Origin: Microcaldota archaeon
GTDB lineage: Archaea; Micrarchaeota; Micrarchaeia; Micrarchaeales; CABMGC01
Direction of reading: 5' to 3'
Assembly (NCBI GenBank): GCA_021851065.1
Contig: JAJZJQ010000008.1
Span: 1 to 55,690 of the forward strand
DNA: 55,690 bases
The translations under genes and the position numbers were made by a program. The notes under the pieces were generated by a model, which did not search any database, had not been told where the DNA came from, and worked only from the letters and a program-made list of their open reading frames with translations. Below, in pieces: positions 1 through 55,690 of this stretch (the stretch's first letter is position 1; the number at the start of each line of letters is the position of its first letter).

Positions 1-707
1 ATGCAGAATTCTTCCTAGCAAACGGCACCGTGCTCAACTCGTGGATGGAGGGCAACATCATCAACGAGAACGCAGCAAATTCGACATGCACATCAGATTC
101 CTCGGCAAATGCCCTTGCAGACAGCGCGAATGTGCTGTACTGGGTGAGGATACCAACAAACACGTTCCTTGCCGCAGATACTGGCACAGCAACACAGAAC
201 ACGATATACCTTGGGTGGGCGGGCACTTCAACAAGCCTGCTCAGCAACACTATCACCGGGGAGGCCCCGCAGCTCTCCTGCCCGCAGCCGTGGAACACCG
301 GCACAGGATGCGGCTACGGGACTGAGTCGTACGGGTACTATGACAACGGCAATCAGGTATTCAATGATTATCTGGACTTCAGCGGAGCTACTGTACCAAG
401 CAGCATATACGTTGGCCTTAGCTACGGCAATGTGATCGTGGACAATGGCCTCATCATCAACGGGGGCACCACTTACTACCAGAACACTAATTACGTGGTG
501 TGGGTCACGCCCACATTGCCATCCGTCTTCGAGTTTGGGGGAACTTTCACTGCAAGCCCCAACGGTGCTTCCTGGGGATCCAACTACTACGGAATACTAA
601 ACGACTGGAGCAACGGCGCAGGAACCGCTGCGCTGATAAACTACGATAGCTACTTTTATCCCACCAGCTCAGCCTCTCCAAATTCTGTTGGAATCTCTGT
701 AAACTGA
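1..707 (+). CDS. DUF2341 surface protein, 5' end cut off by window edge
   Basis: The reading frame is open from base 3 with no start, so the gene begins outside the window. The visible 234 residues match the DUF2341 pattern: AEFF.ANGTVLNSWMEGN, a VLYWVRIP strand, an AADTGTATQNTIYLGW strand and a GEAPQLS turn followed by a YGYYDNGNQVF segment. The same pattern is present three times in the giant surface protein at 3445-8379 on the other strand. DUF2341 modules occur in large extracellular proteins, so this is probably a cell-surface protein. Unlike the giant paralogue it stops soon after one module, with no Ser/Thr stalk and no C-terminal membrane anchor, so it may be C-terminally truncated or held at the surface in another way. 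The function is unknown. Confidence 0.75.
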   Translation, partial: AEFFLANGTVLNSWMEGNIINENAANSTCTSDSSANALADSANVLYWVRIPTNTFLAADTGTATQNTIYLGWAGTSTSLLSNTITGEAPQLSCPQPWNTGTGCGYGTESYGYYDNGNQVFNDYLDFSGATVPSSIYVGLSYGNVIVDNGLIINGGTTYYQNTNYVVWVTPTLPSVFEFGGTFTASPNGASWGSNYYGILNDWSNGAGTAALINYDSYFYPTSSASPNSVGISVN

Positions 708-823
708 TACTTGCGCCTGCCAATGCACGACCACCAGCTCATGCATGCCTCAAAGCGATTTGCAATATGGCTACCTGCCAAAGCTAGGCTCAATAAACAC
801 GCTCCAAGCCTGCTATTCCCTGT

Positions 824-1012
824 TTACACTGTGCTAGGCATAGCTCCTATGTCCTCCACAGTTGATATGAGGTGCACCACGGTGATTCCGCTGGCGAACG
901 CCATTATTGCAACAACCCCTACTACGGAGTCCAGCAATGCGAACGCCAGGCTGAATAAAACCGTTATGACCCATACCAGCATTACTGTGGTGGAATCTTC
1001 TAGTACGGACAT
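824..1012 (-). CDS. Possible small membrane protein (62 aa)
   Basis: The ATG at 1012 opens a 62-residue frame of which roughly residues 9-45 are strongly hydrophobic (VWVITVLFSLAFALLD and onward), enough for one or two membrane spans. A TATA-like run at 1047-1055 lies about 35-40 bases upstream. The frame also continues to a TTG at 1045. The pattern of a basic/polar start, a TTVML helix and an FALLD turn loosely recalls SecE, but archaeal SecE has a different shape, so I do not assign it. A plus-strand frame overlaps the same bases and looks less protein-like. It is the only candidate gene in the 490-base stretch 708-1197, which otherwise holds a 6-bp hairpin at 1158-1173. Confidence 0.35.
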   Translation of the reverse strand: MSVLEDSTTVMLVWVITVLFSLAFALLDSVVGVVAIMAFASGITVVHLISTVEDIGAMPSTV

Positions 1013-1197
1013 TACCCATCCCCGAAGTATTGTGGGGCGCAGCAACTATATATATCTATTCTACGAATTTCGGTTTTGATGTTGGAAAACCGTACCAAAG
1101 CGCAGTTACTGGTTCTTCTCAAGCTGCATGCATATCCGAGGCTCGGCTAGCTGCTAAATACTGCCTGCGCAGTACTGGGGCCCAGATTGCGCCGGGC

Positions 1198-1809
1198 TCA
1201 GGTGGTAACGTTACCTATCATCACATACTGTGCAGGAAGGCCTCCTGATGTAGAGCATCCTGAAGTTGCCACATACACTGTGCCTGAATTCACAAAGCAT
1301 GCCCATAGCGTGCCTGATGTTGGCGCAGTGACGTTGCTGCCGCTGTAGACGAGCATGTGCACCGTGCTGCCGCTTGTCAGGTTGCCGCCTGTTGGGTTAG
1401 GGTATGCGGAAGAGTAGAACGCAATCTCGGGTATTCCGCCAGAGATCTTGGTACCCTTTGGCGCAAAGCCGACTCCAAATCCGCTCCAGTATGTGCCAGT
1501 GTTCTGCCCTATTGTTGCATATACCTGTCCTGTTCTGTTAGTTGCTGAGAAGAGCACATCAGAGCAGCTAAACGAGCTGTTAGATGCTGTGCATGTGGCT
1601 GAGGAATTGCTTAAGCTTGTGCTGTTAGTGGTTACGGTATTTGTGGTATTAGTGGCGGCTGATACCGTTGTAGGATAACTATATGCTGCTGTTGTTGCAA
1701 CTGTAGTTGAGCTGCCTGCCGGCGACTTGCTGCCAGTAAGCGCAAGCGCTGCAGCCACTATTATTACTATCACTACTATAGCTATCACTGCGTATATCGC
1801 ATTATTCAT
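1198..1809 (-). CDS. Secreted or membrane-anchored protein, Ser/Thr-rich
   Basis: This 203-residue protein starts MNNAIYAVIAIVVIVIIVAA, a single N-terminal membrane helix or signal anchor. A low-complexity Thr/Ser/Asn linker follows (about residues 30-75), then a small predicted beta-rich extracellular domain with four Cys that could form disulfides (TCTASNSSFSC; WACF; SGCST). I chose the ATG at 1809 because the hydrophobic helix begins there, a TATA box (1841-1850) lies about 32 bases upstream and a purine-rich GAAGGGG precedes it; the frame runs open up to 1896 but the extra residues are not hydrophobic. The many N-x-S/T sites would suit archaeal N-glycosylation. I do not recognise the family. 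A role at the cell envelope is inferred from the topology and the neighbouring surface genes. Confidence 0.7.
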   Translation of the reverse strand: MNNAIYAVIAIVVIVIIVAAALALTGSKSPAGSSTTVATTAAYSYPTTVSAATNTTNTVTTNSTSLSNSSATCTASNSSFSCSDVLFSATNRTGQVYATIGQNTGTYWSGFGVGFAPKGTKISGGIPEIAFYSSAYPNPTGGNLTSGSTVHMLVYSGSNVTAPTSGTLWACFVNSGTVYVATSGCSTSGGLPAQYVMIGNVTT

Positions 1810-1840
1810 ATCGACCCCTTCAGGTATTAGTGGGCAACTA

Positions 1841-1850
1841 TTTATATAAA
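1841..1850 (-). promoter_or_regulatory. TATA box of the secreted-protein gene
   Basis: Read on the minus strand, TTTATATAAA lies about 32 bases before the ATG at 1809, the usual archaeal TBP position for a nearly leaderless transcript. It supports the choice of the internal start over the longer open frame. Confidence 0.55.
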
Positions 1851-1871
1851 GCATTCGGCATGCATTCTGTC

Positions 1872-2017
1872 TTAGGAAGTTGACATTTGGTCTCAAAAGG
1901 CCTTATTTTATCCCATTTTTATGGAAGTTACAATACCTTTTCCTAGTTAAGACATTTCTATGGATTTGTTACTTAACACCTCTGTCTTCGCTTTGCGTCT
2001 ATTTGTCAACTTCCTAA
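1872..2017. repeat. Perfect 14-bp inverted repeat flanking 118 bases
   Basis: TTAGGAAGTTGACA at 1872-1885 is the exact reverse complement of 2004-2017. The pair fills the divergent intergenic space between the secreted-protein gene and the DUF4870-like gene, outside both core promoters. The enclosed sequence is AT-rich and non-coding. It could be a pair of regulator sites serving both genes or the ends of a tiny non-autonomous element; no flanking duplication is obvious. Confidence 0.6.
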
Positions 2018-2031
2018 CTCCCTGCGCACGC

Positions 2032-2043
2032 TTTTTATATTAT
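2032..2043 (+). promoter_or_regulatory. TATA box of DUF4870-like/rpiB operon
   Basis: TTTTTATATTAT lies 20-31 bases before the ATG at 2063, the expected place for a leaderless archaeal transcript. Confidence 0.5.
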
Positions 2044-2062
2044 GCTGCAGTAGCTATTAACC

Positions 2063-2422
2063 ATGGCAGCCAATGGCAATAAAGCCGCTAAGGCAGGGAA
2101 CGGGGGGGACGACCTGAAGCTTCTGTACCTAGTCTCCTATCTTGTCCTGTGGCTCTCGGGGATAGCCGTATATCTCATATACGGAAGCAGGGGAAAGAGG
2201 ATAAGGTTCCATTCCGTTCAGGCAGTCCTCTACGGCATACTCATAACAGTGCTTCAGGCAATATTTGCTGTTTTGAGCCCATTCGTAGGCATGCTGTCAC
2301 TTCTGTTCTCCTTACTTCTAATAATACTGTGGCTGTACGGGTTGTATGTCGGGTACAGGGCCATGGAGGGCGAAGACATAAAGATAACTACGATAGGCGA
2401 TCTCGCGCAGAGGTATTCTTGA
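2063..2422 (+). CDS. DUF4870/Tic20-like small membrane protein
   Basis: The 119-residue protein has a short charged N-terminus, then three or four hydrophobic helices (about 20-41, 52-70, 74-98). Between them is the RIRFHSVQAVLYGI motif, the hallmark (K/R-F-H-x-x-Q-A) of the DUF4870 family, followed by a short polar tail. Members of this family are small integral membrane proteins of unknown function. The gene is leaderless or nearly so, behind a TATA box at 2032-2043, and is followed 15 bases later by rpiB, so the two are probably co-transcribed, although no functional link is obvious. Confidence 0.75.
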   Translation: MAANGNKAAKAGNGGDDLKLLYLVSYLVLWLSGIAVYLIYGSRGKRIRFHSVQAVLYGILITVLQAIFAVLSPFVGMLSLLFSLLLIILWLYGLYVGYRAMEGEDIKITTIGDLAQRYS

Positions 2423-2437
2423 CAAAGGCGTACAACC

Positions 2438-2923
2438 ATGCAGCATCAGAGCGTTTTTATAGGCAGCGACCATGGCGGCCTGGATCTCAAGGCGGTCATC
2501 ATAGGGTTTCTGAAGTCAAGGGGCGATGACGTAAGGGACATGGGTCCGCACAAATACGATAAGGACGATGACTTCCCTGACTATGCCGAGAAGGTCTGCA
2601 TGGAGGTTCTTGCAAGCGGCGGGGCAGGCATACTCATATGCAAGTCGGGCAACGGTATGGCAAGAGTAGCAAACAAGATCCCAGGAATACGCGCAGCTGT
2701 GTGCTGGAACGAGTACTCAGCAATCAAGGAGAAGGAGCATGGCAATACCAATGTGCTGTGCTTATCCGCAGCCCAGACCGGAGCAGACCACGCGCAGAGG
2801 ATAGTGGACGCATGGCTCAGCACCCCATTCTCCGGCGAAGAGCGGCACAAGAGAAGGCTTGATAAAGTGGCAGGCATAGAGCGCAAGGGACTTGGCGCCC
2901 CTGCACGCAAGCAATCTGCATGA
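2438..2923 (+). CDS. rpiB: Ribose-5-phosphate isomerase B (RpiB/LacAB family)
   Basis: RpiB interconverts ribose-5-phosphate and ribulose-5-phosphate in the pentose phosphate pathway. The 161-residue length is typical. Family motifs are present in order: IGSDHGGLDLK at the N-terminus, a DDFPDYAEKV segment, ILICKSGNGMARVANK holding the reactive Cys region (usually CGTGIGM), KEHGNTNVLCLSA, and the C-terminal RHKRRLDKVAGIE helix. The GNG in place of GTG/GIG and the DHGG instead of DHAG are mild variations. The cytosolic enzyme probably supplies ribose phosphate for nucleotides; 6-phosphogluconate dehydrogenase, also in this window, would make its ribulose-5-phosphate substrate. LacAB-type sugar isomerases share the fold, but single-copy archaeal members are usually annotated RpiB. 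Confidence 0.88.
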   Translation: MQHQSVFIGSDHGGLDLKAVIIGFLKSRGDDVRDMGPHKYDKDDDFPDYAEKVCMEVLASGGAGILICKSGNGMARVANKIPGIRAAVCWNEYSAIKEKEHGNTNVLCLSAAQTGADHAQRIVDAWLSTPFSGEERHKRRLDKVAGIERKGLGAPARKQSA

Positions 2924-3013
2924 TGCGGCCATAACGCAGCCTGCCAATACGCACCGCATAAAGGCAAATGCCCTGTGTCCCGATATCAGTTTGCTTACAA
3001 GAAGCAGGGAAAC

Positions 3014-3448
3014 CTAAACGTCAACAACAACCTGTATGGTGCATCTTCCGCCATGATTCCTCACAAAGAGGTCGTTAGGGGTCACGGCTTTAACCGAGAG
3101 CAGCGCATTGTCCTCTCCAGATCTCTTGCACATGAGCGTGCCTGCAAGATGCAGCTTCTTGCCCTTCATTTGTATGCCTGATATCCTGAATTCATATGCA
3201 TTGAGCTTCCTTGCGTCTATTCTTGAGAGTATGTCCTGAAGCGTGAACCACACCAGCTCCTGCTGCGTGTATGCAGTCTCGCGTATTGGCACCTTGACTA
3301 GCCTGCCCCTTGATTTAGCTACTCTATCAAGATCCAGCATTGCATTTAGCAGCGCAAGCGCCGCGTTCTCCAACGCCTCCCCAAATCCATCTCCGTAGGC
3401 TCTAAAGCGCATGTCTGCCGTATGCGGGAGATATCTGTACTGCCTCAT
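3014..3448 (-). CDS. Archease
   Basis: Archease is a small metal-binding chaperone that activates the RNA ligase RtcB in tRNA splicing and RNA repair. The 144-residue protein shows the family signature: YRYLPHTADMRFRAYGDGFGEALENAALALLNAMLD-type N-terminus, ELVWFTLQDIL in the middle, and the conserved C-terminal VKAVTPNDLFVR block followed by a VVVDV strand. Asp in the HTAD motif and the Asp of the VVVDV end are the usual calcium ligands. Its ATG overlaps the stop of the giant surface protein (ATGA at 3445-3448), so it is probably translationally coupled to that gene, an unexpected partner. No rtcB lies in the window. Confidence 0.9.
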   Translation of the reverse strand: MRQYRYLPHTADMRFRAYGDGFGEALENAALALLNAMLDLDRVAKSRGRLVKVPIRETAYTQQELVWFTLQDILSRIDARKLNAYEFRISGIQMKGKKLHLAGTLMCKRSGEDNALLSVKAVTPNDLFVRNHGGRCTIQVVVDV

Positions 3449-6400
3449 CTAAAAACCCTGCCCTTGCCTTGCCTGCCTATTCTTCTGCGAGTGTAAGCAT
3501 AGGCTACTATTCCTCCTGCAAGAAGGCACACGACTGCTATGGATGTGTAGATGAGATACTGACTGCTCTGGGCCTGCGAGAGGTTTCCGTAGATAAGCGC
3601 AACTACGGCGCTGCTCCCAGGGATCGTGAGGCTGACTGTGCATGACTTTGCATCCACTGTGTAATTGGAAGCTTTCACCCACGCTCCGTTTACAAGCTCA
3701 TACGGGGCGATGGAGGATGAGGGAGTGCCGCATGGGTAGGAAATGGTCTCTATCAGGTACGAAAGGCTCTGCTGCGAGCTTATATTCACTGCCGATATCA
3801 CATATGCGCCTGGAGGCACAAGCACCTGCTTTTTCAGGTTCTGTATGCGCACATCTATCCTGCTGCTGTTATGGGAGACAGTATAGATCTTGACTGTGGC
3901 ATTTGCCGAAGAGAAATTGATTATTGCAGGAGTATCAACTGACGCATTGACACTTACTGTGGTCGCGTTTACCGATCCGGGAAGCGGGATGGGCTTTACT
4001 GTTATCGGCAGTACCGTGGTAGTAGGCGCCGTAGTGCTTACTGAGGTTGCCTGCACCGTGGTGGTTGTAGTTGACGATGTAACTACGGATGTGGTTGGCA
4101 AGGTAGTCGGGGCCGTGGTGCCGTATGCTCCACTGCCGCCTGATCCGCAGATCCCGCCCCCGCAGCCTCCCTGCCCTACTGTTGTTGTAGCGTTTGTGGC
4201 AGGGGGCGGGCTCACGATGGCAAATGTTCCAGTAGGCACGCTGTTTGCCGTCCTGCCCAGGACATCCCTGACAAACACGTTTGCTGCAATAGTGCTGCCT
4301 ATGAGGTTGGAGTTGGTTGCGAATACGAAGCTGCTTGACGAAGTGGAAAGCGAGTTTATGGCCGCACCTGTCACAGTGTTGTAAACCTGGAAGGTGTATG
4401 CGAAAGGCGCCGCGCCCGCCGTTACAAGGGCATTGAATGCGATCGTATTACCCGCAGCGATGAGCGAAGGCAAAGGTGTCGCCGCTATGCTGACCGATGG
4501 CGATGATGTGTAATTCCTAACGCCCTCATAGCCCACTAACGGCATGATTCCGTTTGGAGGGTAGGAGCGCGTGCGAATCCATTGTATTGTTGCGTACCAG
4601 CTGGCGCCATTAGAGCCAAATATCAGTGTTGGATAATATAGCCTTGGCAGAGGATACTGTGTGTCAGTTCCGCTAATCGTGCTTCCTGGCAAACTGCCGT
4701 AATCTATCTGCACCTCCTCATATCCTGTGGATGGCCATATCAGTGTGCTTATGAATGGTTTTGTATTGTCAACACCACTTGCGGCTATTGAAGTGAATCC
4801 GCGTGAGCTTGACAGGTAATACGGTCCTCCCACCTGGCCTGGTCCAGGGTTGCTCGGGTCAATCCTCGAGTCATAGTTGGATATGCTATTTATTGTGTCA
4901 GAAAATCCCACTCTTATGTCCGTGTAAGCTGACGCTTCTGTGGCATTCCAATTTGCGACATACATGTCTACTATGGCTGGCGAAGCCACTGCAATCTGCC
5001 CATCTATGTTCAATCCTTCTGAAACTGTACCCGATACGGCCAATCCATTGTTTACTGCAGCTGTTCCGCTTCCCGTTGTAGACCACGTTGAACCAAGACT
5101 GTTTCCGGCAAAGTTGTCATAGAAGCTAAACACGTTCGCCCCATTATCATACTCCCCGTAGGTTGGGGAGAGCTGCGGCGCCTCTCCGGTGCTGTATTGG
5201 TTTAACAGGGAATACGAAAGCGGCGCGAATCCCATGTATACTTCGTTCGCGCCGTAGGCCGGCAGGAAAACGTTTGCAGGAGAGATGAGGAGCCAGTATA
5301 TCGTATTGGTTTGGGTGTTGGATGGGGCTGAGCTTTCATTGAACGCGTTGCCCTCCATCCACGAGTTTATCACAGTCCCGTTTCCGTAGAAGAACTCGAT
5401 GTTCCCAAGGCTGCCTGCCTCATATGGCCTATAAATGAGGCTGTTTATCGGCAGCATTATCTGCATGTTCGCAGGATAAGGGACCGGGTTTGTGTTCGAA
5501 AGCACCATGCATGCTGCATAGAACACGTTCGCAGGGACCGTAGATGCAGCAGGGCAGGAACTGACTGTTATGGCTGCAGACTGCACGGAGTTTGCGTAAT
5601 ATCCCTCGCTGTCGGTTACGACGACATTGGCTACAAGGGAGTTGCCATCTGCAGGTATGGCATAGGAGAAGGTGTTCGATGCGCCAAGCATGTTTGCCAC
5701 AAGTGCGCCGGTGACCGAATTGTATACCATGAAATTGTAGGTGTACGGCGGGGCTCCGCCTGTCTCGTAGGCTGCAAACGTAACGCTCTGGCCCGATACT
5801 GCATTAGAAGGCGATAGCAGGGTTATGGCAGGGATAGCCAAAAATGAGTTTGAAGGAGAGAAGGTTGCCGTTGGCATGACTCCGTTTGGAGGGTAAAGGC
5901 GAACTCTTGCCCAGTTATAATTTATGTATGCCCCTGACCCGGCGAAATCTGATCCAGATAACCAGTAAAGACCTGATGCCGAACTGACTGGATTTGCATT
6001 AACATTTATCGTATATCCTCCTTCTGTAGAAGAAAGCTGCGGTGCTATATAACCTGTAAAACCAGCGTTTCCTTCAATATATGTTATCGATGCCTGCCTC
6101 CAATCAGCAGTTGCGGATCCTTGGCAATCTGTGCCGCCCTGGTGGTAAGTCGGATCTGACCATAGTCCATCAACATAACATCCGTTGAATTGGGTTTCTA
6201 TATCTATCGCGTTTCCAGAACCAGAGTATCCTGCTATGGGTGTATCGCCGAATCCTGCAATGCCGAATGCAGTTCCACTTCCGCTGGACTGGAAACTTGC
6301 TTCTGCTACATAGTTCCCCGAAGGGATAGATACTGAATTGTAAACAATCCCGATAACAGTAGATGTTGATTGAGACTCGTACTTTAGTACATCGATAGAA

Positions 6401-8379
6401 GTGGAGCCGAACGCACTCGTAGCATGCGCCATGCTGATACCGTTTGCCATGCTGAAATCGGATATAGGCGTGTCTGCATTGAAATAGATGCTGAACACAT
6501 TCGCTCCATCATCATACTCGCCGTAGGCAAAGGAGAGCTGCGGAGCCTCCCCGACGAAGTTGCCGTCAAGAAGGCTGTTCGATGGCGCATCGAAGCCCAT
6601 GATCACTGTATTTGAAGTCGCGGTGCCCGTGTCAGCCGCAAGGAACGTGTCCGTATTTGGCGATCTGAACCATATTACAACATTCGATGCCTGGTAGAGG
6701 GTGTTTGCCGCAGACTGCTGGTTGTACACGTTACCCTCTATCCATGAATATGCAACCGTTCCGTTCTGGAATGCTATTGCAGTGTTGTTGAGCGAATCGG
6801 ATTCCCACTCTGTAAAGTTGAGCGCGTTGAAGGTTATCATCAGCTGGGTGTCTGCAGATACCGCGGCATTCTGGCTGTTTGCAAGGGTTACTGCGGATTC
6901 GTGCGCAAAGCTTATCCTGCGCACCCAGTCAGTCGCGCTTGCAGCGCCATTAGTTACATCATTTGCATATATTCCGCTGTATCCTGCAGGCAGGGCGTTG
7001 TACGGCAGCGTTGCAGTAGTGGTTCCTGTGGCCAGCGCCGAAGATCCGCCTACTTTCCATATCTGGCATGTGTCGCTGCCTGCACATGTTGCAGTTATTA
7101 GCGCGTTGTCTGACGGGGATCCTATCACTACGTCAATACTGTCTGGGGATGTTGAATTGGATAGCGAGAGTGCCGGGGCAACATACTGCGCGCTGCCAAA
7201 CGTGGAGCCTGGCATGATGCCGTTTGGAGGGTAGGTACGGGCAATAATGCCATCCCAGTAAGTCAAGTCCTGCCCACCTAATGCATCTCCTACCAAGCCG
7301 ATATAATTGCCATTATTATGGGATGGCTCTGAATTGGTCTCCTCTCCTAATGTCGCAAGGCTGTTGGATACACTGCCGACATATCCCGTTACAGTGTTGC
7401 CCGTTATTACGATATCGTATTTGTACCACGTGCCGCTCGTTTCGACTAATCCGGTTCCAGGTGCATTCCATACTGTCCAGCTAGTTGTTTGCGCAAGTCC
7501 TGAGAAATCGCTGCCTCCTCTGCCATCAAGCCTTGCCATTTGACCGCTTCCAGTCGAATTTGTGAGAAAGAAGAAATCTCCCAGCCCTGATGTGTATACT
7601 TCAAATGATATTATCTCATTAGCCCCTAATCCTGGTACCGAGCTGTACATGTAGTCCCCACTGGAGCTGTTTGCATATAACGCGTTTACAGCTCCGAAGT
7701 GCTCTCCTACCGGTATGACTCTGGACAATCCTGCTGCGCCGTTTATCGTCCATCCGGCTGTAGAACTGGGATTTACGTTGTAATAGCTGAAGACATTTGC
7801 ACCGTCATCATATTCTCCGTAGCTTGGGGAGAGCTGCGGCGCCTCTCCAGCAAACACGCCGTTGAGCAGATTGCCAGAACCGCTCACAGTATTTCCGGAC
7901 CACCCCATATATATCGTATTCTGAGTTGCTGTTGCGGTGTTGGCAGGCAAGAATGACGAAGGCCATGGATAGGATATCCAGTACAGCACATTCGCGCTGT
8001 CTGCAAGGGCATTTGCCGAGGAATCCGATGTGCACATTGCGTTGTAAGTGCCCTCGCTTAGCATGTTGCCCTCCAGCCACGAGTTGATTATTGTGCCGTT
8101 TGCTAGGAAGAATTCTGCATTATTGAGGCTGCATGTCTCGTATCTGAGGTATGCAGCTGCATCGAAGCCTATCATGCTGCTGTTGAAAGCATTGGTTGCC
8201 CCTATTGCGATTGGGGTATTGGCAGCCACTGCCGAGCTTTGGTAGTTCGTCAGTGTTATTGGAAGGTATGCGACTATGTTCGACGGCACAACTACTGCAG
8301 ATCCGAACACAGTGCTGCAAAATATTGCCACAAACACTATCATGTACCGGAAAGTCTGGCCGTTCATCTCCCAACCCAT
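3445..8379 (-). CDS. Giant cell-surface protein with DUF2341 repeats, stalk and C-terminal anchor
   Basis: The protein has about 1644 residues. A signal peptide (about 8-28) is followed by three large units, each starting with a DUF2341-type module (around 40-205, 490-660, 950-1110). Each unit runs through a LamG/concanavalin-like stretch to a YPPNGIMP or YPPNGVMP motif (around 385, 830, 1275), and Ig-like domains of the GGAPPYTYNFMVYNSVTG type come after units two and three. A Cys/Gly cluster (GGCGGGICGSGG) and a Thr/Ser/Val stalk (about 1396-1463) precede a final beta domain. The C-terminus is one membrane helix (about 1606-1630) and the basic tail RRRIGRQGKGR, either a stop-transfer anchor or a sorting tripartite signal. 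A TATA-like TTTTAAAA about 32 bases upstream supports the 8379 start. It probably coats the cell or mediates adhesion, which is inference. Confidence 0.85.
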   Translation of the reverse strand: MGWEMNGQTFRYMIVFVAIFCSTVFGSAVVVPSNIVAYLPITLTNYQSSAVAANTPIAIGATNAFNSSMIGFDAAAYLRYETCSLNNAEFFLANGTIINSWLEGNMLSEGTYNAMCTSDSSANALADSANVLYWISYPWPSSFLPANTATATQNTIYMGWSGNTVSGSGNLLNGVFAGEAPQLSPSYGEYDDGANVFSYYNVNPSSTAGWTINGAAGLSRVIPVGEHFGAVNALYANSSSGDYMYSSVPGLGANEIISFEVYTSGLGDFFFLTNSTGSGQMARLDGRGGSDFSGLAQTTSWTVWNAPGTGLVETSGTWYKYDIVITGNTVTGYVGSVSNSLATLGEETNSEPSHNNGNYIGLVGDALGGQDLTYWDGIIARTYPPNGIMPGSTFGSAQYVAPALSLSNSTSPDSIDVVIGSPSDNALITATCAGSDTCQIWKVGGSSALATGTTTATLPYNALPAGYSGIYANDVTNGAASATDWVRRISFAHESAVTLANSQNAAVSADTQLMITFNALNFTEWESDSLNNTAIAFQNGTVAYSWIEGNVYNQQSAANTLYQASNVVIWFRSPNTDTFLAADTGTATSNTVIMGFDAPSNSLLDGNFVGEAPQLSFAYGEYDDGANVFSIYFNADTPISDFSMANGISMAHATSAFGSTSIDVLKYESQSTSTVIGIVYNSVSIPSGNYVAEASFQSSGSGTAFGIAGFGDTPIAGYSGSGNAIDIETQFNGCYVDGLWSDPTYHQGGTDCQGSATADWRQASITYIEGNAGFTGYIAPQLSSTEGGYTINVNANPVSSASGLYWLSGSDFAGSGAYINYNWARVRLYPPNGVMPTATFSPSNSFLAIPAITLLSPSNAVSGQSVTFAAYETGGAPPYTYNFMVYNSVTGALVANMLGASNTFSYAIPADGNSLVANVVVTDSEGYYANSVQSAAITVSSCPAASTVPANVFYAACMVLSNTNPVPYPANMQIMLPINSLIYRPYEAGSLGNIEFFYGNGTVINSWMEGNAFNESSAPSNTQTNTIYWLLISPANVFLPAYGANEVYMGFAPLSYSLLNQYSTGEAPQLSPTYGEYDNGANVFSFYDNFAGNSLGSTWSTTGSGTAAVNNGLAVSGTVSEGLNIDGQIAVASPAIVDMYVANWNATEASAYTDIRVGFSDTINSISNYDSRIDPSNPGPGQVGGPYYLSSSRGFTSIAASGVDNTKPFISTLIWPSTGYEEVQIDYGSLPGSTISGTDTQYPLPRLYYPTLIFGSNGASWYATIQWIRTRSYPPNGIMPLVGYEGVRNYTSSPSVSIAATPLPSLIAAGNTIAFNALVTAGAAPFAYTFQVYNTVTGAAINSLSTSSSSFVFATNSNLIGSTIAANVFVRDVLGRTANSVPTGTFAIVSPPPATNATTTVGQGGCGGGICGSGGSGAYGTTAPTTLPTTSVVTSSTTTTTVQATSVSTTAPTTTVLPITVKPIPLPGSVNATTVSVNASVDTPAIINFSSANATVKIYTVSHNSSRIDVRIQNLKKQVLVPPGAYVISAVNISSQQSLSYLIETISYPCGTPSSSIAPYELVNGAWVKASNYTVDAKSCTVSLTIPGSSAVVALIYGNLSQAQSSQYLIYTSIAVVCLLAGGIVAYAYTRRRIGRQGKGRVFR

Positions 8380-8404
8380 AGGTATCGCCTACATATGTCA
8401 ACGA

Positions 8405-8473
8405 GAGATTTTAAAAAAGGCAGTGCAAGGCCATGCCTGCATAATTATATTATATGTGCTATTCCCATATACT
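8405..8473. promoter_or_regulatory. Divergent promoter region, giant surface protein / archaeosortase
   Basis: On the minus strand TTTTTTAAAATC (8408-8418) sits about 32 bases before the surface-protein ATG. On the plus strand two AT-rich boxes (8440-8455 and CATATAC at 8467-8473) precede the archaeosortase start at 8508. The arrangement allows joint control of a surface protein and a putative sorting enzyme. Confidence 0.4.
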
Positions 8474-8507
8474 GCTGTCCTATGAAGAGAAGAGTAACTA
8501 CTGAATT

Positions 8508-10037
8508 ATGATGATGTCCATATCGACTGAGGACAAATGGTGCAATTGCGTGGAGATAAGTAGAGGCGGCAGCTTTGGCTTGTATTTGATAACCGCGTTA
8601 CTTGCTCTAGTGATTGCATGCTCCGTAGCCATAACCCAGCCATACATAAGCGATACCGACGCATCGACATACATAATAATGCCCCTGCTCATGCTTCCCG
8701 TATCCGCTCTTTTCATGCTAAAGAGATCCTCATCCCTAAGGCCTGCGCCAGGACCGCGAAGCATTGCACTTGGGATAGCCATATTCATACTGCTAATCGC
8801 CCTGAGCCTTGACCTGAGAGCCTGGCTAGGCCCTGCATTTTTCAGCTACAGGGTGGATACGCTCCTGCTGCCTCTTGCCGTTCTTTCACTTGCGGTTCTG
8901 ATCTACGGCTACAGAAATCTTAGGGCATTTGCATGGCTTGCAGTGTACGCGGCATTCGCCTCCCCTGTCATTCTGCTTCCGTTGATCAACTCGAACCTTG
9001 GGTTCGCATCGCTCAACACTCTTGCAGTTTACTATCCTGCCAAGCTGGCGCTTCCAAACCTCAGTTTCTCCGCACCAATAACGTTGCGGCTTGGCATCAA
9101 CAACGTGGCCATAGGAAACAGCTGCATTGGCATAGGCGCTCTTATAGGGCTTGTAATGCTTCTTATCCCAGTGGCATATCTTCTAGACGGCAGTATGCGC
9201 AGCAAGGTTCTGTGGGTGGCCATCGGCGCTGCGCTTCTGATCGCGCTCAACTACCTGCGCCTGCTGGCAATAGCCTTCGCATGGTTCTTCTACGGCCCCA
9301 GCAACTCCATACTGGGCGTGCACTCTGTAGCAGGACAGATCATTTTCTACCTGACCATAATCGTAACTCTGCTGCTTGCGCGCTGGGTCGGGCTTTCATA
9401 TCCAAGATCCAGGCCGTCAAGGCAGCGCAGCAGGTATGGTTCTGCCGGCGTAGCTGCTGCTGTGGCATTCTCCATAGTCTACTTTGCGCTGACGCTAAGC
9501 TACCTTAGCGCATCTTCAGTACCTCTGCAGTCTCTGGGTCAGAATCCTGACTTCACGTGGGGCTCTGCTCCGCAGTTGCACTCTTCGTATATATCCTTCA
9601 ATGGGGCAGTTTATGCGGCAATGGGCATGGGTAACAGGAGCATCGCCCTTGTGCTTGAGAACGCTACGGGTCCAGGCAGCTCTGCCATAGCGCTATTTGC
9701 AGACAAAAACAGCACTGCAGAAAGAGACTTCGCCAAGAACGCATCGTCCGCATGGCAATGGAAGGAATACCTTAACGGCCCATACACTGCATACCTCTAC
9801 CGCGCGCAGAACAATACTGTGGTGTACCATTCCACGGTGCCATACCGCTCAGGCGCAGAAACTTATCTGGTAGACATGTATGTCATAGGCATAACTGCGC
9901 AGGGCGGCAGCGGGACTTGCATAAGCCCATATGGCTACTTCTACGATCTGCTTGCCAACCTGGCGCAGCTCAATACCAATACATTCAATGGCCGCGTGGA
10001 TAGCAGTTACTGTTTTATCAAGAATGTGGTTTCATGA
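8508..10037 (+). CDS. Exosortase/archaeosortase-family transpeptidase-like membrane protein
   Basis: The 509-residue protein has about eight to ten membrane helices in residues 15-320, then an extracytoplasmic domain of about 190 residues. The exosortase/archaeosortase catalytic triad can be traced: Cys206 in IGNSCIGIGAL, Arg251 in NYLRLLAI, and His272 in VHSVAGQIIF. These enzymes cut a C-terminal tripartite signal (short motif, membrane helix, basic cluster) of surface proteins and attach them to a lipid or glycan. The soluble C-terminal domain resembles, by position only, the EpsI-type domain joined to some exosortases. Three consecutive ATGs (8508, 8511, 8514) leave the exact start open. 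Its last four bases overlap the Nudix-UDG start. The divergent giant surface protein ends in helix plus Arg/Lys tail and is a natural candidate substrate, but no known motif such as PGF is seen there. Confidence 0.78.
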   Translation: MMMSISTEDKWCNCVEISRGGSFGLYLITALLALVIACSVAITQPYISDTDASTYIIMPLLMLPVSALFMLKRSSSLRPAPGPRSIALGIAIFILLIALSLDLRAWLGPAFFSYRVDTLLLPLAVLSLAVLIYGYRNLRAFAWLAVYAAFASPVILLPLINSNLGFASLNTLAVYYPAKLALPNLSFSAPITLRLGINNVAIGNSCIGIGALIGLVMLLIPVAYLLDGSMRSKVLWVAIGAALLIALNYLRLLAIAFAWFFYGPSNSILGVHSVAGQIIFYLTIIVTLLLARWVGLSYPRSRPSRQRSRYGSAGVAAAVAFSIVYFALTLSYLSASSVPLQSLGQNPDFTWGSAPQLHSSYISFNGAVYAAMGMGNRSIALVLENATGPGSSAIALFADKNSTAERDFAKNASSAWQWKEYLNGPYTAYLYRAQNNTVVYHSTVPYRSGAETYLVDMYVIGITAQGGSGTCISPYGYFYDLLANLAQLNTNTFNGRVDSSYCFIKNVVS

Positions 10038-11032
10038 CAAGCTTCGAACACTCAGCAGGCGCATTCGTATTCCGCAAAGATGGGCAGCGTACAATGTTCC
10101 TTCTGCTAAAGAGGAAAAGCAGGGCGCGCAAGGACGCAAGCGAGTATGATCTTCCAAAGGGCCACATAGAGAAGGGAGAGAGCGCAATTGAGGCTGCCAG
10201 AAGGGAGATACTGGAGGAAACAGGTATAAAGCCGCAGTTCATACCATTCTTCTCTGAAAGCACGCATTACTTCTTCTTCAGCGGCGGCCAGCGCATCTCC
10301 AAGGGCGTCAAGTTCTTCCTTGCCCAGACCGGCTCTTCATCCGTCACCATATCCGATGAGCATTCTGGATATGAGTGGGCGGAATGCGATGACGCCATCC
10401 GGAAGCTCAAGTTCAAGGACCTTGCAAGGATAATATCCAAAGCGAAATCGTACATCGGGAGGATGGATGCAATGAAAGCGCTTAATGCCCAGTATGCAGC
10501 TATGCCTGCCAAGGTGCCTGGCTGGGGGCTCAGCACAAGGCTTGTGCCTGGCGAAGGAAGGCTGGATGCGGAAGTGATGCTGCTAGGCCAGGCGCCAGGC
10601 GCCAACGAGGACCAGAGGCTTAGGCCGTTTGTGGGAAGAAGCGGCATGCTGCTCGACTCGGTGCTCAGGAAAGTGCGCATCAACAGATCAGGCACATACA
10701 TAACCAGCGTAGTCCAGTTCTTTCCTCCGCAGAACAGGCTTCCGGACGAGCGCGAAGTCGATCTGTGCAGGCCTTTTCTTGATAGGCAGATAGGTATAGT
10801 CCGTCCAAACTATATGGTCCTCATGGGAAATCTGGCATCGTCCGCAATGCTGGGCAGGGGCGAAGTCGAGAAGAACCACGGATCAATAGTCGAAAAGGAC
10901 GGCACAAAGTACATGGTGACGTTCCATCCTGCAGCTGCGCTGCGCTTTAGGGACAAACATCGGCTCATGATAGAAGACTTCAGGAAGTTCTCCGCCCAGA
11001 TAAAAAAAGCCCCAATTAGGGAAAATATATAA
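10034..11032 (+). CDS. Fusion: Nudix hydrolase + family 4-type uracil-DNA glycosylase
   Basis: Residues 1-140 form a Nudix domain with an intact Nudix box at 43-65 (G43, E49, R57-E58, E61-E62, G64), the Mg-binding site used to hydrolyse nucleoside diphosphate derivatives. Residues about 150-330 form a family 4-type uracil-DNA glycosylase: LGQAPGANED followed by RPFVGRSGMLLD (motif A), TSVVQFFPPQNR, and the HPAAALR motif C. Family 4 enzymes carry a 4Fe-4S cluster held by four Cys; here only the Cys in DLCRPFL remains, the N-terminal CxxC is replaced by MPAKVPGWGL and the VVKCRPP Cys by Phe. Motif A also has Gln where Glu is usual. The fusion joins nucleotide-pool cleaning with uracil removal; activity of the second half is uncertain. 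The start overlaps the archaeosortase stop (ATGA). Confidence 0.85.
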   Translation: MTSFEHSAGAFVFRKDGQRTMFLLLKRKSRARKDASEYDLPKGHIEKGESAIEAARREILEETGIKPQFIPFFSESTHYFFFSGGQRISKGVKFFLAQTGSSSVTISDEHSGYEWAECDDAIRKLKFKDLARIISKAKSYIGRMDAMKALNAQYAAMPAKVPGWGLSTRLVPGEGRLDAEVMLLGQAPGANEDQRLRPFVGRSGMLLDSVLRKVRINRSGTYITSVVQFFPPQNRLPDEREVDLCRPFLDRQIGIVRPNYMVLMGNLASSAMLGRGEVEKNHGSIVEKDGTKYMVTFHPAAALRFRDKHRLMIEDFRKFSAQIKKAPIRENI

Positions 11033-11058
11033 CCCTTGCAAACAATCAATCACTCAAG

Positions 11059-11133
11059 GGGCCCGTAGCTCAGTTTGGTTAGAGCGCTTCTCTGATAAGG
11101 AAGAGGCCATGAGTTCAAATCTCATCGGGCCCA
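11059..11133 (+). tRNA. tRNA-Ile (anticodon GAT)
   Basis: A full cloverleaf folds: acceptor GGGCCCG/CGGGCCC, D-stem GCTC/GAGC with a normal GG-containing loop, anticodon arm CTTCT-CTGATAA-GGAAG (closing T·G pair), T-arm ATGAG-TTCAAAT-CTCAT, and discriminator A at 11133. There is no intron and no encoded CCA, consistent with the CCA-adding enzyme gene at 45169. Confidence 0.95.
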
Positions 11134-11239
11134 TGCCAGCTTTGGGCGTGTTCATCACCTGCGAGTCCTTTCGGCTTGTGCAGGGCTCTTACTACGCAGC
11201 CCTCAGCCGGATTTCATACCGGGCTCAGGCAGCACTGAA

Positions 11240-12565
11240 TCACCCGAACTCGCTTATTGTGCTGTCGTATATGTTCTTTAGCGCAGGTATCTTGGATTCT
11301 ACCGAGCAGCTCTTTGCCATCCTCCTGGCGTTCCTACCAAGGCTCTCTGCAAGGCTGCTGTCACGGTACACCTGCCTTATCCTGGAAGCAAGCTCCCTGT
11401 AGTCGCCTGATCTGAACACGAATCCGTTTATATCGTCTATTATAAGCTCGCTGATTCCTGCTCCGGAGCTTACTATGGTGGGCGTGTCGTACAGCCAAGC
11501 CTCGGCAACCACCAGCCCGAATCCCTCTGTCCTGGATGGAAGCACGAATAGGTCTGCCCTTCCGTACACGTCCTTAAGCATCTCAGATGGAAGATAGCCG
11601 GTGAAGATCACCCTGCCGCGCAGTTTCAGCTTGTCTACCAGCTGCTCCAGGCGGCCGCGCCAGCTCTTTCCAATAGAATGGCCCAGGTTAGTCGAAGTGA
11701 ACGAGCCGTTTCCCACAAGCATGAGCTTCACGTCCTTGCGGTCTATCATGGCTATGGCCCTTATCAGATCGTCCTGCGACTTTATGCTGTCCATCCTGGC
11801 CACATTTACCACAAGGAAATCATCGTCTTTGATTGCGTATTGCGAGCAGAGCTGCGCCATGCTCGATCTTGTGGGCTTGTCGAATTGCTTTATGTCTATG
11901 TGGGGGTAAACCTGATAGGCCCTGCCCTTGAATCCCGCGCGTATAAGCCCCTCGAGGTCGCGCTTGGTGCTCACTATTATGGCGTCGTTGCCTTCCATCC
12001 CGTTTATTATGAACTTCCTGATCTTTGGGTTCAGCACCTGCGGAACGAAAGGTATGTGCCACCTGAATACCGTAGGGAAAGCAGGCCCCAGCATGGCTCC
12101 AAGCAGCAGCTGCTGGAAGTCGTGTATCTCGAAGAGATCCGCAGTCTCGCTGTGCTGTAGCATTGTCTTTGCGAGCTTAGAATTGTACCCGAAATAGCCC
12201 ATGTACTCCTCGGCCCCGAATCCTGCAGAGCTTATGTTGTGCACATTGTTCCATACTTCTTGCTTGAACGCCGTGTACTGCCTGCTGTCTTCCTGGTCAA
12301 GCGAGATGTTCACTACATGTATCCTGCCCGTGAGCTCTATTGTGCGCGGTGCACCAGGATTCAAGGAGAACCACACCGCCCTGGACACTTCGCCAGCCTT
12401 GACAAGGCGGCCAAGCTCGCTTCTCACCATTGGCGATACCCCTCCCACAGTATAGCTATAATCTCCCTCATCAAGGTCTCCAAGGCGCACGTCATCTCCG
12501 CGTACCTTCTTGACGAATCTCACCACAGGCGTCTGAGATACGACCCCAAGTTTTATTCCATCCAT
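11240..12565 (-). CDS. GT4-family glycosyltransferase
   Basis: The 441-residue protein has the two-domain GT-B layout. The C-terminal donor domain (about 215-440) holds the strand VVNVARMDSIKSQDDLIRA, the VIFTGYLPSEMLKDVYGRADLFVLPSRTEGFG-type block and the E-x7-E motif (EGFGLVVAE) typical of GT4 retaining transferases. The N-terminal domain has HDFQQLLLG and RWHIPF segments that recall trehalose glycosyltransferring synthase (TreT), so a nucleotide-sugar transferase acting on a small sugar or on a glycan is possible. There is no membrane segment; the enzyme is cytosolic or peripheral. It stands alone on the minus strand between tRNA-Ile and the AMMECR1 gene. The acceptor cannot be told from sequence. 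Confidence 0.82.
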   Translation of the reverse strand: MDGIKLGVVSQTPVVRFVKKVRGDDVRLGDLDEGDYSYTVGGVSPMVRSELGRLVKAGEVSRAVWFSLNPGAPRTIELTGRIHVVNISLDQEDSRQYTAFKQEVWNNVHNISSAGFGAEEYMGYFGYNSKLAKTMLQHSETADLFEIHDFQQLLLGAMLGPAFPTVFRWHIPFVPQVLNPKIRKFIINGMEGNDAIIVSTKRDLEGLIRAGFKGRAYQVYPHIDIKQFDKPTRSSMAQLCSQYAIKDDDFLVVNVARMDSIKSQDDLIRAIAMIDRKDVKLMLVGNGSFTSTNLGHSIGKSWRGRLEQLVDKLKLRGRVIFTGYLPSEMLKDVYGRADLFVLPSRTEGFGLVVAEAWLYDTPTIVSSGAGISELIIDDINGFVFRSGDYRELASRIRQVYRDSSLAESLGRNARRMAKSCSVESKIPALKNIYDSTISEFG

Positions 12566-12731
12566 CTTAATCGCCCTTGTCTGCTAATGGCTGCGGGCAG
12601 AAGTAAGACCGCAACAGGCTTACGGGCAAACAGCCGCAATCCCCAATTCTCTATGCTGCGTCAAGGTAATATATGTTTCTGTCATCTCTGGCCATGGTGC
12701 CATAAGCACGCATCTGGCAGAGCGAGTAAAA

Positions 12732-12741
12732 GATATATATT
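12732..12741 (+). promoter_or_regulatory. TATA box of AMMECR1/polymerase IV genes
   Basis: GATATATATT lies about 30-38 bases before the ATG at 12771 and is the only strong TATA-like run in the intergenic space; the two downstream genes probably share it. Confidence 0.45.
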
Positions 12742-12770
12742 CTAGCTGCAGCCATGTTTGATGGGTTGAA

Positions 12771-13373
12771 ATGGCGTATTCGGCGCTTGACGGGGAGATG
12801 CTAGTGAGCGCTGCAAGGCATTCGCTGGAGCTCTACCTCAGGTCCCCGGGATTTGATGGCAAGGCTGTTGAGCGCATGCTTGAAGGATATACTGAGCGCA
12901 GGGGCGTATTCGTTACCATATCCCATTATCCAACAATGACAGTGCGCGGTATAGCCGGCTTTCCAGACGAGCGCCAGCTTGGCAAGCAGATCGTTGCAGC
13001 AACAATAGAAGCTGCGACTGCCAACAGGAAACTGGTTCCAGTATCTCATCTGGAGCTAGGGGACTGCATAGTCGGAGTGGGCATAATCTCTTCCACAACG
13101 CGCATGAAGGAGCGTACCTGGAAGGGCAGGCTCAACGCCTTCGCAGCAACCAAGGAAGGCATACTTGTACGCTATGGCATGAACAGCGGAATGATGCTTC
13201 CACGGGTAGCGCTTGAGGGCGGCCTAACGAAGAAGGAAGCCCTAGAGCACATCTGCTATGAGGCCGGCCTGCACAAGGACAGCTGGAGAAGGCCGGAGAT
13301 AGATCTGTACAAGTTCTCGGCGCAGGTATTCAGGGAGGAGGAGCCCATGGGGCGCATCAGCGAACTGCGCTGA
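12771..13373 (+). CDS. AMMECR1-domain protein
   Basis: The 200-residue protein covers the whole AMMECR1 domain: GVFVTISHYPTMTVRGIAGF (normally LRGCIG; the Cys is absent here), the helix QLGKQIVAATIEAATANRK, a GDCIVGVGIISSTTRM strand pair, EGILVRYGMNSGMMLPRVALEGG, and the terminal AGLHKDSWRRPEIDLYKFSAQVF. AMMECR1 proteins occur across archaea and eukaryotes, are cytosolic and have no settled biochemical role; some are found fused to or near MEMO and radical-SAM genes. The gene is followed 31 bases later by DNA polymerase IV in the same direction. Loss of the central Cys suggests that, in this lineage, it is not catalytic. Confidence 0.88.
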   Translation: MAYSALDGEMLVSAARHSLELYLRSPGFDGKAVERMLEGYTERRGVFVTISHYPTMTVRGIAGFPDERQLGKQIVAATIEAATANRKLVPVSHLELGDCIVGVGIISSTTRMKERTWKGRLNAFAATKEGILVRYGMNSGMMLPRVALEGGLTKKEALEHICYEAGLHKDSWRRPEIDLYKFSAQVFREEEPMGRISELR

Positions 13374-13404
13374 AGGCGAGCTCCATGTTCATCGCGGCGG
13401 TTTA

Positions 13405-14475
13405 ATGCGCATAATAATGCTGGTCGACATGGATTACTTCTATGTGGCCTGCGAGGAGCTCAGGCATCCGCAGATCCGCGGCGTGCCTGCCATAGTGGGC
13501 TCGGATCCAAAGGAAGGCAGGGGCCGCGGAGTGGTGATGACGTGCAACTACAAGGCCAGGGAACTCGGGATACACAGCGCAATGCCCATATCCGCTGCCT
13601 ACAGGCTCAAACCTGATGCAGTCTTCCTTGGTGCGGATTTCAGCTACTACGACGAAGTGTCAGCCAAGGTCATGGCAGTACTAAAGCGTTTCTGCAGCAA
13701 GTTCGAGCAGGTCAGCGTAGACGAGGCATTTCTGGACGTCTCTGCGAAGATCTCGGGCTATGGCGATGCGCAGCAGTACGCATCCAAGATGAAGAACGCA
13801 GTGCTTGAAGAGGTAGGCATAAAATGCTCCGTTGGGATTGGGCCAAACAAGCTCATAGCCAAGATGGCATGCTCTCAGGCCAAGCCTGATGGCATAAAAG
13901 TCGTTGGAGAGCAGGATGTGAAGGATTTCCTGCACGGCAAAAAGATAATAGATCTATATGGCGTAGGTGGCAAGACCAGCGAGAAGCTTGCTGCCATGGG
14001 CTACAGGACTGTTGAGCAGCTGTCCAAAGCAAACGCCATGCAGCTGATAGACCGCTTCGGCGCCTTTGGCGGGGAGCTGATAAGATACGCAAATGGCATA
14101 GACGACAGCGAAGTGACCGAAAATTACGGGGCTAAGTCTATAAGCAGGGAGTTCACGTTCGAGAAGAATACCGATGACGCAAACCAGATAAAGGATGCGA
14201 TAAGCAGGCTGAGCATGCAGGTTGGGGCAGAGGCTGAGAAGGGACAGGAGTACTTCAAGACCGTTACGGTAAAGCTAAGGTACTACGACTTCACGGAGCA
14301 TCTGCACAGCAGAAGCATACGCATGACCGGCGACCCAAAGACCCTGGCACACACTGCAATATCTCTATACGAATCCAGCGCCAACAAAAGCAAGAAGGTG
14401 CGCAAGCTGGGCGTTAGGGTATCAAATCTTGTAAGCAGGAAGGGGCAGAAAAGGATAACCCAGCTGCTATTTTGA
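13405..14475 (+). CDS. dinB: Y-family DNA polymerase IV (Dpo4/DinB)
   Basis: This is a translesion polymerase that copies damaged templates. All parts are visible: N-terminal LVDMDYFYVACEE with the first metal-binding Asp residues (D8, D10) and the Tyr13 steric gate, RGVVMTCNYKARELGI, the SVDEAFLDVS active-site block, SVGIGPNKLIAKMAC, thumb helix-hairpin-helix LYGVGGKTSEKLAAMG, and a little-finger domain (about 235-345). The last residues, QKRITQLLF, form a PIP box that would bind the PCNA clamp. The length of 356 is usual for archaeal Dpo4. The gene runs 9 bases into the convergent thioredoxin reductase gene. Confidence 0.95.
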   Translation: MRIIMLVDMDYFYVACEELRHPQIRGVPAIVGSDPKEGRGRGVVMTCNYKARELGIHSAMPISAAYRLKPDAVFLGADFSYYDEVSAKVMAVLKRFCSKFEQVSVDEAFLDVSAKISGYGDAQQYASKMKNAVLEEVGIKCSVGIGPNKLIAKMACSQAKPDGIKVVGEQDVKDFLHGKKIIDLYGVGGKTSEKLAAMGYRTVEQLSKANAMQLIDRFGAFGGELIRYANGIDDSEVTENYGAKSISREFTFEKNTDDANQIKDAISRLSMQVGAEAEKGQEYFKTVTVKLRYYDFTEHLHSRSIRMTGDPKTLAHTAISLYESSANKSKKVRKLGVRVSNLVSRKGQKRITQLLF

Positions 14476-15411
14476 AGCCTGGTATCCTTGATTCGACAGG
14501 TATTCGCGTGCAGCAAGCGCAGCTTTCACCCCGCTCCCCACTGCAGTGGCAGCCTGCCTGAATACGTGGTCTGCAACGTCCCCTGCAACAAAAACGCCAT
14601 CTATGTCTGTGAATACCTCGTTGCTTGGGATTATGTAGCCGTTATCATCGAGCTTGATCTTGCCCTTGAACGGCACGCTGTTTGGGGCATAGCCAATAGC
14701 TATGAATACCCCATCCGTAGCAATATCCGCTGTCTCACCGCTGGACATGTTCCTTGTCCTTATTGCATTCACCTTAGCTTCGCCCTTTATCTCCTCAACC
14801 ACAGTGTTCCACACTACCTTTATCTTGGGGTTTGACAGGACGCGTTCCTGCATTATCTTGCTTGCCCTGAATGCATCCCTCCTGTGTATCACAGTAACCT
14901 GCGTAGCAAAACGGGTTAGGAACAGGGCATCTTCCATCGCAGTGTCACCGCCGCCAACAAGCACCACCTTCTTGCCTTTGTAGAATGGCCCATCGCACGT
15001 TCCGCACGTCGACACCCCCCTGCCTACGAACTTCTTTTCCGACTCAAGCCCAAGCATCTTGGGATTAGCCCCTGTTGCTATTATGATGCATGCGGCTTCG
15101 TACTGCACGCCTCCTGCAACTATCCTGTACGGCCTGGATCCGAAATCCACCTCTGTCACGTCTTCCTGCACGAACCGAGCACCGAACTTCTCCGCCTGCC
15201 TCCTCATCCTCTCCACCAGCTCGGGTCCATCGATTCCGTCTGGAAAGCCAGGATAGTTCTCAACCATGGTGGTAGTCGTAAGCTGCCCGCCCGGATTGTA
15301 GCCTGCTATCACAAGGGGATCGAATCCCTCCCTGGACGCATATATGGCTGCAGACAGGCCTGCCGGGCCACCTCCAAGTATAACTAGTTTCTCAGCTACC
15401 AAACAAATCAC
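14467..15411 (-). CDS. trxB: Thioredoxin reductase-like flavoprotein
   Basis: The 314-residue protein is a complete low-molecular-weight thioredoxin reductase: FAD-binding GGGPAGLSAAIYA near residue 13, the redox pair CGTC in STCGTCDGPFY (CxxC usually CATC), the NAD(P)-binding VLVGGGDTAMEDALFL with HRRDAFRAS, where the Arg residues are expected for NADPH, and the C-terminal FVAGDVADHVFRQAATAVGSG. It transfers electrons from NAD(P)H to thioredoxin or a similar small thiol protein in the cytosol. The start is a GTG at 15411, since no ATG fits and a TTTATAAG box lies about 30 bases upstream, implying a leaderless transcript. No thioredoxin gene lies nearby. Confidence 0.93.
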   Translation of the reverse strand: MICLVAEKLVILGGGPAGLSAAIYASREGFDPLVIAGYNPGGQLTTTTMVENYPGFPDGIDGPELVERMRRQAEKFGARFVQEDVTEVDFGSRPYRIVAGGVQYEAACIIIATGANPKMLGLESEKKFVGRGVSTCGTCDGPFYKGKKVVLVGGGDTAMEDALFLTRFATQVTVIHRRDAFRASKIMQERVLSNPKIKVVWNTVVEEIKGEAKVNAIRTRNMSSGETADIATDGVFIAIGYAPNSVPFKGKIKLDDNGYIIPSNEVFTDIDGVFVAGDVADHVFRQAATAVGSGVKAALAAREYLSNQGYQASK

Positions 15412-15437
15412 GGCCGTATTAATTTCGCCTGCTCAGA

Positions 15438-15453
15438 TTTATAAGTCTTTTAT
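15438..15453. promoter_or_regulatory. Divergent TATA boxes, trxB / beta-CASP gene
   Basis: TTTATAAG (15438-15445) reads as a TATA box on the minus strand about 30 bases before the trxB GTG. CTTTTATG (15446-15453) lies about 27 bases before the ATG at 15477 on the plus strand. The two promoters therefore lie side by side within 16 bases. Confidence 0.5.
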
Positions 15454-15476
15454 GGGATTCTCTTAAAGGCGAACAG

Positions 15477-16445
15477 ATGGCACTTAATGTTGGGGATTAC
15501 AGGATATCCCTTGACACCAGGGATCCGCAGGCCAACCTCTATTTCGTGTCCCACGCCCATTCCGACCACACTTCAGGGGTAAGAAAGAGCCACAGGATAC
15601 TTTGCAGCGAGATAACAAGGGACCTGGTGGAGCAGAGGGTTAAGTACAGCATAGACCTTGCTCCGCTGCCAAGCGGCGCGAGGATGCTCAACTCAGGCCA
15701 TATGTTCGGCTCAAGGCAGCTACTCCTGGAGCCTGAAAATGGGAGCACAATACTGTATACTGGGGACTACCAGATGCAGAAGTCCCCTGCAGCAGAGGAA
15801 ATAGAGATAAGCCATGCCGACATAGTCATAATGGATTCAACGTATCCGTTCGTCAACGTGACTTTCGACGACCGCGAGGAAGTCATAGCTTCCATACAAA
15901 GCTACATAAGGGACAAGGGCAGGTTTGGCAGCATACTTTTCGGGGCATATGCCATGGGCAAGGCCCAGGAGCTCGTACGCATATGCAATGACATGGGGAT
16001 ATCCCCACTGGTGGATACAGGGGTGGCAAGAATGAACAGGGTGTACTCAAACCACGGCATGAGACTGGACTATACTGTGCGCGACCTTGCTGCTGGCGTC
16101 GGCGAACGCGACTTCTATGAGACTGTGTGGATAGCCAGCACGCACAACATGGAGAAGGTCAAGCAGTATGTGGCAGACCTCAATAACAGGATATTTACCG
16201 CAGTAGCAACAGGCTTTGCAAAGATGATGAGGTTTGGCACTGACGTGCAATTCGCTTTAAGTGACCATGCGGATTTCAGCCAGGCGCTGCAGTACCTGGA
16301 GATATGCGAGCCAAAGTACGTATACACCTGCGGATCCGGTGCGGCGACGTTCGCAAAAAACCTCAAGGCACACGGATACGAAGCCGCTCCTTCAAAACTC
16401 ACTACAAATGTGGCATCGCTGCTTGCAGGCTACTCCAAGAATTAG
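15477..16445 (+). CDS. Metallo-beta-lactamase/beta-CASP nuclease-like protein
   Basis: The 322-residue protein carries the metallo-beta-lactamase metal motifs in order: FVSHAHSDHTSG, LNSGHMFGSRQLLLE, TILYTGDYQ, then a beta-CASP-type insert (about 115-255) with SILFGAYAMGKAQEL, and FALSDHADFSQAL near the end. It resembles the short archaeal group annotated as mRNA 3'-end processing factor or ligase-associated DNA exonuclease. It lacks the N-terminal KH domains of full archaeal CPSF. Substrate (RNA or DNA) is undecided. It is cytosolic and monocistronic: a hairpin terminator-like element follows at 16489-16506. Confidence 0.85.
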   Translation: MALNVGDYRISLDTRDPQANLYFVSHAHSDHTSGVRKSHRILCSEITRDLVEQRVKYSIDLAPLPSGARMLNSGHMFGSRQLLLEPENGSTILYTGDYQMQKSPAAEEIEISHADIVIMDSTYPFVNVTFDDREEVIASIQSYIRDKGRFGSILFGAYAMGKAQELVRICNDMGISPLVDTGVARMNRVYSNHGMRLDYTVRDLAAGVGERDFYETVWIASTHNMEKVKQYVADLNNRIFTAVATGFAKMMRFGTDVQFALSDHADFSQALQYLEICEPKYVYTCGSGAATFAKNLKAHGYEAAPSKLTTNVASLLAGYSKN

Positions 16446-16488
16446 GCATCTGTCACAAACTCCAAAACCCTCATTCACGGAGCATGAT

Positions 16489-16506
16489 GGGCGGCTTTCG
16501 CCGCCC
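16489..16506 (+). terminator. Hairpin after the beta-CASP gene
   Basis: GGGCGGC-TTTC-GCCGCCC forms a perfect 7-bp G/C stem with a 4-base loop 44 bases after the stop codon. A short T-containing run (CTGTTTCT) follows, weaker than a bacterial intrinsic terminator. Confidence 0.5.
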
Positions 16507-16576
16507 CTGTTTCTAGGTGACGCCAACTGTTTGCATTGGCAGTGTTATTTCTCGCATAAACTATATAAATATTTCT

Positions 16577-16610
16577 TTTACTACATAAACGTATAGTAAA
16601 GTATATATAA
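16577..16610 (+). promoter_or_regulatory. TATA box with adjoining 7-bp dyad
   Basis: TTTACTA (16577-16583) and its exact reverse complement TAGTAAA (16594-16600) are separated by 10 bases. They end directly against a strong TATA box, TATATATAA (16602-16610). A dyad touching the TATA box is the usual place for an archaeal repressor or activator. A second TATA-like run, CTATATAAAT, is at 16561-16570. The controlled genes would be the coupled pair at 16689 and 17036. Confidence 0.5.
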
Positions 16611-16688
16611 TTTACCCGAGTAGAATAACTGCGCAAACGCGTTAGCCCGACGCAATAAAAGATGGGCATTCTGTTTCTGGGTGACTTA

Positions 16689-17039
16689 ATGGGAGCTAGA
16701 ACAAAAAACGCGAGAGATAGGAGGAGAACTGGGCTGAGCAGGTCGATCTGGAAGGAGATAGAAAGGGAGTTTCCTGAGAAGCTCGACATCGATGCAGCAG
16801 ACCACATGGTGGGCAGGGTATGCGAGGCAGTCCGCCTTGTGATCGAGGACATGAAGAGCGTGGCAGAGTTCAATCGGTTGGGTTACTGCAAGAGGCACTG
16901 GTACGCTCTCGAGCTGCACATCAGCGACAGGGAGATCGCAGCACAGAATACATTAGAGGGGGCGGAACCTTTCACGCCCCACCTCCCTCCGCTGTCTGCA
17001 TTGGCGCTATGGCAATGGCATAAATTAACCTACGTATGA
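16689..17039 (+). CDS. Unknown basic helical protein (116 aa)
   Basis: I do not recognise this protein. It has a very basic N-terminus (about residues 4-20, RTKNARDRRRTGLSRS), then predicted helices rich in charged residues and the segment FNRLGYCKRHWYALEL. There is no signal peptide or membrane helix, so a cytosolic, perhaps nucleic-acid-binding, protein is plausible. I start at the ATG at 16689 because GGGTGA, a good match to the archaeal 16S anti-Shine-Dalgarno, sits 5 bases upstream; the frame is open to an ATG at 16662 without such a site. Its stop overlaps the next gene's start (ATGA at 17036-17039), so the two are translationally coupled. Control by the 16577-16610 promoter is likely. 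Confidence 0.6.
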   Translation: MGARTKNARDRRRTGLSRSIWKEIEREFPEKLDIDAADHMVGRVCEAVRLVIEDMKSVAEFNRLGYCKRHWYALELHISDREIAAQNTLEGAEPFTPHLPPLSALALWQWHKLTYV

Positions 17040-17602
17040 ATATCCTTATGGAAAATGACGACTCAACTGCGGCATGGATGCTGTGCGATGACATCATAAC
17101 GCGAGTCAAGGACGAACTCATACTGGAGGCAGTTGACATACTGCACGAAGAGCTCAAGGCAGGCAGGATAGACCTTAAAGGATATGTCAACGTGCTGCCT
17201 GACAAAGCGCAGGAGCTGCAGCGGGACATGTATCTGATAAACAACCTGGTGCAAAGGGAGCAGGAGATAATCGCGCAATACGCACCATATCTAGATGGCA
17301 ACGGGCAGCACGATTCGGATAAGCTAAGCAGGATAGAGGATCTCAGGAAGTTCGTGCTCTCCGTGAAGGCGATATCCATGCTCATGCGGCTTAGCATAGC
17401 CGCCGAGCGGTGGGCGCTGGACACTGGCAAGTACTCAGCTCTAAGCGATCCGGTGCAGATAATCAAGAAGACTGCAATAATGGCGGACGAGCGCAAGGAG
17501 ATACTCGACTTCGTGCTTTCGCACAGCAAGTTCACCAAGAGCGAGGCTCTGTCAGGGGAAGAGATGGGCATTCTGGCATCTGCAAGGAAGTCCATGGATT
17601 AA
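17036..17602 (+). CDS. Unknown all-helical protein (188 aa)
   Basis: I do not recognise this protein. The whole sequence is predicted helical and acidic/basic mixed (DDIITRVKDELILEAVDIL; LSRIEDLRKFVLSVKAISML), with possible coiled-coil stretches around residues 20-95. There are no metal-binding motifs, P-loop or membrane segments. It is coupled to the preceding gene by a 4-base overlap and followed within 20 bases by the left end of the TnpB element, so any further downstream partner may have been displaced by that insertion. The pair may form a two-component complex; this is inference from the coupling alone. Confidence 0.65.
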   Translation: MNILMENDDSTAAWMLCDDIITRVKDELILEAVDILHEELKAGRIDLKGYVNVLPDKAQELQRDMYLINNLVQREQEIIAQYAPYLDGNGQHDSDKLSRIEDLRKFVLSVKAISMLMRLSIAAERWALDTGKYSALSDPVQIIKKTAIMADERKEILDFVLSHSKFTKSEALSGEEMGILASARKSMD

Positions 17603-17617
17603 CACTGTGAGCTGGAA

Positions 17618-17642
17618 ATCCCACATGCTTTAGCGGTGGGAT
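17618..17642 (+). repeat. Left-end hairpin of the TnpB element
   Basis: ATCCCAC and GTGGGAT pair perfectly (7 bp) around an 11-base loop, as expected of the subterminal hairpin that an IS200/IS605 TnpA would recognise in trans. Confidence 0.6.
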
Positions 17643-17689
17643 GGGAGCTAACCGCAATCGCAAAGGTATATAAAAAAAGAGATAATAAG

Positions 17690-18982
17690 ATGAAAAGCAT
17701 GGAAACGAGGGCCTACAGATTCAGAATCTATCCGGACATAAAACGGCAGAAAGAGATAGACGAAAAACTGCTTCTTGCGCAGCAGTTCTATAACAAACTC
17801 CTCGAAAAATCAATCAGCCCCCATAACCAATCAAAAACAAAAATCTCAATGGCGCAGTTCAACAAATTCAAACAAGAAATAATAACAGAAAACAAGGATT
17901 TCCTAAAACTGTATTCCCAGACATTATGCGAGATAGAATACCGACTACTGAAGGCATGCCAAAACTTCTTCAGAAGATGCAAGGAAGGCGCAAGGAAATT
18001 GGGCTTTGCGAAGTTCAGGTCAAGGGACAGGTACAACTCGATAACCTACCCACAGGACAATGGCTCGTTCTCGATAGAAAAGGGAAGGCTCAGGATTTCA
18101 AGGTTCAGCGGCAGAATCCAGATTGAAAACCATAGGGACAGAACCGGCAAAATCAAGACCCTGACAATCAAGAAGGAAGGAGGGGAGTATTATGCAATCT
18201 TCACCACAGAAAGAGAAGCAGAGCCCCCCAAACCAGAAGTTCCAGTCAATGCCGTCGGGATAGACTTCGGCATCCATAACTTCATCGCAACTTCCGACGG
18301 CCAGCGGCTCGAAAAACCCCAGTTCATGCGGAAAGCGCAGAAGAAGATTGCATTGTGGCAAAGAAGAATGGAAAGAAGAACCAAAAGAGGAAAGAACCGC
18401 AAACTCGCAGGAACACAATCAAAGCGCCGGGAGAAGGCAAAGGAAAAGCTCAACGAAGCATATTCCAGATCAACGCGGCAGAACGAAGATTACATGCACA
18501 AACTTTCCGATAACCTTGTAAGGAAATCGGGCTACAACCTCTTCATCGCCGAAGACCTCAGAATCCAGAACATGATACAGAACCACCATCTTGCAAGAAG
18601 CATCGCCAATTGCGCATGGGGAGGCTTCAGAATGTTCACAGAATACAAATCGCATGAGGAAGGAAAACATTTCATGCTTGTACCTGCGGAAAATTCAACG
18701 CAGGAATGTAGTGCTTGCGGCAACGTAAAGAAAGGGAAAGACAAACTTTCCCTAAAAGACAGGATTTACGACTGCCAGCTCTGCGGCCTAACACTAGACC
18801 GGGACGTGAACGCTGCAAGAGTCATCCTGAAGAGGGGGCTCGCTACCTTCGGACTGAAGGGAAGCAATAACGCTCAGGGAGACGAGACCTCTGCGGTGCA
18901 CGCAAATGCGCCGAAAAGTTCCGTCTGGGAACTGAGAACCGATAAAACACCTCCAATGCATGAGGGGAGGAATCTCCCATGA
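17690..18982 (+). CDS. tnpB: TnpB RNA-guided nuclease of IS605-type element
   Basis: TnpB proteins are RNA-guided DNA nucleases, the ancestors of Cas12. From the ATG at 17690 the protein has 430 residues and begins with the usual ETRAYRFRIYP. The RuvC acidic residues are in place: Asp192 in GIDFG, Glu288 in IAEDLRI and Asp370/Asp372 in LDRDVNAA. The zinc ribbon is intact (CSACGN ... YDCQLCG). The frame is open to 17636, but those residues cross the left-end hairpin and do not match the family. No inactivating change is visible, so the nuclease is probably functional, with its guide RNA made from the 3' end of the element. Its composition is more A-rich than the flanks, as expected of a transferred element. 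Confidence 0.93.
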   Translation: MKSMETRAYRFRIYPDIKRQKEIDEKLLLAQQFYNKLLEKSISPHNQSKTKISMAQFNKFKQEIITENKDFLKLYSQTLCEIEYRLLKACQNFFRRCKEGARKLGFAKFRSRDRYNSITYPQDNGSFSIEKGRLRISRFSGRIQIENHRDRTGKIKTLTIKKEGGEYYAIFTTEREAEPPKPEVPVNAVGIDFGIHNFIATSDGQRLEKPQFMRKAQKKIALWQRRMERRTKRGKNRKLAGTQSKRREKAKEKLNEAYSRSTRQNEDYMHKLSDNLVRKSGYNLFIAEDLRIQNMIQNHHLARSIANCAWGGFRMFTEYKSHEEGKHFMLVPAENSTQECSACGNVKKGKDKLSLKDRIYDCQLCGLTLDRDVNAARVILKRGLATFGLKGSNNAQGDETSAVHANAPKSSVWELRTDKTPPMHEGRNLP

Positions 18983-19025
18983 GCGCAGAGCAAGCCAACA
19001 CCGTTTACTGGTGGGAGGATGTCAC
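18880..19025 (+). ncRNA. Predicted omega/re-RNA scaffold of TnpB
   Basis: In characterised TnpB systems the guide RNA scaffold spans the 3' end of tnpB and the right end, with the guide taken from the flanking host DNA. Here that region holds two consecutive hairpins (18965-18978 and 18999-19013) before GATGTCAC. The guide would then start near 19026. The 5' boundary is arbitrary; this is homology of arrangement, not of sequence. Confidence 0.35.
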
Positions 19026-19056
19026 TAGGCCGGCATGATTCATATATGTGGGTTTC

Positions 19057-19893
19057 ATGCTGCATATTGGCAGACACGTATCCATTGCGGGAAGCATAGA
19101 TCTGTCATTCGACAGGGCCCTGGAGCTTGGCTGCAATGCCATGCAGATATTTGTCACGAATCCGCGCGGCTGGAAGCTCAGCTACCTTGGCAATGATGCA
19201 GTATCGCGCTTCAGGTCAAAGGCAGCGGCCGCTACAGTGCGCGCAGTAGCCCACATGCCATATCTTCCAAACCTGGCATCATCGGATAAGGCCATGCGCT
19301 CCAAGTCAGTGGCATCTCTTGTACAGAACCTGGAGAGATGCGATGCGCTTGGCATAGGGTATCTTGTGGCGCACATGGGCAGCCACATGGGCCATGGCAA
19401 GGAGAGCGGCCTTGAGAATATCACAAACTCCATAAACGAGGCCCTAGGGATCCGCTCAAAATGCATGCTGCTCATAGAGAATGAAGCTGGGCATGCAAAC
19501 AGCCTGGGTGACGATCTTAGGGACATGACTGCTGTGGCAGATGCCGTTGGGGGAGGCAGGCTGGGATTCTGCCTTGACACGTGCCACTTATTTGCTGCAG
19601 GGTACGATATACGCAGCCAAAAGGCGCTAGATAGGACGTTCGAGCAAGTGGATATCGGCAAGGTTCATGCAATACACCTAAACGACGCTAAAATGGGGCT
19701 AGGGTCGCGAAGGGATAGGCATGCGAATATCGGCTTTGGACACATAGGCAGGGAGGGCATGCGCAGCTTCCTTTCATATCCCGGCATAATCTCAAAGACA
19801 CTGCTGCTCGAGACTCCTCTGGGGCCCGAGATAAGCGAGAAGGACGAGATCACACTCGTGCGCAGTCTAGCTGCAGGTCAAACTGACTCATAA
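19057..19893 (+). CDS. nfo: Endonuclease IV (AP endonuclease)
   Basis: This base-excision repair enzyme cuts DNA 5' to abasic sites. The TIM-barrel zinc motifs are all present: HIGRHVSIAGSI, AVAHMPYLPNLAS, YLVAHMGSHMG, LLIENEAG, the signature GFCLDTCHLFAAGYD, VHAIHLNDAKMGLGSRRDRHANIG, GHIGREG and the final LLLETP. The 279-residue length is normal. I start at the ATG at 19057 since the protein homology begins at MLHIGRH; a GTG at 19048 is also possible. The TnpB element ends about 30 bases upstream, so the native promoter may have been changed; a short ATATAT run lies at 19042-19047. It would act after the uracil-DNA glycosylase encoded at 10034. Confidence 0.95.
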   Translation: MLHIGRHVSIAGSIDLSFDRALELGCNAMQIFVTNPRGWKLSYLGNDAVSRFRSKAAAATVRAVAHMPYLPNLASSDKAMRSKSVASLVQNLERCDALGIGYLVAHMGSHMGHGKESGLENITNSINEALGIRSKCMLLIENEAGHANSLGDDLRDMTAVADAVGGGRLGFCLDTCHLFAAGYDIRSQKALDRTFEQVDIGKVHAIHLNDAKMGLGSRRDRHANIGFGHIGREGMRSFLSYPGIISKTLLLETPLGPEISEKDEITLVRSLAAGQTDS

Positions 19894-19936
19894 GCCTTAA
19901 ATACCGGGACAGGCCCAATCTTACGCGGTATATTCG

Positions 19937-20398
19937 ATGGGGCTGAGAGTGCTCGAGCAGCACAGGGAAAAGATCCTTTTGGGCAGGTATGAAAAGGCCT
20001 GCCGTGCTGGCGCAGACCTGAGGTTTTATGATGCAGGACTGCTGTTCAATTCTGTCGGATATGGATACCGCACCACTGTATTTGAAGGCGGCTCTGTCAG
20101 GAAGATGCATGAAGTCGAGGCGCTAGGATGCTATTCCCATGCCGCGCGCAATTTTATACTGGAGTCACTTGTCCGCCAGGATAATGCACAGCCTGCGCAG
20201 AGTGTAGCCGAAACAGTATACATGGCATCCGTAGCTGCGAGCAGCGCAGCGATGGGAGAGAGGTCAAAGGCCCTGCTCGACATCTTCAGCTCCCTAATTC
20301 GCGGAGAAGAAAACAGCGAAGGCACGCGCAACGGATTGCATGCTATTGCCACCAAAATGCTTGAGGAGCAAAGGATGCAGGGCATATCGTACGTCTAA
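19937..20398 (+). CDS. Unknown soluble protein (153 aa)
   Basis: I do not recognise it. It has no membrane segment. Residues 1-60 are mixed helix and strand (FYDAGLLFNSVGYGYRTTVF), and 65-153 are mostly helical (SHAARNFILESLV; AETVYMASVAASSAAMGERSKALLDIFSSLI). A weak TATA (TTAAATA, 19897-19903) precedes it. It lies 34 bases before the HerA-like ATPase gene on the same strand and could be its partner; no domain evidence supports more than that. Confidence 0.6.
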   Translation: MGLRVLEQHREKILLGRYEKACRAGADLRFYDAGLLFNSVGYGYRTTVFEGGSVRKMHEVEALGCYSHAARNFILESLVRQDNAQPAQSVAETVYMASVAASSAAMGERSKALLDIFSSLIRGEENSEGTRNGLHAIATKMLEEQRMQGISYV

Positions 20399-20432
20399 TC
20401 CTGTATAAGCGCATCGCCTGGAAGGCGGTTTT

Positions 20433-22094
20433 ATGATTGGAAAACATGAAATGGTTATTGGGAACATTGTGAGCGAGCTTGGCTGTAGCCTGTTTTCTGT
20501 GGGCAGCAGCCCGCTTAAATGGAGAAGGAAGCATTTCTCGCGCCTTGTGCTGCGCCCTTATGTAGGGGCAAATCCCCACATAATGATAGTGGGCGAGAGC
20601 GGAGGAGGGAAATCCAATGCATGCAAGCTTATCATCGAAAGGCTTGCTGGAAATGGCGCCAATGTTGCCATACTCGATCCGCACAACGAGTATCTTGGCC
20701 TTGGCGGATCCATATCTGCAAAGATCTACGATGCCTCAAGGAGCGGCATAAACATATTCGAGAGCGACGGCATGTCTGAAAAGGAGAAAGCCAGCGAGAT
20801 AACCGGCATGCTCAGGCGCAACTTCAGGCTAGGGGACGTGCAGAGTTACACGCTATACAACTGCATAATGTATACCTATAGGGTGACCGGGGAGCGCGGC
20901 AAGATCCCCACGATGCACGATCTGCTCTATAGTATAAGGGTATTCAAGAGAAATGCAAGGACAGCGGCATACCGCAATACTCTCGAATCCCTTGAGAGAA
21001 GGCTGTCGATAATAGACAGCGGGGCTTTTTCGGCAAGCGCAAGCATGCGCCAAGTGATATCGCACAACAGCGTCTTTCTGCTCTCAAACCTGCATACTTC
21101 CGAAGCCCAGTCAATTTACATAGAGGGATTCCTAAGGAAGATATACACTGCCATGCTTGCATCAGGGTCCAGGAGCAATAAAAACCGGCTCTACGTTGTG
21201 ATAGACGAGGCACAGAAGCTGGGGGATAATCCAATAATCGGCAGGATAGCTGCGGAGGGACGCAAGTACGGGATCGGGATAATAGCGGTGTCGCAGCGCG
21301 CCAAGCCCGTAGACAGGGATCTAAGAGCCAATGTATCTACGTTCATATCATTCGCAGTAAGGGAGCCGGAGGAGCTTAACTACATTGCAAACTTCATAGC
21401 CGGGGGGAATGAGATGGGCAGGTTCATGCAGGTCAAAAAGGCCCTAAGGGGCATAGGCGTAGGCCATGCCGTGGTCTTGGGGATGGGCCATGCTGGTCCT
21501 GTTATAGCTAAGTTCTCAAGGTATAGCGGGGAATCTGCCAATACTGCTTTTGATATGGTTCAGGCGGCGAGAGGGGGCATAAGCCACGCAGATCTGCTGA
21601 GAATTGCGCAGAATCGCATGCCTGCGGATGCCCAGGGATACATAACGGAGCTGGTCGAATCAGGGGAATTGAGAAGCTGCAAGATAGAAGGAGGCAGTTA
21701 TGCCGGCACATGGTACATATCGGATAACCACAACAGCCCGGAGCATGACATATGCACTGGGATAATAAGCAGGCATCTCAAGTCTGCAGGAGTCAGGAAC
21801 TTCGTGCACAACAACTCTTATGGGCCTGATGTCATAGCTTTCAGCCGCGGCTGCAGGATAGCTGTGGAGTACGAAACAGGAAGCAAGAGGACGGACGAAA
21901 GCCTGGCAATGATAAACAGCAGGAAGCCAAAGTACGATGAAACTGTAGTACTCGTCAATGACGCCAGCTACGACAAATATGCTGGCAGGGTGGGCAACCT
22001 GTTCAGATTCTCGGACCTGGATAATGCCACGGAGCGCCTTGCATCAGCTAAGCCTACACCATCCGTATCTGGTCGCCAACCTTCATCCCAGTAG
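20433..22094 (+). CDS. HerA/VirB4-like ATPase with C-terminal nuclease-like domain
   Basis: The 553-residue protein has an ATPase core with Walker A GESGGGKS (54-61), ILDPHNEYLGLG, and Walker B LYVVIDEAQK (about 254-263) followed by GRIAAEGRKYGIGIIAVSQR, typical of HerA/FtsK DNA pumps with a DUF87-like core. Residues about 380-440 look like a winged helix (ISHADLLRIAQNRM; GYITELVESGEL). Residues about 460-490 contain GPDVIAF, then RIAVEYETGSK, which matches the PD-(D/E)xK nuclease pattern (Asp, E-x-E, Lys). Such a protein could move along and cut DNA, or act in conjugation-like DNA transfer. No nurA gene is adjacent. The last 41 bases overlap the convergent DUF192 gene. Confidence 0.8.
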   Translation: MIGKHEMVIGNIVSELGCSLFSVGSSPLKWRRKHFSRLVLRPYVGANPHIMIVGESGGGKSNACKLIIERLAGNGANVAILDPHNEYLGLGGSISAKIYDASRSGINIFESDGMSEKEKASEITGMLRRNFRLGDVQSYTLYNCIMYTYRVTGERGKIPTMHDLLYSIRVFKRNARTAAYRNTLESLERRLSIIDSGAFSASASMRQVISHNSVFLLSNLHTSEAQSIYIEGFLRKIYTAMLASGSRSNKNRLYVVIDEAQKLGDNPIIGRIAAEGRKYGIGIIAVSQRAKPVDRDLRANVSTFISFAVREPEELNYIANFIAGGNEMGRFMQVKKALRGIGVGHAVVLGMGHAGPVIAKFSRYSGESANTAFDMVQAARGGISHADLLRIAQNRMPADAQGYITELVESGELRSCKIEGGSYAGTWYISDNHNSPEHDICTGIISRHLKSAGVRNFVHNNSYGPDVIAFSRGCRIAVEYETGSKRTDESLAMINSRKPKYDETVVLVNDASYDKYAGRVGNLFRFSDLDNATERLASAKPTPSVSGRQPSSQ

Positions 22095-22530
22095 AGTTCA
22101 CAAATCCTGATCTGGCCTCTATGACGTAATCTGCGAACACATGCGGATCGTATATTGTGCAGTTAAGCTGGGCGCTGTCGTATGACGAGCATGGGATTGC
22201 ATTGTATATATACGCTACCGTGTTCCCGTTTACCCATATTATGTCAAGCGGGTAATACGTGTCTTTCATCCAGAATGGATAGTCCGCGCTCGTATTGAAT
22301 ACGAAGAGCTCAAAGGTTGAGTTAGTCACTGTGCGGTTCATAAGGCCCTGTTCCTGCTGCTCAGCCGTAACAGCGACCATGGTGAAGTTATACGTAATCC
22401 CATCGAAGGCAAAGCCGCTGGGCAGGCTTTGAGCAGGCGCATGCGACTGACCAGCCGCATAGTACAAGGCCGCTGCAGCCAGAACAATCGCCGCAGACAC
22501 GCTTATACCTGCAGTAACCATCTTTTTCAT
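22054..22530 (-). CDS. DUF192 family protein, exported
   Basis: The 158-residue protein has an N-terminal signal anchor (about 5-28) and then a complete DUF192 domain: EQQEQGLMNRTVTNSTFELFVF, YPFWMKDTYYPLDIIWVN, a CSSYDSAQLNCTIYDP insertion with two Cys, and ADYVIEARSGFVNSTGMKVGDQI. DUF192 proteins are small beta proteins of unknown function, often periplasmic or extracellular. A strong GGGGAG 4 bases before the ATG at 22530 supports the start. It overlaps the 3' end of the HerA-like gene tail to tail. Confidence 0.88.
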   Translation of the reverse strand: MKKMVTAGISVSAAIVLAAAALYYAAGQSHAPAQSLPSGFAFDGITYNFTMVAVTAEQQEQGLMNRTVTNSTFELFVFNTSADYPFWMKDTYYPLDIIWVNGNTVAYIYNAIPCSSYDSAQLNCTIYDPHVFADYVIEARSGFVNSTGMKVGDQIRMV

Positions 22531-22715
22531 GCTCTCCCCGAAATCCGTAGAAATGATTTAAATATGTTTTAGCCATAGTTTATTTATGGGGATAAGGTAA
22601 TGTTGGCAAAGGGCCAGCACTGATTTGGTCTTTTGCTCTTTTTCTTTTCCATGTCCGTCATGATGTGCTGCAGTAAGCATGTTCCGGGCACGGGCCACCC
22701 GGCAATGTACGGGCA

Positions 22716-22835
22716 TCACAGGCCTATCAGCCACCTGATTACGACATAAATTAGCACCAGTATCATATATACGAAGCTGACGGTAACTGCCAGCTTCAGC
22801 CATCTGGGCCAACTCTTCCTGAATCTTTCTCCCAT
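22716..22835 (-). CDS. Single-span membrane microprotein (39 aa)
   Basis: The frame ATG 22835 to TGA 22716 encodes MGERFRKSWPRWLKLAV followed by a continuous hydrophobic helix rich in Val/Ile/Leu (SFVYMILVLIYVVIRWLIGL). The basic, amphipathic N-terminus would face the cytoplasm. GGGGGT lies 6 bases before the ATG, a usable ribosome-binding site. It starts inside the 3' end of the acidic protein gene (22796-22996), which suggests coupling. The family is unknown. It could assist a membrane complex; nothing in the sequence says which. Confidence 0.5.
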   Translation of the reverse strand: MGERFRKSWPRWLKLAVTVSFVYMILVLIYVVIRWLIGL

Positions 22836-22996
22836 CTCAAACCCCCGGCATTGCCGCGCGTTGCCTGGTTCAGGTTCATCTCCGAAAGTTTTTCTACTAT
22901 GGGCACTTCCTCAAGCTTCTGGAAACCCCTGTCCCTGGCCTCATTCTCCACCAATTTCTCATAATCCCTTACCTCAGCTTCCTCGTCTTCATCCAT
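22796..22996 (-). CDS. Small acidic protein (66 aa)
   Basis: The protein begins MDEDEEAEVRDYEKLVENEA, is highly charged, and is predicted helical in the first half and disordered in the Gly-rich second half. A purine-rich GAGAGAGGA lies 6-14 bases upstream of the ATG. It overlaps the 39-residue membrane protein gene by 40 bases in another frame, so the two may form a small bicistron. It is not recognised; a real gene is likely but not certain. Confidence 0.45.
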   Translation of the reverse strand: MDEDEEAEVRDYEKLVENEARDRGFQKLEEVPIVEKLSEMNLNQATRGNAGGLRWEKDSGRVGPDG

Positions 22997-23097
22997 GTAT
23001 ATCCTCTCTCAGAAGGGCCTTACCGACGCCGGGCATCTGGCCAGATCTGTAAAAAGGCCTGCAGCTTCCATATGGCCTTGGTAGCCGCTGCGCTTCA

Positions 23098-23162
23098 CAT
23101 ATTTATATTTCTTTAGCGAGAATTAATTCAGGTCAGGCAGCGAATGCCGCCTGATGTGGAGG
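23098..23162 (+). promoter_or_regulatory. TATA box and ribosome-binding site of gnd
   Basis: ATATTTATATTTC (23098-23110) is a TATA box, and GGAGG (23158-23162) lies 7 bases before the ATG at 23170. This gene therefore has a leader of about 40 bases and a classical Shine-Dalgarno site, unlike the leaderless genes around it. Confidence 0.5.
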
Positions 23163-23169
23163 CAATTCA

Positions 23170-24078
23170 ATGTTGAACAAAGAGATAGGGGTAGCTGGAT
23201 TGGGGAAGATGGGCAAGAATCTGGTATTCCAGATGCTGTCCAAAGGCTATGCCGTGGCTGCGTACAACAGGTCGCCAGAGCCGCTTGCCGAGGTTGTCAC
23301 AAAGGGTGCCAGGCCTGCGTCAACGATAAAGGAGCTGGTGGAATCGCTCAAGCCCCCTAGGACAGTGTGGTTCATGCTCACGGCAGGCGATGCCACCACG
23401 CAGGCCGTGCTAGAGGCTGCAAAGTACCTTGAGAGCGGCGATACTGTCATAGACGGCGGGAATTCACACTACAAAGAGTCCATCATTCTGAGCGGCGAGC
23501 TCTCAAAGAAGGGGATAAGCTGCCTTGATGCAGGATGCAGCGGAGGACCATCTGGAGCCCTTAACGGCATGTGCATCATGGTTGGCGGTGACAAAAAGGC
23601 GTTCGAGGCGCATGAGCAGCTGCTTAGGGACCTTAGCGTGCCAGACGGGTGCCTTTACACCGGCCCAAGCGGCTCTGGCCATTTTGTGAAGATGGTGCAC
23701 AATGCCATAGAGTACGGTATGATGGAGTCAATAGGGGAGGGGCTTGAACTGGTGCAGGAGGGGCCTTACAAGAATGTCGATCTGGCTGCCGTCTGCAGGT
23801 TATGGAACAACGGGTCAGTTATACGCGGATATCTTGCCCAGCTTGCTGCCAGGGCCCTTGAGAAGGATCCCAAACTGTCAGCCGTAGCCCCATATGTTGA
23901 GGATAATGGCGAAGGGAGATGGGCAGTGCAGACTGCTGTGGAATATGGGGTGCCATTCAATGCAATAAGCAGTTCCCTCTACGAGCGCTTCAGCTCCAGG
24001 TCGGACAACAAGTACGGCAAGAGGGTTCTTGCAGCGCTGCGCCACGAATTCGGCGGGCACGAAGTGAGAAAAGAGTGA
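23170..24078 (+). CDS. gnd: 6-phosphogluconate dehydrogenase, short (decarboxylating) type
   Basis: The enzyme oxidises and decarboxylates 6-phosphogluconate to ribulose-5-phosphate. The 302-residue length matches the short bacterial/archaeal type. Visible are the Rossmann motif GVAGLGKMGKNL, a YNRSPEPL turn, VIDGGNSHYKESI, the substrate motif DAGCSGGPSGA, and the catalytic GSGHFVKMVHNAIEYGMME with its Lys, then SVIRGYLAQL and GRWAVQTAVEYGVP. The Asn-Arg after the second strand points to NADP use. It is followed 10 bases later by a Gfo/Idh-type oxidoreductase in the same direction. With RpiB at 2438 it suggests at least the lower part of an oxidative pentose phosphate route, uncommon in archaea. 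Confidence 0.93.
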   Translation: MLNKEIGVAGLGKMGKNLVFQMLSKGYAVAAYNRSPEPLAEVVTKGARPASTIKELVESLKPPRTVWFMLTAGDATTQAVLEAAKYLESGDTVIDGGNSHYKESIILSGELSKKGISCLDAGCSGGPSGALNGMCIMVGGDKKAFEAHEQLLRDLSVPDGCLYTGPSGSGHFVKMVHNAIEYGMMESIGEGLELVQEGPYKNVDLAAVCRLWNNGSVIRGYLAQLAARALEKDPKLSAVAPYVEDNGEGRWAVQTAVEYGVPFNAISSSLYERFSSRSDNKYGKRVLAALRHEFGGHEVRKE

Positions 24079-24088
24079 GGCGGTATAT

Positions 24089-25213
24089 TTGTCTTATTCT
24101 CTTGGCATAATAGGCATAGGCCACTGGTTCGAAAGGCTCTACGAGGGCATGCTAAAGGCAGATACGATAAGGCTAAGGCATGCGGCCAGCGCAAGCGGCT
24201 ACGACAAGAAGAAAGAGCAGCTGGAAAAAATAGGCATTACGCAAGCAGATTACTACCAGATAAACGGAAACGAGCCCATACCGGACGCATTCTTCAGAGG
24301 CGTTGACATAATCCACATATCGGACCCAAACGAGTTCCACGCCGCCCAGACGCTTCAGTCCCTGGGAAATGGCAAGGCCACTATAACCGAGAAGACATTC
24401 GGGGTCAACCGGAAGGAGTTCGATGAAGTGACATCATACATAAGGAAAAACAGGCTGGAAGGCAGGGTCTACCTTCATCTGCATTACGCTCACAAGCTGC
24501 TTACAGTATATCTTGCTGACATGCTTGAGAGATTCACAAGTGAATATGGGAAGGTCGTTTCATCCTCTGCAACATTCTTCGAGGCGGCACCTCCAGAAAT
24601 GCACAGGCGCAGGCTGTGGCTCTTCGCGCCTCAGAACGGCGGCCTGTTTATGGACTGGATACATCCCTTTGAGGTGTACCATGCCGGCGCTCTCGCAGAA
24701 CGGATTGAACTTCGCAATGCAGAGAACTATGCCGTAAATCCTTCATACGGGACGCAGTATCCCACCGGCATACATGCGCAGGCTGCTCTCTACGGCAAGT
24801 ACTTTGCACACGGGGCAATGGCTCAGGTACGGATAGCAAAGGGGATAAGGCCGGAGTACCAGAAGGAAGCCATGAGGTTCATGTTCGAGGGCGGCCAGAG
24901 TCTTGACCTTTCTTTCATGCACGCAGAGGTTGAATTCATGACAAGGCAGCGGGGAACCTGGGAACTTCACGAGAAGGTGGACGGCAGGGTGCTTGACTCG
25001 GCATGCCCGCAGGGGCCAAATTCATCCGACATACTCGTGAACGACATAGCGGCACTGTGCCAGGGCGTAAACCAGGGGTTCAAGATGGCTGATATCGATG
25101 CAATATTCGCATCTCAGTGGATATACCAGGAAAAATATGCCTCATCCGAGCCTATCAGTGATGAAGGCATGGTAAATGGGTTTGTGAAAGAAGGGCTTGA
25201 GAACAGCACCTGA
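24089..25213 (+). CDS. Gfo/Idh/MocA-family oxidoreductase
   Basis: The 374-residue protein has an N-terminal Rossmann fold (LGIIGIGHWFERLYEGM) and the TEKTFGVNRKEF segment corresponding to the catalytic EKP region. The C-terminal Gfo/Idh beta domain contains FAPQNGGLFMDWIHPFE, equivalent to the GG-x-x-x-D-x-x-x-H substrate motif. It oxidises or reduces a sugar or sugar phosphate with NAD(P). The start is a TTG at 24089, with GAGGCGG as a possible ribosome-binding site; no ATG fits. Its position directly behind gnd makes glucose-6-phosphate, or another hexose phosphate entering that pathway, a reasonable guess for its substrate, but the sequence does not fix it. Confidence 0.75.
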   Translation: MSYSLGIIGIGHWFERLYEGMLKADTIRLRHAASASGYDKKKEQLEKIGITQADYYQINGNEPIPDAFFRGVDIIHISDPNEFHAAQTLQSLGNGKATITEKTFGVNRKEFDEVTSYIRKNRLEGRVYLHLHYAHKLLTVYLADMLERFTSEYGKVVSSSATFFEAAPPEMHRRRLWLFAPQNGGLFMDWIHPFEVYHAGALAERIELRNAENYAVNPSYGTQYPTGIHAQAALYGKYFAHGAMAQVRIAKGIRPEYQKEAMRFMFEGGQSLDLSFMHAEVEFMTRQRGTWELHEKVDGRVLDSACPQGPNSSDILVNDIAALCQGVNQGFKMADIDAIFASQWIYQEKYASSEPISDEGMVNGFVKEGLENST

Positions 25214-25223
25214 TCCTGCGGCA

Positions 25224-26912
25224 TCATGTCATGGCAAATGGCACGCACCATGGCAGGTATCTCGTCAGAGGGCTGCCGCATCCGTAACTCCCTACCGCCT
25301 CAATTGCGTCATGCATGTACTGGTTTGGGGTAGTGGTCATTATGAGCACCGGCCGGCTTGTGCTTGCGCCTCCCTCCATGCTAGATACTGTCACGGCGCA
25401 CTGCTCGTTTAGCACTGCGCTGGAGTTAGTTGCCGAGATGGCAGCGCTTATGTTGGCTATCTGGCCATGCGGTATTGAATAGCTTATTCCCTGCTGCGTG
25501 CTTAGCCCAGGGCAGTCGCTTATTGACACGCCAAATGTTCCGTTGGCCGCTCCTATATTGGCTACCTGCAGGTTCACTGAGCCTATGTTTCTTAGCCCTA
25601 TTGGAGTAACATTAACTCCAACTATCCTTGGCACTCCTGTCGGAAGAGTTGCGCCTATCAACGCGGAACTAAGAAGGAAGCCGAACCTGGGTTTTTCTAC
25701 GAATACGGATGGCAGGTCTACTGATACGCCAGGCATGCCGTTATACACTGCAGGCGCAGTCTGGTAGCCTGCTATTGCAACACCATTGCCGCCCAGTGCG
25801 GCTGCAAGCTGGTTGCCAAGCGAGCTGTATACGTTTACTGTGGCATTCATGCACTGCGCTGCTGCGATTATCGAAGCGTTTGTTATCGTTGTAGAGGATG
25901 CAAGGCCAGAGCAACCCTGCGAGAGGGCCGCTATGCTGCTTGGGCTGTAGCTCTGCATTTGCTGGGTTATCTTTTGGGTAGTGAACGAGCCGTACTGCAG
26001 CGCCCATCTGCTGTAACTTGATGCATACTGGGCAATCCATCCCCGACTTGTGGAGTTGACAAGCACGTATGCTGACTGGTTTGGGGCTTCTGGCACGGTT
26101 ATCTGCGTTCCATTCCACGACACCAAAGCAAGCCCATCATTTGATGATGCGCTATTTCCAGAAAGGTAATCTGCCAAAATGTCCTCGGTCTTTCCATTCG
26201 ACGTTATGGTTATCCCGGACGAAGCGATGGGCACAGGCGAAGGGGCCGGGCTGTACTCATACCCTATTGTCTGCCTATATATGCAATCTCTTGCTGCGAC
26301 GACGTTTTTCTGCGTACCATACGAAGGCTGCACCGTGATCACATAATCCCATTCCGTGTAAAGCGAGCCCATCCGGCCGCTTGCGGCGCATGCAGGCGCA
26401 GCTGAAGCATTCTGGAATGTTGCGCCACGCACGTATCCTGTCGTGGTTGCAGATGAAAGCAGGTACACCGGATGCATTGCTGTTAGATTGGCCAGATATA
26501 TCTCTTTCTGCTGGTTTGCGGTTGCTGCTATCTGTATTCCATATTCCGCAGTCACTGTCCGGCCTCTGTTATCCCTTGCCGTTATTGAGGCGCTGCTGAA
26601 GTTGCCGATTATCGTTGCATTGCCCCCGGTGAAGGCAATGCTCAGGTTCCACAGCGCGCCAGCCTGCGGGGATGTCGCATTTGACAGGTTGGCCAAGGAG
26701 TTGAATCCAAGGATGCCAACGCTGCTTAGCGCTGGACCTTGCTGCTGTGGCGAAACAAATACTCCTGTGCGGGTGCGCCGAGCAGCTAGTGCCAGTGCAG
26801 GGTGCTGTAACTGGATTGAGATATAGGTGGCAAGCAGGACCAGCGCCACTGCTGCCGCTATGGCTTGCCAAACCGGCCGTACTGCAGCATTCCTCTTACG
26901 TTTGGTGCGCAC
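25224..26912 (-). CDS. Large secreted protein with N-terminal anchor
   Basis: The 562-residue protein starts with a basic stretch (MRTKRKRNAA) and one membrane helix (about 15-32). The rest is predicted extracellular, beta-rich and Ser/Thr/Ala-rich with many N-x-S/T sites. The Cys residues come in likely pairs, including the last domain (about 430-530), an Ig/sandwich-like fold with SDCPG and EQCAVTV, and a Cys-containing tail CGSPLTRYLPWC. It starts with GTG at 26912; a TATA-like run lies near 26951-26961. No C-terminal membrane helix is present. The family is not recognised; envelope location is inferred. It converges on the Gfo/Idh gene with 10 bases between the stops. Confidence 0.65.
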   Translation of the reverse strand: MRTKRKRNAAVRPVWQAIAAAVALVLLATYISIQLQHPALALAARRTRTGVFVSPQQQGPALSSVGILGFNSLANLSNATSPQAGALWNLSIAFTGGNATIIGNFSSASITARDNRGRTVTAEYGIQIAATANQQKEIYLANLTAMHPVYLLSSATTTGYVRGATFQNASAAPACAASGRMGSLYTEWDYVITVQPSYGTQKNVVAARDCIYRQTIGYEYSPAPSPVPIASSGITITSNGKTEDILADYLSGNSASSNDGLALVSWNGTQITVPEAPNQSAYVLVNSTSRGWIAQYASSYSRWALQYGSFTTQKITQQMQSYSPSSIAALSQGCSGLASSTTITNASIIAAAQCMNATVNVYSSLGNQLAAALGGNGVAIAGYQTAPAVYNGMPGVSVDLPSVFVEKPRFGFLLSSALIGATLPTGVPRIVGVNVTPIGLRNIGSVNLQVANIGAANGTFGVSISDCPGLSTQQGISYSIPHGQIANISAAISATNSSAVLNEQCAVTVSSMEGGASTSRPVLIMTTTPNQYMHDAIEAVGSYGCGSPLTRYLPWCVPFAMT

Positions 26913-27027
26913 GATCCTATCAGCCCAACTAGATTAATCTTCGGGCATACAAATATAAAGCAGGAGCATTGGCCGGCAGGTCATCTCACCATTATTCATT
27001 GCGCTCTGCACAAAAACCCTGCATCCG

Positions 27028-27684
27028 CTACTTGCGTGAATCGGGGGACTCGCTCTTCTCGGCAAACATGCGCTTGTCAGCAATCCTAAGCAGTGCCTGC
27101 CCTGATCCTGCATCCACATCTGATGACGCCGACCCTATTGACACTGAAAGGTCAACAAGCAAGTCCGAAGTTTGATTTACCCTGACCTTCACTTCCATGG
27201 ACTTCCTCATCTCCATTATCCTACCCGCTGCCTCCCTGGCTCCGGCTCCAGACAGGATGACTACGAATTCGTCGCCTCCTGTCCTTACTGCAGTATCGTA
27301 CTCCCTGACTGCCTGCCTGATGCCTCTGGCTGCACTTATTATGAGCTGATCCCCAACATCATGCCCAAAGCTATCATTTACCCTTTTCAATCCATTGAGG
27401 TCCAGCACAATCACTGTGAATGGAATTCCAGTCCTGCGTGATCTGGCTTCTTCCAGACCAAGGCGGTCCTCAAGCAGCCTTCTGTTGCCAAGTCCGGTAA
27501 GGGAGTCGGTAAAGGCCTGGTCTCGCAGAGCAAGTTCGAGAACAGACTTCTCGGCGATCCTATTTGCCTGCCTAACAATGGTTTCATCCTGGCTCTTAAT
27601 GACCTTGTCCCTGCTGGCTAGCTCTCCCTCAAGCTCTCTAATAGCAGATCTGGCGAGAAATCTGGCCATCCTATGCCTTGACAT
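27028..27684 (-). CDS. GGDEF-domain protein (putative diguanylate cyclase)
   Basis: Residues about 12-55 form a coiled coil, followed by a full GGDEF domain: FTDSLTGLGNRRLLEDRL, FTVIVLDLNGLKRVNDSFGHDVGDQLI with the metal-binding Asp, and an intact GGDEF active site at residues 136-140. RxxD (REYD, 127-130) stands exactly five residues upstream, the standard inhibitory I-site. A DLSVSIGSA strand ends the fold. Diguanylate cyclases make the messenger c-di-GMP from two GTP, as dimers; the coiled coil would support that. There is no sensor domain or membrane helix. I use the ATG at 27684 because a TATA run (AATTTAAATATG, near 27718) lies about 34 bases upstream; a TTG at 27705 is also open. GGDEF proteins are rare in archaea. 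Confidence 0.88.
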   Translation of the reverse strand: MSRHRMARFLARSAIRELEGELASRDKVIKSQDETIVRQANRIAEKSVLELALRDQAFTDSLTGLGNRRLLEDRLGLEEARSRRTGIPFTVIVLDLNGLKRVNDSFGHDVGDQLIISAARGIRQAVREYDTAVRTGGDEFVVILSGAGAREAAGRIMEMRKSMEVKVRVNQTSDLLVDLSVSIGSASSDVDAGSGQALLRIADKRMFAEKSESPDSRK

Positions 27685-27800
27685 CTTATCTACAATTCTT
27701 CTCAATTTTCACATATTTAAATTATGCGATTTCCACAAATAGTACACAGAAAGCTGTTCCTTTGACAAACTGAAAGAGAGCGCTAACAATTCCAGTGAGC

Positions 27801-28247
27801 TCATGCTGCATTCTTACTGCCCCTGAGCAGGGCCTCAAATCCGTCAATGCTCTCCGTTATTCTTGTTGAAACTGCCATTACCTGGTAGTCATTGCCCTCT
27901 CTGGCTAGCATCCTTGCGAGATAACCAAGCGATCCGGCTTCACCAAGAGCGTACCTGCGCATGTCACCCGCATCTATGCGTATCTTGCCATAACTGCCTG
28001 TTATGGCCTCCAGGCTGCCGCCATCCTGCAGCATTTCTGCAAGATTTCTGTAGCTGTCTGTTGCCTCACTCATGTGTCTTCGCACAGCAGTCAGGGCAGC
28101 AGAAGGGCCAACGCAGCTGCCGCTAACGCAGCGCGCATGGATCTCATTAAGATGCCGTGATGCCGCCCTTAGGCTGTCTGATATCTCTGCAGTGCGTATC
28201 TCCCTGTAAGGTCTCCCGCCATCCGGCTTGAAAGATAATAAAGACAT
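27801..28247 (-). CDS. Unknown helical protein (148 aa)
   Basis: The protein is not recognised. It is soluble and almost fully helical (IRTAEISDSLRAASRHLNEIHARC; YALGEAGSLGYLARMLAREG), with two Cys close together (CVSGSC). GGAGG at 28257-28261 lies 9 bases before the ATG at 28247, and a TATA-like run TATTATTAAATA is further upstream near 28290. It lies upstream of the GGDEF gene on the same strand, about 115 bases apart, with a separate promoter for the latter. A link to c-di-GMP signalling would be a guess. Confidence 0.6.
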   Translation of the reverse strand: MSLLSFKPDGGRPYREIRTAEISDSLRAASRHLNEIHARCVSGSCVGPSAALTAVRRHMSEATDSYRNLAEMLQDGGSLEAITGSYGKIRIDAGDMRRYALGEAGSLGYLARMLAREGNDYQVMAVSTRITESIDGFEALLRGSKNAA

Positions 28248-28424
28248 TATCGAAAACCTCCAATTACCTGCTTACATTGTCTGCAAGTTATTTAATAATA
28301 GCCAAGGCGCGATTCTGCGCGCACTGTGCACATGCAGCTTGTAAGAAACAGCCTACACGGCAATTGCCGCGGCTGCCTATCGGGCAGCATTCAGATTCTT
28401 TTTCATTTCCAAATACAAAGAAAT

Positions 28425-31327
28425 GGAGAAGCAAGCTTGTTTTTTTGGAAAGTTTTGAAAACTTTTCCTAAAATTTTAGGTGTTAGTTGCGGTGGACTCA
28501 CAGGTCGCCGAAGCTTCCTGCTTACATCCCCGCCCTATCAAGGCCGTGTAATGCGGCCACCCTAAGTGTCTCGTTTCGGATGCGGCTTCGCCCTTAGATG
28601 CTTTCAGGGCTTATCCGCCCAGCGCGTGGCTACCCGGCAGTGCCTTTCGACAACCGGTCCACTAGAGGCGCCCACCTTTCGTTCCTCTCGTATTAAAAAG
28701 GTGTTATCCTCTGACACTAACACTCCCAGTAGTTGCTACCGTACTGTCTCGCGACGTACTGAACTCAGCTCATGTAGGTTTTTAATGGACGAGCAGTCCA
28801 ACCCTTGGGGGCTCCTGCACCCCCAGGATAACCTAAGCCCATATCGGTGTATCAAACGGCGGGGTCGATGTGAACTCTCACCCGCCACGAACCGGTTACC
28901 TCTAGAGTAACTTGTTTGACAGCTTGGTGCCCCATTAAAAAGGCATCCAACGTTCGTTAAGTCACTGTTTCCAGTCTGCATCCCACGCTTTTCGGGATAC
29001 AGTCAGCCCTGCATTTGCCTTTATGCTTCACAGAGGGTTCCCAACCCTCCTAAGCAGAGCATTGATCACTTTCGTTTCCTTATCGAAAGCAACCGCCCAG
29101 TCCAACTATCCATCTGCTGTTGTCCAATTACTTGTAAGTCGCGCGTTAGGCGCAGAGTGGTGTTACAGGATCGCTCAGCCCAGGCCGGAACCCGGCTTCG
29201 ACGCTCCCACTTACGCTTTGCAGCACCTAACGCACAACAGCAACAGACTATAGTCAAGTTTCATAGAGACTTCGCTACCCACTGAGAGAACGTGGCATGT
29301 ACACCACGTAGTAAGTTCACCAGGTCCCGAGTTGGGACAGTGGAAGAATCGTTACGCCCTTCATGCAAGTCACCTATTAAGTGACGAGGTATTACGCTAC
29401 CTAAAGAGAGTCAGAGTTACTCCCGCTCTTTGCTAGGGCTTAGTCCCGTTGAAACGGGGTTTCGCTGACTAGCGGTGAGCAGGCGTCACCCACTGTACTC
29501 AGCCTTGCGGCTGTGCGGTGAGTTGTGTTTTTGATAAACAGTCGTTCTTCCCTTGATAATGCTATCTGCGCTTACCAAGCGCAGACATGGCTTATAGATA
29601 ACATACGCCACTATTTTGCCGATTTCCCTAACCCGGGTTCCCCTGACACCCCTTGGCTTTTTCAGCCAGCAGCACCTGTACTGGATCTAGGTACGGATTA
29701 TCGCGATCGTTGCAGATTCCCTTTTCACGGGCTCAGGAATTTGGCCATTTCAGATCATTTAGCTGCTTCTCCTCATAATGAGACTCCGCAGCCTTTTGCT
29801 CCTGCTTTCAGGCCTATCCCCAAGCGTCAGAAATCTGCCTTGTGTTGCCACACCTACGCGACAAGCGCATGAATATTAACATGCTTCCCTTTTGCATGGT
29901 AGTGATTGGCTCCATGCTTAGGACCGGCTAACTCCCAGCTGACGATCATTGCAAGGAAAACCTTGTGCTTCCGGGGTACGGGATTCACGCCCGTATATGC
30001 TGTTACTAATACCAGGATTTTCACTGCTGCACGGTCCACTTGATCGCAGGATCAAGCTTCCAGCCGTGCAGTACGCCCTCCTACCCGATGTTATCGCCGA
30101 GGTTTCGGTACTTGGTTTAGCCCCGTCCATCTTCGGATAGTAATGACTCAATCGGTACGCTATGACGCGTTTTTTAAAGGGTGGCTGCTTCTGAGCCTAC
30201 CTCCCGACTGTCTAAGCCACTACCGTCCTTTGATGCACTTAACCAAGATTTAGGGACCTTAACCCCGGAAACTGCCTTTACAGCATCGCGACGCTAGCTT
30301 ACCCAACGTCGCCGACTCCTGGAGTCTACGCAGCACACGCATTCGGAGTTTGACGGGAGAGTGGCCCCTTTCGGAGCCGAACCCTCTAATCGGTCGCTCT
30401 ACCTCGTGTGCGAGCTCGTCCAAGGCTATCCTAAAGATACTTCGGAGGGGACCCGCTATTGCCATGTTCGAATGGTCTATCGCCCCTACCCGCAGCTCAC
30501 CCAACAGGACATGCCATGACAGGTTGCGGACCTCCACCAACTGTAAAGCTGGCTTCGTCCTGGCCGCGAGTAGATCACAATGGCTTCGGGTCGAACCGGA
30601 GCGACTTGAGGCATTTTCATGCCCAGCGCCTCCTTGCGTGCGCGCTCTCGCTTTCACTTCGCTATAAAGCTCGCCGCTCCGATGCACTCCCTGGCTCTTG
30701 CTTCGAGAAGAATGACAGAACGCTGGTCCGATGGGCTCGCTCCCCAATCACTTGGTTCGCTTCGCCCGCTTTCATTCCTTCCGCGCCCTGCCTTCTCGTA
30801 ACCACCTAGTTTCAGATCTGTTTCAATCCCACACGCGTGGGTTCTTTTCAGCTTTCACTCGCGCTACTTGTTCGCTATCGGTCTCTAGTCAATGTTTAGG
30901 GTTGGGGTTTAATGCCCCGTATTCGGCCGGCATACCAAAGCCGGACTACTCTCCTGCCACAAGACCCGCTCTGCTTAGTCTACGAGGCTGTCACTCTCTA
31001 TGGCCTTCCTTTCCAGAAAGTTCGACAGACATCGCGGGTTCATACATGGCCCACATCTATCCGATTTTGCAATCGGAAATTCGGTTTGCCCTGTGCCGGT
31101 TTCACTCGTGTTACTTACGGCATCGATATTCTTTCTCTTCCTGCGTGTACTAAGATATTTCAATTCCACGCGTACGCTCGCACCACTATTCATGGTGCAC
31201 ATTTAGGGTATCCCGGGTTCAAAGGCCGACATGCGCCTACCCCGGGCTTATCGCAGCTTGCCACGCCCTTCGTCGCTACTAGAGCCAAGCCATCCACTAG
31301 GTGGCTTAGTTACAAGCTTGCTTCTCC
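28425..31327 (-). repeat. 16-bp inverted repeat: 23S rRNA processing stem
   Basis: GGAGAAGCAAGCTTGT (28425-28440) is the exact reverse complement of 31312-31327. The two copies flank the 23S gene directly and would pair in the precursor, forming the long stem with bulges that archaeal tRNA-splicing endonuclease cuts to release 23S rRNA. A second hairpin, GGAAAGTTTT-GA-AAACTTTTCC-like, lies inside the 3' arm at 28447-28468. Confidence 0.8.
28470..31309 (-). rRNA. 23S ribosomal RNA (ends approximate)
   Basis: The sequence is recognisable along its length on the minus strand: near the 5' end the conserved CCTAGTGGATGGCTTGGC, the central peptidyl-transferase region, the sarcin-ricin-type hairpin region and the 3' segment GCATCTAAGGGCGAAGCC followed by GAAACGAGACACTTAG. 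The length of about 2.84 kb is slightly short for an archaeal 23S and I see no inserted homing-endonuclease ORF or obvious intron. No 16S, 5S or tRNA-Ala lies beside it, so the rRNA genes are unlinked here. The ends are set just inside the processing stem and may be off by 10-20 bases. Open frames within it are shadows. Confidence 0.92.
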
Positions 31328-31390
31328 TCAAATCAATTGCAATACATGCAATCTCACTAGTATCTATGGCAATCCAAGCAGAGGTGAGAT

Positions 31391-31520
31391 AGCCTAAGGC
31401 TATCGGAATATGTTGTTTCATCAAGCAGACAGAAACCGCTCTCTAAACATAAGCCTCTACAAGCTCATGCTGGCCATAAATGCACCAAAAGGATAGTTAT
31501 GAAGAAAAGCTTTATATACC
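31391..31520 (-). promoter_or_regulatory. 23S rRNA promoter and leader
   Basis: GGTATATAAAGC on the minus strand (31509-31520) is a strong TATA box; transcription would start near 31485 and make a leader of about 150 bases before the processing stem. The leader holds ATCTCAC/GTGAGAT arms (around 31350 and 31384) and the palindrome TAGCCTAAGGCTA (31391-31403), probably folding during rRNA maturation. The rest of the 323-base gap 31328-31650 shows no gene. Confidence 0.5.
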
Positions 31521-31650
31521 CTACTAATGCGCGCGTTTAACCAGATACTGGGGCAAGACCTGTGATTTTGTGAGGGCATTTGTATTTTCCCGACAATACG
31601 GGTTATTGCAATAGCAGCTACGTTCTTCTTAGCGACCAGGACCTGTGCAT

Positions 31651-32007
31651 CTATTCCGAGGTCTTTTTCTTCGTCTCAGCGCTTATGGCATTATTCCCGT
31701 CTCCTAGCCGTGCTGCCAGCTCGGCTTGCTGTTTCGGTGGCTGCGTAACTCTGCGAGGGTTTTCCTTAACCTTTCGCGAGAATCCACTAACACGCGCGCT
31801 CTCCTCAAGGGCCCTGTCTACGGCCTCCTCAGTTATCCTCTCTGCAAATCCTGTATGCTGGCTGGTATTAGATGCGACACCTATGGCAAGTTTGTAGAAC
31901 TTCAGGGAGCGATCCAGATCACTGCTTCTCCTGGCTACCTCAAGAAGGCGTCTCAGAAGATCCTGTTGTTGCTGTGCAGTGTAAACCTTGGCCGAGCCTA
32001 CGCTCAT
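31651..32007 (-). CDS. Unknown small helical protein (118 aa)
   Basis: The protein has a TPR-like or helical-hairpin look: QQQQDLLRRLLEVARRSSDLDRSLKFYKLAIGVASNTSQHTGFAERITEEAVDRALEE, then a polar, Lys/Thr-rich tail. It has no membrane segment or known motif. The ATG at 32007 is supported by a TATA-like TTAATAA about 33 bases upstream (near 32040). Its function is unknown. Confidence 0.55.
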   Translation of the reverse strand: MSVGSAKVYTAQQQQDLLRRLLEVARRSSDLDRSLKFYKLAIGVASNTSQHTGFAERITEEAVDRALEESARVSGFSRKVKENPRRVTQPPKQQAELAARLGDGNNAISAETKKKTSE

Positions 32008-32194
32008 AAGACCATCAGAGTATTATGTGCATTCTCCTTATTAAGCTAAGTTATCCGGGAAGCCTCAAAAATACGCAATCGCTGCAGCTGCCGAATGGAT
32101 GTGTGCATAAATTCCGCTTTTATGGAAGCTTTATAAAGGAGGATGGCAATGCTAATAGTGTCCCTTTTCTTTTTTGGGATATAGCGACCATAAT

Positions 32195-33562
32195 ATGCAT
32201 AAGAATCCTAGACTTTTAGACGGCGCTAGTTATACAAAATGGATGATCGCCACACTGCCGGCTAACATAGCATACGCTCCTCTTGCAACCTTCGTGCCGC
32301 TTTACATACTTGCGATTGGCGGCAACGTTGTGCAGGTAGCCCTTGCTGCAGTGGCATTCAACGCAGTAGCCATGTCCACCTCGTTCATATGGGGCAAGAT
32401 ATCCGACGACACGCGACAGAGGAAGTCGCTGATACTGGTCTCCTACATAGCAATAACCATCCTGCTCACAGGCATGTACTACGCCCACTCCATATATGGC
32501 ATAATGCTTCTTTATGCAGGCATAGGCATATTCCAGCCTGCAAGCAATACCTACAACCTGCTGGTAATGGAGACCGACCGCAAGGAGAACTGGTCAAGGA
32601 ATCTCACAAAACTGCAGGCAATAGGCAACATCGGTGTGATAATCGGCCTCGCTATCGCCGCAGCAATTGCCGGCATATACGGCCTTCACCTCGTGCTAGA
32701 GGCGTTTGTGGCAGCTTCAGTTATCTCGATAGTTTTCGCTGCAGCCTTCGTTATAGAGCCGGAGGTTCATCCCAGGATCGAGCGTTCCCTGCTAAACAGG
32801 ATAAACGACGCACTCCTACTTATGCTCACATATCCATTTCGCTTCGTGCATATGCCAAAACTGCACCTTGAGATAAAGTACATGTTCAAGCTGCATAGCG
32901 CCAGGCATGTGGCACGCAGCCTGGGCACTCCCATAGCGCTGCTATGCATTGCATGGTTCATGTACAACATAGGGATGAGCATGCTCAATACCGAGTACTC
33001 TGCATCCCTTGCAGTCCATGGCTTGTCCAAGTCGCCAATATTCACAATAATGCTTGCAGGAATGGTACTGCAGACTGTGATGTTCTATTATTCCAAGCGA
33101 ATAATCGGCAGCGAGGTAAGCGGTAGGATGGGCGCGGCCGCCGTGGCTCTAAGGGGGATAGCCTATACCATGATAGGCACAAGTTTCCTTGCCAGCGGCT
33201 TGGCATTTTTCAGCTACAATATAATAACATACACAATAGCCATAGGTATAGCCTATCCGCTGTATTTCACTTCCTCTTACATGCTGCTACTCAATTCCCT
33301 TGGGGACGAGAGGAAAGGCGGGATGATAGGGCTATACAGCGGGATAGGCTGGATAGGGTACTTCTTGGGTGCCGCAGTCGCAGCCGGAGCTGTCACACAA
33401 TATGGCTTTATGCGATATTATATGATCTCATCCATACCTTTGTTCGCAGCCATGTATATCTTCCTTGTCATGGTGCGCTCAGCAGGTGCAACAGCGTTGC
33501 ACAAGAAGATGCTGTCCGGAACTGCAAGTGCAAACGCATTGCCAAACAGGCCAGCCACCTGA
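32195..33562 (+). CDS. MFS transporter (12 membrane helices)
   Basis: The 455-residue protein has twelve hydrophobic segments in two groups of six, with the MFS loop 2-3 signature in the form WGKISDDTRQRKSLI (usual G-x-L-a-D-r-x-G-r-k). The substrate is unknown; the two halves are divided by a charged cytoplasmic loop around residues 200-250. I start at the ATG at 32195 (MHKNPRLLDG); the frame extends to a TTG at 32174, but the ATG fits the topology. It stands alone, downstream of no same-strand gene. A second MFS gene at 41513 is only distantly similar. Confidence 0.85.
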   Translation: MHKNPRLLDGASYTKWMIATLPANIAYAPLATFVPLYILAIGGNVVQVALAAVAFNAVAMSTSFIWGKISDDTRQRKSLILVSYIAITILLTGMYYAHSIYGIMLLYAGIGIFQPASNTYNLLVMETDRKENWSRNLTKLQAIGNIGVIIGLAIAAAIAGIYGLHLVLEAFVAASVISIVFAAAFVIEPEVHPRIERSLLNRINDALLLMLTYPFRFVHMPKLHLEIKYMFKLHSARHVARSLGTPIALLCIAWFMYNIGMSMLNTEYSASLAVHGLSKSPIFTIMLAGMVLQTVMFYYSKRIIGSEVSGRMGAAAVALRGIAYTMIGTSFLASGLAFFSYNIITYTIAIGIAYPLYFTSSYMLLLNSLGDERKGGMIGLYSGIGWIGYFLGAAVAAGAVTQYGFMRYYMISSIPLFAAMYIFLVMVRSAGATALHKKMLSGTASANALPNRPAT

Positions 33563-33576
33563 TTTATCCAGGCGTG

Positions 33577-33834
33577 TCAGTCTCTGTAGACTTCTACCAC
33601 GGCCTTCGTCCCATCTGTGCAGTAATGCAGCTGCGCCGCAGCAGCTGACATGTATGAAAGCACTCTCCTGCCCGTATCTGCACGTCTCAGCACCGCAGTA
33701 AATGCGCCCTCGTGTAGCCTAAGCACCTCTCCAAGCGCTTCATGCGGGGTATTGCCGGCAACGTGGCTTGTTGCCAATGAGATACCAAGGGCACTGCGCA
33801 TAGTAACATGATACTTGAAGTTTCTTGCTGCCAT
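33577..33834 (-). CDS. Unknown small protein (85 aa)
   Basis: The protein starts MAARNFKYHVTMRSALGISL and is predicted to alternate strands and short helices, with no membrane segment. AAGGATAAT just before the ATG and a TTTAAAAA box about 32-38 bases upstream (around 33866-33872) support expression. It is not recognised. It converges on the MFS transporter gene with a 14-base gap. Confidence 0.5.
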   Translation of the reverse strand: MAARNFKYHVTMRSALGISLATSHVAGNTPHEALGEVLRLHEGAFTAVLRRADTGRRVLSYMSAAAAQLHYCTDGTKAVVEVYRD

Positions 33835-33950
33835 ATTATCCTTGAAATAGCTGCGCTGTAGTGGTTTTTAAATCAACGTATGGAAGTTCGTCAGAAGCCA
33901 AAATGATGGCCTGCCATGCTGCGAAAGCATAGGTCGGTGATATTTTATTG

Positions 33951-33978
33951 GATTAAAAAAAAGAAAAGGAAAAGAAAG
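33951..33978 (-). terminator. Poly-T terminator after the repeat-protein gene
   Basis: On the minus strand, T-rich runs (CTTTCTTTTCC, then TTTTCTTTTTTTTT) begin about 10 bases after the stop at 33988. Archaeal RNA polymerase terminates at such T tracts without a hairpin. Confidence 0.6.
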
Positions 33979-33987
33979 ATAGAAGGA

Positions 33988-34227
33988 TTATCTCCTCCTC
34001 CTTGACATCCTGCCTCTCCTGTTCATCTTCGTCCTTGCTACATACCCGCTCTTGTCTATGAAGTACAGGTAACCTTCCTCTCTCCTCACTTTCTCGCTTG
34101 TTACCTTGCCCTTTCTCCCTCTCGGGTTGTTCTTCATAGGCGTTTTCCAGACGTACCCATCCTTACCTAGGAAATAAAGATAGCCGTCCTCTCTGTCCAC
34201 TTTCTCTTCGCCAATTCTTTCGGCCAT
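33988..34227 (-). CDS. Small basic two-repeat protein (79 aa)
   Basis: The protein contains two tandem copies of a unit of about 26 residues: EEKVDREDGYLYFLGKDGYV, then SEKVRREEGYLYFIDKSGYV, with basic linkers and a final RRGRMSRRRR tail. The aromatic-rich GYLYF pattern suggests a small beta-hairpin repeat, and the high charge suggests nucleic-acid or chromatin binding (inference). A TATA box TATAAAAAGC lies about 33 bases before the ATG at 34227, which makes this start, and not the ATGs at 34251 or 34269 that overlap the TATA box, the likely one. A T-rich terminator follows. Similar short proteins occur in other archaea, without known function. Confidence 0.7.
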   Translation of the reverse strand: MAERIGEEKVDREDGYLYFLGKDGYVWKTPMKNNPRGRKGKVTSEKVRREEGYLYFIDKSGYVARTKMNRRGRMSRRRR

Positions 34228-34387
34228 TAAATCACGATAGTAGTTCGACATAAAGCTTTTTATAGCCATCGTCGTATTGCCGAGGATAAAGCTATACGCG
34301 AACGCGCGAAGGGGACTGCGATTAGCAAGCCGCAACCGCCCTAACAATTCTTAAATATTTGCTAAGAGTATTAAAGTAGGCGATCGT

Positions 34388-35122
34388 GTGATAGAGATAA
34401 AACTGTTCAAGGAGTGCAACCTGAAAGGCTACAGCCTCATAGACGCGTTCCCAGGCGTAGGGCTCGTAGGGCCGATGGCAGGCAGCTACATAATAGAGAA
34501 GCTGGGAATGACGTACATAGGCTACATAGACAGCGATTCATTCCCGCCAATAGCCGCAATACACGGCGGCACGCCCATATTCCCAGCAAGAATCTACAAG
34601 GACGACAAGTACAAGCTTGTAGTGGTAATGTCGGAGTTTATCATACCGTCAACATCCATCTACCAGCTCTCGCGCGAGCTTCTCGAGTTCGTCAGGAAGT
34701 ACGGCATATCGAAGGTAATGTCGATAAGCGGCATGCCGTCTAACAAGCCTGGCGACACCACTTTCGTGACGTCTCCAAATCCAGCCACAATAAAGAAGGC
34801 ATCAAAGGCAGGCCTAAAGACCATAAGCGAGGGCGTCGTAGCCGGCGTCGGCGCAGTGCTCATGATAAATTCCATGCAGTACAACGTAGAGTCAATGAAT
34901 ATCCTGGTAGAAGTAAACCCGCAGATAATGGATCCAAAATATGCAGAGAATGCCCTTATAGGCTTAAACAAGATAATAGACATAAATATAGACTTAAAGG
35001 ATCTTGACGAGGAGGCGAAGAGGGTGGAAGCCAAGATAAGGGACACTCTCAAGAAGATGAAGGAGAGTCCAGAGCACTATGAGAATGCAGCAGAGGCTAC
35101 TGGCCCATCAATGTACGCATAG
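34388..35122 (+). CDS. PAC2-family protein (proteasome assembly chaperone-like)
   Basis: The 244-residue protein shows PAC2 family features: LIDAFPGVGLVGPMAGSYIIEKLGM at the start, FPPIAAIHGGTPIFPARIY, VVVMSEFIIPS, and ISISGMPSNKPGDTTFVTSP. In eukaryotes PAC2 helps assemble the proteasome; archaeal members form trimers related to PbaA/PbaB with uncertain roles, some acting as ATP-independent chaperones. The C-terminal 35 residues form a charged coiled coil (LKDLDEEAKRVEAKIRDTLKKM). It starts with GTG at 34388. No proteasome genes are near. Confidence 0.85.
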   Translation: MIEIKLFKECNLKGYSLIDAFPGVGLVGPMAGSYIIEKLGMTYIGYIDSDSFPPIAAIHGGTPIFPARIYKDDKYKLVVVMSEFIIPSTSIYQLSRELLEFVRKYGISKVMSISGMPSNKPGDTTFVTSPNPATIKKASKAGLKTISEGVVAGVGAVLMINSMQYNVESMNILVEVNPQIMDPKYAENALIGLNKIIDINIDLKDLDEEAKRVEAKIRDTLKKMKESPEHYENAAEATGPSMYA

Positions 35123-35216
35123 TATTGCAACAACCTCCTTACCACCTGCATCAGGCATGCCATATTCCGGCATTCCCTATGCTTTTTTATGTGAGTGTGC
35201 AGAGAGTATAACGCGT

Positions 35217-35321
35217 GCAGGGGTGGCAGAGCCTGGAATGGCCCACTCGGCCACGGAAAATGCGCAGGACTTAAGATCCTGTGGCCTAGAGCCTTCGAGA
35301 GTTCAAATCTCTCCCCCTGCA
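35217..35321 (+). tRNA. tRNA-Leu (anticodon TAA) with enlarged D-loop
   Basis: Acceptor GCAGGGG/CCCCTGC, anticodon arm CAGGA-CTTAAGA-TCCTG, a long variable arm with GGC/GCC stem, T-arm GAGAG-TTCAAAT-CTCTC and discriminator A are all normal for tRNA-Leu. The D-arm GCA/TGC (35226-35228/35261-35263) encloses a 32-base loop in place of about 12-13. The extra 20 bases (about 35237-35256) hold a TGGCC-CACTC-GGCCA hairpin and are bounded by GGAA repeats. They are either a mini-intron or an extra helix. No CCA is encoded. Confidence 0.88.
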
Positions 35322-35389
35322 ATTGCTACAAAAGGCCGCTGCTTTCAGGGTGTAATGCTTTTTAATTTTCCTTTCCATTATTGCTAGGT

Positions 35390-36541
35390 ATGATGGCTGG
35401 CAGACCACAAATAAATCTGGGACTTGAGGGCGTTTATTTCGATGAAAGCAGGATATGCAAGGTAGACGGCCAGAAGGGAGAGCTGTATTACATGGGCTAT
35501 CCCATAGCTGAACTCGCGGCGAGATCCACCTACGAGGAGGTGTGTTACCTTCTGCTATATGGCAAGCTCCCCAAAAGGACCGAACTGGGCGCATTCACAT
35601 CGCAGCTAAGGGAATCAAGGCAGATACCTGAAGGCCTGCTTTCGCTGATAAGGTCAATGGCAAAGAAAGCCCATCCTATGGATACCCTAAGGACCGCCAT
35701 ATCTGCTCTGCCTGCTTATGACAAGGAGGCTTATGACAATTCGACTGCTGCAAACCTCAGGAAGAGCGCAAGGCTAATCTCACAAACCGCAAGCATAACC
35801 GCGGCGATAGGCAGGCTCAGGCAGAACAAGGTATACGTAACTCCTGACAATACCCTGGGCCACGCGGAGAATTTCCTCTACATGCTAAACGGATCAAGGC
35901 CTAGCCCAAAAGAGGCCAGGATAATGGATACCATGATGATGCTGCACGCAGAGCACAGTTCAAATGCATCCACATTCACCACAATAGCCGCAGGATCAAC
36001 GCTTAGCGACATGTATGCCGCGGTTACTGCAGGGATAGCCGCACTAAAAGGTCCTCTTCATGGCGGGGCAGACGAGGCTGCGCTGCGCATGGTACGCGCA
36101 ATAGGCGATCCTGGGAATGCAGAGCGGTACATAGACCAGGCTATTGCAAAAAAGCAGCGCATAATGGGATTCGGGCACAGGATATACAAGACTTACGATC
36201 CGAGGGCGAAGATAATCCGCTCCTACCTGCTTGAACTGCATAACACCTCTTCCAAAGAAGTGCGCAGGCTCACCGGCATAGCGTTGAAGGTAGAGGAGCT
36301 TATGGTCAGCAAGCTAGGGAAGCAGAAAGGCATATGGCCAAATGTGGATTTCTTCTCAGGCCCGGTATATGTGGCCGCAGGCATACCTGCGGATCTCTTC
36401 ACCCCGCTGTTCGCAGCTAGCAGGGTGGTAGGATGGTGCTCACACATGATGGAGTACTGGCGGAGCAACAGGCTGATAAGGCCTCTCGATTACTATACCG
36501 GCAGACTTAACATGAGATATGTGCCGATCTCAAAAAGATGA
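35390..36541 (+). CDS. gltA: Citrate synthase
   Basis: The enzyme condenses acetyl-CoA (or a related acyl-CoA) with oxaloacetate. The 383-residue short archaeal/2-methylcitrate-type protein has YMGYPIAELA, the His motif MMMLHAEHSSNASTFTTI, LKGPLHGGADEAA, GFGHRIYKTYDPRA with the catalytic His/Asp region, and NVDFFSGPVY. Two ATGs (35390, 35393) are equally good; a TTTTTAATTTTC box about 25-30 bases upstream suggests a leaderless transcript. It faces the PrpD/ComA-like/IDH/Mqo operon with convergent stops, so the two units supply consecutive steps from opposite strands. Short-type enzymes often also use propionyl-CoA, and the PrpD neighbour keeps a methylcitrate role open. Confidence 0.93.
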   Translation: MMAGRPQINLGLEGVYFDESRICKVDGQKGELYYMGYPIAELAARSTYEEVCYLLLYGKLPKRTELGAFTSQLRESRQIPEGLLSLIRSMAKKAHPMDTLRTAISALPAYDKEAYDNSTAANLRKSARLISQTASITAAIGRLRQNKVYVTPDNTLGHAENFLYMLNGSRPSPKEARIMDTMMMLHAEHSSNASTFTTIAAGSTLSDMYAAVTAGIAALKGPLHGGADEAALRMVRAIGDPGNAERYIDQAIAKKQRIMGFGHRIYKTYDPRAKIIRSYLLELHNTSSKEVRRLTGIALKVEELMVSKLGKQKGIWPNVDFFSGPVYVAAGIPADLFTPLFAASRVVGWCSHMMEYWRSNRLIRPLDYYTGRLNMRYVPISKR

Positions 36542-36584
36542 ATGCCAATAAGCCATGAAACTCCGTGGCTGTTAGCACATCCAT

Positions 36585-37919
36585 TCACGCATTTATCCTT
36601 CCAAGCTCCCTGGTATACCGTTCCCTATAGAAGTCCTCCCCCAGGTAGTCCGTTATGTATAGCGCATCCTTGAGTGCATTGCCAAGGCATGATGATGCCC
36701 CTGGCGAGGGGGTTATTGTGAATATCGCTCCATCCTGCTTTATCTTTCCAGCACCAAGAACAAGGGATCTTCTGTTCTCATCAACTATCTGTGGCCTTAT
36801 GCCTCCAAGATCCCCTTCTTTTTTAAGGTCCGCATATCTCAGCCTCGGCACTATCCTTGCAGCCTCCTTCTTCAGGAATTCGTATCTTCCCAAGCCAGGT
36901 ATCTCGTACTCTATGTTCCTTGCGACTATCCTGCGTATGTCCTTGTTGAAAAGTATTTTCTCCAGGCTTATGAATGTGGGTATATCAAAGTCGAAGGTCT
37001 TCATGTAATCTACTATTGTGTCCATGTGCCTCTTCTCAAGCATCGGTGGCACAGTTACAGTAGGTCCGAATCTGGTTATGTGCGGGTTGGTTATGTCGGG
37101 ATCGCCATGCACTGCTGCGAAAGGTATGCCGCCTTTCTGTACACGGTAAACTTTTCCGTTAAGCACTCTTGGGGAGATATAGAAACTGCCTCCCACCGAC
37201 AGTACGGAGAGGTTCTTGTCTATTCCTATGGATTTAGCGAAGTACAGGCTGTAGCTTCCCGTGGCGAATACCACAAACCTTGCACGGTACTCGCCCTTTT
37301 CAGTATCTATCCTATATGTTCCTGCCTGCTTTCTCATGCCTTTTACCCTTGTGCCCAGCATCACGTCCACATCCTTGCCTTTCACGAGCTTTGCGTCTTG
37401 GGCGAAAAGGCGCGTCAGCCTCCCAAAGTCCATCATATAGCCTGTATCAGAAAGCAGGCCTGCGATAACCTCTCCCTTCTTCCTTCCTCTTACTATGTTG
37501 GGTTCAAGCCTGCCTATCTGTTTCCTATCTGCCATTTCAAGTCCAGGGAAAAGCTTCCTCAGGCCTGATTTATACGTTCTGCTGATTGCCTCTATCTCTT
37601 CCTCTCCTACTGCAAGCACCATCTTCTGGCACTCCTGTATTGTCTCTGCCCTGGTCCTGTTGTCTAGCATGCTGCAGTAGGCAACTACTCTCTGGGCATC
37701 CCTCTTCACCCTTCTGGATTCCTCAATCGAATAGTTGGTCTCTATGTCGCCGAAATGCAATGTTTGCGCATTGTTCTTGCTGTTGGAGTTAAGCGTCGCA
37801 AGGTCGCCGTACTTCTCTATAAGCAGCAGCTTCTTTATGCTCGTGAATCTGCTAAGCGTGTAAAGTAACGATGTACCGCTTATACCGCCTCCAACTATGA
37901 TGACATCGTACATTCCCAT
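36585..37919 (-). CDS. mqo: Malate:quinone oxidoreductase-like flavoprotein
   Basis: The 444-residue protein shows an FAD-binding VIIVGGGISGTSLLYTL, then Mqo family motifs: NAQTLHFGDIETNYS, LLSDTGYMMDFGRLTR, FVVFATGSYS, ITRFGPTVTVPP, LGGIRPQIVD and the C-terminal ITPSPGASSCLGNALKDA. Mqo oxidises malate to oxaloacetate and passes electrons to membrane quinone, as a peripheral membrane protein. It is the last gene of the operon and lies 16 bases after the isocitrate dehydrogenase stop. It would regenerate oxaloacetate for the convergent citrate synthase and feed the same quinone pool as the complex I encoded at 49619-55690. L-2-hydroxyglutarate oxidase is a related alternative, less likely given the motifs. 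Confidence 0.87.
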   Translation of the reverse strand: MGMYDVIIVGGGISGTSLLYTLSRFTSIKKLLLIEKYGDLATLNSNSKNNAQTLHFGDIETNYSIEESRRVKRDAQRVVAYCSMLDNRTRAETIQECQKMVLAVGEEEIEAISRTYKSGLRKLFPGLEMADRKQIGRLEPNIVRGRKKGEVIAGLLSDTGYMMDFGRLTRLFAQDAKLVKGKDVDVMLGTRVKGMRKQAGTYRIDTEKGEYRARFVVFATGSYSLYFAKSIGIDKNLSVLSVGGSFYISPRVLNGKVYRVQKGGIPFAAVHGDPDITNPHITRFGPTVTVPPMLEKRHMDTIVDYMKTFDFDIPTFISLEKILFNKDIRRIVARNIEYEIPGLGRYEFLKKEAARIVPRLRYADLKKEGDLGGIRPQIVDENRRSLVLGAGKIKQDGAIFTITPSPGASSCLGNALKDALYITDYLGEDFYRERYTRELGRINA

Positions 37920-37935
37920 TGCATCTACCTGCCCA

Positions 37936-38952
37936 TCATATGCAGCTGGCCACGTACTTTCCTACCTCGGAGCACCTGCTGCTGCCTCCCAGGTCGTGGG
38001 TCTTGACGCCCTTTTTCATAGCCATGTCCACTGCCTTATGTATTGCTCCGCCAGCCCTTTCGTATCCCATCCACTCATACATCATCTTCATGGCCATTAT
38101 CGTCCCGACGGGGTTGACTCTGTCCTGCCCGGCATACTTTGGCGCAGATCCATGTATCGGCTCGAACATGGCGTATCTGCTTCCTATGTTGGCCGAAGGG
38201 CTTGTGCCGATCCCTCCTACCACCATTGCAGCCTCATCAGACAATATGTCTCCGAAGAGGTTCTCTGTAACTATTACATCATAGTCCTGCGGGTTCTTGA
38301 TAAGCCACTGACTCATGGCGTCGATATGGGCATCGTCCACCTTAAATCCCCTATAACTTTTCCCGGCTTTTTCTATGGACTTCCTAAGCAGTTCGTTGGA
38401 TATCTTGAGTATGTTGCCCTTGTGCACTATGGTAACATGCTTCCTCCTCTTCTTGGCAAGTTCGAACGCAAACTTACCTATCCTCTCGCTGGCCTTTCTT
38501 GTTATGACCATAGCGCTAACTGCCGTATTTTTGTCCACCATGAAATCTATGCCGGAGTACATGCCTTCGGTGTTCTCCCTAACTATGACCAGGTCTATGT
38601 CATCTCTAAGGCCCCTTACACCAGGCATTGACCGCACCGGCCTCACATTGGCATACAGGTCAAACATCCTCCTTATCTTCACGGCAGCGCTGGTCTCAGA
38701 GCCCTTCCCCTCTGGCGTTGTCATTGGTCCTTTTATCGCGCAGTCGCTACTCTTCAGAAGCCTTACTGTCTGGGCAGGCAGATTCGTCCCATACTTTCTG
38801 ATGCAGTTTAGCCCCGCTTTTCCATCGGCAAGCTCCATGTCTATGCCAAACCTGCTGTTTACTGCATCTACTACTTCAAGCGCAGCCTGCGTGACCTCCG
38901 GACCTATCCCGTCTCCAGGAAGCACGGTTACTTTCCATACTCTGGCCTTCAT
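37936..38952 (-). CDS. Isocitrate/isopropylmalate dehydrogenase family protein, probable IDH
   Basis: This 338-residue beta-decarboxylating dehydrogenase shows VTVLPGDGIGPEVTQAAL, AIKGPMTTPEGKGSETSAAVKIRR (the Ser and Arg residues of the substrate site), DLYANVRPV, LVIVRENTEGMYSG, VHKGNILKISNEL, the metal site DYDVIVTENLFGDILSDEAA, and FEPIHGSAPKYAGQDRVNP. The T-P-E-G-K-G-S-E-T-S site fits isocitrate better than isopropylmalate, and HGSAPKYAG favours NAD, though the cofactor is not certain. The ATG at 38952 overlaps the ComA-like stop (ATGA) and has GGGAGGGAG before it. In context it would convert isocitrate to 2-oxoglutarate. Homoisocitrate dehydrogenase is the main alternative. Confidence 0.85.
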   Translation of the reverse strand: MKARVWKVTVLPGDGIGPEVTQAALEVVDAVNSRFGIDMELADGKAGLNCIRKYGTNLPAQTVRLLKSSDCAIKGPMTTPEGKGSETSAAVKIRRMFDLYANVRPVRSMPGVRGLRDDIDLVIVRENTEGMYSGIDFMVDKNTAVSAMVITRKASERIGKFAFELAKKRRKHVTIVHKGNILKISNELLRKSIEKAGKSYRGFKVDDAHIDAMSQWLIKNPQDYDVIVTENLFGDILSDEAAMVVGGIGTSPSANIGSRYAMFEPIHGSAPKYAGQDRVNPVGTIMAMKMMYEWMGYERAGGAIHKAVDMAMKKGVKTHDLGGSSRCSEVGKYVASCI

Positions 38953-39806
38953 CTCCCTCCCTTGTAGCCCACCTTCTTTCCCTTCCAGATGTTTGTGTCT
39001 CCCCATAGTTTAAGCCTCCATGCATTGAATTCTGTCACCTGGGTATGGTCTATGAACAGGTTGGCATCGCGTGAAACATTCAGCAGATACCACTTGAACA
39101 CCTCAGGATCCGCAGCCTCAAACATCCATCGTTCATAGCCGAACTCATCTATCAGCTTCATGATGACATCCTTTCTCCACTTCTCAGCAGGAAGATCCTC
39201 TGTGAGCCCTTCGGATTCAACCATTATTATCTCGGCTCCTGACTTTATGTGTGCTTTTGCCTCTTCCATGAATTCCTTGAGCGGTCTCATCTTGGTCTTG
39301 TAACCGGCAATGTGCGTCCCTGCTCCTGCCCCTATCATCATGGATATCTCGGGCTTGGGCTTCATCCCAAGCTCCCTTACCTTCCTCACCATGGCAAGCT
39401 TGTCCTGCAGACTTATCTGCACAAAACCACTGGATATCTCCACAACATCATAGTCCAGTTCCTTGCATTCCTCAAAATACCTGTCCACGGCTCTCTCTCC
39501 CTGTACCAGCACTCTCTCAACAAATCCTCCGGTGGACACGTAGACATCATGGTCATGGCACATCTTTATTATCTTGGCCACATGTGCCTTCTGCATCATC
39601 CTCATGGTGCCGCATGCAAACTTCATTCCGTCGAAGTATTCGCTCCACGTATCCAGCAGGTCACCTATGTATGTGAGCGTAGGCGATGCTGCATAATACG
39701 GCACCCTTACCTCTATGACACCTTTCTTTCTTGGCTTAGGGGGCAATACACCTATTTCCACGAATTCAAATGCCCTCTTTCCAACTATGCTTCTCTTTCC
39801 ATTCAT
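38949..39806 (-). CDS. ComA-like (phosphosulfolactate synthase family) protein
   Basis: The 285-residue TIM-barrel protein resembles phosphosulfolactate synthase: LPPKPRKKGVIEVRVPYY, GDLLDTWSEYFDGMKFACGT, VYVSTGGFVERVLVQG, the CKELDYDVVEISSGFVQI block, and a GAEIIMVESEGL strand. ComA adds sulfite to phosphoenolpyruvate in coenzyme M synthesis; relatives outside methanogens have unknown reactions. The start at 39806 has GGTGA, a perfect archaeal Shine-Dalgarno, 4 bases upstream, 5 bases after the PrpD stop; its stop overlaps the isocitrate dehydrogenase ATG. Sitting between a dehydratase and isocitrate dehydrogenase, it may act on the same intermediates, for example by adding water to cis-aconitate; that is my inference. 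Confidence 0.78.
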   Translation of the reverse strand: MNGKRSIVGKRAFEFVEIGVLPPKPRKKGVIEVRVPYYAASPTLTYIGDLLDTWSEYFDGMKFACGTMRMMQKAHVAKIIKMCHDHDVYVSTGGFVERVLVQGERAVDRYFEECKELDYDVVEISSGFVQISLQDKLAMVRKVRELGMKPKPEISMMIGAGAGTHIAGYKTKMRPLKEFMEEAKAHIKSGAEIIMVESEGLTEDLPAEKWRKDVIMKLIDEFGYERWMFEAADPEVFKWYLLNVSRDANLFIDHTQVTEFNAWRLKLWGDTNIWKGKKVGYKGGR

Positions 39807-39810
39807 ACTA

Positions 39811-41196
39811 TCACCTAAATCGCATAACACTGAACAACCTGCCAACATCTTCTATCTGTTCCAACCGCCACAGCATACCAAGAGCCTTCTCAATCCTGTC
39901 CGCATCCATGTATCTTCCTGCAAGCCTCCTGAACTTGCTCTTGACCTCCTCGTCGCTCATGGGGTTTTTCCAGTGGCCCTTCGGGTATATGATCTCTTTC
40001 TGCAGAAATCTTCCATCCCTGAGCTGCAATCCAACTGCTGCAGCATTTACTGTGCCGCCGCGGTTGAACATGGCCGTGTACCTTGGCACTTCCCTCACCA
40101 CAATCCTTCTCATAAATTCAAGTATCTTCCTGTCCCTGAACCTTCTTGGCATGAATGTGGCAGTATCAATCTTTCCATCCATAAGCGCTGCCGCTACTAT
40201 GTACGGCATGCTATGGTCTGCCGTTTCCTTTGTCATCGGATTCCACTTCTCCCTTCCGCTTCCTATGACTTTTACTGTGGCTTCCCCTGCACCTATCTCC
40301 ACTTTGCCTATCTGATTAATCGAACTTATCTCTTTCCTAAGCTTCAAGGCCGCGAATATTGCAGCCTGCGCCCTTGTCTCGGCAGGGAAATATTTTATGA
40401 GGTCCCTATTTATCCTAAATCCTCCTCCTTTGCCAAAATTCCTTGTGTCCAGCCTGAACTGTCCTGTTACCTGCTTAAATAATCCCATCTCGCCCTCGAA
40501 CACCGGCGAAGGGCCTGTCATCCCATTTCTTGCCAGCTCTGCGGCGAAGATCGCATTTCTCGCAACATTTGAGAATGCAACTCCCTTCCACATCGAGAGT
40601 TCCCCTGCTCGCAACTGCCTCATGACAATATGCGAGTTAAGCGCAATGTTTATAGCCTGCTCAGTCTTCTCATCAGGCAGCCCCATCATCCTGGATGCCG
40701 CCGCGCTCACGGACACAAGCCCGTATATGACATGGTCCCATCCTCTTTTCCACAAGTTTGCAGCATCTGCTAGCCTGGCCTGTATCTCGTATGCAATGAT
40801 GCATCCAAGTAGCGCATCCTTCCCTGATCTTCCTTCTGCCTGTGAAACTGCAAGTATTGGCATTATGTTATCGCTAGGATGAGAAAACTCCTTGGCATCG
40901 TAGGTATCATTATAGTCAAAGTACCTGGTCATGGTGCCGTTGACGAATGCTGCCATCTGCGGTTCAACTTTGATTCCTGTGCCAAGAATGGTTGCAGCCC
41001 TGGCTCCTTTCATATGCCTTACTGTATCCATCGCTATCTGCACAGGAAGTTCGCCAAAGGCCCCTATCCCACAGCCAATGGTGTCTGCAATGAGTCGTTT
41101 TGCATTGTCTACGGTGCGCTTGTCTAGATCAGAGTAGCGTACAGAACCCACATACCTGGCAATATCCCTAGCTATCATAATAGCCTCATTTATCAA
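39811..41196 (-). CDS. MmgE/PrpD-family dehydratase
   Basis: The 461-residue protein has the PrpD layout: an N-terminal helical domain with AKRLIADTIGCGIGAFGE, MAAFVNGTMTRYFDYNDTY, FSHPSDNIMPILAVSQAEG, YEIQARLADAANLWKRGWDH and a C-terminal alpha/beta lid with WNPMTKETADHSMPYIVAAAL. PrpD/MmgE enzymes dehydrate 2-methylcitrate without an iron-sulfur cluster, and some also take citrate. It is the first gene of the four-gene operon and would dehydrate the product of the convergent citrate synthase. No aconitase gene lies in the window, although it could be elsewhere in the genome. Cytosolic. Confidence 0.9.
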   Translation of the reverse strand: MINEAIMIARDIARYVGSVRYSDLDKRTVDNAKRLIADTIGCGIGAFGELPVQIAMDTVRHMKGARAATILGTGIKVEPQMAAFVNGTMTRYFDYNDTYDAKEFSHPSDNIMPILAVSQAEGRSGKDALLGCIIAYEIQARLADAANLWKRGWDHVIYGLVSVSAAASRMMGLPDEKTEQAINIALNSHIVMRQLRAGELSMWKGVAFSNVARNAIFAAELARNGMTGPSPVFEGEMGLFKQVTGQFRLDTRNFGKGGGFRINRDLIKYFPAETRAQAAIFAALKLRKEISSINQIGKVEIGAGEATVKVIGSGREKWNPMTKETADHSMPYIVAAALMDGKIDTATFMPRRFRDRKILEFMRRIVVREVPRYTAMFNRGGTVNAAAVGLQLRDGRFLQKEIIYPKGHWKNPMSDEEVKSKFRRLAGRYMDADRIEKALGMLWRLEQIEDVGRLFSVMRFR

Positions 41197-41512
41197 CTAA
41201 ACCTTCATCTTTTAATGCCTTGCGTGCCGCGGATTCACCCTGCGGTTACAATCAAATACTGCAGCTCATCGAGATAGGCCTGCACTACATGCCTAGTCTG
41301 TTGCATCCAAGCGGCAATCCTCTATGTTTGGCAGTAATCCACTGAACAAGCTACTGCTCAAACAAGACAATCAATCAGCAACAGCACCAATAGCCATAAA
41401 AATCTGAATAAATATAATGGGCTATTGTAAAGAGACATGCGGCACATTGAATACCTGCTCCATGTAATAATGCACGAACTCTTCTGGCGCGTCCGGGCAA
41501 AGTGATCCACAG
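41197..41512. other. Gene-free stretch of 316 bases
   Basis: I see no gene or structured RNA here. An AT-rich run AATAAATATAATGG (about 41408-41421) could serve the MFS gene at 41513, but it lies about 95 bases before that start. Promoter elements of the minus-strand operon should lie just above 41196; TTTAATGCC-like AT-rich sequence there is unremarkable. Confidence 0.3.
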
Positions 41513-42838
41513 ATGGGAGAATACACTACAAAACAGATAAATGACTCATTCAAGTACCTGCTCGCATCAAGAGCACTAAGGAGTATTGCCATATCCTTCA
41601 CCACGTCGGCCCTGCCTCTATATCTGGTCTTCGTACTGAACCAGGGTCTCATTGGAGTGGGGACTGCCTATTTCGCCATAATACTTTTCGTTGCAGTGAC
41701 TTCATCCATTTTTGGCATGATGGGGGACAGGATAGGGTACGGCAAGACCATGATCATCGCGGAAGTCCTACCTTTTCTTGGATTGGCTGGCCTCTCACTA
41801 TCGACATTCGTTGCAAACAATGCCGGCTTGAGCCTGACTTTGGTAATAGCATCTGCCATGCTTGCTGGGATAAGCACTGTGGGTGGTATGAGAGGGGCAT
41901 TCTCCGCCGGGCAGCAAGCCCTGATAGCAAACAATTGGAAAGATCCAAAGGACAGGGTCTATCGACTCGGGAGGATATTTACGGTTGCAGCTATAGGCTC
42001 CATACTGGGCAGCCTGCTTCTGGCGTTTGAGGGGATCCTCACAAACACGCTGCACACTCCTTCTTCCACGGAACTGTATGCAGCCACTATGGCTTTCAGG
42101 TATCTGTTCGCCATCTGCGCTCTGCTCATGCTCGTGTCCATGTCCAGCCTTTTCTTCCTAAAGGAAGCACCAAAGAAAGAGAGGAAGCAATCGCTATTCA
42201 TAAAGAGGGAATCCTCGCCGCACATGTTCAGGGTCATGGCATCTCAGATCTTTGCAGGGGTGGGAGTGGGCCTCGCACTGCCAATACTTCCCGCAATTGT
42301 TGCTAAGGCATATGTACTTAATGCAGCTTCAGCGTCGCAGTTCATAGGCTATATGTTCGGGGCCAGCTACATCATAATTGCACTATCGTCTTTCTACACG
42401 TCAAAACTGATCTACGAGAAAAAAGTGCACACGCTAAGGGTGAGCTCGCTGGTCAGGTCAATGCAGGGCATAGTCATGGTGTTTATCGCAATCGTAATAT
42501 CTATGGGGATGGCAATGCCATACGGCACGGCATTCGGGCTCCTTATTCTCGGAATACTCTATTCCATATACGCCATGTTCATAGGCGTGGGCGCGCCTCT
42601 TAGGTCCGCGATAAACATCGGCGGCATAAGGAGCCAGGATTACGGCACTGCAAGCGCAGTCATGGGCATGTCTATGCAGATTCCCCAGACAAGCGTCGGC
42701 CTTTCAGGGTTCCTGTCCGAGGTATTGCCATCTTTTCTGGGCTTCCCCATTGCAATAGGCGGCATATTCATGTCTGTTAGCGGGGTGATATACTGGAAAC
42801 TGCTTAACCGAAGCGAGGTCCTAAAGAAAATCACCTGA
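41513..42838 (+). CDS. MFS transporter (12 membrane helices)
   Basis: The 441-residue protein has twelve hydrophobic helices and the MFS loop 2-3 motif FGMMGDRIGYGKTMII (G-x-x-x-D-R-x-G-y-g-k). A long cytoplasmic loop (KEAPKKERKQSLFIKRESS) separates the halves. The substrate cannot be read from sequence; the neighbouring citrate-cycle operon makes a carboxylate possible, but it is on the other strand and not co-transcribed. It starts at the ATG at 41513. Confidence 0.82.
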   Translation: MGEYTTKQINDSFKYLLASRALRSIAISFTTSALPLYLVFVLNQGLIGVGTAYFAIILFVAVTSSIFGMMGDRIGYGKTMIIAEVLPFLGLAGLSLSTFVANNAGLSLTLVIASAMLAGISTVGGMRGAFSAGQQALIANNWKDPKDRVYRLGRIFTVAAIGSILGSLLLAFEGILTNTLHTPSSTELYAATMAFRYLFAICALLMLVSMSSLFFLKEAPKKERKQSLFIKRESSPHMFRVMASQIFAGVGVGLALPILPAIVAKAYVLNAASASQFIGYMFGASYIIIALSSFYTSKLIYEKKVHTLRVSSLVRSMQGIVMVFIAIVISMGMAMPYGTAFGLLILGILYSIYAMFIGVGAPLRSAINIGGIRSQDYGTASAVMGMSMQIPQTSVGLSGFLSEVLPSFLGFPIAIGGIFMSVSGVIYWKLLNRSEVLKKIT

Positions 42839-42925
42839 TCCTGAAATGTCCTTGCTACTATCTGCCCGTTTCCTTGCATATTTGCACAAGCGTTCTAACT
42901 CCCAATCGCGTCCCCTCACAGCCCA

Positions 42926-43340
42926 TTGTCTACGCTTCCAGCATGCGCTGCAGCAGATCTAATCGCGTATAACGAAGCACCAAACTCGTGGGATTCGATT
43001 AGGGTAGCTCTTGGCGCAGGACTTAATGAAAGAGCAGCAATAATGGCAATGACGCATTTGCAACGAAGAGAAACTGAAGAATTATCTGGGCAATTACAAA
43101 GAGAAAGTCGGGAAATTGCAGATGCGTACAGACATATGCCCGAATAATGCGGGCAAGTAGCTGCGTATATAAACCAGGTGCGAATCACTTCATCCGACGT
43201 AAATGTTGTTTTTGTCGATGATAAGACAGCAGGATGGACTTGGCGAACGACAGCAAACGAGTATGATTTACAAACAATGTTAGATAATGGTATCCGATAT
43301 TGTTTACTATCATTTGTGCAGATATCTACTTATTTACAGC
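42926..43340 (+). pseudogene. Broken ORF with one in-frame stop
   Basis: Two frames, 42926-43147 and from 43178 on, are in the same phase and are separated only by a TAA at 43145-43147; the bases between them are open. Joined, they read as one protein-like sequence (helical RRETEELSGQLQRESREIADAY, then VNVVFVDDKTAGWTWRTT and YDLQTMLDNGIRYCLLSF). There is no ATG: the frame begins with a TTG, and its 3' end runs into the convergent toxin gene. This suggests a decayed gene in an AT-rich accessory patch. No family is recognised. Confidence 0.4.
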
Positions 43341-43744
43341 GAGCCAACAATCGACATAAGTTCTTTTGTCTTAAGAACTCTAATTCTCCTCTGCGGACCA
43401 AAATCATTATCATTGCTCCATATTACAGTGTCCTCATGCAATGCGCATGCAAGATAGAGCCAATCCTTTGGGTCTGCAATTAGGCTAGCAGCAGGATGTA
43501 AGAAGGGTTTAAGGTCTTTGTCTGGCACAAATGTTACCTGAGCAAATACCTTCTGAACCATGCGTAATAGTTCCTCGTCATTCATCCCTGACTTTTCCTT
43601 GATTTCTATGATGTGGGCTGCCAGTTCATCCTTGAGAAATTCTGGGGCAAAAAGTGTAAGTGTAGGGTTGAGGACTAGGCGCCTGGTCGCCGAATCCTTT
43701 ATCAGGCAGGCAAACAGGATATTCGCATCAACTGTTACTCTCAT
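43334..43744 (-). CDS. vapC: PIN-domain toxin (VapC-like)
   Basis: PIN-domain toxins are RNases, often cutting tRNA. The 136-residue protein shows the acidic residues of the active site: Asp6 in VTVDANILFA, the Glu of FLKDELAAH, the Asp pair of IADPKDWLYLACAL and Asp in VIWSNDNDF. Its start overlaps the antitoxin gene by 17 bases, the usual operon order of antitoxin first. It is a probable stability or stress module. Confidence 0.9.
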   Translation of the reverse strand: MRVTVDANILFACLIKDSATRRLVLNPTLTLFAPEFLKDELAAHIIEIKEKSGMNDEELLRMVQKVFAQVTFVPDKDLKPFLHPAASLIADPKDWLYLACALHEDTVIWSNDNDFGPQRRIRVLKTKELMSIVGSL

Positions 43745-43970
43745 CGAGAAGCGCCTTTGCGTGCCTTGCCATACTCTTCGATACCCTCTTTTCTACAAAC
43801 TTCCAGTCCTTCATGGTAAACTTGCTCTTTTCCGCTAGTTTTTCCAGTTCTTCAAAGTCAGCAAGCTTCTGCTCTATTATGTTCCTTACAGCGCTTGACC
43901 ATTTAATAGACGGATGTTTCTCCATATCTCTCCTAAGTTCTTCACTCACGACTAAAGTTATGTTAGGCAT
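43728..43970 (-). CDS. vapB: Ribbon-helix-helix antitoxin (VapB-like)
   Basis: The 80-residue protein begins with a ribbon-helix-helix fold: NITLVVSEELRRDMEKHP is the beta strand plus first helix, and IKWSSAVRNIIEQKL the second. A helical Lys/Glu-rich tail follows that would wrap the toxin. It should bind DNA as a dimer; an 8+1+8 palindrome lies 6 bases before its start codon. Overlap with the toxin gene implies coupled translation. Confidence 0.9.
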   Translation of the reverse strand: MPNITLVVSEELRRDMEKHPSIKWSSAVRNIIEQKLADFEELEKLAEKSKFTMKDWKFVEKRVSKSMARHAKALLDESNS

Positions 43971-43975
43971 ATAAC

Positions 43976-43992
43976 CACATAATTATTATGTG
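43976..43992. promoter_or_regulatory. Palindromic operator of the toxin-antitoxin operon
   Basis: CACATAATTATTATGTG is a perfect palindrome with a single central base, between the vapB start (43970) and an AT-rich TATA-like run further up (about 43997-44005). Antitoxins of this fold repress their own operon by binding such sites over the transcription start. Confidence 0.75.
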
Positions 43993-44085
43993 AATAAACA
44001 TATTAAAACCTTGCTACAGGGTCTTTACCAACAAACACCACCATTCACTATTGTTGGTAGTCACACTATGGGTACGATGGACTCC

Positions 44086-44118
44086 ATGGACTCGGCGTCC
44101 TTGCAAGAATATCTTGCA
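44086..44118. repeat. Copy of tRNA-Ala 3' end plus hairpin
   Basis: ATGGACTCGGCG at 44086-44097 is identical to 45040-45051, the last bases of the minus-strand tRNA-Ala gene and one flanking base. Directly beside it is a perfect hairpin TGCAAGA-ATA-TCTTGCA (44102-44118). A partial tRNA 3' end away from the gene is the usual trace of an element integrated in a tRNA. The rest of the 290-base gap 43971-44260 shows no gene. Confidence 0.5.
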
Positions 44119-44260
44119 GTCCCATCCGCTTTACTTATTATATTGTAGCTTTATACAGCTTTATAGCCGTAAAGAAATGCGCCCACGTTGCGTCATAAAC
44201 GCCTCTTCCTGCCATGCGTATTACTTGCCGAATTGCCCGTAACTCATAGCGTGTGTCATT

Positions 44261-44935
44261 CTAGCTTATGTCGCTTGATATTATTGATGACATGAGCGAC
44301 GCACCATCTTTCACTATACCTGATGTATTCTCATTATACGTATAAAGATTTGCAGGTTTGAACGCACCTACAACAACATAGTTGCCCCGGGATCCTACCA
44401 GATCCACACCAGTTATCTCTCCATTTTGAATTATTGCCATATATGTATAGTTGAATGATGTTACCTGGCCAGAACCATAATCAAAACCAGTACTTGCACT
44501 ATTGATTTGCCTTGCCGCAGAGTAAGTTCCATTTGCAAGTTGTTGCGATAGCGCCAAAGAATTTCTAGATTTCAATACAACAAAATAGACGGATGATTTA
44601 TCCTGCCCATATGCGGCTGTTATCCACCCTGCAGTGATGTTATCATTTATTCCTTCAGAAACAAGGCGTGATTTCATAGTCGATAAATTAGTAAATACAA
44701 ATCCACCAGGTAATGTTTCGGCTGGGGCTTGCTGGGACATATTATAAGAAACATAAGTTGAAATGTTGCCAAGCACTTGATTGAGCGAGTTTTTACTGAG
44801 ATAGACCCCCTCACCTGTGCTACTGAAGCTATACGTCCTCTGCTGATAGAGGTAAATCCCAACAATAACAAATAAAAATATAGCAACGGTAGTTATGATT
44901 AGACTGCGTTTACCTGGCTTTTTCAGTGGTACCAT
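44261..44935 (-). CDS. Membrane-anchored extracellular protein (224 aa)
   Basis: The protein has a basic N-terminus (MVPLKKPGKRS), one membrane helix (about 11-29) and an extracellular domain of about 190 residues rich in Ser, Thr, Tyr and Asn with several N-x-S/T sites. It has no cysteines. Its codon use is clearly more AT-rich than that of the flanking housekeeping genes. It lies between the two copies of the tRNA-Ala 3' sequence, so it may be cargo of an integrated element. No family is recognised. Confidence 0.65.
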   Translation of the reverse strand: MVPLKKPGKRSLIITTVAIFLFVIVGIYLYQQRTYSFSSTGEGVYLSKNSLNQVLGNISTYVSYNMSQQAPAETLPGGFVFTNLSTMKSRLVSEGINDNITAGWITAAYGQDKSSVYFVVLKSRNSLALSQQLANGTYSAARQINSASTGFDYGSGQVTSFNYTYMAIIQNGEITGVDLVGSRGNYVVVGAFKPANLYTYNENTSGIVKDGASLMSSIISSDIS

Positions 44936-45040
44936 TTAATCAGTAATATTTCTGATTACTATAATAATAAAATGGCATCGGGTGCGATTCCCTACCTGTT
45001 TCCCGGAAGCAGCACTTTTGTCGTAAGCAAAATATTTATA

Positions 45041-45112
45041 TGGACTCGGCGGGATTCGCACCCGCGGCCTCATCGTTGCGAACGATGCGCGCTACTGCTG
45101 CGCCACGAGCCC
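45041..45112 (-). tRNA. tRNA-Ala (anticodon CGC), atypical D- and T-loops
   Basis: The cloverleaf is complete at 72 bases: acceptor GGGCTCG/CGAGTCC with the G3·U70 alanine identity pair, D-arm GCGC-AGCAGTA-GCGC, anticodon arm CATCG-TTCGCAA-CGATG, T-arm GCGGG-TGCGAAT-CCCGC, discriminator A. Two oddities: the 7-base D-loop lacks the usual G18G19, and the T-loop has G where U55 is nearly universal. No CCA is encoded. Confidence 0.92.
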
Positions 45113-45168
45113 TTGCTTAAGAAGGACTGATTCGCTCTATTTATACCTTACGCCACCAACTGTTTAAT

Positions 45169-46542
45169 ATGGCCAAGGCTAAGGAAACCGGGACAAAGCG
45201 TATTCTCGATCGCGTGCTCAAGGACATAAAGCCCACACCTGCAGAAATCCAGCAAACAACAAGCAAGGTAAACGAGCTCATGGGGCTTCTTGGTACAATA
45301 GTGCCGCGCAATGTCGAGCTGAGGGTAGCCGGCTCCATAGCAAGGGGAACCAACTTAAGGGGCAGCGGCGATATAGACATATTCATGCTGTTCAACAAGG
45401 GAATGCCGCGTGATGCAATAGTAAAGCTGGGTCTGCAGTATGCCAAGAAGGCGGCTACAGTCAAGAAGGGAAGCTATGAGGTGAAGTACGCAGAGCATCC
45501 TTACGTGCGATTATACCTGGATTCGATAGGCATGAGGGTGGATGTGGTTCCTGCCCTGAAGATAGACAACATAGATGAGATGGGCACAACTGTGGACAGA
45601 ACGCCCATGCACACCGAATTCATAAACCGCAGCCTAAGCTCAAGGCAGAGGGACGAAGTGCGGCTGCTGAAGTGCTTCATGAGGTCGCACGGGATATACG
45701 GAGCAGAGATAAAGATAAACGGGTTTTCTGGATATCTCTGTGAGCTCCTTGTGCACCATTATGGGTCATTGCACGGGGTGCTTAAGGCTGCCTCGGCATT
45801 CAAACTGCCGGTAGTGATAAAGCCGCTCTCCAGGAATGAATCAAATGACGGGGAAATTGCAAAGAAGTTCAATTCCAGCTTTGTGGTTATAGATCCGGTT
45901 GACTCGGACAGGAACGTTGCTGCTGGGGTATCCATCGAGTCGCTAGGCAGGCTGACAATAGCCGCACGCCAGTTCCTCTACCATCCCTCAGCAAGCGCTT
46001 TCCATGATCCGAAGCCTTGCGACGGTCCTGCCGCAGTGGCGATAAGAAAATTTGCTTCCTCTGCAGGTCTTGAGACATTTCTATTCTCCTGCAAGGTGCC
46101 TGACAAGAGCGAGGATGTGGTGTATCCGCAGCTAAGGAAAGTGGGCCAGCAAATAGTAAGGCATCTTCAGGGCAATGGCTTTGCTGTTTTTAATGGCATG
46201 CCGTTTATGTACAGGAATTTCGGATACATATTCTTGCTGGCTCCTGGGCAGCGTATAAAGTCAAGACTGCTGAAAGGGCCTGACATATTCCTCGCCAATG
46301 CGACGCTTCAGTTCGAGAAAAAGCACACAAAGGCATATGGGTTTACCGTTAGCGGTTCAAGCATATACGTCCTTGAGGGGAGCAGATACCTGAGTGTAGA
46401 AGAAACTCTAAGGAAGCTTCCAAAGAGGATGCTTAAGCATAAGGATATTGACCTTTCATCTGCGCGGCTGCTTGTAAACCGCATACCTGCGCATGTAGCG
46501 CCGCAGTTATACAAGGAGATCATGAAGAAATTCACAATCTGA
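45169..46542 (+). CDS. cca: CCA-adding enzyme, archaeal class I tRNA nucleotidyltransferase
   Basis: The enzyme adds CCA to tRNA 3' ends. The 457-residue protein has the nucleotidyltransferase core VAGSIARGTNLRGSGDIDIFMLF with the two catalytic Asp, the third Asp in MRVDVVPAL, the helix FIMRSHGIYGAEIKINGFSGYLCELL-type block, and the C-terminal tail domain of class I enzymes. A TATA box (CTATTTATACC, about 45137-45147) ends about 22-30 bases before the ATG, so the gene is leaderless. It lies just beside the divergent tRNA-Ala gene. The three tRNA genes in this window lack CCA and depend on it. Confidence 0.95.
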   Translation: MAKAKETGTKRILDRVLKDIKPTPAEIQQTTSKVNELMGLLGTIVPRNVELRVAGSIARGTNLRGSGDIDIFMLFNKGMPRDAIVKLGLQYAKKAATVKKGSYEVKYAEHPYVRLYLDSIGMRVDVVPALKIDNIDEMGTTVDRTPMHTEFINRSLSSRQRDEVRLLKCFMRSHGIYGAEIKINGFSGYLCELLVHHYGSLHGVLKAASAFKLPVVIKPLSRNESNDGEIAKKFNSSFVVIDPVDSDRNVAAGVSIESLGRLTIAARQFLYHPSASAFHDPKPCDGPAAVAIRKFASSAGLETFLFSCKVPDKSEDVVYPQLRKVGQQIVRHLQGNGFAVFNGMPFMYRNFGYIFLLAPGQRIKSRLLKGPDIFLANATLQFEKKHTKAYGFTVSGSSIYVLEGSRYLSVEETLRKLPKRMLKHKDIDLSSARLLVNRIPAHVAPQLYKEIMKKFTI

Positions 46543-46543
46543 C

Positions 46544-47107
46544 CTATATAACTGCCTTCCCGAGTTTCTTCAGTATGCTGTCAAGCTCACCAAGCATCTC
46601 TATATCCTTGTTCTTGGGCCTGCCGCCTTTTATTATCCTAAGTATCTGATCCACTGCCACTGCTCCGGACTCTATCTCGTAGACTTCTGTGTAGTTGCCC
46701 ATTGCATTCACCCCGCAATAATCTATGGCTTCGGCTACTATGTTGTCCTCAATCTTTTTGCGGCCATAGCCTCTTTTCTCCATCCTATCGAGCAGGGTGC
46801 CAAGATGCTCCCTTATTACTATCGCAACAGCGCCATTCACTCTGATGTCGCACAGAAGGTGCCCTTCTATTATAATCGCATCGGAACTGCTTGAGCGTAT
46901 GCGTCTGCCTATCTCAGAGCCAAGCTTTCTCATATCTACTATTATCTCACCGTCCTTGGTGTGGCCTGTGTAAAGTCCCTTTTCCTTCACCAGATCGTTA
47001 GCGCTTATAAGTTCGCAGCTGCCCAGCTTGCCAGCTACCCTCCTCGAAATTGTTGTCTTCCCGGTACCTGGCGTGCCTGTGATGGCTACGACTATCTTCA
47101 TGGTCAC
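46544..47107 (-). CDS. AK6/Fap7-family adenylate kinase-like NTPase
   Basis: The 187-residue P-loop protein has Walker A GTPGTGKTT, the NMP-binding segment ANDLVKEKGLYTGHTKDGEIIVDM, IIEGHLLCDI, a LID-like RMEKRGYGRKKIEDNIVAEAIDYC and YEIESG. AK6/Fap7 has adenylate kinase/ATPase activity and helps mature the small ribosomal subunit. The start is either GTG 47107, which has GGGGT 5 bases before it and overlaps the upstream stop (GTGA), or ATG 47101. It is co-transcribed with the preceding unknown gene. Confidence 0.87.
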   Translation of the reverse strand: MTMKIVVAITGTPGTGKTTISRRVAGKLGSCELISANDLVKEKGLYTGHTKDGEIIVDMRKLGSEIGRRIRSSSSDAIIIEGHLLCDIRVNGAVAIVIREHLGTLLDRMEKRGYGRKKIEDNIVAEAIDYCGVNAMGNYTEVYEIESGAVAVDQILRIIKGGRPKNKDIEMLGELDSILKKLGKAVI

Positions 47108-47727
47108 TTGCTACCCCGCAGGCTCTTGATCCTGTCGCTTGAGTCATCAAGCAGCGAGTCTATGAGTTTTTGCGATCCTTCTACCATGACAACAGGATTA
47201 TCTGGCATTCTGGTAGCTATAACATAACTCCTCTGCCCAGAGAATAGCCAGTTTCCAAGCCTGTACCTCCTGTACGATGAAGACAGGTCGCCTATGTAGA
47301 TTGACGAATTCACGAGTTTTGTTACCAGCGAGTCTATCGGCGCACTCAGCTGGTCTATGTATATTATCTCCTGGGATGAGTTGCTAAGATCCATGTCCGC
47401 AGCCTTTATCACCGGCACCTTTCCAAGCGAGGCCCTGCTTGTTATTACCTGGCTCAACTGGTTGTACAATGCATCGGCTTTCTTCAGATCCTCTTCCAGG
47501 TTTTCTTCCTCCACCTGGAAATCCTTCATCACATCTTCGAAGTAATTGTCGGATTCGGATCTTAGGCCCTTAAGCTTTGCCATGATGCCCTCCGTCTTCA
47601 CAAACCTGTCAGGATCCAGCATCACATCCCTTATGCTAAGGCTGTATTTCTTAGTAGTCAGCGTGTCTATTTCCCTCACAAAAAGCTCGGTCTGGTCGTC
47701 CCATGGAAGAGTAGTTTCGTCGGCCAT
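47104..47727 (-). CDS. Unknown archaeal protein with coiled coil (207 aa)
   Basis: The protein is not recognised. From the ATG at 47727 it has an acidic start (MADETTLPWDDQTELFVREI), a coiled coil at about 45-90 (ENLEEDLKKADALYNQLSQVI) and a beta-rich C-terminal half (QEIIYIDQLSAPIDSLV; YIGDLSSSYRRYRLG; SYVIATRMPDNPVVMVEG). A TTTATAAGC box lies about 30 bases upstream and supports this start over the longer open frame. It overlaps the AK6 gene by 4 bases, so a role near ribosome maturation or nucleotide metabolism is possible. Confidence 0.6.
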   Translation of the reverse strand: MADETTLPWDDQTELFVREIDTLTTKKYSLSIRDVMLDPDRFVKTEGIMAKLKGLRSESDNYFEDVMKDFQVEEENLEEDLKKADALYNQLSQVITSRASLGKVPVIKAADMDLSNSSQEIIYIDQLSAPIDSLVTKLVNSSIYIGDLSSSYRRYRLGNWLFSGQRSYVIATRMPDNPVVMVEGSQKLIDSLLDDSSDRIKSLRGSK

Positions 47728-48101
47728 GTAATCATGATTATATCTGATGGCGCTTATAAAAAGCTTTTCGAAGAAGTTGCCGTTGCATCTTCCCACACTT
47801 CCGCGTGTAATCCCCGCAAGAGGTTGCTGCTGCATAACAACTGCAGTTGAAGCGATGCGCTTGCACAATCACACGCAGCAACAAAGGAATCCTGCCATGC
47901 CTTGGCATCTATCTCCTCCAAGTACTGTAATATTTCTTCCCATGCTTTCTTTCTATCTCATCCCCATGCCGGCCTGCCTGCCCACATGCAGCAACCTCAA
48001 CTTGGAGCACAATGCGGTGGCCTGCATAATAAGCAAGCATCAAGGCCCTCACACCAGGCAAGAGCAGTCAGCTATAAGATTGTTGCCTGTGCAATACAAG
48101 C
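47728..48101. other. Divergent gap of 374 bases
   Basis: It holds the TATA box of the minus-strand gene (about 47752-47760) and TATAAGAT (48071-48078), about 27 bases before the primase gene. Between them I could not find a convincing ORF or a known structured RNA; SRP RNA and RNase P RNA landmarks were looked for and not found. Confidence 0.3.
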
Positions 48102-49025
48102 ATGAAAACAGACGACAGCGACCTAGACTTCGCATACAGATACCCTTTCTCAATGGAGGCGAGGGAGATTATAGCTGGGCAGTCGGGTGGCATAGAAGAG
48201 AAGCTGGTAAAAATAGGCAAACTCAGGCTTGAGGAGGACCTCAACAGCATAGCTGTAGGATACGGCAACGTGGCGCTGGAAGACGTGAAGCGCGTGCATG
48301 TGCTAAGCTACGTATACTCGCGCATGCTGGTCAGCGCCCTAAGCAACGGTCTGTATCTAGACAAGTATGTGGCTGCAGAAGCATCGCGCGCTGCAAATGC
48401 GATGGAGGCCGAGCCGCTTACCGGGCTCATGCGCCTGTCTACCGAGATGGGCGTATCCCTTAGCTATTCACAGGGCCAGTTCGTAATGAAATTCGCTGAT
48501 TTTCTTATGCTGTCATCCGGATCAGGGGAGCTTAGGCTGGTGAAGCAGGGCCTTGGCAAGGGGCTAGTCTATTTCCACAAGGACATCGCGATAAAGGTGC
48601 TTTGCAGTGCAGCCGCTGCGGAGATAAGAAAGAAACTGCCAATAGCAATGCCTGATCTTCCCCAGCGTATAATAGATGAGGCAAAGACAGTAAAGCTTCC
48701 CAAGATCAAATCGAACATCCAGGTGAAGGAAGGCAGCTACAGGTGGATAGAGAAGCTCCTCTCCACCCCCATAGTCGATGTTAGGCACAGGACCGTGAAC
48801 TTGGTTCTAGCCCCATATTTCACAAACATCAAGGGGCTTAGTGAGAATGAGGCTGCAGAAATAATAATCGAATACATAGAGAGGTGCAAGCAGGCCAATC
48901 CCGATACAAAGGTCAATTCATCATACATAAAGTACCAATGCAAATACGCCAAGGATAAGGGCATGAAGCCGCTGTCGCTTGAGAGAGCAAGGGAACTCTA
49001 CCGCGGCGTCCTTGAGTTTGATTGA
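48102..49025 (+). CDS. priL: DNA primase large subunit, PriX-like C-terminus
   Basis: Residues about 8-200 match the PriL N-terminal domain: AYRYPFSMEAREII, VLSYVYSRMLVSAL, LDKYVAAEASRAANAME, GQFVMKFADFLMLSS, and LRLVKQGLGKGLVYF. PriL partners the catalytic PriS in RNA primer synthesis. The C-terminal part (about 213-300) reads WIEKLLSTPIVDVRHR, LAPYFTNIKGLSENEAAEII, YIKYQCKYAKDKGMKPLS, which looks like the PriX-type domain of Sulfolobales, a cluster-free relative of the PriL C-terminal domain. The FPPC and other cysteines for 4Fe-4S binding are missing; the whole protein has only three Cys. A TATA box at about 48071 implies a leaderless transcript. A zinc-finger gene follows 9 bases later. 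Confidence 0.8.
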   Translation: MKTDDSDLDFAYRYPFSMEAREIIAGQSGGIEEKLVKIGKLRLEEDLNSIAVGYGNVALEDVKRVHVLSYVYSRMLVSALSNGLYLDKYVAAEASRAANAMEAEPLTGLMRLSTEMGVSLSYSQGQFVMKFADFLMLSSGSGELRLVKQGLGKGLVYFHKDIAIKVLCSAAAAEIRKKLPIAMPDLPQRIIDEAKTVKLPKIKSNIQVKEGSYRWIEKLLSTPIVDVRHRTVNLVLAPYFTNIKGLSENEAAEIIIEYIERCKQANPDTKVNSSYIKYQCKYAKDKGMKPLSLERARELYRGVLEFD

Positions 49026-49034
49026 GTGGTTTTA

Positions 49035-49166
49035 ATGGATAATAAGGGGCTGTGCCATATTTGCGGTGCGGTTGCGCACAAGGTGTGCAGCATGTGCGGA
49101 AGGCCTTCCTGCCTGGAGCACATAAGGGGCAGAGTATGTTCCTCATGCAGCTCTGGGCGAAGATAA
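49035..49166 (+). CDS. Small zinc-finger protein (43 aa)
   Basis: The frame ATG 49035 to TAA 49166 encodes LCHICGAVAHKVCSMCGRP, then SCLEHIRGRVCSSC. Eight Cys and two or three His in C-x2-C, C-x2-C, C/H and C-x2-C spacing bind two zinc ions, as in HIT/B-box-type small zinc fingers common in archaea. It lies 9 bases after priL, so it is probably in the same operon. Its role is unknown; a protein-protein or nucleic-acid contact is likely. Confidence 0.75.
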   Translation: MDNKGLCHICGAVAHKVCSMCGRPSCLEHIRGRVCSSCSSGRR

Positions 49167-49281
49167 ATCTACGCCAAGGTCTATCCCTGCGCTCGCATTG
49201 CGGCATATCACGTGCCTTCTGGTCTCATATCTGATTATAAGTTCACAGCAGTAAAATCCATCTTTCCAAAGGAAGTGGGCA

Positions 49282-49548
49282 TCATGTTCCTGCGAAGTCA
49301 ACCGCCGATGTGCCTTTCGGGAAGGCCCTGCCGTTTGGCGCCTCCACCGGCATTCCATAATCCTCGGCTATCCTCGAGAGCTCTGATATGTCTACCTGCC
49401 TCCCTGTGGCGAGCTCTGTATACAGCACGTTTCCAAGCTGAACCTTTCTGACTGTAAAGGTGAGTTGCTGGAACATCCCGTTCCTTACCACCCTTATCTT
49501 AGTAGACCCCCTTGCTATGGCATCCCTTGCCTTTGCCGAAAATTGCAT
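49282..49548 (-). CDS. Unknown small basic protein (88 aa)
   Basis: The protein reads MQFSAKARDAIARGSTKIRVVRNGMFQQLTF-like at the start and is predicted beta-rich in the middle (KVQLGNVLYTELATGRQVDISEL). It has no membrane segment. The ATG at 49548 lies about 25 bases after an ACATATAGC box (49567-49575), giving a leaderless transcript; a GTG at 49554 is also open. It is divergent from the complex I operon. No family is recognised. Confidence 0.55.
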   Translation of the reverse strand: MQFSAKARDAIARGSTKIRVVRNGMFQQLTFTVRKVQLGNVLYTELATGRQVDISELSRIAEDYGMPVEAPNGRAFPKGTSAVDFAGT

Positions 49549-49618
49549 TGACACACTGTTATGGTAATGCTATATGTATTACACAATGAATATTAAACTA
49601 TCCCGCTCATTTTAAAGC

Positions 49619-49972
49619 ATGGATGAGAACTCCATAGCCGTAATCATATTCATAATATTCTCAGTCTTTGTTCCTGCATCCATGATACTCACCTCCAAAA
49701 CCCTAAGGGGGCGTACTGAAAGGAATAAAGTACTGGATTCGCCATACGAGAGCGCAGAGACAACCATAGGGGAGAACACCAGCGTTATGAAAGAATACCT
49801 GCACTACTTCTCAATGTTCATAGCCTACGAGATACTTGTAGCCGTGCTTATAGTGTGGGCTCCAATTGCCAGGGTATTGCCGTTAAATACCAGCATAGCC
49901 ATCCTCTCCCTGCTTGGTGTGGGGATGGTGCTAGAGGCGTTTGTAATGCTGATAGCGAAGAAGAGGGATTGA
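49619..49972 (+). CDS. nuoA: Complex I subunit A (NuoA/FpoA-like)
   Basis: The 117-residue protein has three membrane helices and the loop DSPYESAETTIGENTSV, the counterpart of the conserved PYE(C/S)G segment. The second helix, YFSMFIAYEILVAVLIVWAP, keeps an acidic residue and the WAP end. It is the first gene of a nine-gene operon. NuoA helps join the quinone-binding arm to the membrane arm. The stop overlaps the NuoB start (TGATG). Confidence 0.85.
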   Translation: MDENSIAVIIFIIFSVFVPASMILTSKTLRGRTERNKVLDSPYESAETTIGENTSVMKEYLHYFSMFIAYEILVAVLIVWAPIARVLPLNTSIAILSLLGVGMVLEAFVMLIAKKRD

Positions 49973-50556
49973 TGCACATGGACGAAACCGTAGACCAGGA
50001 AAGCGCAGAATTCTCCAACGCGAAGCAGGAGATGGATCGTCTAGTGTACGACTCCCTCAAATCCAGGGAGGTAAAGCCGAACGCAATGTTTGCAAGGCTC
50101 TCCGACCTGACCAAATCAACTGGCACTGTAAAGAAAGTGGTAAACTGGTCGCGCACCAACTCGCTGTGGCCATTGCAGTTCGGCCTTGCGTGCTGCGCTG
50201 CAGAACTCATGGACTTCGGCTCGTCAAGGATAGATGCGGAGCGCAAAGGCTATCTCCTATTCCGTGGCACCCCAAGGCAATGCGATGTAATGGTGGTTGC
50301 CGGATGGGTTACCAAGTCAATGGTCCCAGAGGTAAAGAGGCTCTACGAGCAGATGAGCAAGCCCAGGTATGTTATCGCATACGGCGAATGCGCCACGTGC
50401 GGAGGCCCATGGTGGGAGAGTTATAACATAATGCAGGGCATAGACCAGGTGCTCAAGGTGGATGTATATGTGGCCGGCTGCCCTCCAAGGCCGGAGAACC
50501 TGTTTGCCGCTCTCATGAAGCTGCAGAAGAAGGTAGGTGGTGTGGTTGAAGGCTGA
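49972..50556 (+). CDS. nuoB: Complex I subunit B (NuoB), N2 cluster protein
   Basis: The 194-residue protein carries the N2 4Fe-4S cluster ligands: GLACCAAELMDFGSSR (adjacent Cys), YGECATCGGPWW and VYVAGCPPRPE. It passes electrons to quinone at the junction of the arms. The start is ATG 49972, overlapping the NuoA stop; an ATG two codons later is also possible. The N-terminal 55 residues are an unusual acidic/helical extension (DETVDQESAEFSNAKQEMD) before the conserved domain. Confidence 0.95.
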   Translation: MHMDETVDQESAEFSNAKQEMDRLVYDSLKSREVKPNAMFARLSDLTKSTGTVKKVVNWSRTNSLWPLQFGLACCAAELMDFGSSRIDAERKGYLLFRGTPRQCDVMVVAGWVTKSMVPEVKRLYEQMSKPRYVIAYGECATCGGPWWESYNIMQGIDQVLKVDVYVAGCPPRPENLFAALMKLQKKVGGVVEG

Positions 50557-50926
50557 GCGCGATTCACTTCCTGCAACTGTCGGGAAAATGGCCACCGAAG
50601 GCTACGATTATCTTGTCAAGATAACTGCTGTCGACTATGTAGACCACATCGACGTACTGTATGTGGTCAGGGATATCGCAGCCTCCAAAGACCAGATACT
50701 GGAAGTCGCGCTGGCCCCACAGGATCTGTGGGTGCCAACAATAATGAGCATACACCCATCTGCAGACTGGTACGAGCGCGAGCTCTCGGAAATGTTTGGC
50801 ATACGCATCGATGGAAGGAGCGCCCCGAGGCTATTCCTGGAGAAGTGGGACGGGGTGGATCCGCCTCTTAGGAAAAGCTTCAAATGGGATGTACCATACC
50901 GGACCAAGGAAACCGAATCCAAATGA
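50537..50926 (+). CDS. nuoC: Complex I subunit C (NuoC)
   Basis: The 129-residue protein matches the 30-kDa subunit: TAVDYVDHIDVLYVVRD, VPTIMSIHPSADWYERELSEMFGI, the family signature, and the RLFLEKWDGVDPPLRKSF end. It scaffolds NuoD in the peripheral arm. The start is GTG (50537 or 50540), inside the NuoB 3' end (20-base overlap), with AGGTAGG as the ribosome-binding site. It is separate from NuoD, not fused as in some bacteria. Confidence 0.92.
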   Translation: MVWLKAERDSLPATVGKMATEGYDYLVKITAVDYVDHIDVLYVVRDIAASKDQILEVALAPQDLWVPTIMSIHPSADWYERELSEMFGIRIDGRSAPRLFLEKWDGVDPPLRKSFKWDVPYRTKETESK

Positions 50927-52026
50927 TACGAATGGCAATAACAAGGATAAATGTAGGACCTATACACCCAAGCACACACGGGGTCGCAAGACTTGTCGTG
51001 GATGTTGATGGCGACACCATAGTAAACGTAGAGCCGCACGTAGGGTTCCTGCACCGTGGCGTAGAGAAGCTCACTGAGACGAGAATGTACATGCAGGCTC
51101 CGCCATACATGGAGAAGCTGGACTACTTCGCCCCAATGGCGTACAATGATGCTTATGTGGCTGCAGTTGAGGCAGCCATGGACATACAGCCAAGCGAGAA
51201 GGCAAAATATGTGCGCACCATCCTGCTTGAGCTGCAGAGACTGGCCAGCCACCTTGTAAGCATAGGCACCCTGTGCAACGATTTGGGGCAGATGTTTACG
51301 GGTTTTATGTGGGCGTTCAAGGATAGGGACATCATACTGGACCTTCTCCAGGAGGCCACAGGCTCGAGGATGTTTTATGTCAACATGCGCCTGGGCGGCC
51401 TGCACAGCGAGCTGCCTGCAGATTTCGAGGAGCATGCAATAACCACTATGAACTACATCGAGAAGCGCATAGGCGAGTATGAGTCCTACATAGAGAAGAA
51501 CACTGTATTCATGGAGAGGATGAAGGGTGTCGGAGTGCTTAGCTCAGAGGACGCAAAGGCCCTTGGGGTAACTGGGCCTGTGCTCAGGGCTTCCGGGATC
51601 AACTATGATGTCAGGAAGAATTCGCCGTACTACGCGTACAGCAAACTCTACTTCAATCCCAAGGTCATGCTCCAGGGGGACAACTTCTCGCGTTACAAGG
51701 TCAGGATGATGGAGATGAGGGAAAGCGCAAGGCTCGTGAAGGCAGCAATCAAGGCAATGCCAGACGGCGCTGCAACTGGCATGCCTGTGAAACTGCGCAG
51801 CCCCAATGCAGTAAACAAAGTATCGGTCGTTAGCAGGGAGGTGCCAAGGGGCGAATGCATGATGTATCTTGTCGCCGATCCGCAGAAGCCCTACAGGCTG
51901 TCAATAAGGTCGCCAAGCATGGTAAATCTGGCTGCGATAAGCCACATCGCCAAAGGCGCGAGGTTCGCAGACCTCTTCTCGATATTCGGCACACTTGACG
52001 TTGTGCTAGGTTGCGTGGATAGATAG
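50923..52026 (+). CDS. nuoD: Complex I subunit D (NuoD)
   Basis: The 367-residue protein is the 49-kDa subunit, related to hydrogenase large subunits and forming the quinone site with NuoB. Visible are VGPIHPSTHGVARLVVDVDGD, VGFLHRGVEKLTETR, QRLASHLVSIG, LGGLHSELP and PRGECMMYLVAD, with the C-terminal LDVVLGCVDR. No Ni-binding CxxC pairs are present, so it is not a hydrogenase. The ATG at 50923 overlaps the NuoC stop (ATGA). Confidence 0.95.
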   Translation: MIRMAITRINVGPIHPSTHGVARLVVDVDGDTIVNVEPHVGFLHRGVEKLTETRMYMQAPPYMEKLDYFAPMAYNDAYVAAVEAAMDIQPSEKAKYVRTILLELQRLASHLVSIGTLCNDLGQMFTGFMWAFKDRDIILDLLQEATGSRMFYVNMRLGGLHSELPADFEEHAITTMNYIEKRIGEYESYIEKNTVFMERMKGVGVLSSEDAKALGVTGPVLRASGINYDVRKNSPYYAYSKLYFNPKVMLQGDNFSRYKVRMMEMRESARLVKAAIKAMPDGAATGMPVKLRSPNAVNKVSVVSREVPRGECMMYLVADPQKPYRLSIRSPSMVNLAAISHIAKGARFADLFSIFGTLDVVLGCVDR

Positions 52027-52027
52027 C

Positions 52028-53044
52028 ATGCTTGCACAGGATCTCATAAACAACATAGTGAACATACAGTTCTGGCTCAGCTCTCCAAGCCTGCTCTACA
52101 ACATAATAGGCATAGTCCTGTATATCATAATAGTATTCATACTATTTTCTGTATTCGGCTACCTAATCGGATGGCTTGAGAGGAAGCTCATAGCAAGGGC
52201 GCAGTACAGGCACGGCCCAACCTATGTGGGGATGTGGGGCCTTTTGCAGAACATGGCAGACCTGATAAAGCTTCTCTCAAAGCAGGACATTGTGCCTGAG
52301 AAGGCAGACCGGGTGCTGTTCGCAATCTCGCTGCCTGCACTTCTTGCACTTTCAATCTTCATAATCCTGATAATACCATATTCGCCAAACCTCCAGGCCA
52401 CGAACCTTGGCCTTGGGATGCTGATCGTATTCGTAATAATCGCATTCACCCCGCTGCTTCTGTTCACTGCGGGGTTTTCCAGCGGCAACAAATTCGCAGC
52501 AATAAGCGCGCAGAGATCGGTTCTTGTCCTGCTCGGCTACGAGCTGCCAATGCTTATCTCCGTAGCGGCAGTGGCGCTTATAGGGGGCGGATATAGCCTG
52601 CAGGCCATAGTGTCTGCGCAGTCTGGCTACTACTATCTGCTGCTAATGCCGATAGGCTTTGTTGTGTTCTTCATAGCTCTGCTTGCTGAGTTCGAGCGCC
52701 CTCCGTTTGATCTGAGGGAGGCAGACTCTGAGTTAATAGCCGGCTGGCTTACTGATGTTAGCGCGCCATACTATGCACTGGCGCTATACCTTGATTATGC
52801 AAGGATGTTCCTTGGCAGCATCATAGTCTCCATACTCTTTCTTGGTGGCTGGCTAGGGCCTTCGTACCTGCCGCCGCTCGTGTGGCTTGTGGCAAAGGCC
52901 ATTGCAGTGTCTGTTCTTGTAATACTGATAAGGGCAACTGCGTTCAGGATGCGCGTTGACAGGGTGCTCAGGTTCGGGTGGCTATGGCTCGTACCGCTCT
53001 CATTAATAAATCTTGTAATGACATACATCATATTTGTGAAGTGA
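52028..53044 (+). CDS. nuoH: Complex I subunit H (NuoH)
   Basis: The 338-residue membrane protein has eight helices and the NuoH signatures GWLERKLIARAQYRHGPTYVG and LLAEFERPPFDLREADSELIAG, which line the quinone channel. The start ATG lies one base after the NuoD stop. Confidence 0.95.
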   Translation: MLAQDLINNIVNIQFWLSSPSLLYNIIGIVLYIIIVFILFSVFGYLIGWLERKLIARAQYRHGPTYVGMWGLLQNMADLIKLLSKQDIVPEKADRVLFAISLPALLALSIFIILIIPYSPNLQATNLGLGMLIVFVIIAFTPLLLFTAGFSSGNKFAAISAQRSVLVLLGYELPMLISVAAVALIGGGYSLQAIVSAQSGYYYLLLMPIGFVVFFIALLAEFERPPFDLREADSELIAGWLTDVSAPYYALALYLDYARMFLGSIIVSILFLGGWLGPSYLPPLVWLVAKAIAVSVLVILIRATAFRMRVDRVLRFGWLWLVPLSLINLVMTYIIFVK

Positions 53045-53048
53045 TTGG

Positions 53049-53411
53049 ATGATTGGGCCCATAGGCAAGACACTGAAGAACGCAGTACTCGAGAAGAGGT
53101 ACACCGTCGAGTTTCCCGAGCACAGGGAGTCGCTGCCCGACAGTTACCGGGGCAGGCTCAGGCTGGACATGGCGACATGCATAAGCTGCTCGGCATGCGC
53201 CATAATCTGCCCAAACAAGACCATAACCATGGTGAAGGTGCTGACTGACAGGGGCGACAAGGTCATGCCGCAGGTGGGGCACGAGCGCTGCCTATTCTGC
53301 GCCCTATGCGAGGAGGTGTGTCCTCCAAAGTGCCTAACTCTCACCAAGAATTACGATTATGAGGCCTATGACAAGAGGGAGCTGCTTACAAGGCCCGAGG
53401 AGCTCGAATAA
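53049..53411 (+). CDS. nuoI: Complex I subunit I (NuoI), two 4Fe-4S clusters
   Basis: The 120-residue ferredoxin-like subunit has both cluster motifs: CISCSACAIICP and CLFCALCEEVCP. It relays electrons toward NuoB. With no NuoE/F/G genes beside it, the electron donor is not known; ferredoxin or another small carrier could dock directly here, as proposed for other archaeal complexes. Confidence 0.94.
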   Translation: MIGPIGKTLKNAVLEKRYTVEFPEHRESLPDSYRGRLRLDMATCISCSACAIICPNKTITMVKVLTDRGDKVMPQVGHERCLFCALCEEVCPPKCLTLTKNYDYEAYDKRELLTRPEELE

Positions 53412-53412
53412 C

Positions 53413-53898
53413 ATGCAACTAGACGTGTATGCATTCATAGCCATATCTGCGGTTACGGTTGCAACCGCGCTATACGTATTCCTGGCTAAAAAAATCATGC
53501 ATGCCGTGGCGGCCCTTGCCAGCGTGTTCACAGGAAGTGCCGTAGTGTTCCTCATCCTGGGCCAGACACTTGTGGCGCTGCTGCAGATGCTTGTGTTCGT
53601 AGGTGGTCTATCGACATATCTTGTAGTTGCAGTTGCGTCAGAGGAGCGCAAGGCGATGCTAATCAGGCTGCCATATTTTGCCGCAGCAATGGTTCTCATA
53701 CTGATAACTCTCCTCATGCTTATGGGCAGTGCACCTACGGGTGCAGTAGGGGAAGACCATGGTGCATCGTTCCTCTCTTCAGCATCATCTGCTTTCCAGT
53801 CGCAGTATGCGGTCTTCTATATCATCGCTGCACTGCTTTTCGGAACAGTCATATCCGGCGTTTTTGTAATAAAGAAATTCTCGAGGTTACTGGTTTGA
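53413..53898 (+). CDS. nuoJ: Complex I subunit J (NuoJ)
   Basis: The 161-residue membrane protein has about five helices and the NuoJ pattern MHAVAALASVFTGSAVVFLILGQTLVALLQMLVFVGGLSTYLVVAV, with the GG hinge of helix 3. The ATG at 53413 follows the NuoI stop by one base; the longer open frame upstream overlaps NuoI and is not used. Its stop overlaps the NuoK start. Confidence 0.9.
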   Translation: MQLDVYAFIAISAVTVATALYVFLAKKIMHAVAALASVFTGSAVVFLILGQTLVALLQMLVFVGGLSTYLVVAVASEERKAMLIRLPYFAAAMVLILITLLMLMGSAPTGAVGEDHGASFLSSASSAFQSQYAVFYIIAALLFGTVISGVFVIKKFSRLLV

Positions 53899-54206
53899 TG
53901 ATACCAATCGAATATATCATGGCTCTTGGCGCTGCGCTCTTTGCAATAGGCATTGCGGGGATAGCTGCCGACAGGCATTTTGTGGTCATAATGCTCGGGA
54001 TCGAGCTTATGTTCGCAGCCAGCACGGTGCTGCTGATCGGGTTCTTTTCATGGAGGGATGCCGCTAGCCCTGACGCGGCGCTCATGCTGTTTGCCATATT
54101 CTCCGTAGCAGCCGCAGAGATAATAACGCTGATATCGTTCTACATATACATGAAGCACAACGGCATAGACTTCGACGTGTCCAAGCTGTCGAGGCTGAAG
54201 TGGTGA
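53898..54206 (+). CDS. nuoK: Complex I subunit K (NuoK)
   Basis: The 102-residue protein has three membrane helices and the two conserved Glu residues of the proton path: GIELMFAAST and AAAEIITLISFYIYM. The ATG at 53898 overlaps the NuoJ stop (TGATG), preferred over the TTG one codon earlier. Confidence 0.92.
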   Translation: MIPIEYIMALGAALFAIGIAGIAADRHFVVIMLGIELMFAASTVLLIGFFSWRDAASPDAALMLFAIFSVAAAEIITLISFYIYMKHNGIDFDVSKLSRLKW

Positions 54207-54210
54207 ATGC

Positions 54211-55690
54211 ATGATAGCCCTTATAGTGTTGCTGCCCCTAATCATCGCCGCAGTAGCGATAGCTCTGCTAAGGGGCCAAAAGGCAGCAAAATCCAAGTAC
54301 CTGGCCATAGCTGCAAGTGCAGTCTCCTTGGCGCTAATGCTTGCAGTGAGCCAGGGGCAGTGGTCAGCTACGTGGTTTGGCACAGGCAACCTTGAGATAG
54401 GGGTCTCCGTGTCGGTGACTCCGCTTAGCTATATCCTCCTTGCAGTGGTCCTTGGCATAGGGCTGCTCGTCTTCGTCTACTCTGCGGCATTCATGGACAG
54501 GCTCAGCGAACAGAGGAGGTACTACATAGAGATGCTCGTGTTCGAGGCCTCAATGGCTGCATTTGTTGTGAGCGGCAACTTCATACTGATGTTCATCGCC
54601 TGGGAGATGATGAGCATGACCAGCTATCTGCTCATAGGGTTCTGGAATGCAAGGGAACCTGCAAACAGGGCTGCAAGAAAGGCAATAACCATTGTCCTGA
54701 TCGGCGACGTTGCGTTCCTGGCCGCGATAGCGCTCTTGTGGAGCATATTTGGCACGCTGCAGTTCAGCCAAATCATACCTCTTCTCGCATCCGTAGCAGG
54801 CCCAAGGCTTTATGTGGCTACGCTGCTGCTTCTCATAGCCGTATTCACAAAATCTGCCCAGTTCCCGTTTCACGAATGGCTTATAGGAGCGATGGAAGGC
54901 CCAACGCCCGTATCTGCATACCTGCACTCTAGCACCATGGTGAAGGCAGGAGTGCTTATGGTGATACTCCTTTATCCTGTGTTCTCGGCTCCATCCGTAA
55001 GCCTCATAATAATGGTTTTCGGGGTAGTGACTGTTGTGGTGGCGTCACTTGCTGCAGCAAGGGAGATGCACGTAAAGAAGGTGATAGCCTATTCGACCGT
55101 CCAGGAGCTCTCGCTCATGCTCATAGCAATAAGCGCCGGGGCAGTTGTGGCAGGCATCTACTTCTTCCTAATACAGAGTTTCTACAAAGCCCTGCTATTC
55201 TTCATCTCCGGCGTTGCCATGAAATCTAGCGACAGCGAGCAGCTCGACAAGGAAGCAGGCATGCGCACTTCGCGCATGGCGTTTGTGTCGGCTCTCTTCG
55301 GGGCCCTCTCGCTGGCTGGCTTTATACCCTTTTCCGGCTTCTTCGCCAATGGCGCCATAATGACTTCGCTATCATCCAACCTTGTCCTATACGCTGTCCT
55401 ATCTGCGGTGGGGCTTCTCACCAGCTTCTACATCTTCAGATGGCTCTCATATCTGTCAAGAAGCACAAAGCGCAAGCCGCTGCAGGCAGGATATAGCTCG
55501 CAGCCTAATTCAATGCTCTATCCCGCCGCCGTTCTTGCCATAGCCACGATTGCAGCGTCTGCCTTGTTCTTCTACTTCCCAGGCATCCTTGGCAGCTCAG
55601 TCCAGTCCGGGCGTTACACGTTAACAATAAGAACTACTGACGCGGCACTTCTCATCGCACTATCCGCCATAGGTGCAATACTCGCATATG
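54211..55690 (+). CDS. nuoL: Complex I subunit L (NuoL), 3' end cut off by window
   Basis: The frame is open from the ATG at 54211 to the window end (493 codons). It is an antiporter-like subunit: about twelve helices are visible, with MFIAWEMMSMTSYLLIGFW (proton-channel Glu), AVFTKSAQFPFHEWL and GPTPVSAYLHSSTMVKAG, the signature of NuoL/M/N. Its position after NuoK and its length favour NuoL. A NuoM and NuoN are expected just beyond the window. Confidence 0.92.
   Translation, partial: MIALIVLLPLIIAAVAIALLRGQKAAKSKYLAIAASAVSLALMLAVSQGQWSATWFGTGNLEIGVSVSVTPLSYILLAVVLGIGLLVFVYSAAFMDRLSEQRRYYIEMLVFEASMAAFVVSGNFILMFIAWEMMSMTSYLLIGFWNAREPANRAARKAITIVLIGDVAFLAAIALLWSIFGTLQFSQIIPLLASVAGPRLYVATLLLLIAVFTKSAQFPFHEWLIGAMEGPTPVSAYLHSSTMVKAGVLMVILLYPVFSAPSVSLIIMVFGVVTVVVASLAAAREMHVKKVIAYSTVQELSLMLIAISAGAVVAGIYFFLIQSFYKALLFFISGVAMKSSDSEQLDKEAGMRTSRMAFVSALFGALSLAGFIPFSGFFANGAIMTSLSSNLVLYAVLSAVGLLTSFYIFRWLSYLSRSTKRKPLQAGYSSQPNSMLYPAAVLAIATIAASALFFYFPGILGSSVQSGRYTLTIRTTDAALLIALSAIGAILAY

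Follow-up and report, generated by a model that had tools for sequence, protein, structure and literature searches.

The 20-base insert in the D-loop of the tRNA-Leu(UAA) gene described here is, at a probability of about 0.92, a miniature archaeal intron that the organism's own splicing enzyme would remove, and its motif, as read from the sequence, is a relaxed bulge-helix-bulge (BHB) of the HBh' type, situated in a class II tRNA. An insert occupies the same place in the D-loop in 87 of the 88 readable Leu(UAA) genes of the order. The original prediction had left the choice between a miniature intron at an unusual position and an extra helix kept in the mature tRNA, and it is the intron that the evidence now strongly favours.

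The gene and its surroundings

Within the window, which is the whole 55,690-nucleotide stretch that was analysed, sequence reading placed a class II tRNA-Leu gene with anticodon UAA between a PAC2-family gene and a citrate synthase gene, the latter having its closest named relative in a Candidatus Micrarchaeota archaeon. The features of the locus are as follows, with two alternative registers for the predicted intron.

34388..35122, + strand: PAC2-family gene, upstream neighbour
35217..35321, + strand: tRNA-Leu(UAA) gene with insert, 105 nt
35217..35238, + strand: exon 1 in register 2 (register 1 end, 35237), from homology to insert-free D-loops and the BHB scan
35233..35235, + strand: central helix 5' strand, C17-U17a-G18, from alignment pairing and RNAfold
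35236..35238, + strand: 3-nt bulge G19-A20-A20a at the predicted 5' splice site, from its constant 3 nt among relatives and RNAfold
35239..35258, + strand: predicted intron in register 2, 20 nt, TGGCCCACTCGGCCACGGAA, from the BHB scan, shuffle test and RNAfold
35238..35259, + strand: predicted intron in register 1, the alternative, 22 nt
35239..35243, + strand: intron hairpin 5' strand, TGGCC, from alignment pairing and RNAfold
35249..35253, + strand: intron hairpin 3' strand, GGCCA, from alignment pairing and RNAfold
35254..35256, + strand: central helix 3' strand, CGG, from alignment pairing and RNAfold
35259..35321, + strand: exon 2 in register 2 (register 1 start, 35260), from the BHB scan, shuffle test and RNAfold
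35272..35274, + strand: anticodon TAA, from sequence reading
35381..36541, + strand: citrate synthase gene, downstream neighbour

The same window carries a complete archaeal 23S rRNA gene on the reverse strand at 28463-31321, identified with Rfam.

The acceptor stem (GCAGGGG/CCCCTGC, followed by A73), D stem (GCA/TGC), anticodon arm (CAGGA-CTTAAGA-TCCTG), variable arm (GGC/GCC) and T arm (GAGAG-TTCAAAT-CTCTC) could all be read, and the D-loop contains GGAA-TGGCC-CACTC-GGCCA-CGGAA. The initial observation of a 20-base hairpin insert, containing TGGCC-CACTC-GGCCA, in the D-loop of a gene whose other arms are canonical was borne out by this reading and by RNAfold, which folded the unspliced 105-mer with the 5-bp hairpin TGGCC/GGCCA separated by a 3-nt bulge from a CTG/CGG helix that follows the D stem.

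A decayed or disrupted copy, with UUA read by another tRNA, would be in keeping with two properties of the gene, namely that it was reported neither by ARAGORN nor by the Rfam tRNA model in the unspliced window, and that UUA is a rare codon (4/171 Leu codons in five window genes). A second, normal tRNA-Leu(TAA) gene, which had been named as the sign of such decay, was not found in the 1.13-Mb source assembly (36 contigs, ~87.5% complete), where the remaining Leu tRNA genes have anticodons other than UAA. With no second gene found, and with arms and insert conserved across the order, decay was rejected as a very unlikely explanation. Separate from the intact genes, 3' fragments of tRNA-Leu were seen in the source genome (L235, G000:C25:21979-22002) and in a relative (L214, G043:C23), and these may be what is left of attachment sites of integrated elements.

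Bacterial tRNA-Leu(UAA) genes, which share this tRNA identity, are known for a group I intron that lies in the anticodon loop, is hundreds of bases long and is self-splicing. A group I intron was rejected here on the length of the insert (~20 nt), its D-loop site and the lack of any Rfam intron match in the window.

Conservation across the order

The search for relatives covered 98 genomes of the same order, 88 of which had a readable Leu(UAA) gene, the sole insert-free one being that of genome G062. The other ten (G004, G024, G030, G032, G043, G046, G050, G053, G056 and G088), most of them incomplete, were searched again and no readable gene was found; G032 has a listed completeness of 93%, and in G043 there is only a 3' fragment of the gene. 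The tRNA was also absent from the named Micrarchaeota contig L129. It had been proposed that equal lengths among relatives, with no evidence of splicing, would speak for a retained helix, and the lengths in fact differ, from 101 to 117 nt, with a hairpin loop that varies freely between 3 and 18 nt inside nearly invariant flanks. The consensus across the order runs AG-Y-C-U-G-G-N-N, then UGGC-loop-GCCA-C-R-G-A-A, then A(A)A-Y-G-C, and the predicted intron, taken in register 2, is 16-31 nt long.

The pairing was preserved where the letters had changed. The UGGC/GCCA helix has compensatory changes to UGAC/GUCA (L107) and UGGU/ACCA (L122, L124), the helix between C17-U17a-G18 and C-R-G is paired in 99.5% of countable alignment cells, and genes with C at 17a carry the matching C-G-G. 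A bulge of constant size, 3 nt, separates these helices (GTC in 54 genes, GTT in 16, GAA in 13). At columns 12 and 57 of the same alignment (A1), 33/77 Leu(UAA) genes have an A-C mismatch for the D-stem pair 12-23 and the others have A-U or G-C; the mismatch may reflect an A+.C wobble or base editing.

This conservation can also be cited for the alternative that the mature tRNA keeps the hairpin as an additional arm of its D-loop, one that leaves the outer elbow after 20a, with G18/G19 still meeting the T-loop. The hairpin is conserved with covariation, its loop is in some relatives down to 3-4 nt, GAAA tetraloops included, as would suit a stable arm, and position 20a is at the outer elbow of a tRNA, where an insert could be tolerated. 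However, G18 is paired in the predicted fold, by RNAfold and by alignment pairing, and the exon bases pair with the 3' end of the insert across a bulge of fixed size, and for these reasons, together with the D-loops that excision would restore, a retained arm is improbable. If true, it would be a new clade-specific tRNA shape used across an archaeal order.

Excision of the predicted intron would restore D-loops of a known kind. Outside the order but in the same class, 11/12 Leu(UAA) genes read have no D-loop insert, with D-loops such as AGCCCGGTCAAATGC (L167) and AGCCTGGAAAACGC (L166), and the D-loop of G062 (L164), within the order, reads AGCCTGGTCAAATGC. Removal of UGGC-loop-GCCA-CRG-AA yields GGUCAAA and GGAAAA D-loops, both kinds being known in insert-free genes, and the suggestion that exact removal would restore a normal loop held good, since the product, GAGCCTGG-AAAA, is a D-loop seen in insert-free relatives. 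G062 probably lost its insert in place, because its Leu(UAA) gene has the same 3' neighbour as those of its insert-bearing congeners G096 and G076. In another family of the class a Leu(UAA) gene (L170, G106:C12:5149-5331) has an ordinary D-loop and an intron adjoining the anticodon.

The predicted splicing motif and its two registers

The central helix of a canonical archaeal intron forms between exon 1 and the 3' portion of the intron, and on each strand it is followed by a bulge. The canonical motif has a 4-bp central helix and two 3-nt bulges, and relaxed motifs (HBh', hBH and BHL), forms lacking one bulge among them, have been described (PMC6379350). At the D-loop site of Leu(UAA), the central helix is YCUG/CRGA or CUG(G)/(A)CRG and is accompanied by a 3-nt bulge and the intron hairpin, so that the bulge-helix-bulge geometry proposed as a check is present in relaxed form: there is an exon-intron central helix of three to four pairs with a 3-nt bulge at the predicted splice site, but no outer helix stands beside the central helix, and the 3' site falls in an A-rich internal loop, short of the full canonical BHB.

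When the BHB layout was scanned for, the expected 37/38 cuts came out on top for several of the source genome's intron-bearing tRNAs; the other small tRNA introns of this genome are 13-43 nt long. By itself the scan was not enough to distinguish the D-loop site in individual Leu(UAA) genes, other chance pairings often scoring as high or higher, and our case therefore rests on conservation, on the product and on a shuffle test at fixed position. When the insert letters were shuffled, 0.7% of trials formed the required helices; of the real genes, 73/81 in register 1 and 79/81 in register 2 have the required geometry at that position. Chance was rejected as an explanation of the insert on this result and on its conservation in 87 genomes of the order. 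ARAGORN called Leu(taa) in 3/81 unspliced genes and in 81/81 after splicing in silico, whichever register was used.

The two registers that fit the intron borders differ by one base on each side. Register 1 (35238-35259) gives a central helix of four pairs in 59/81 genes, whereas the product of register 2 (35239-35258) is exactly the D-loops of insert-free relatives, and register 2 needs neither the Y16-A pair, which is C.A in many genes, nor the first hairpin pair, broken in 7/77 genes. We prefer register 2 on homology, with cut sites that are predicted to within one base on each side; the intron position is likewise uncertain, since homology would place it after nucleotide 20a and the bulge rule after 20.

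A fuller layout was encountered in another order of the class, where the gene of G208 has a 38-nt insert at the same D-loop position. Its central helix has 4 bp (CTGG/CCAG), its two 3-nt bulges are TC^A and AA^A, and its intron hairpin has 6 bp, again without a contiguous outer helix. Such a BHB-like arrangement at the same site weighs against a retained arm.

The sister gene tRNA-Leu(CAA)

The tRNA-Leu(CAA) gene of the source genome (G000:C20:6411-6507, reverse strand; L234, L236) has an insert in its T-loop, which recurs in most genomes of the order as GAG-TTCAA-loop-GAAC-AAAT-CTC. Its central helix, GTTC/GAAC, has 4/4 pairs in 34/34 genes read, the G.U variants GAGC, GGAC and GAAT included, its predicted intron is 11-15 nt long and its bulge is AAA. 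The layout is hBH, the mirror image of HBh'. This insert is almost certainly spliced, because a retained one would pair T54-T55-C56, and that it could hardly be retained is a further point against retention of the D-loop arm. G062 (L206) is without this T-loop insert also, yet keeps an endonuclease and other long tRNA genes.

Splicing enzymes and proposed pathway

The question of which type of endonuclease is encoded, another of the proposed checks, was answered in favour of splicing. The genome has one splicing endonuclease gene, of 386 aa, and its product matches the three-unit epsilon-2 enzyme of ARMAN-2 (Ca. Micrarchaeum), to which it is closest, over its length (4FZ2, E=2e-129). Identical residues align with Y236/H251/K282 and K161 of 4FZ2, the former being the catalytic triad and the latter a loop lysine that supports broad specificity (PMC6379350, PMC12397907), and in vitro the purified ARMAN-2 enzyme cleaves introns of both the BHB and the BHL type (PMC12397907). 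An RtcB ligase gene is present ~250 bases from the Leu(CAA) gene, so the genome holds genes for both a predicted broad-specificity endonuclease and a ligase.

From these components we infer cleavage, ligation and the cut sites as follows. In the precursor, exon bases C17-U17a-G18 would pair with C-R-G near the 3' end of the intron; the 3-nt bulge would come next, and the intron would then fold back as the UGGC/GCCA hairpin, leaving the 3' splice site in the A-rich internal loop. The epsilon-2 endonuclease would cut both sites and RtcB would ligate the exons; the resulting tRNA, of 83 or 85 nt, would have an ordinary D-loop.

Several points pull the other way. The motif is relaxed, with three or four central-helix pairs and no directly adjacent outer helix, two registers fit, the loops of 3-4 nt would suit a stable retained hairpin as well, and G062, without the insert, still has an endonuclease and other long tRNA genes. 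As to an intron with regulated splicing, or an excised product with a function of its own, the strong conservation of the intron ends across the order and the rarity of UUA could be cited in support, but pairing to conserved exon bases explains the conserved ends, the loop is free to vary and one species does without the insert, all of which makes such a role highly doubtful.

Relation to known introns and significance

The predicted intron resembles the archaeal introns at noncanonical positions with relaxed BHB motifs (hBH, HBh', BHL) in its helix and 3-nt bulge at the exon-intron border, its D-loop position, the standard tRNA that excision would restore and the accompanying broad-specificity endonuclease (PMC6379350). 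It is unlike them in its very small size (16-31 nt), in belonging to a class II tRNA and in its fixation over a Micrarchaeota order. The ARMAN-2 epsilon-2 enzyme, of the same type as that found here, has as its substrates pre-tRNA-Ile UAU (BHB) and pre-tRNA-Cys GCA (BHL), which are other tRNAs, and the substrates found in that work do not include the D-loop intron of Leu(UAA) (PMC12397907). According to a 2015 review, class II tRNAs had provided no instance of a translocatable intron (PMC4390854). The type of intron is thus known and the Leu(UAA) case is a new example of it, although it may have been listed earlier, in the 2011 ARMAN intron survey.

If the intron reading is correct, miniature noncanonical introns have become fixed across an order of ultrasmall archaea in class II tRNAs, in the D-loop of Leu-UAA and the T-loop of Leu-CAA, and the former would account for an apparently missing tRNA in such genomes. 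The two genes would also provide a large natural set of substrates in which the requirements of the broad-specificity epsilon-2 endonuclease could be tested on the mirror-image motifs HBh' and hBH.
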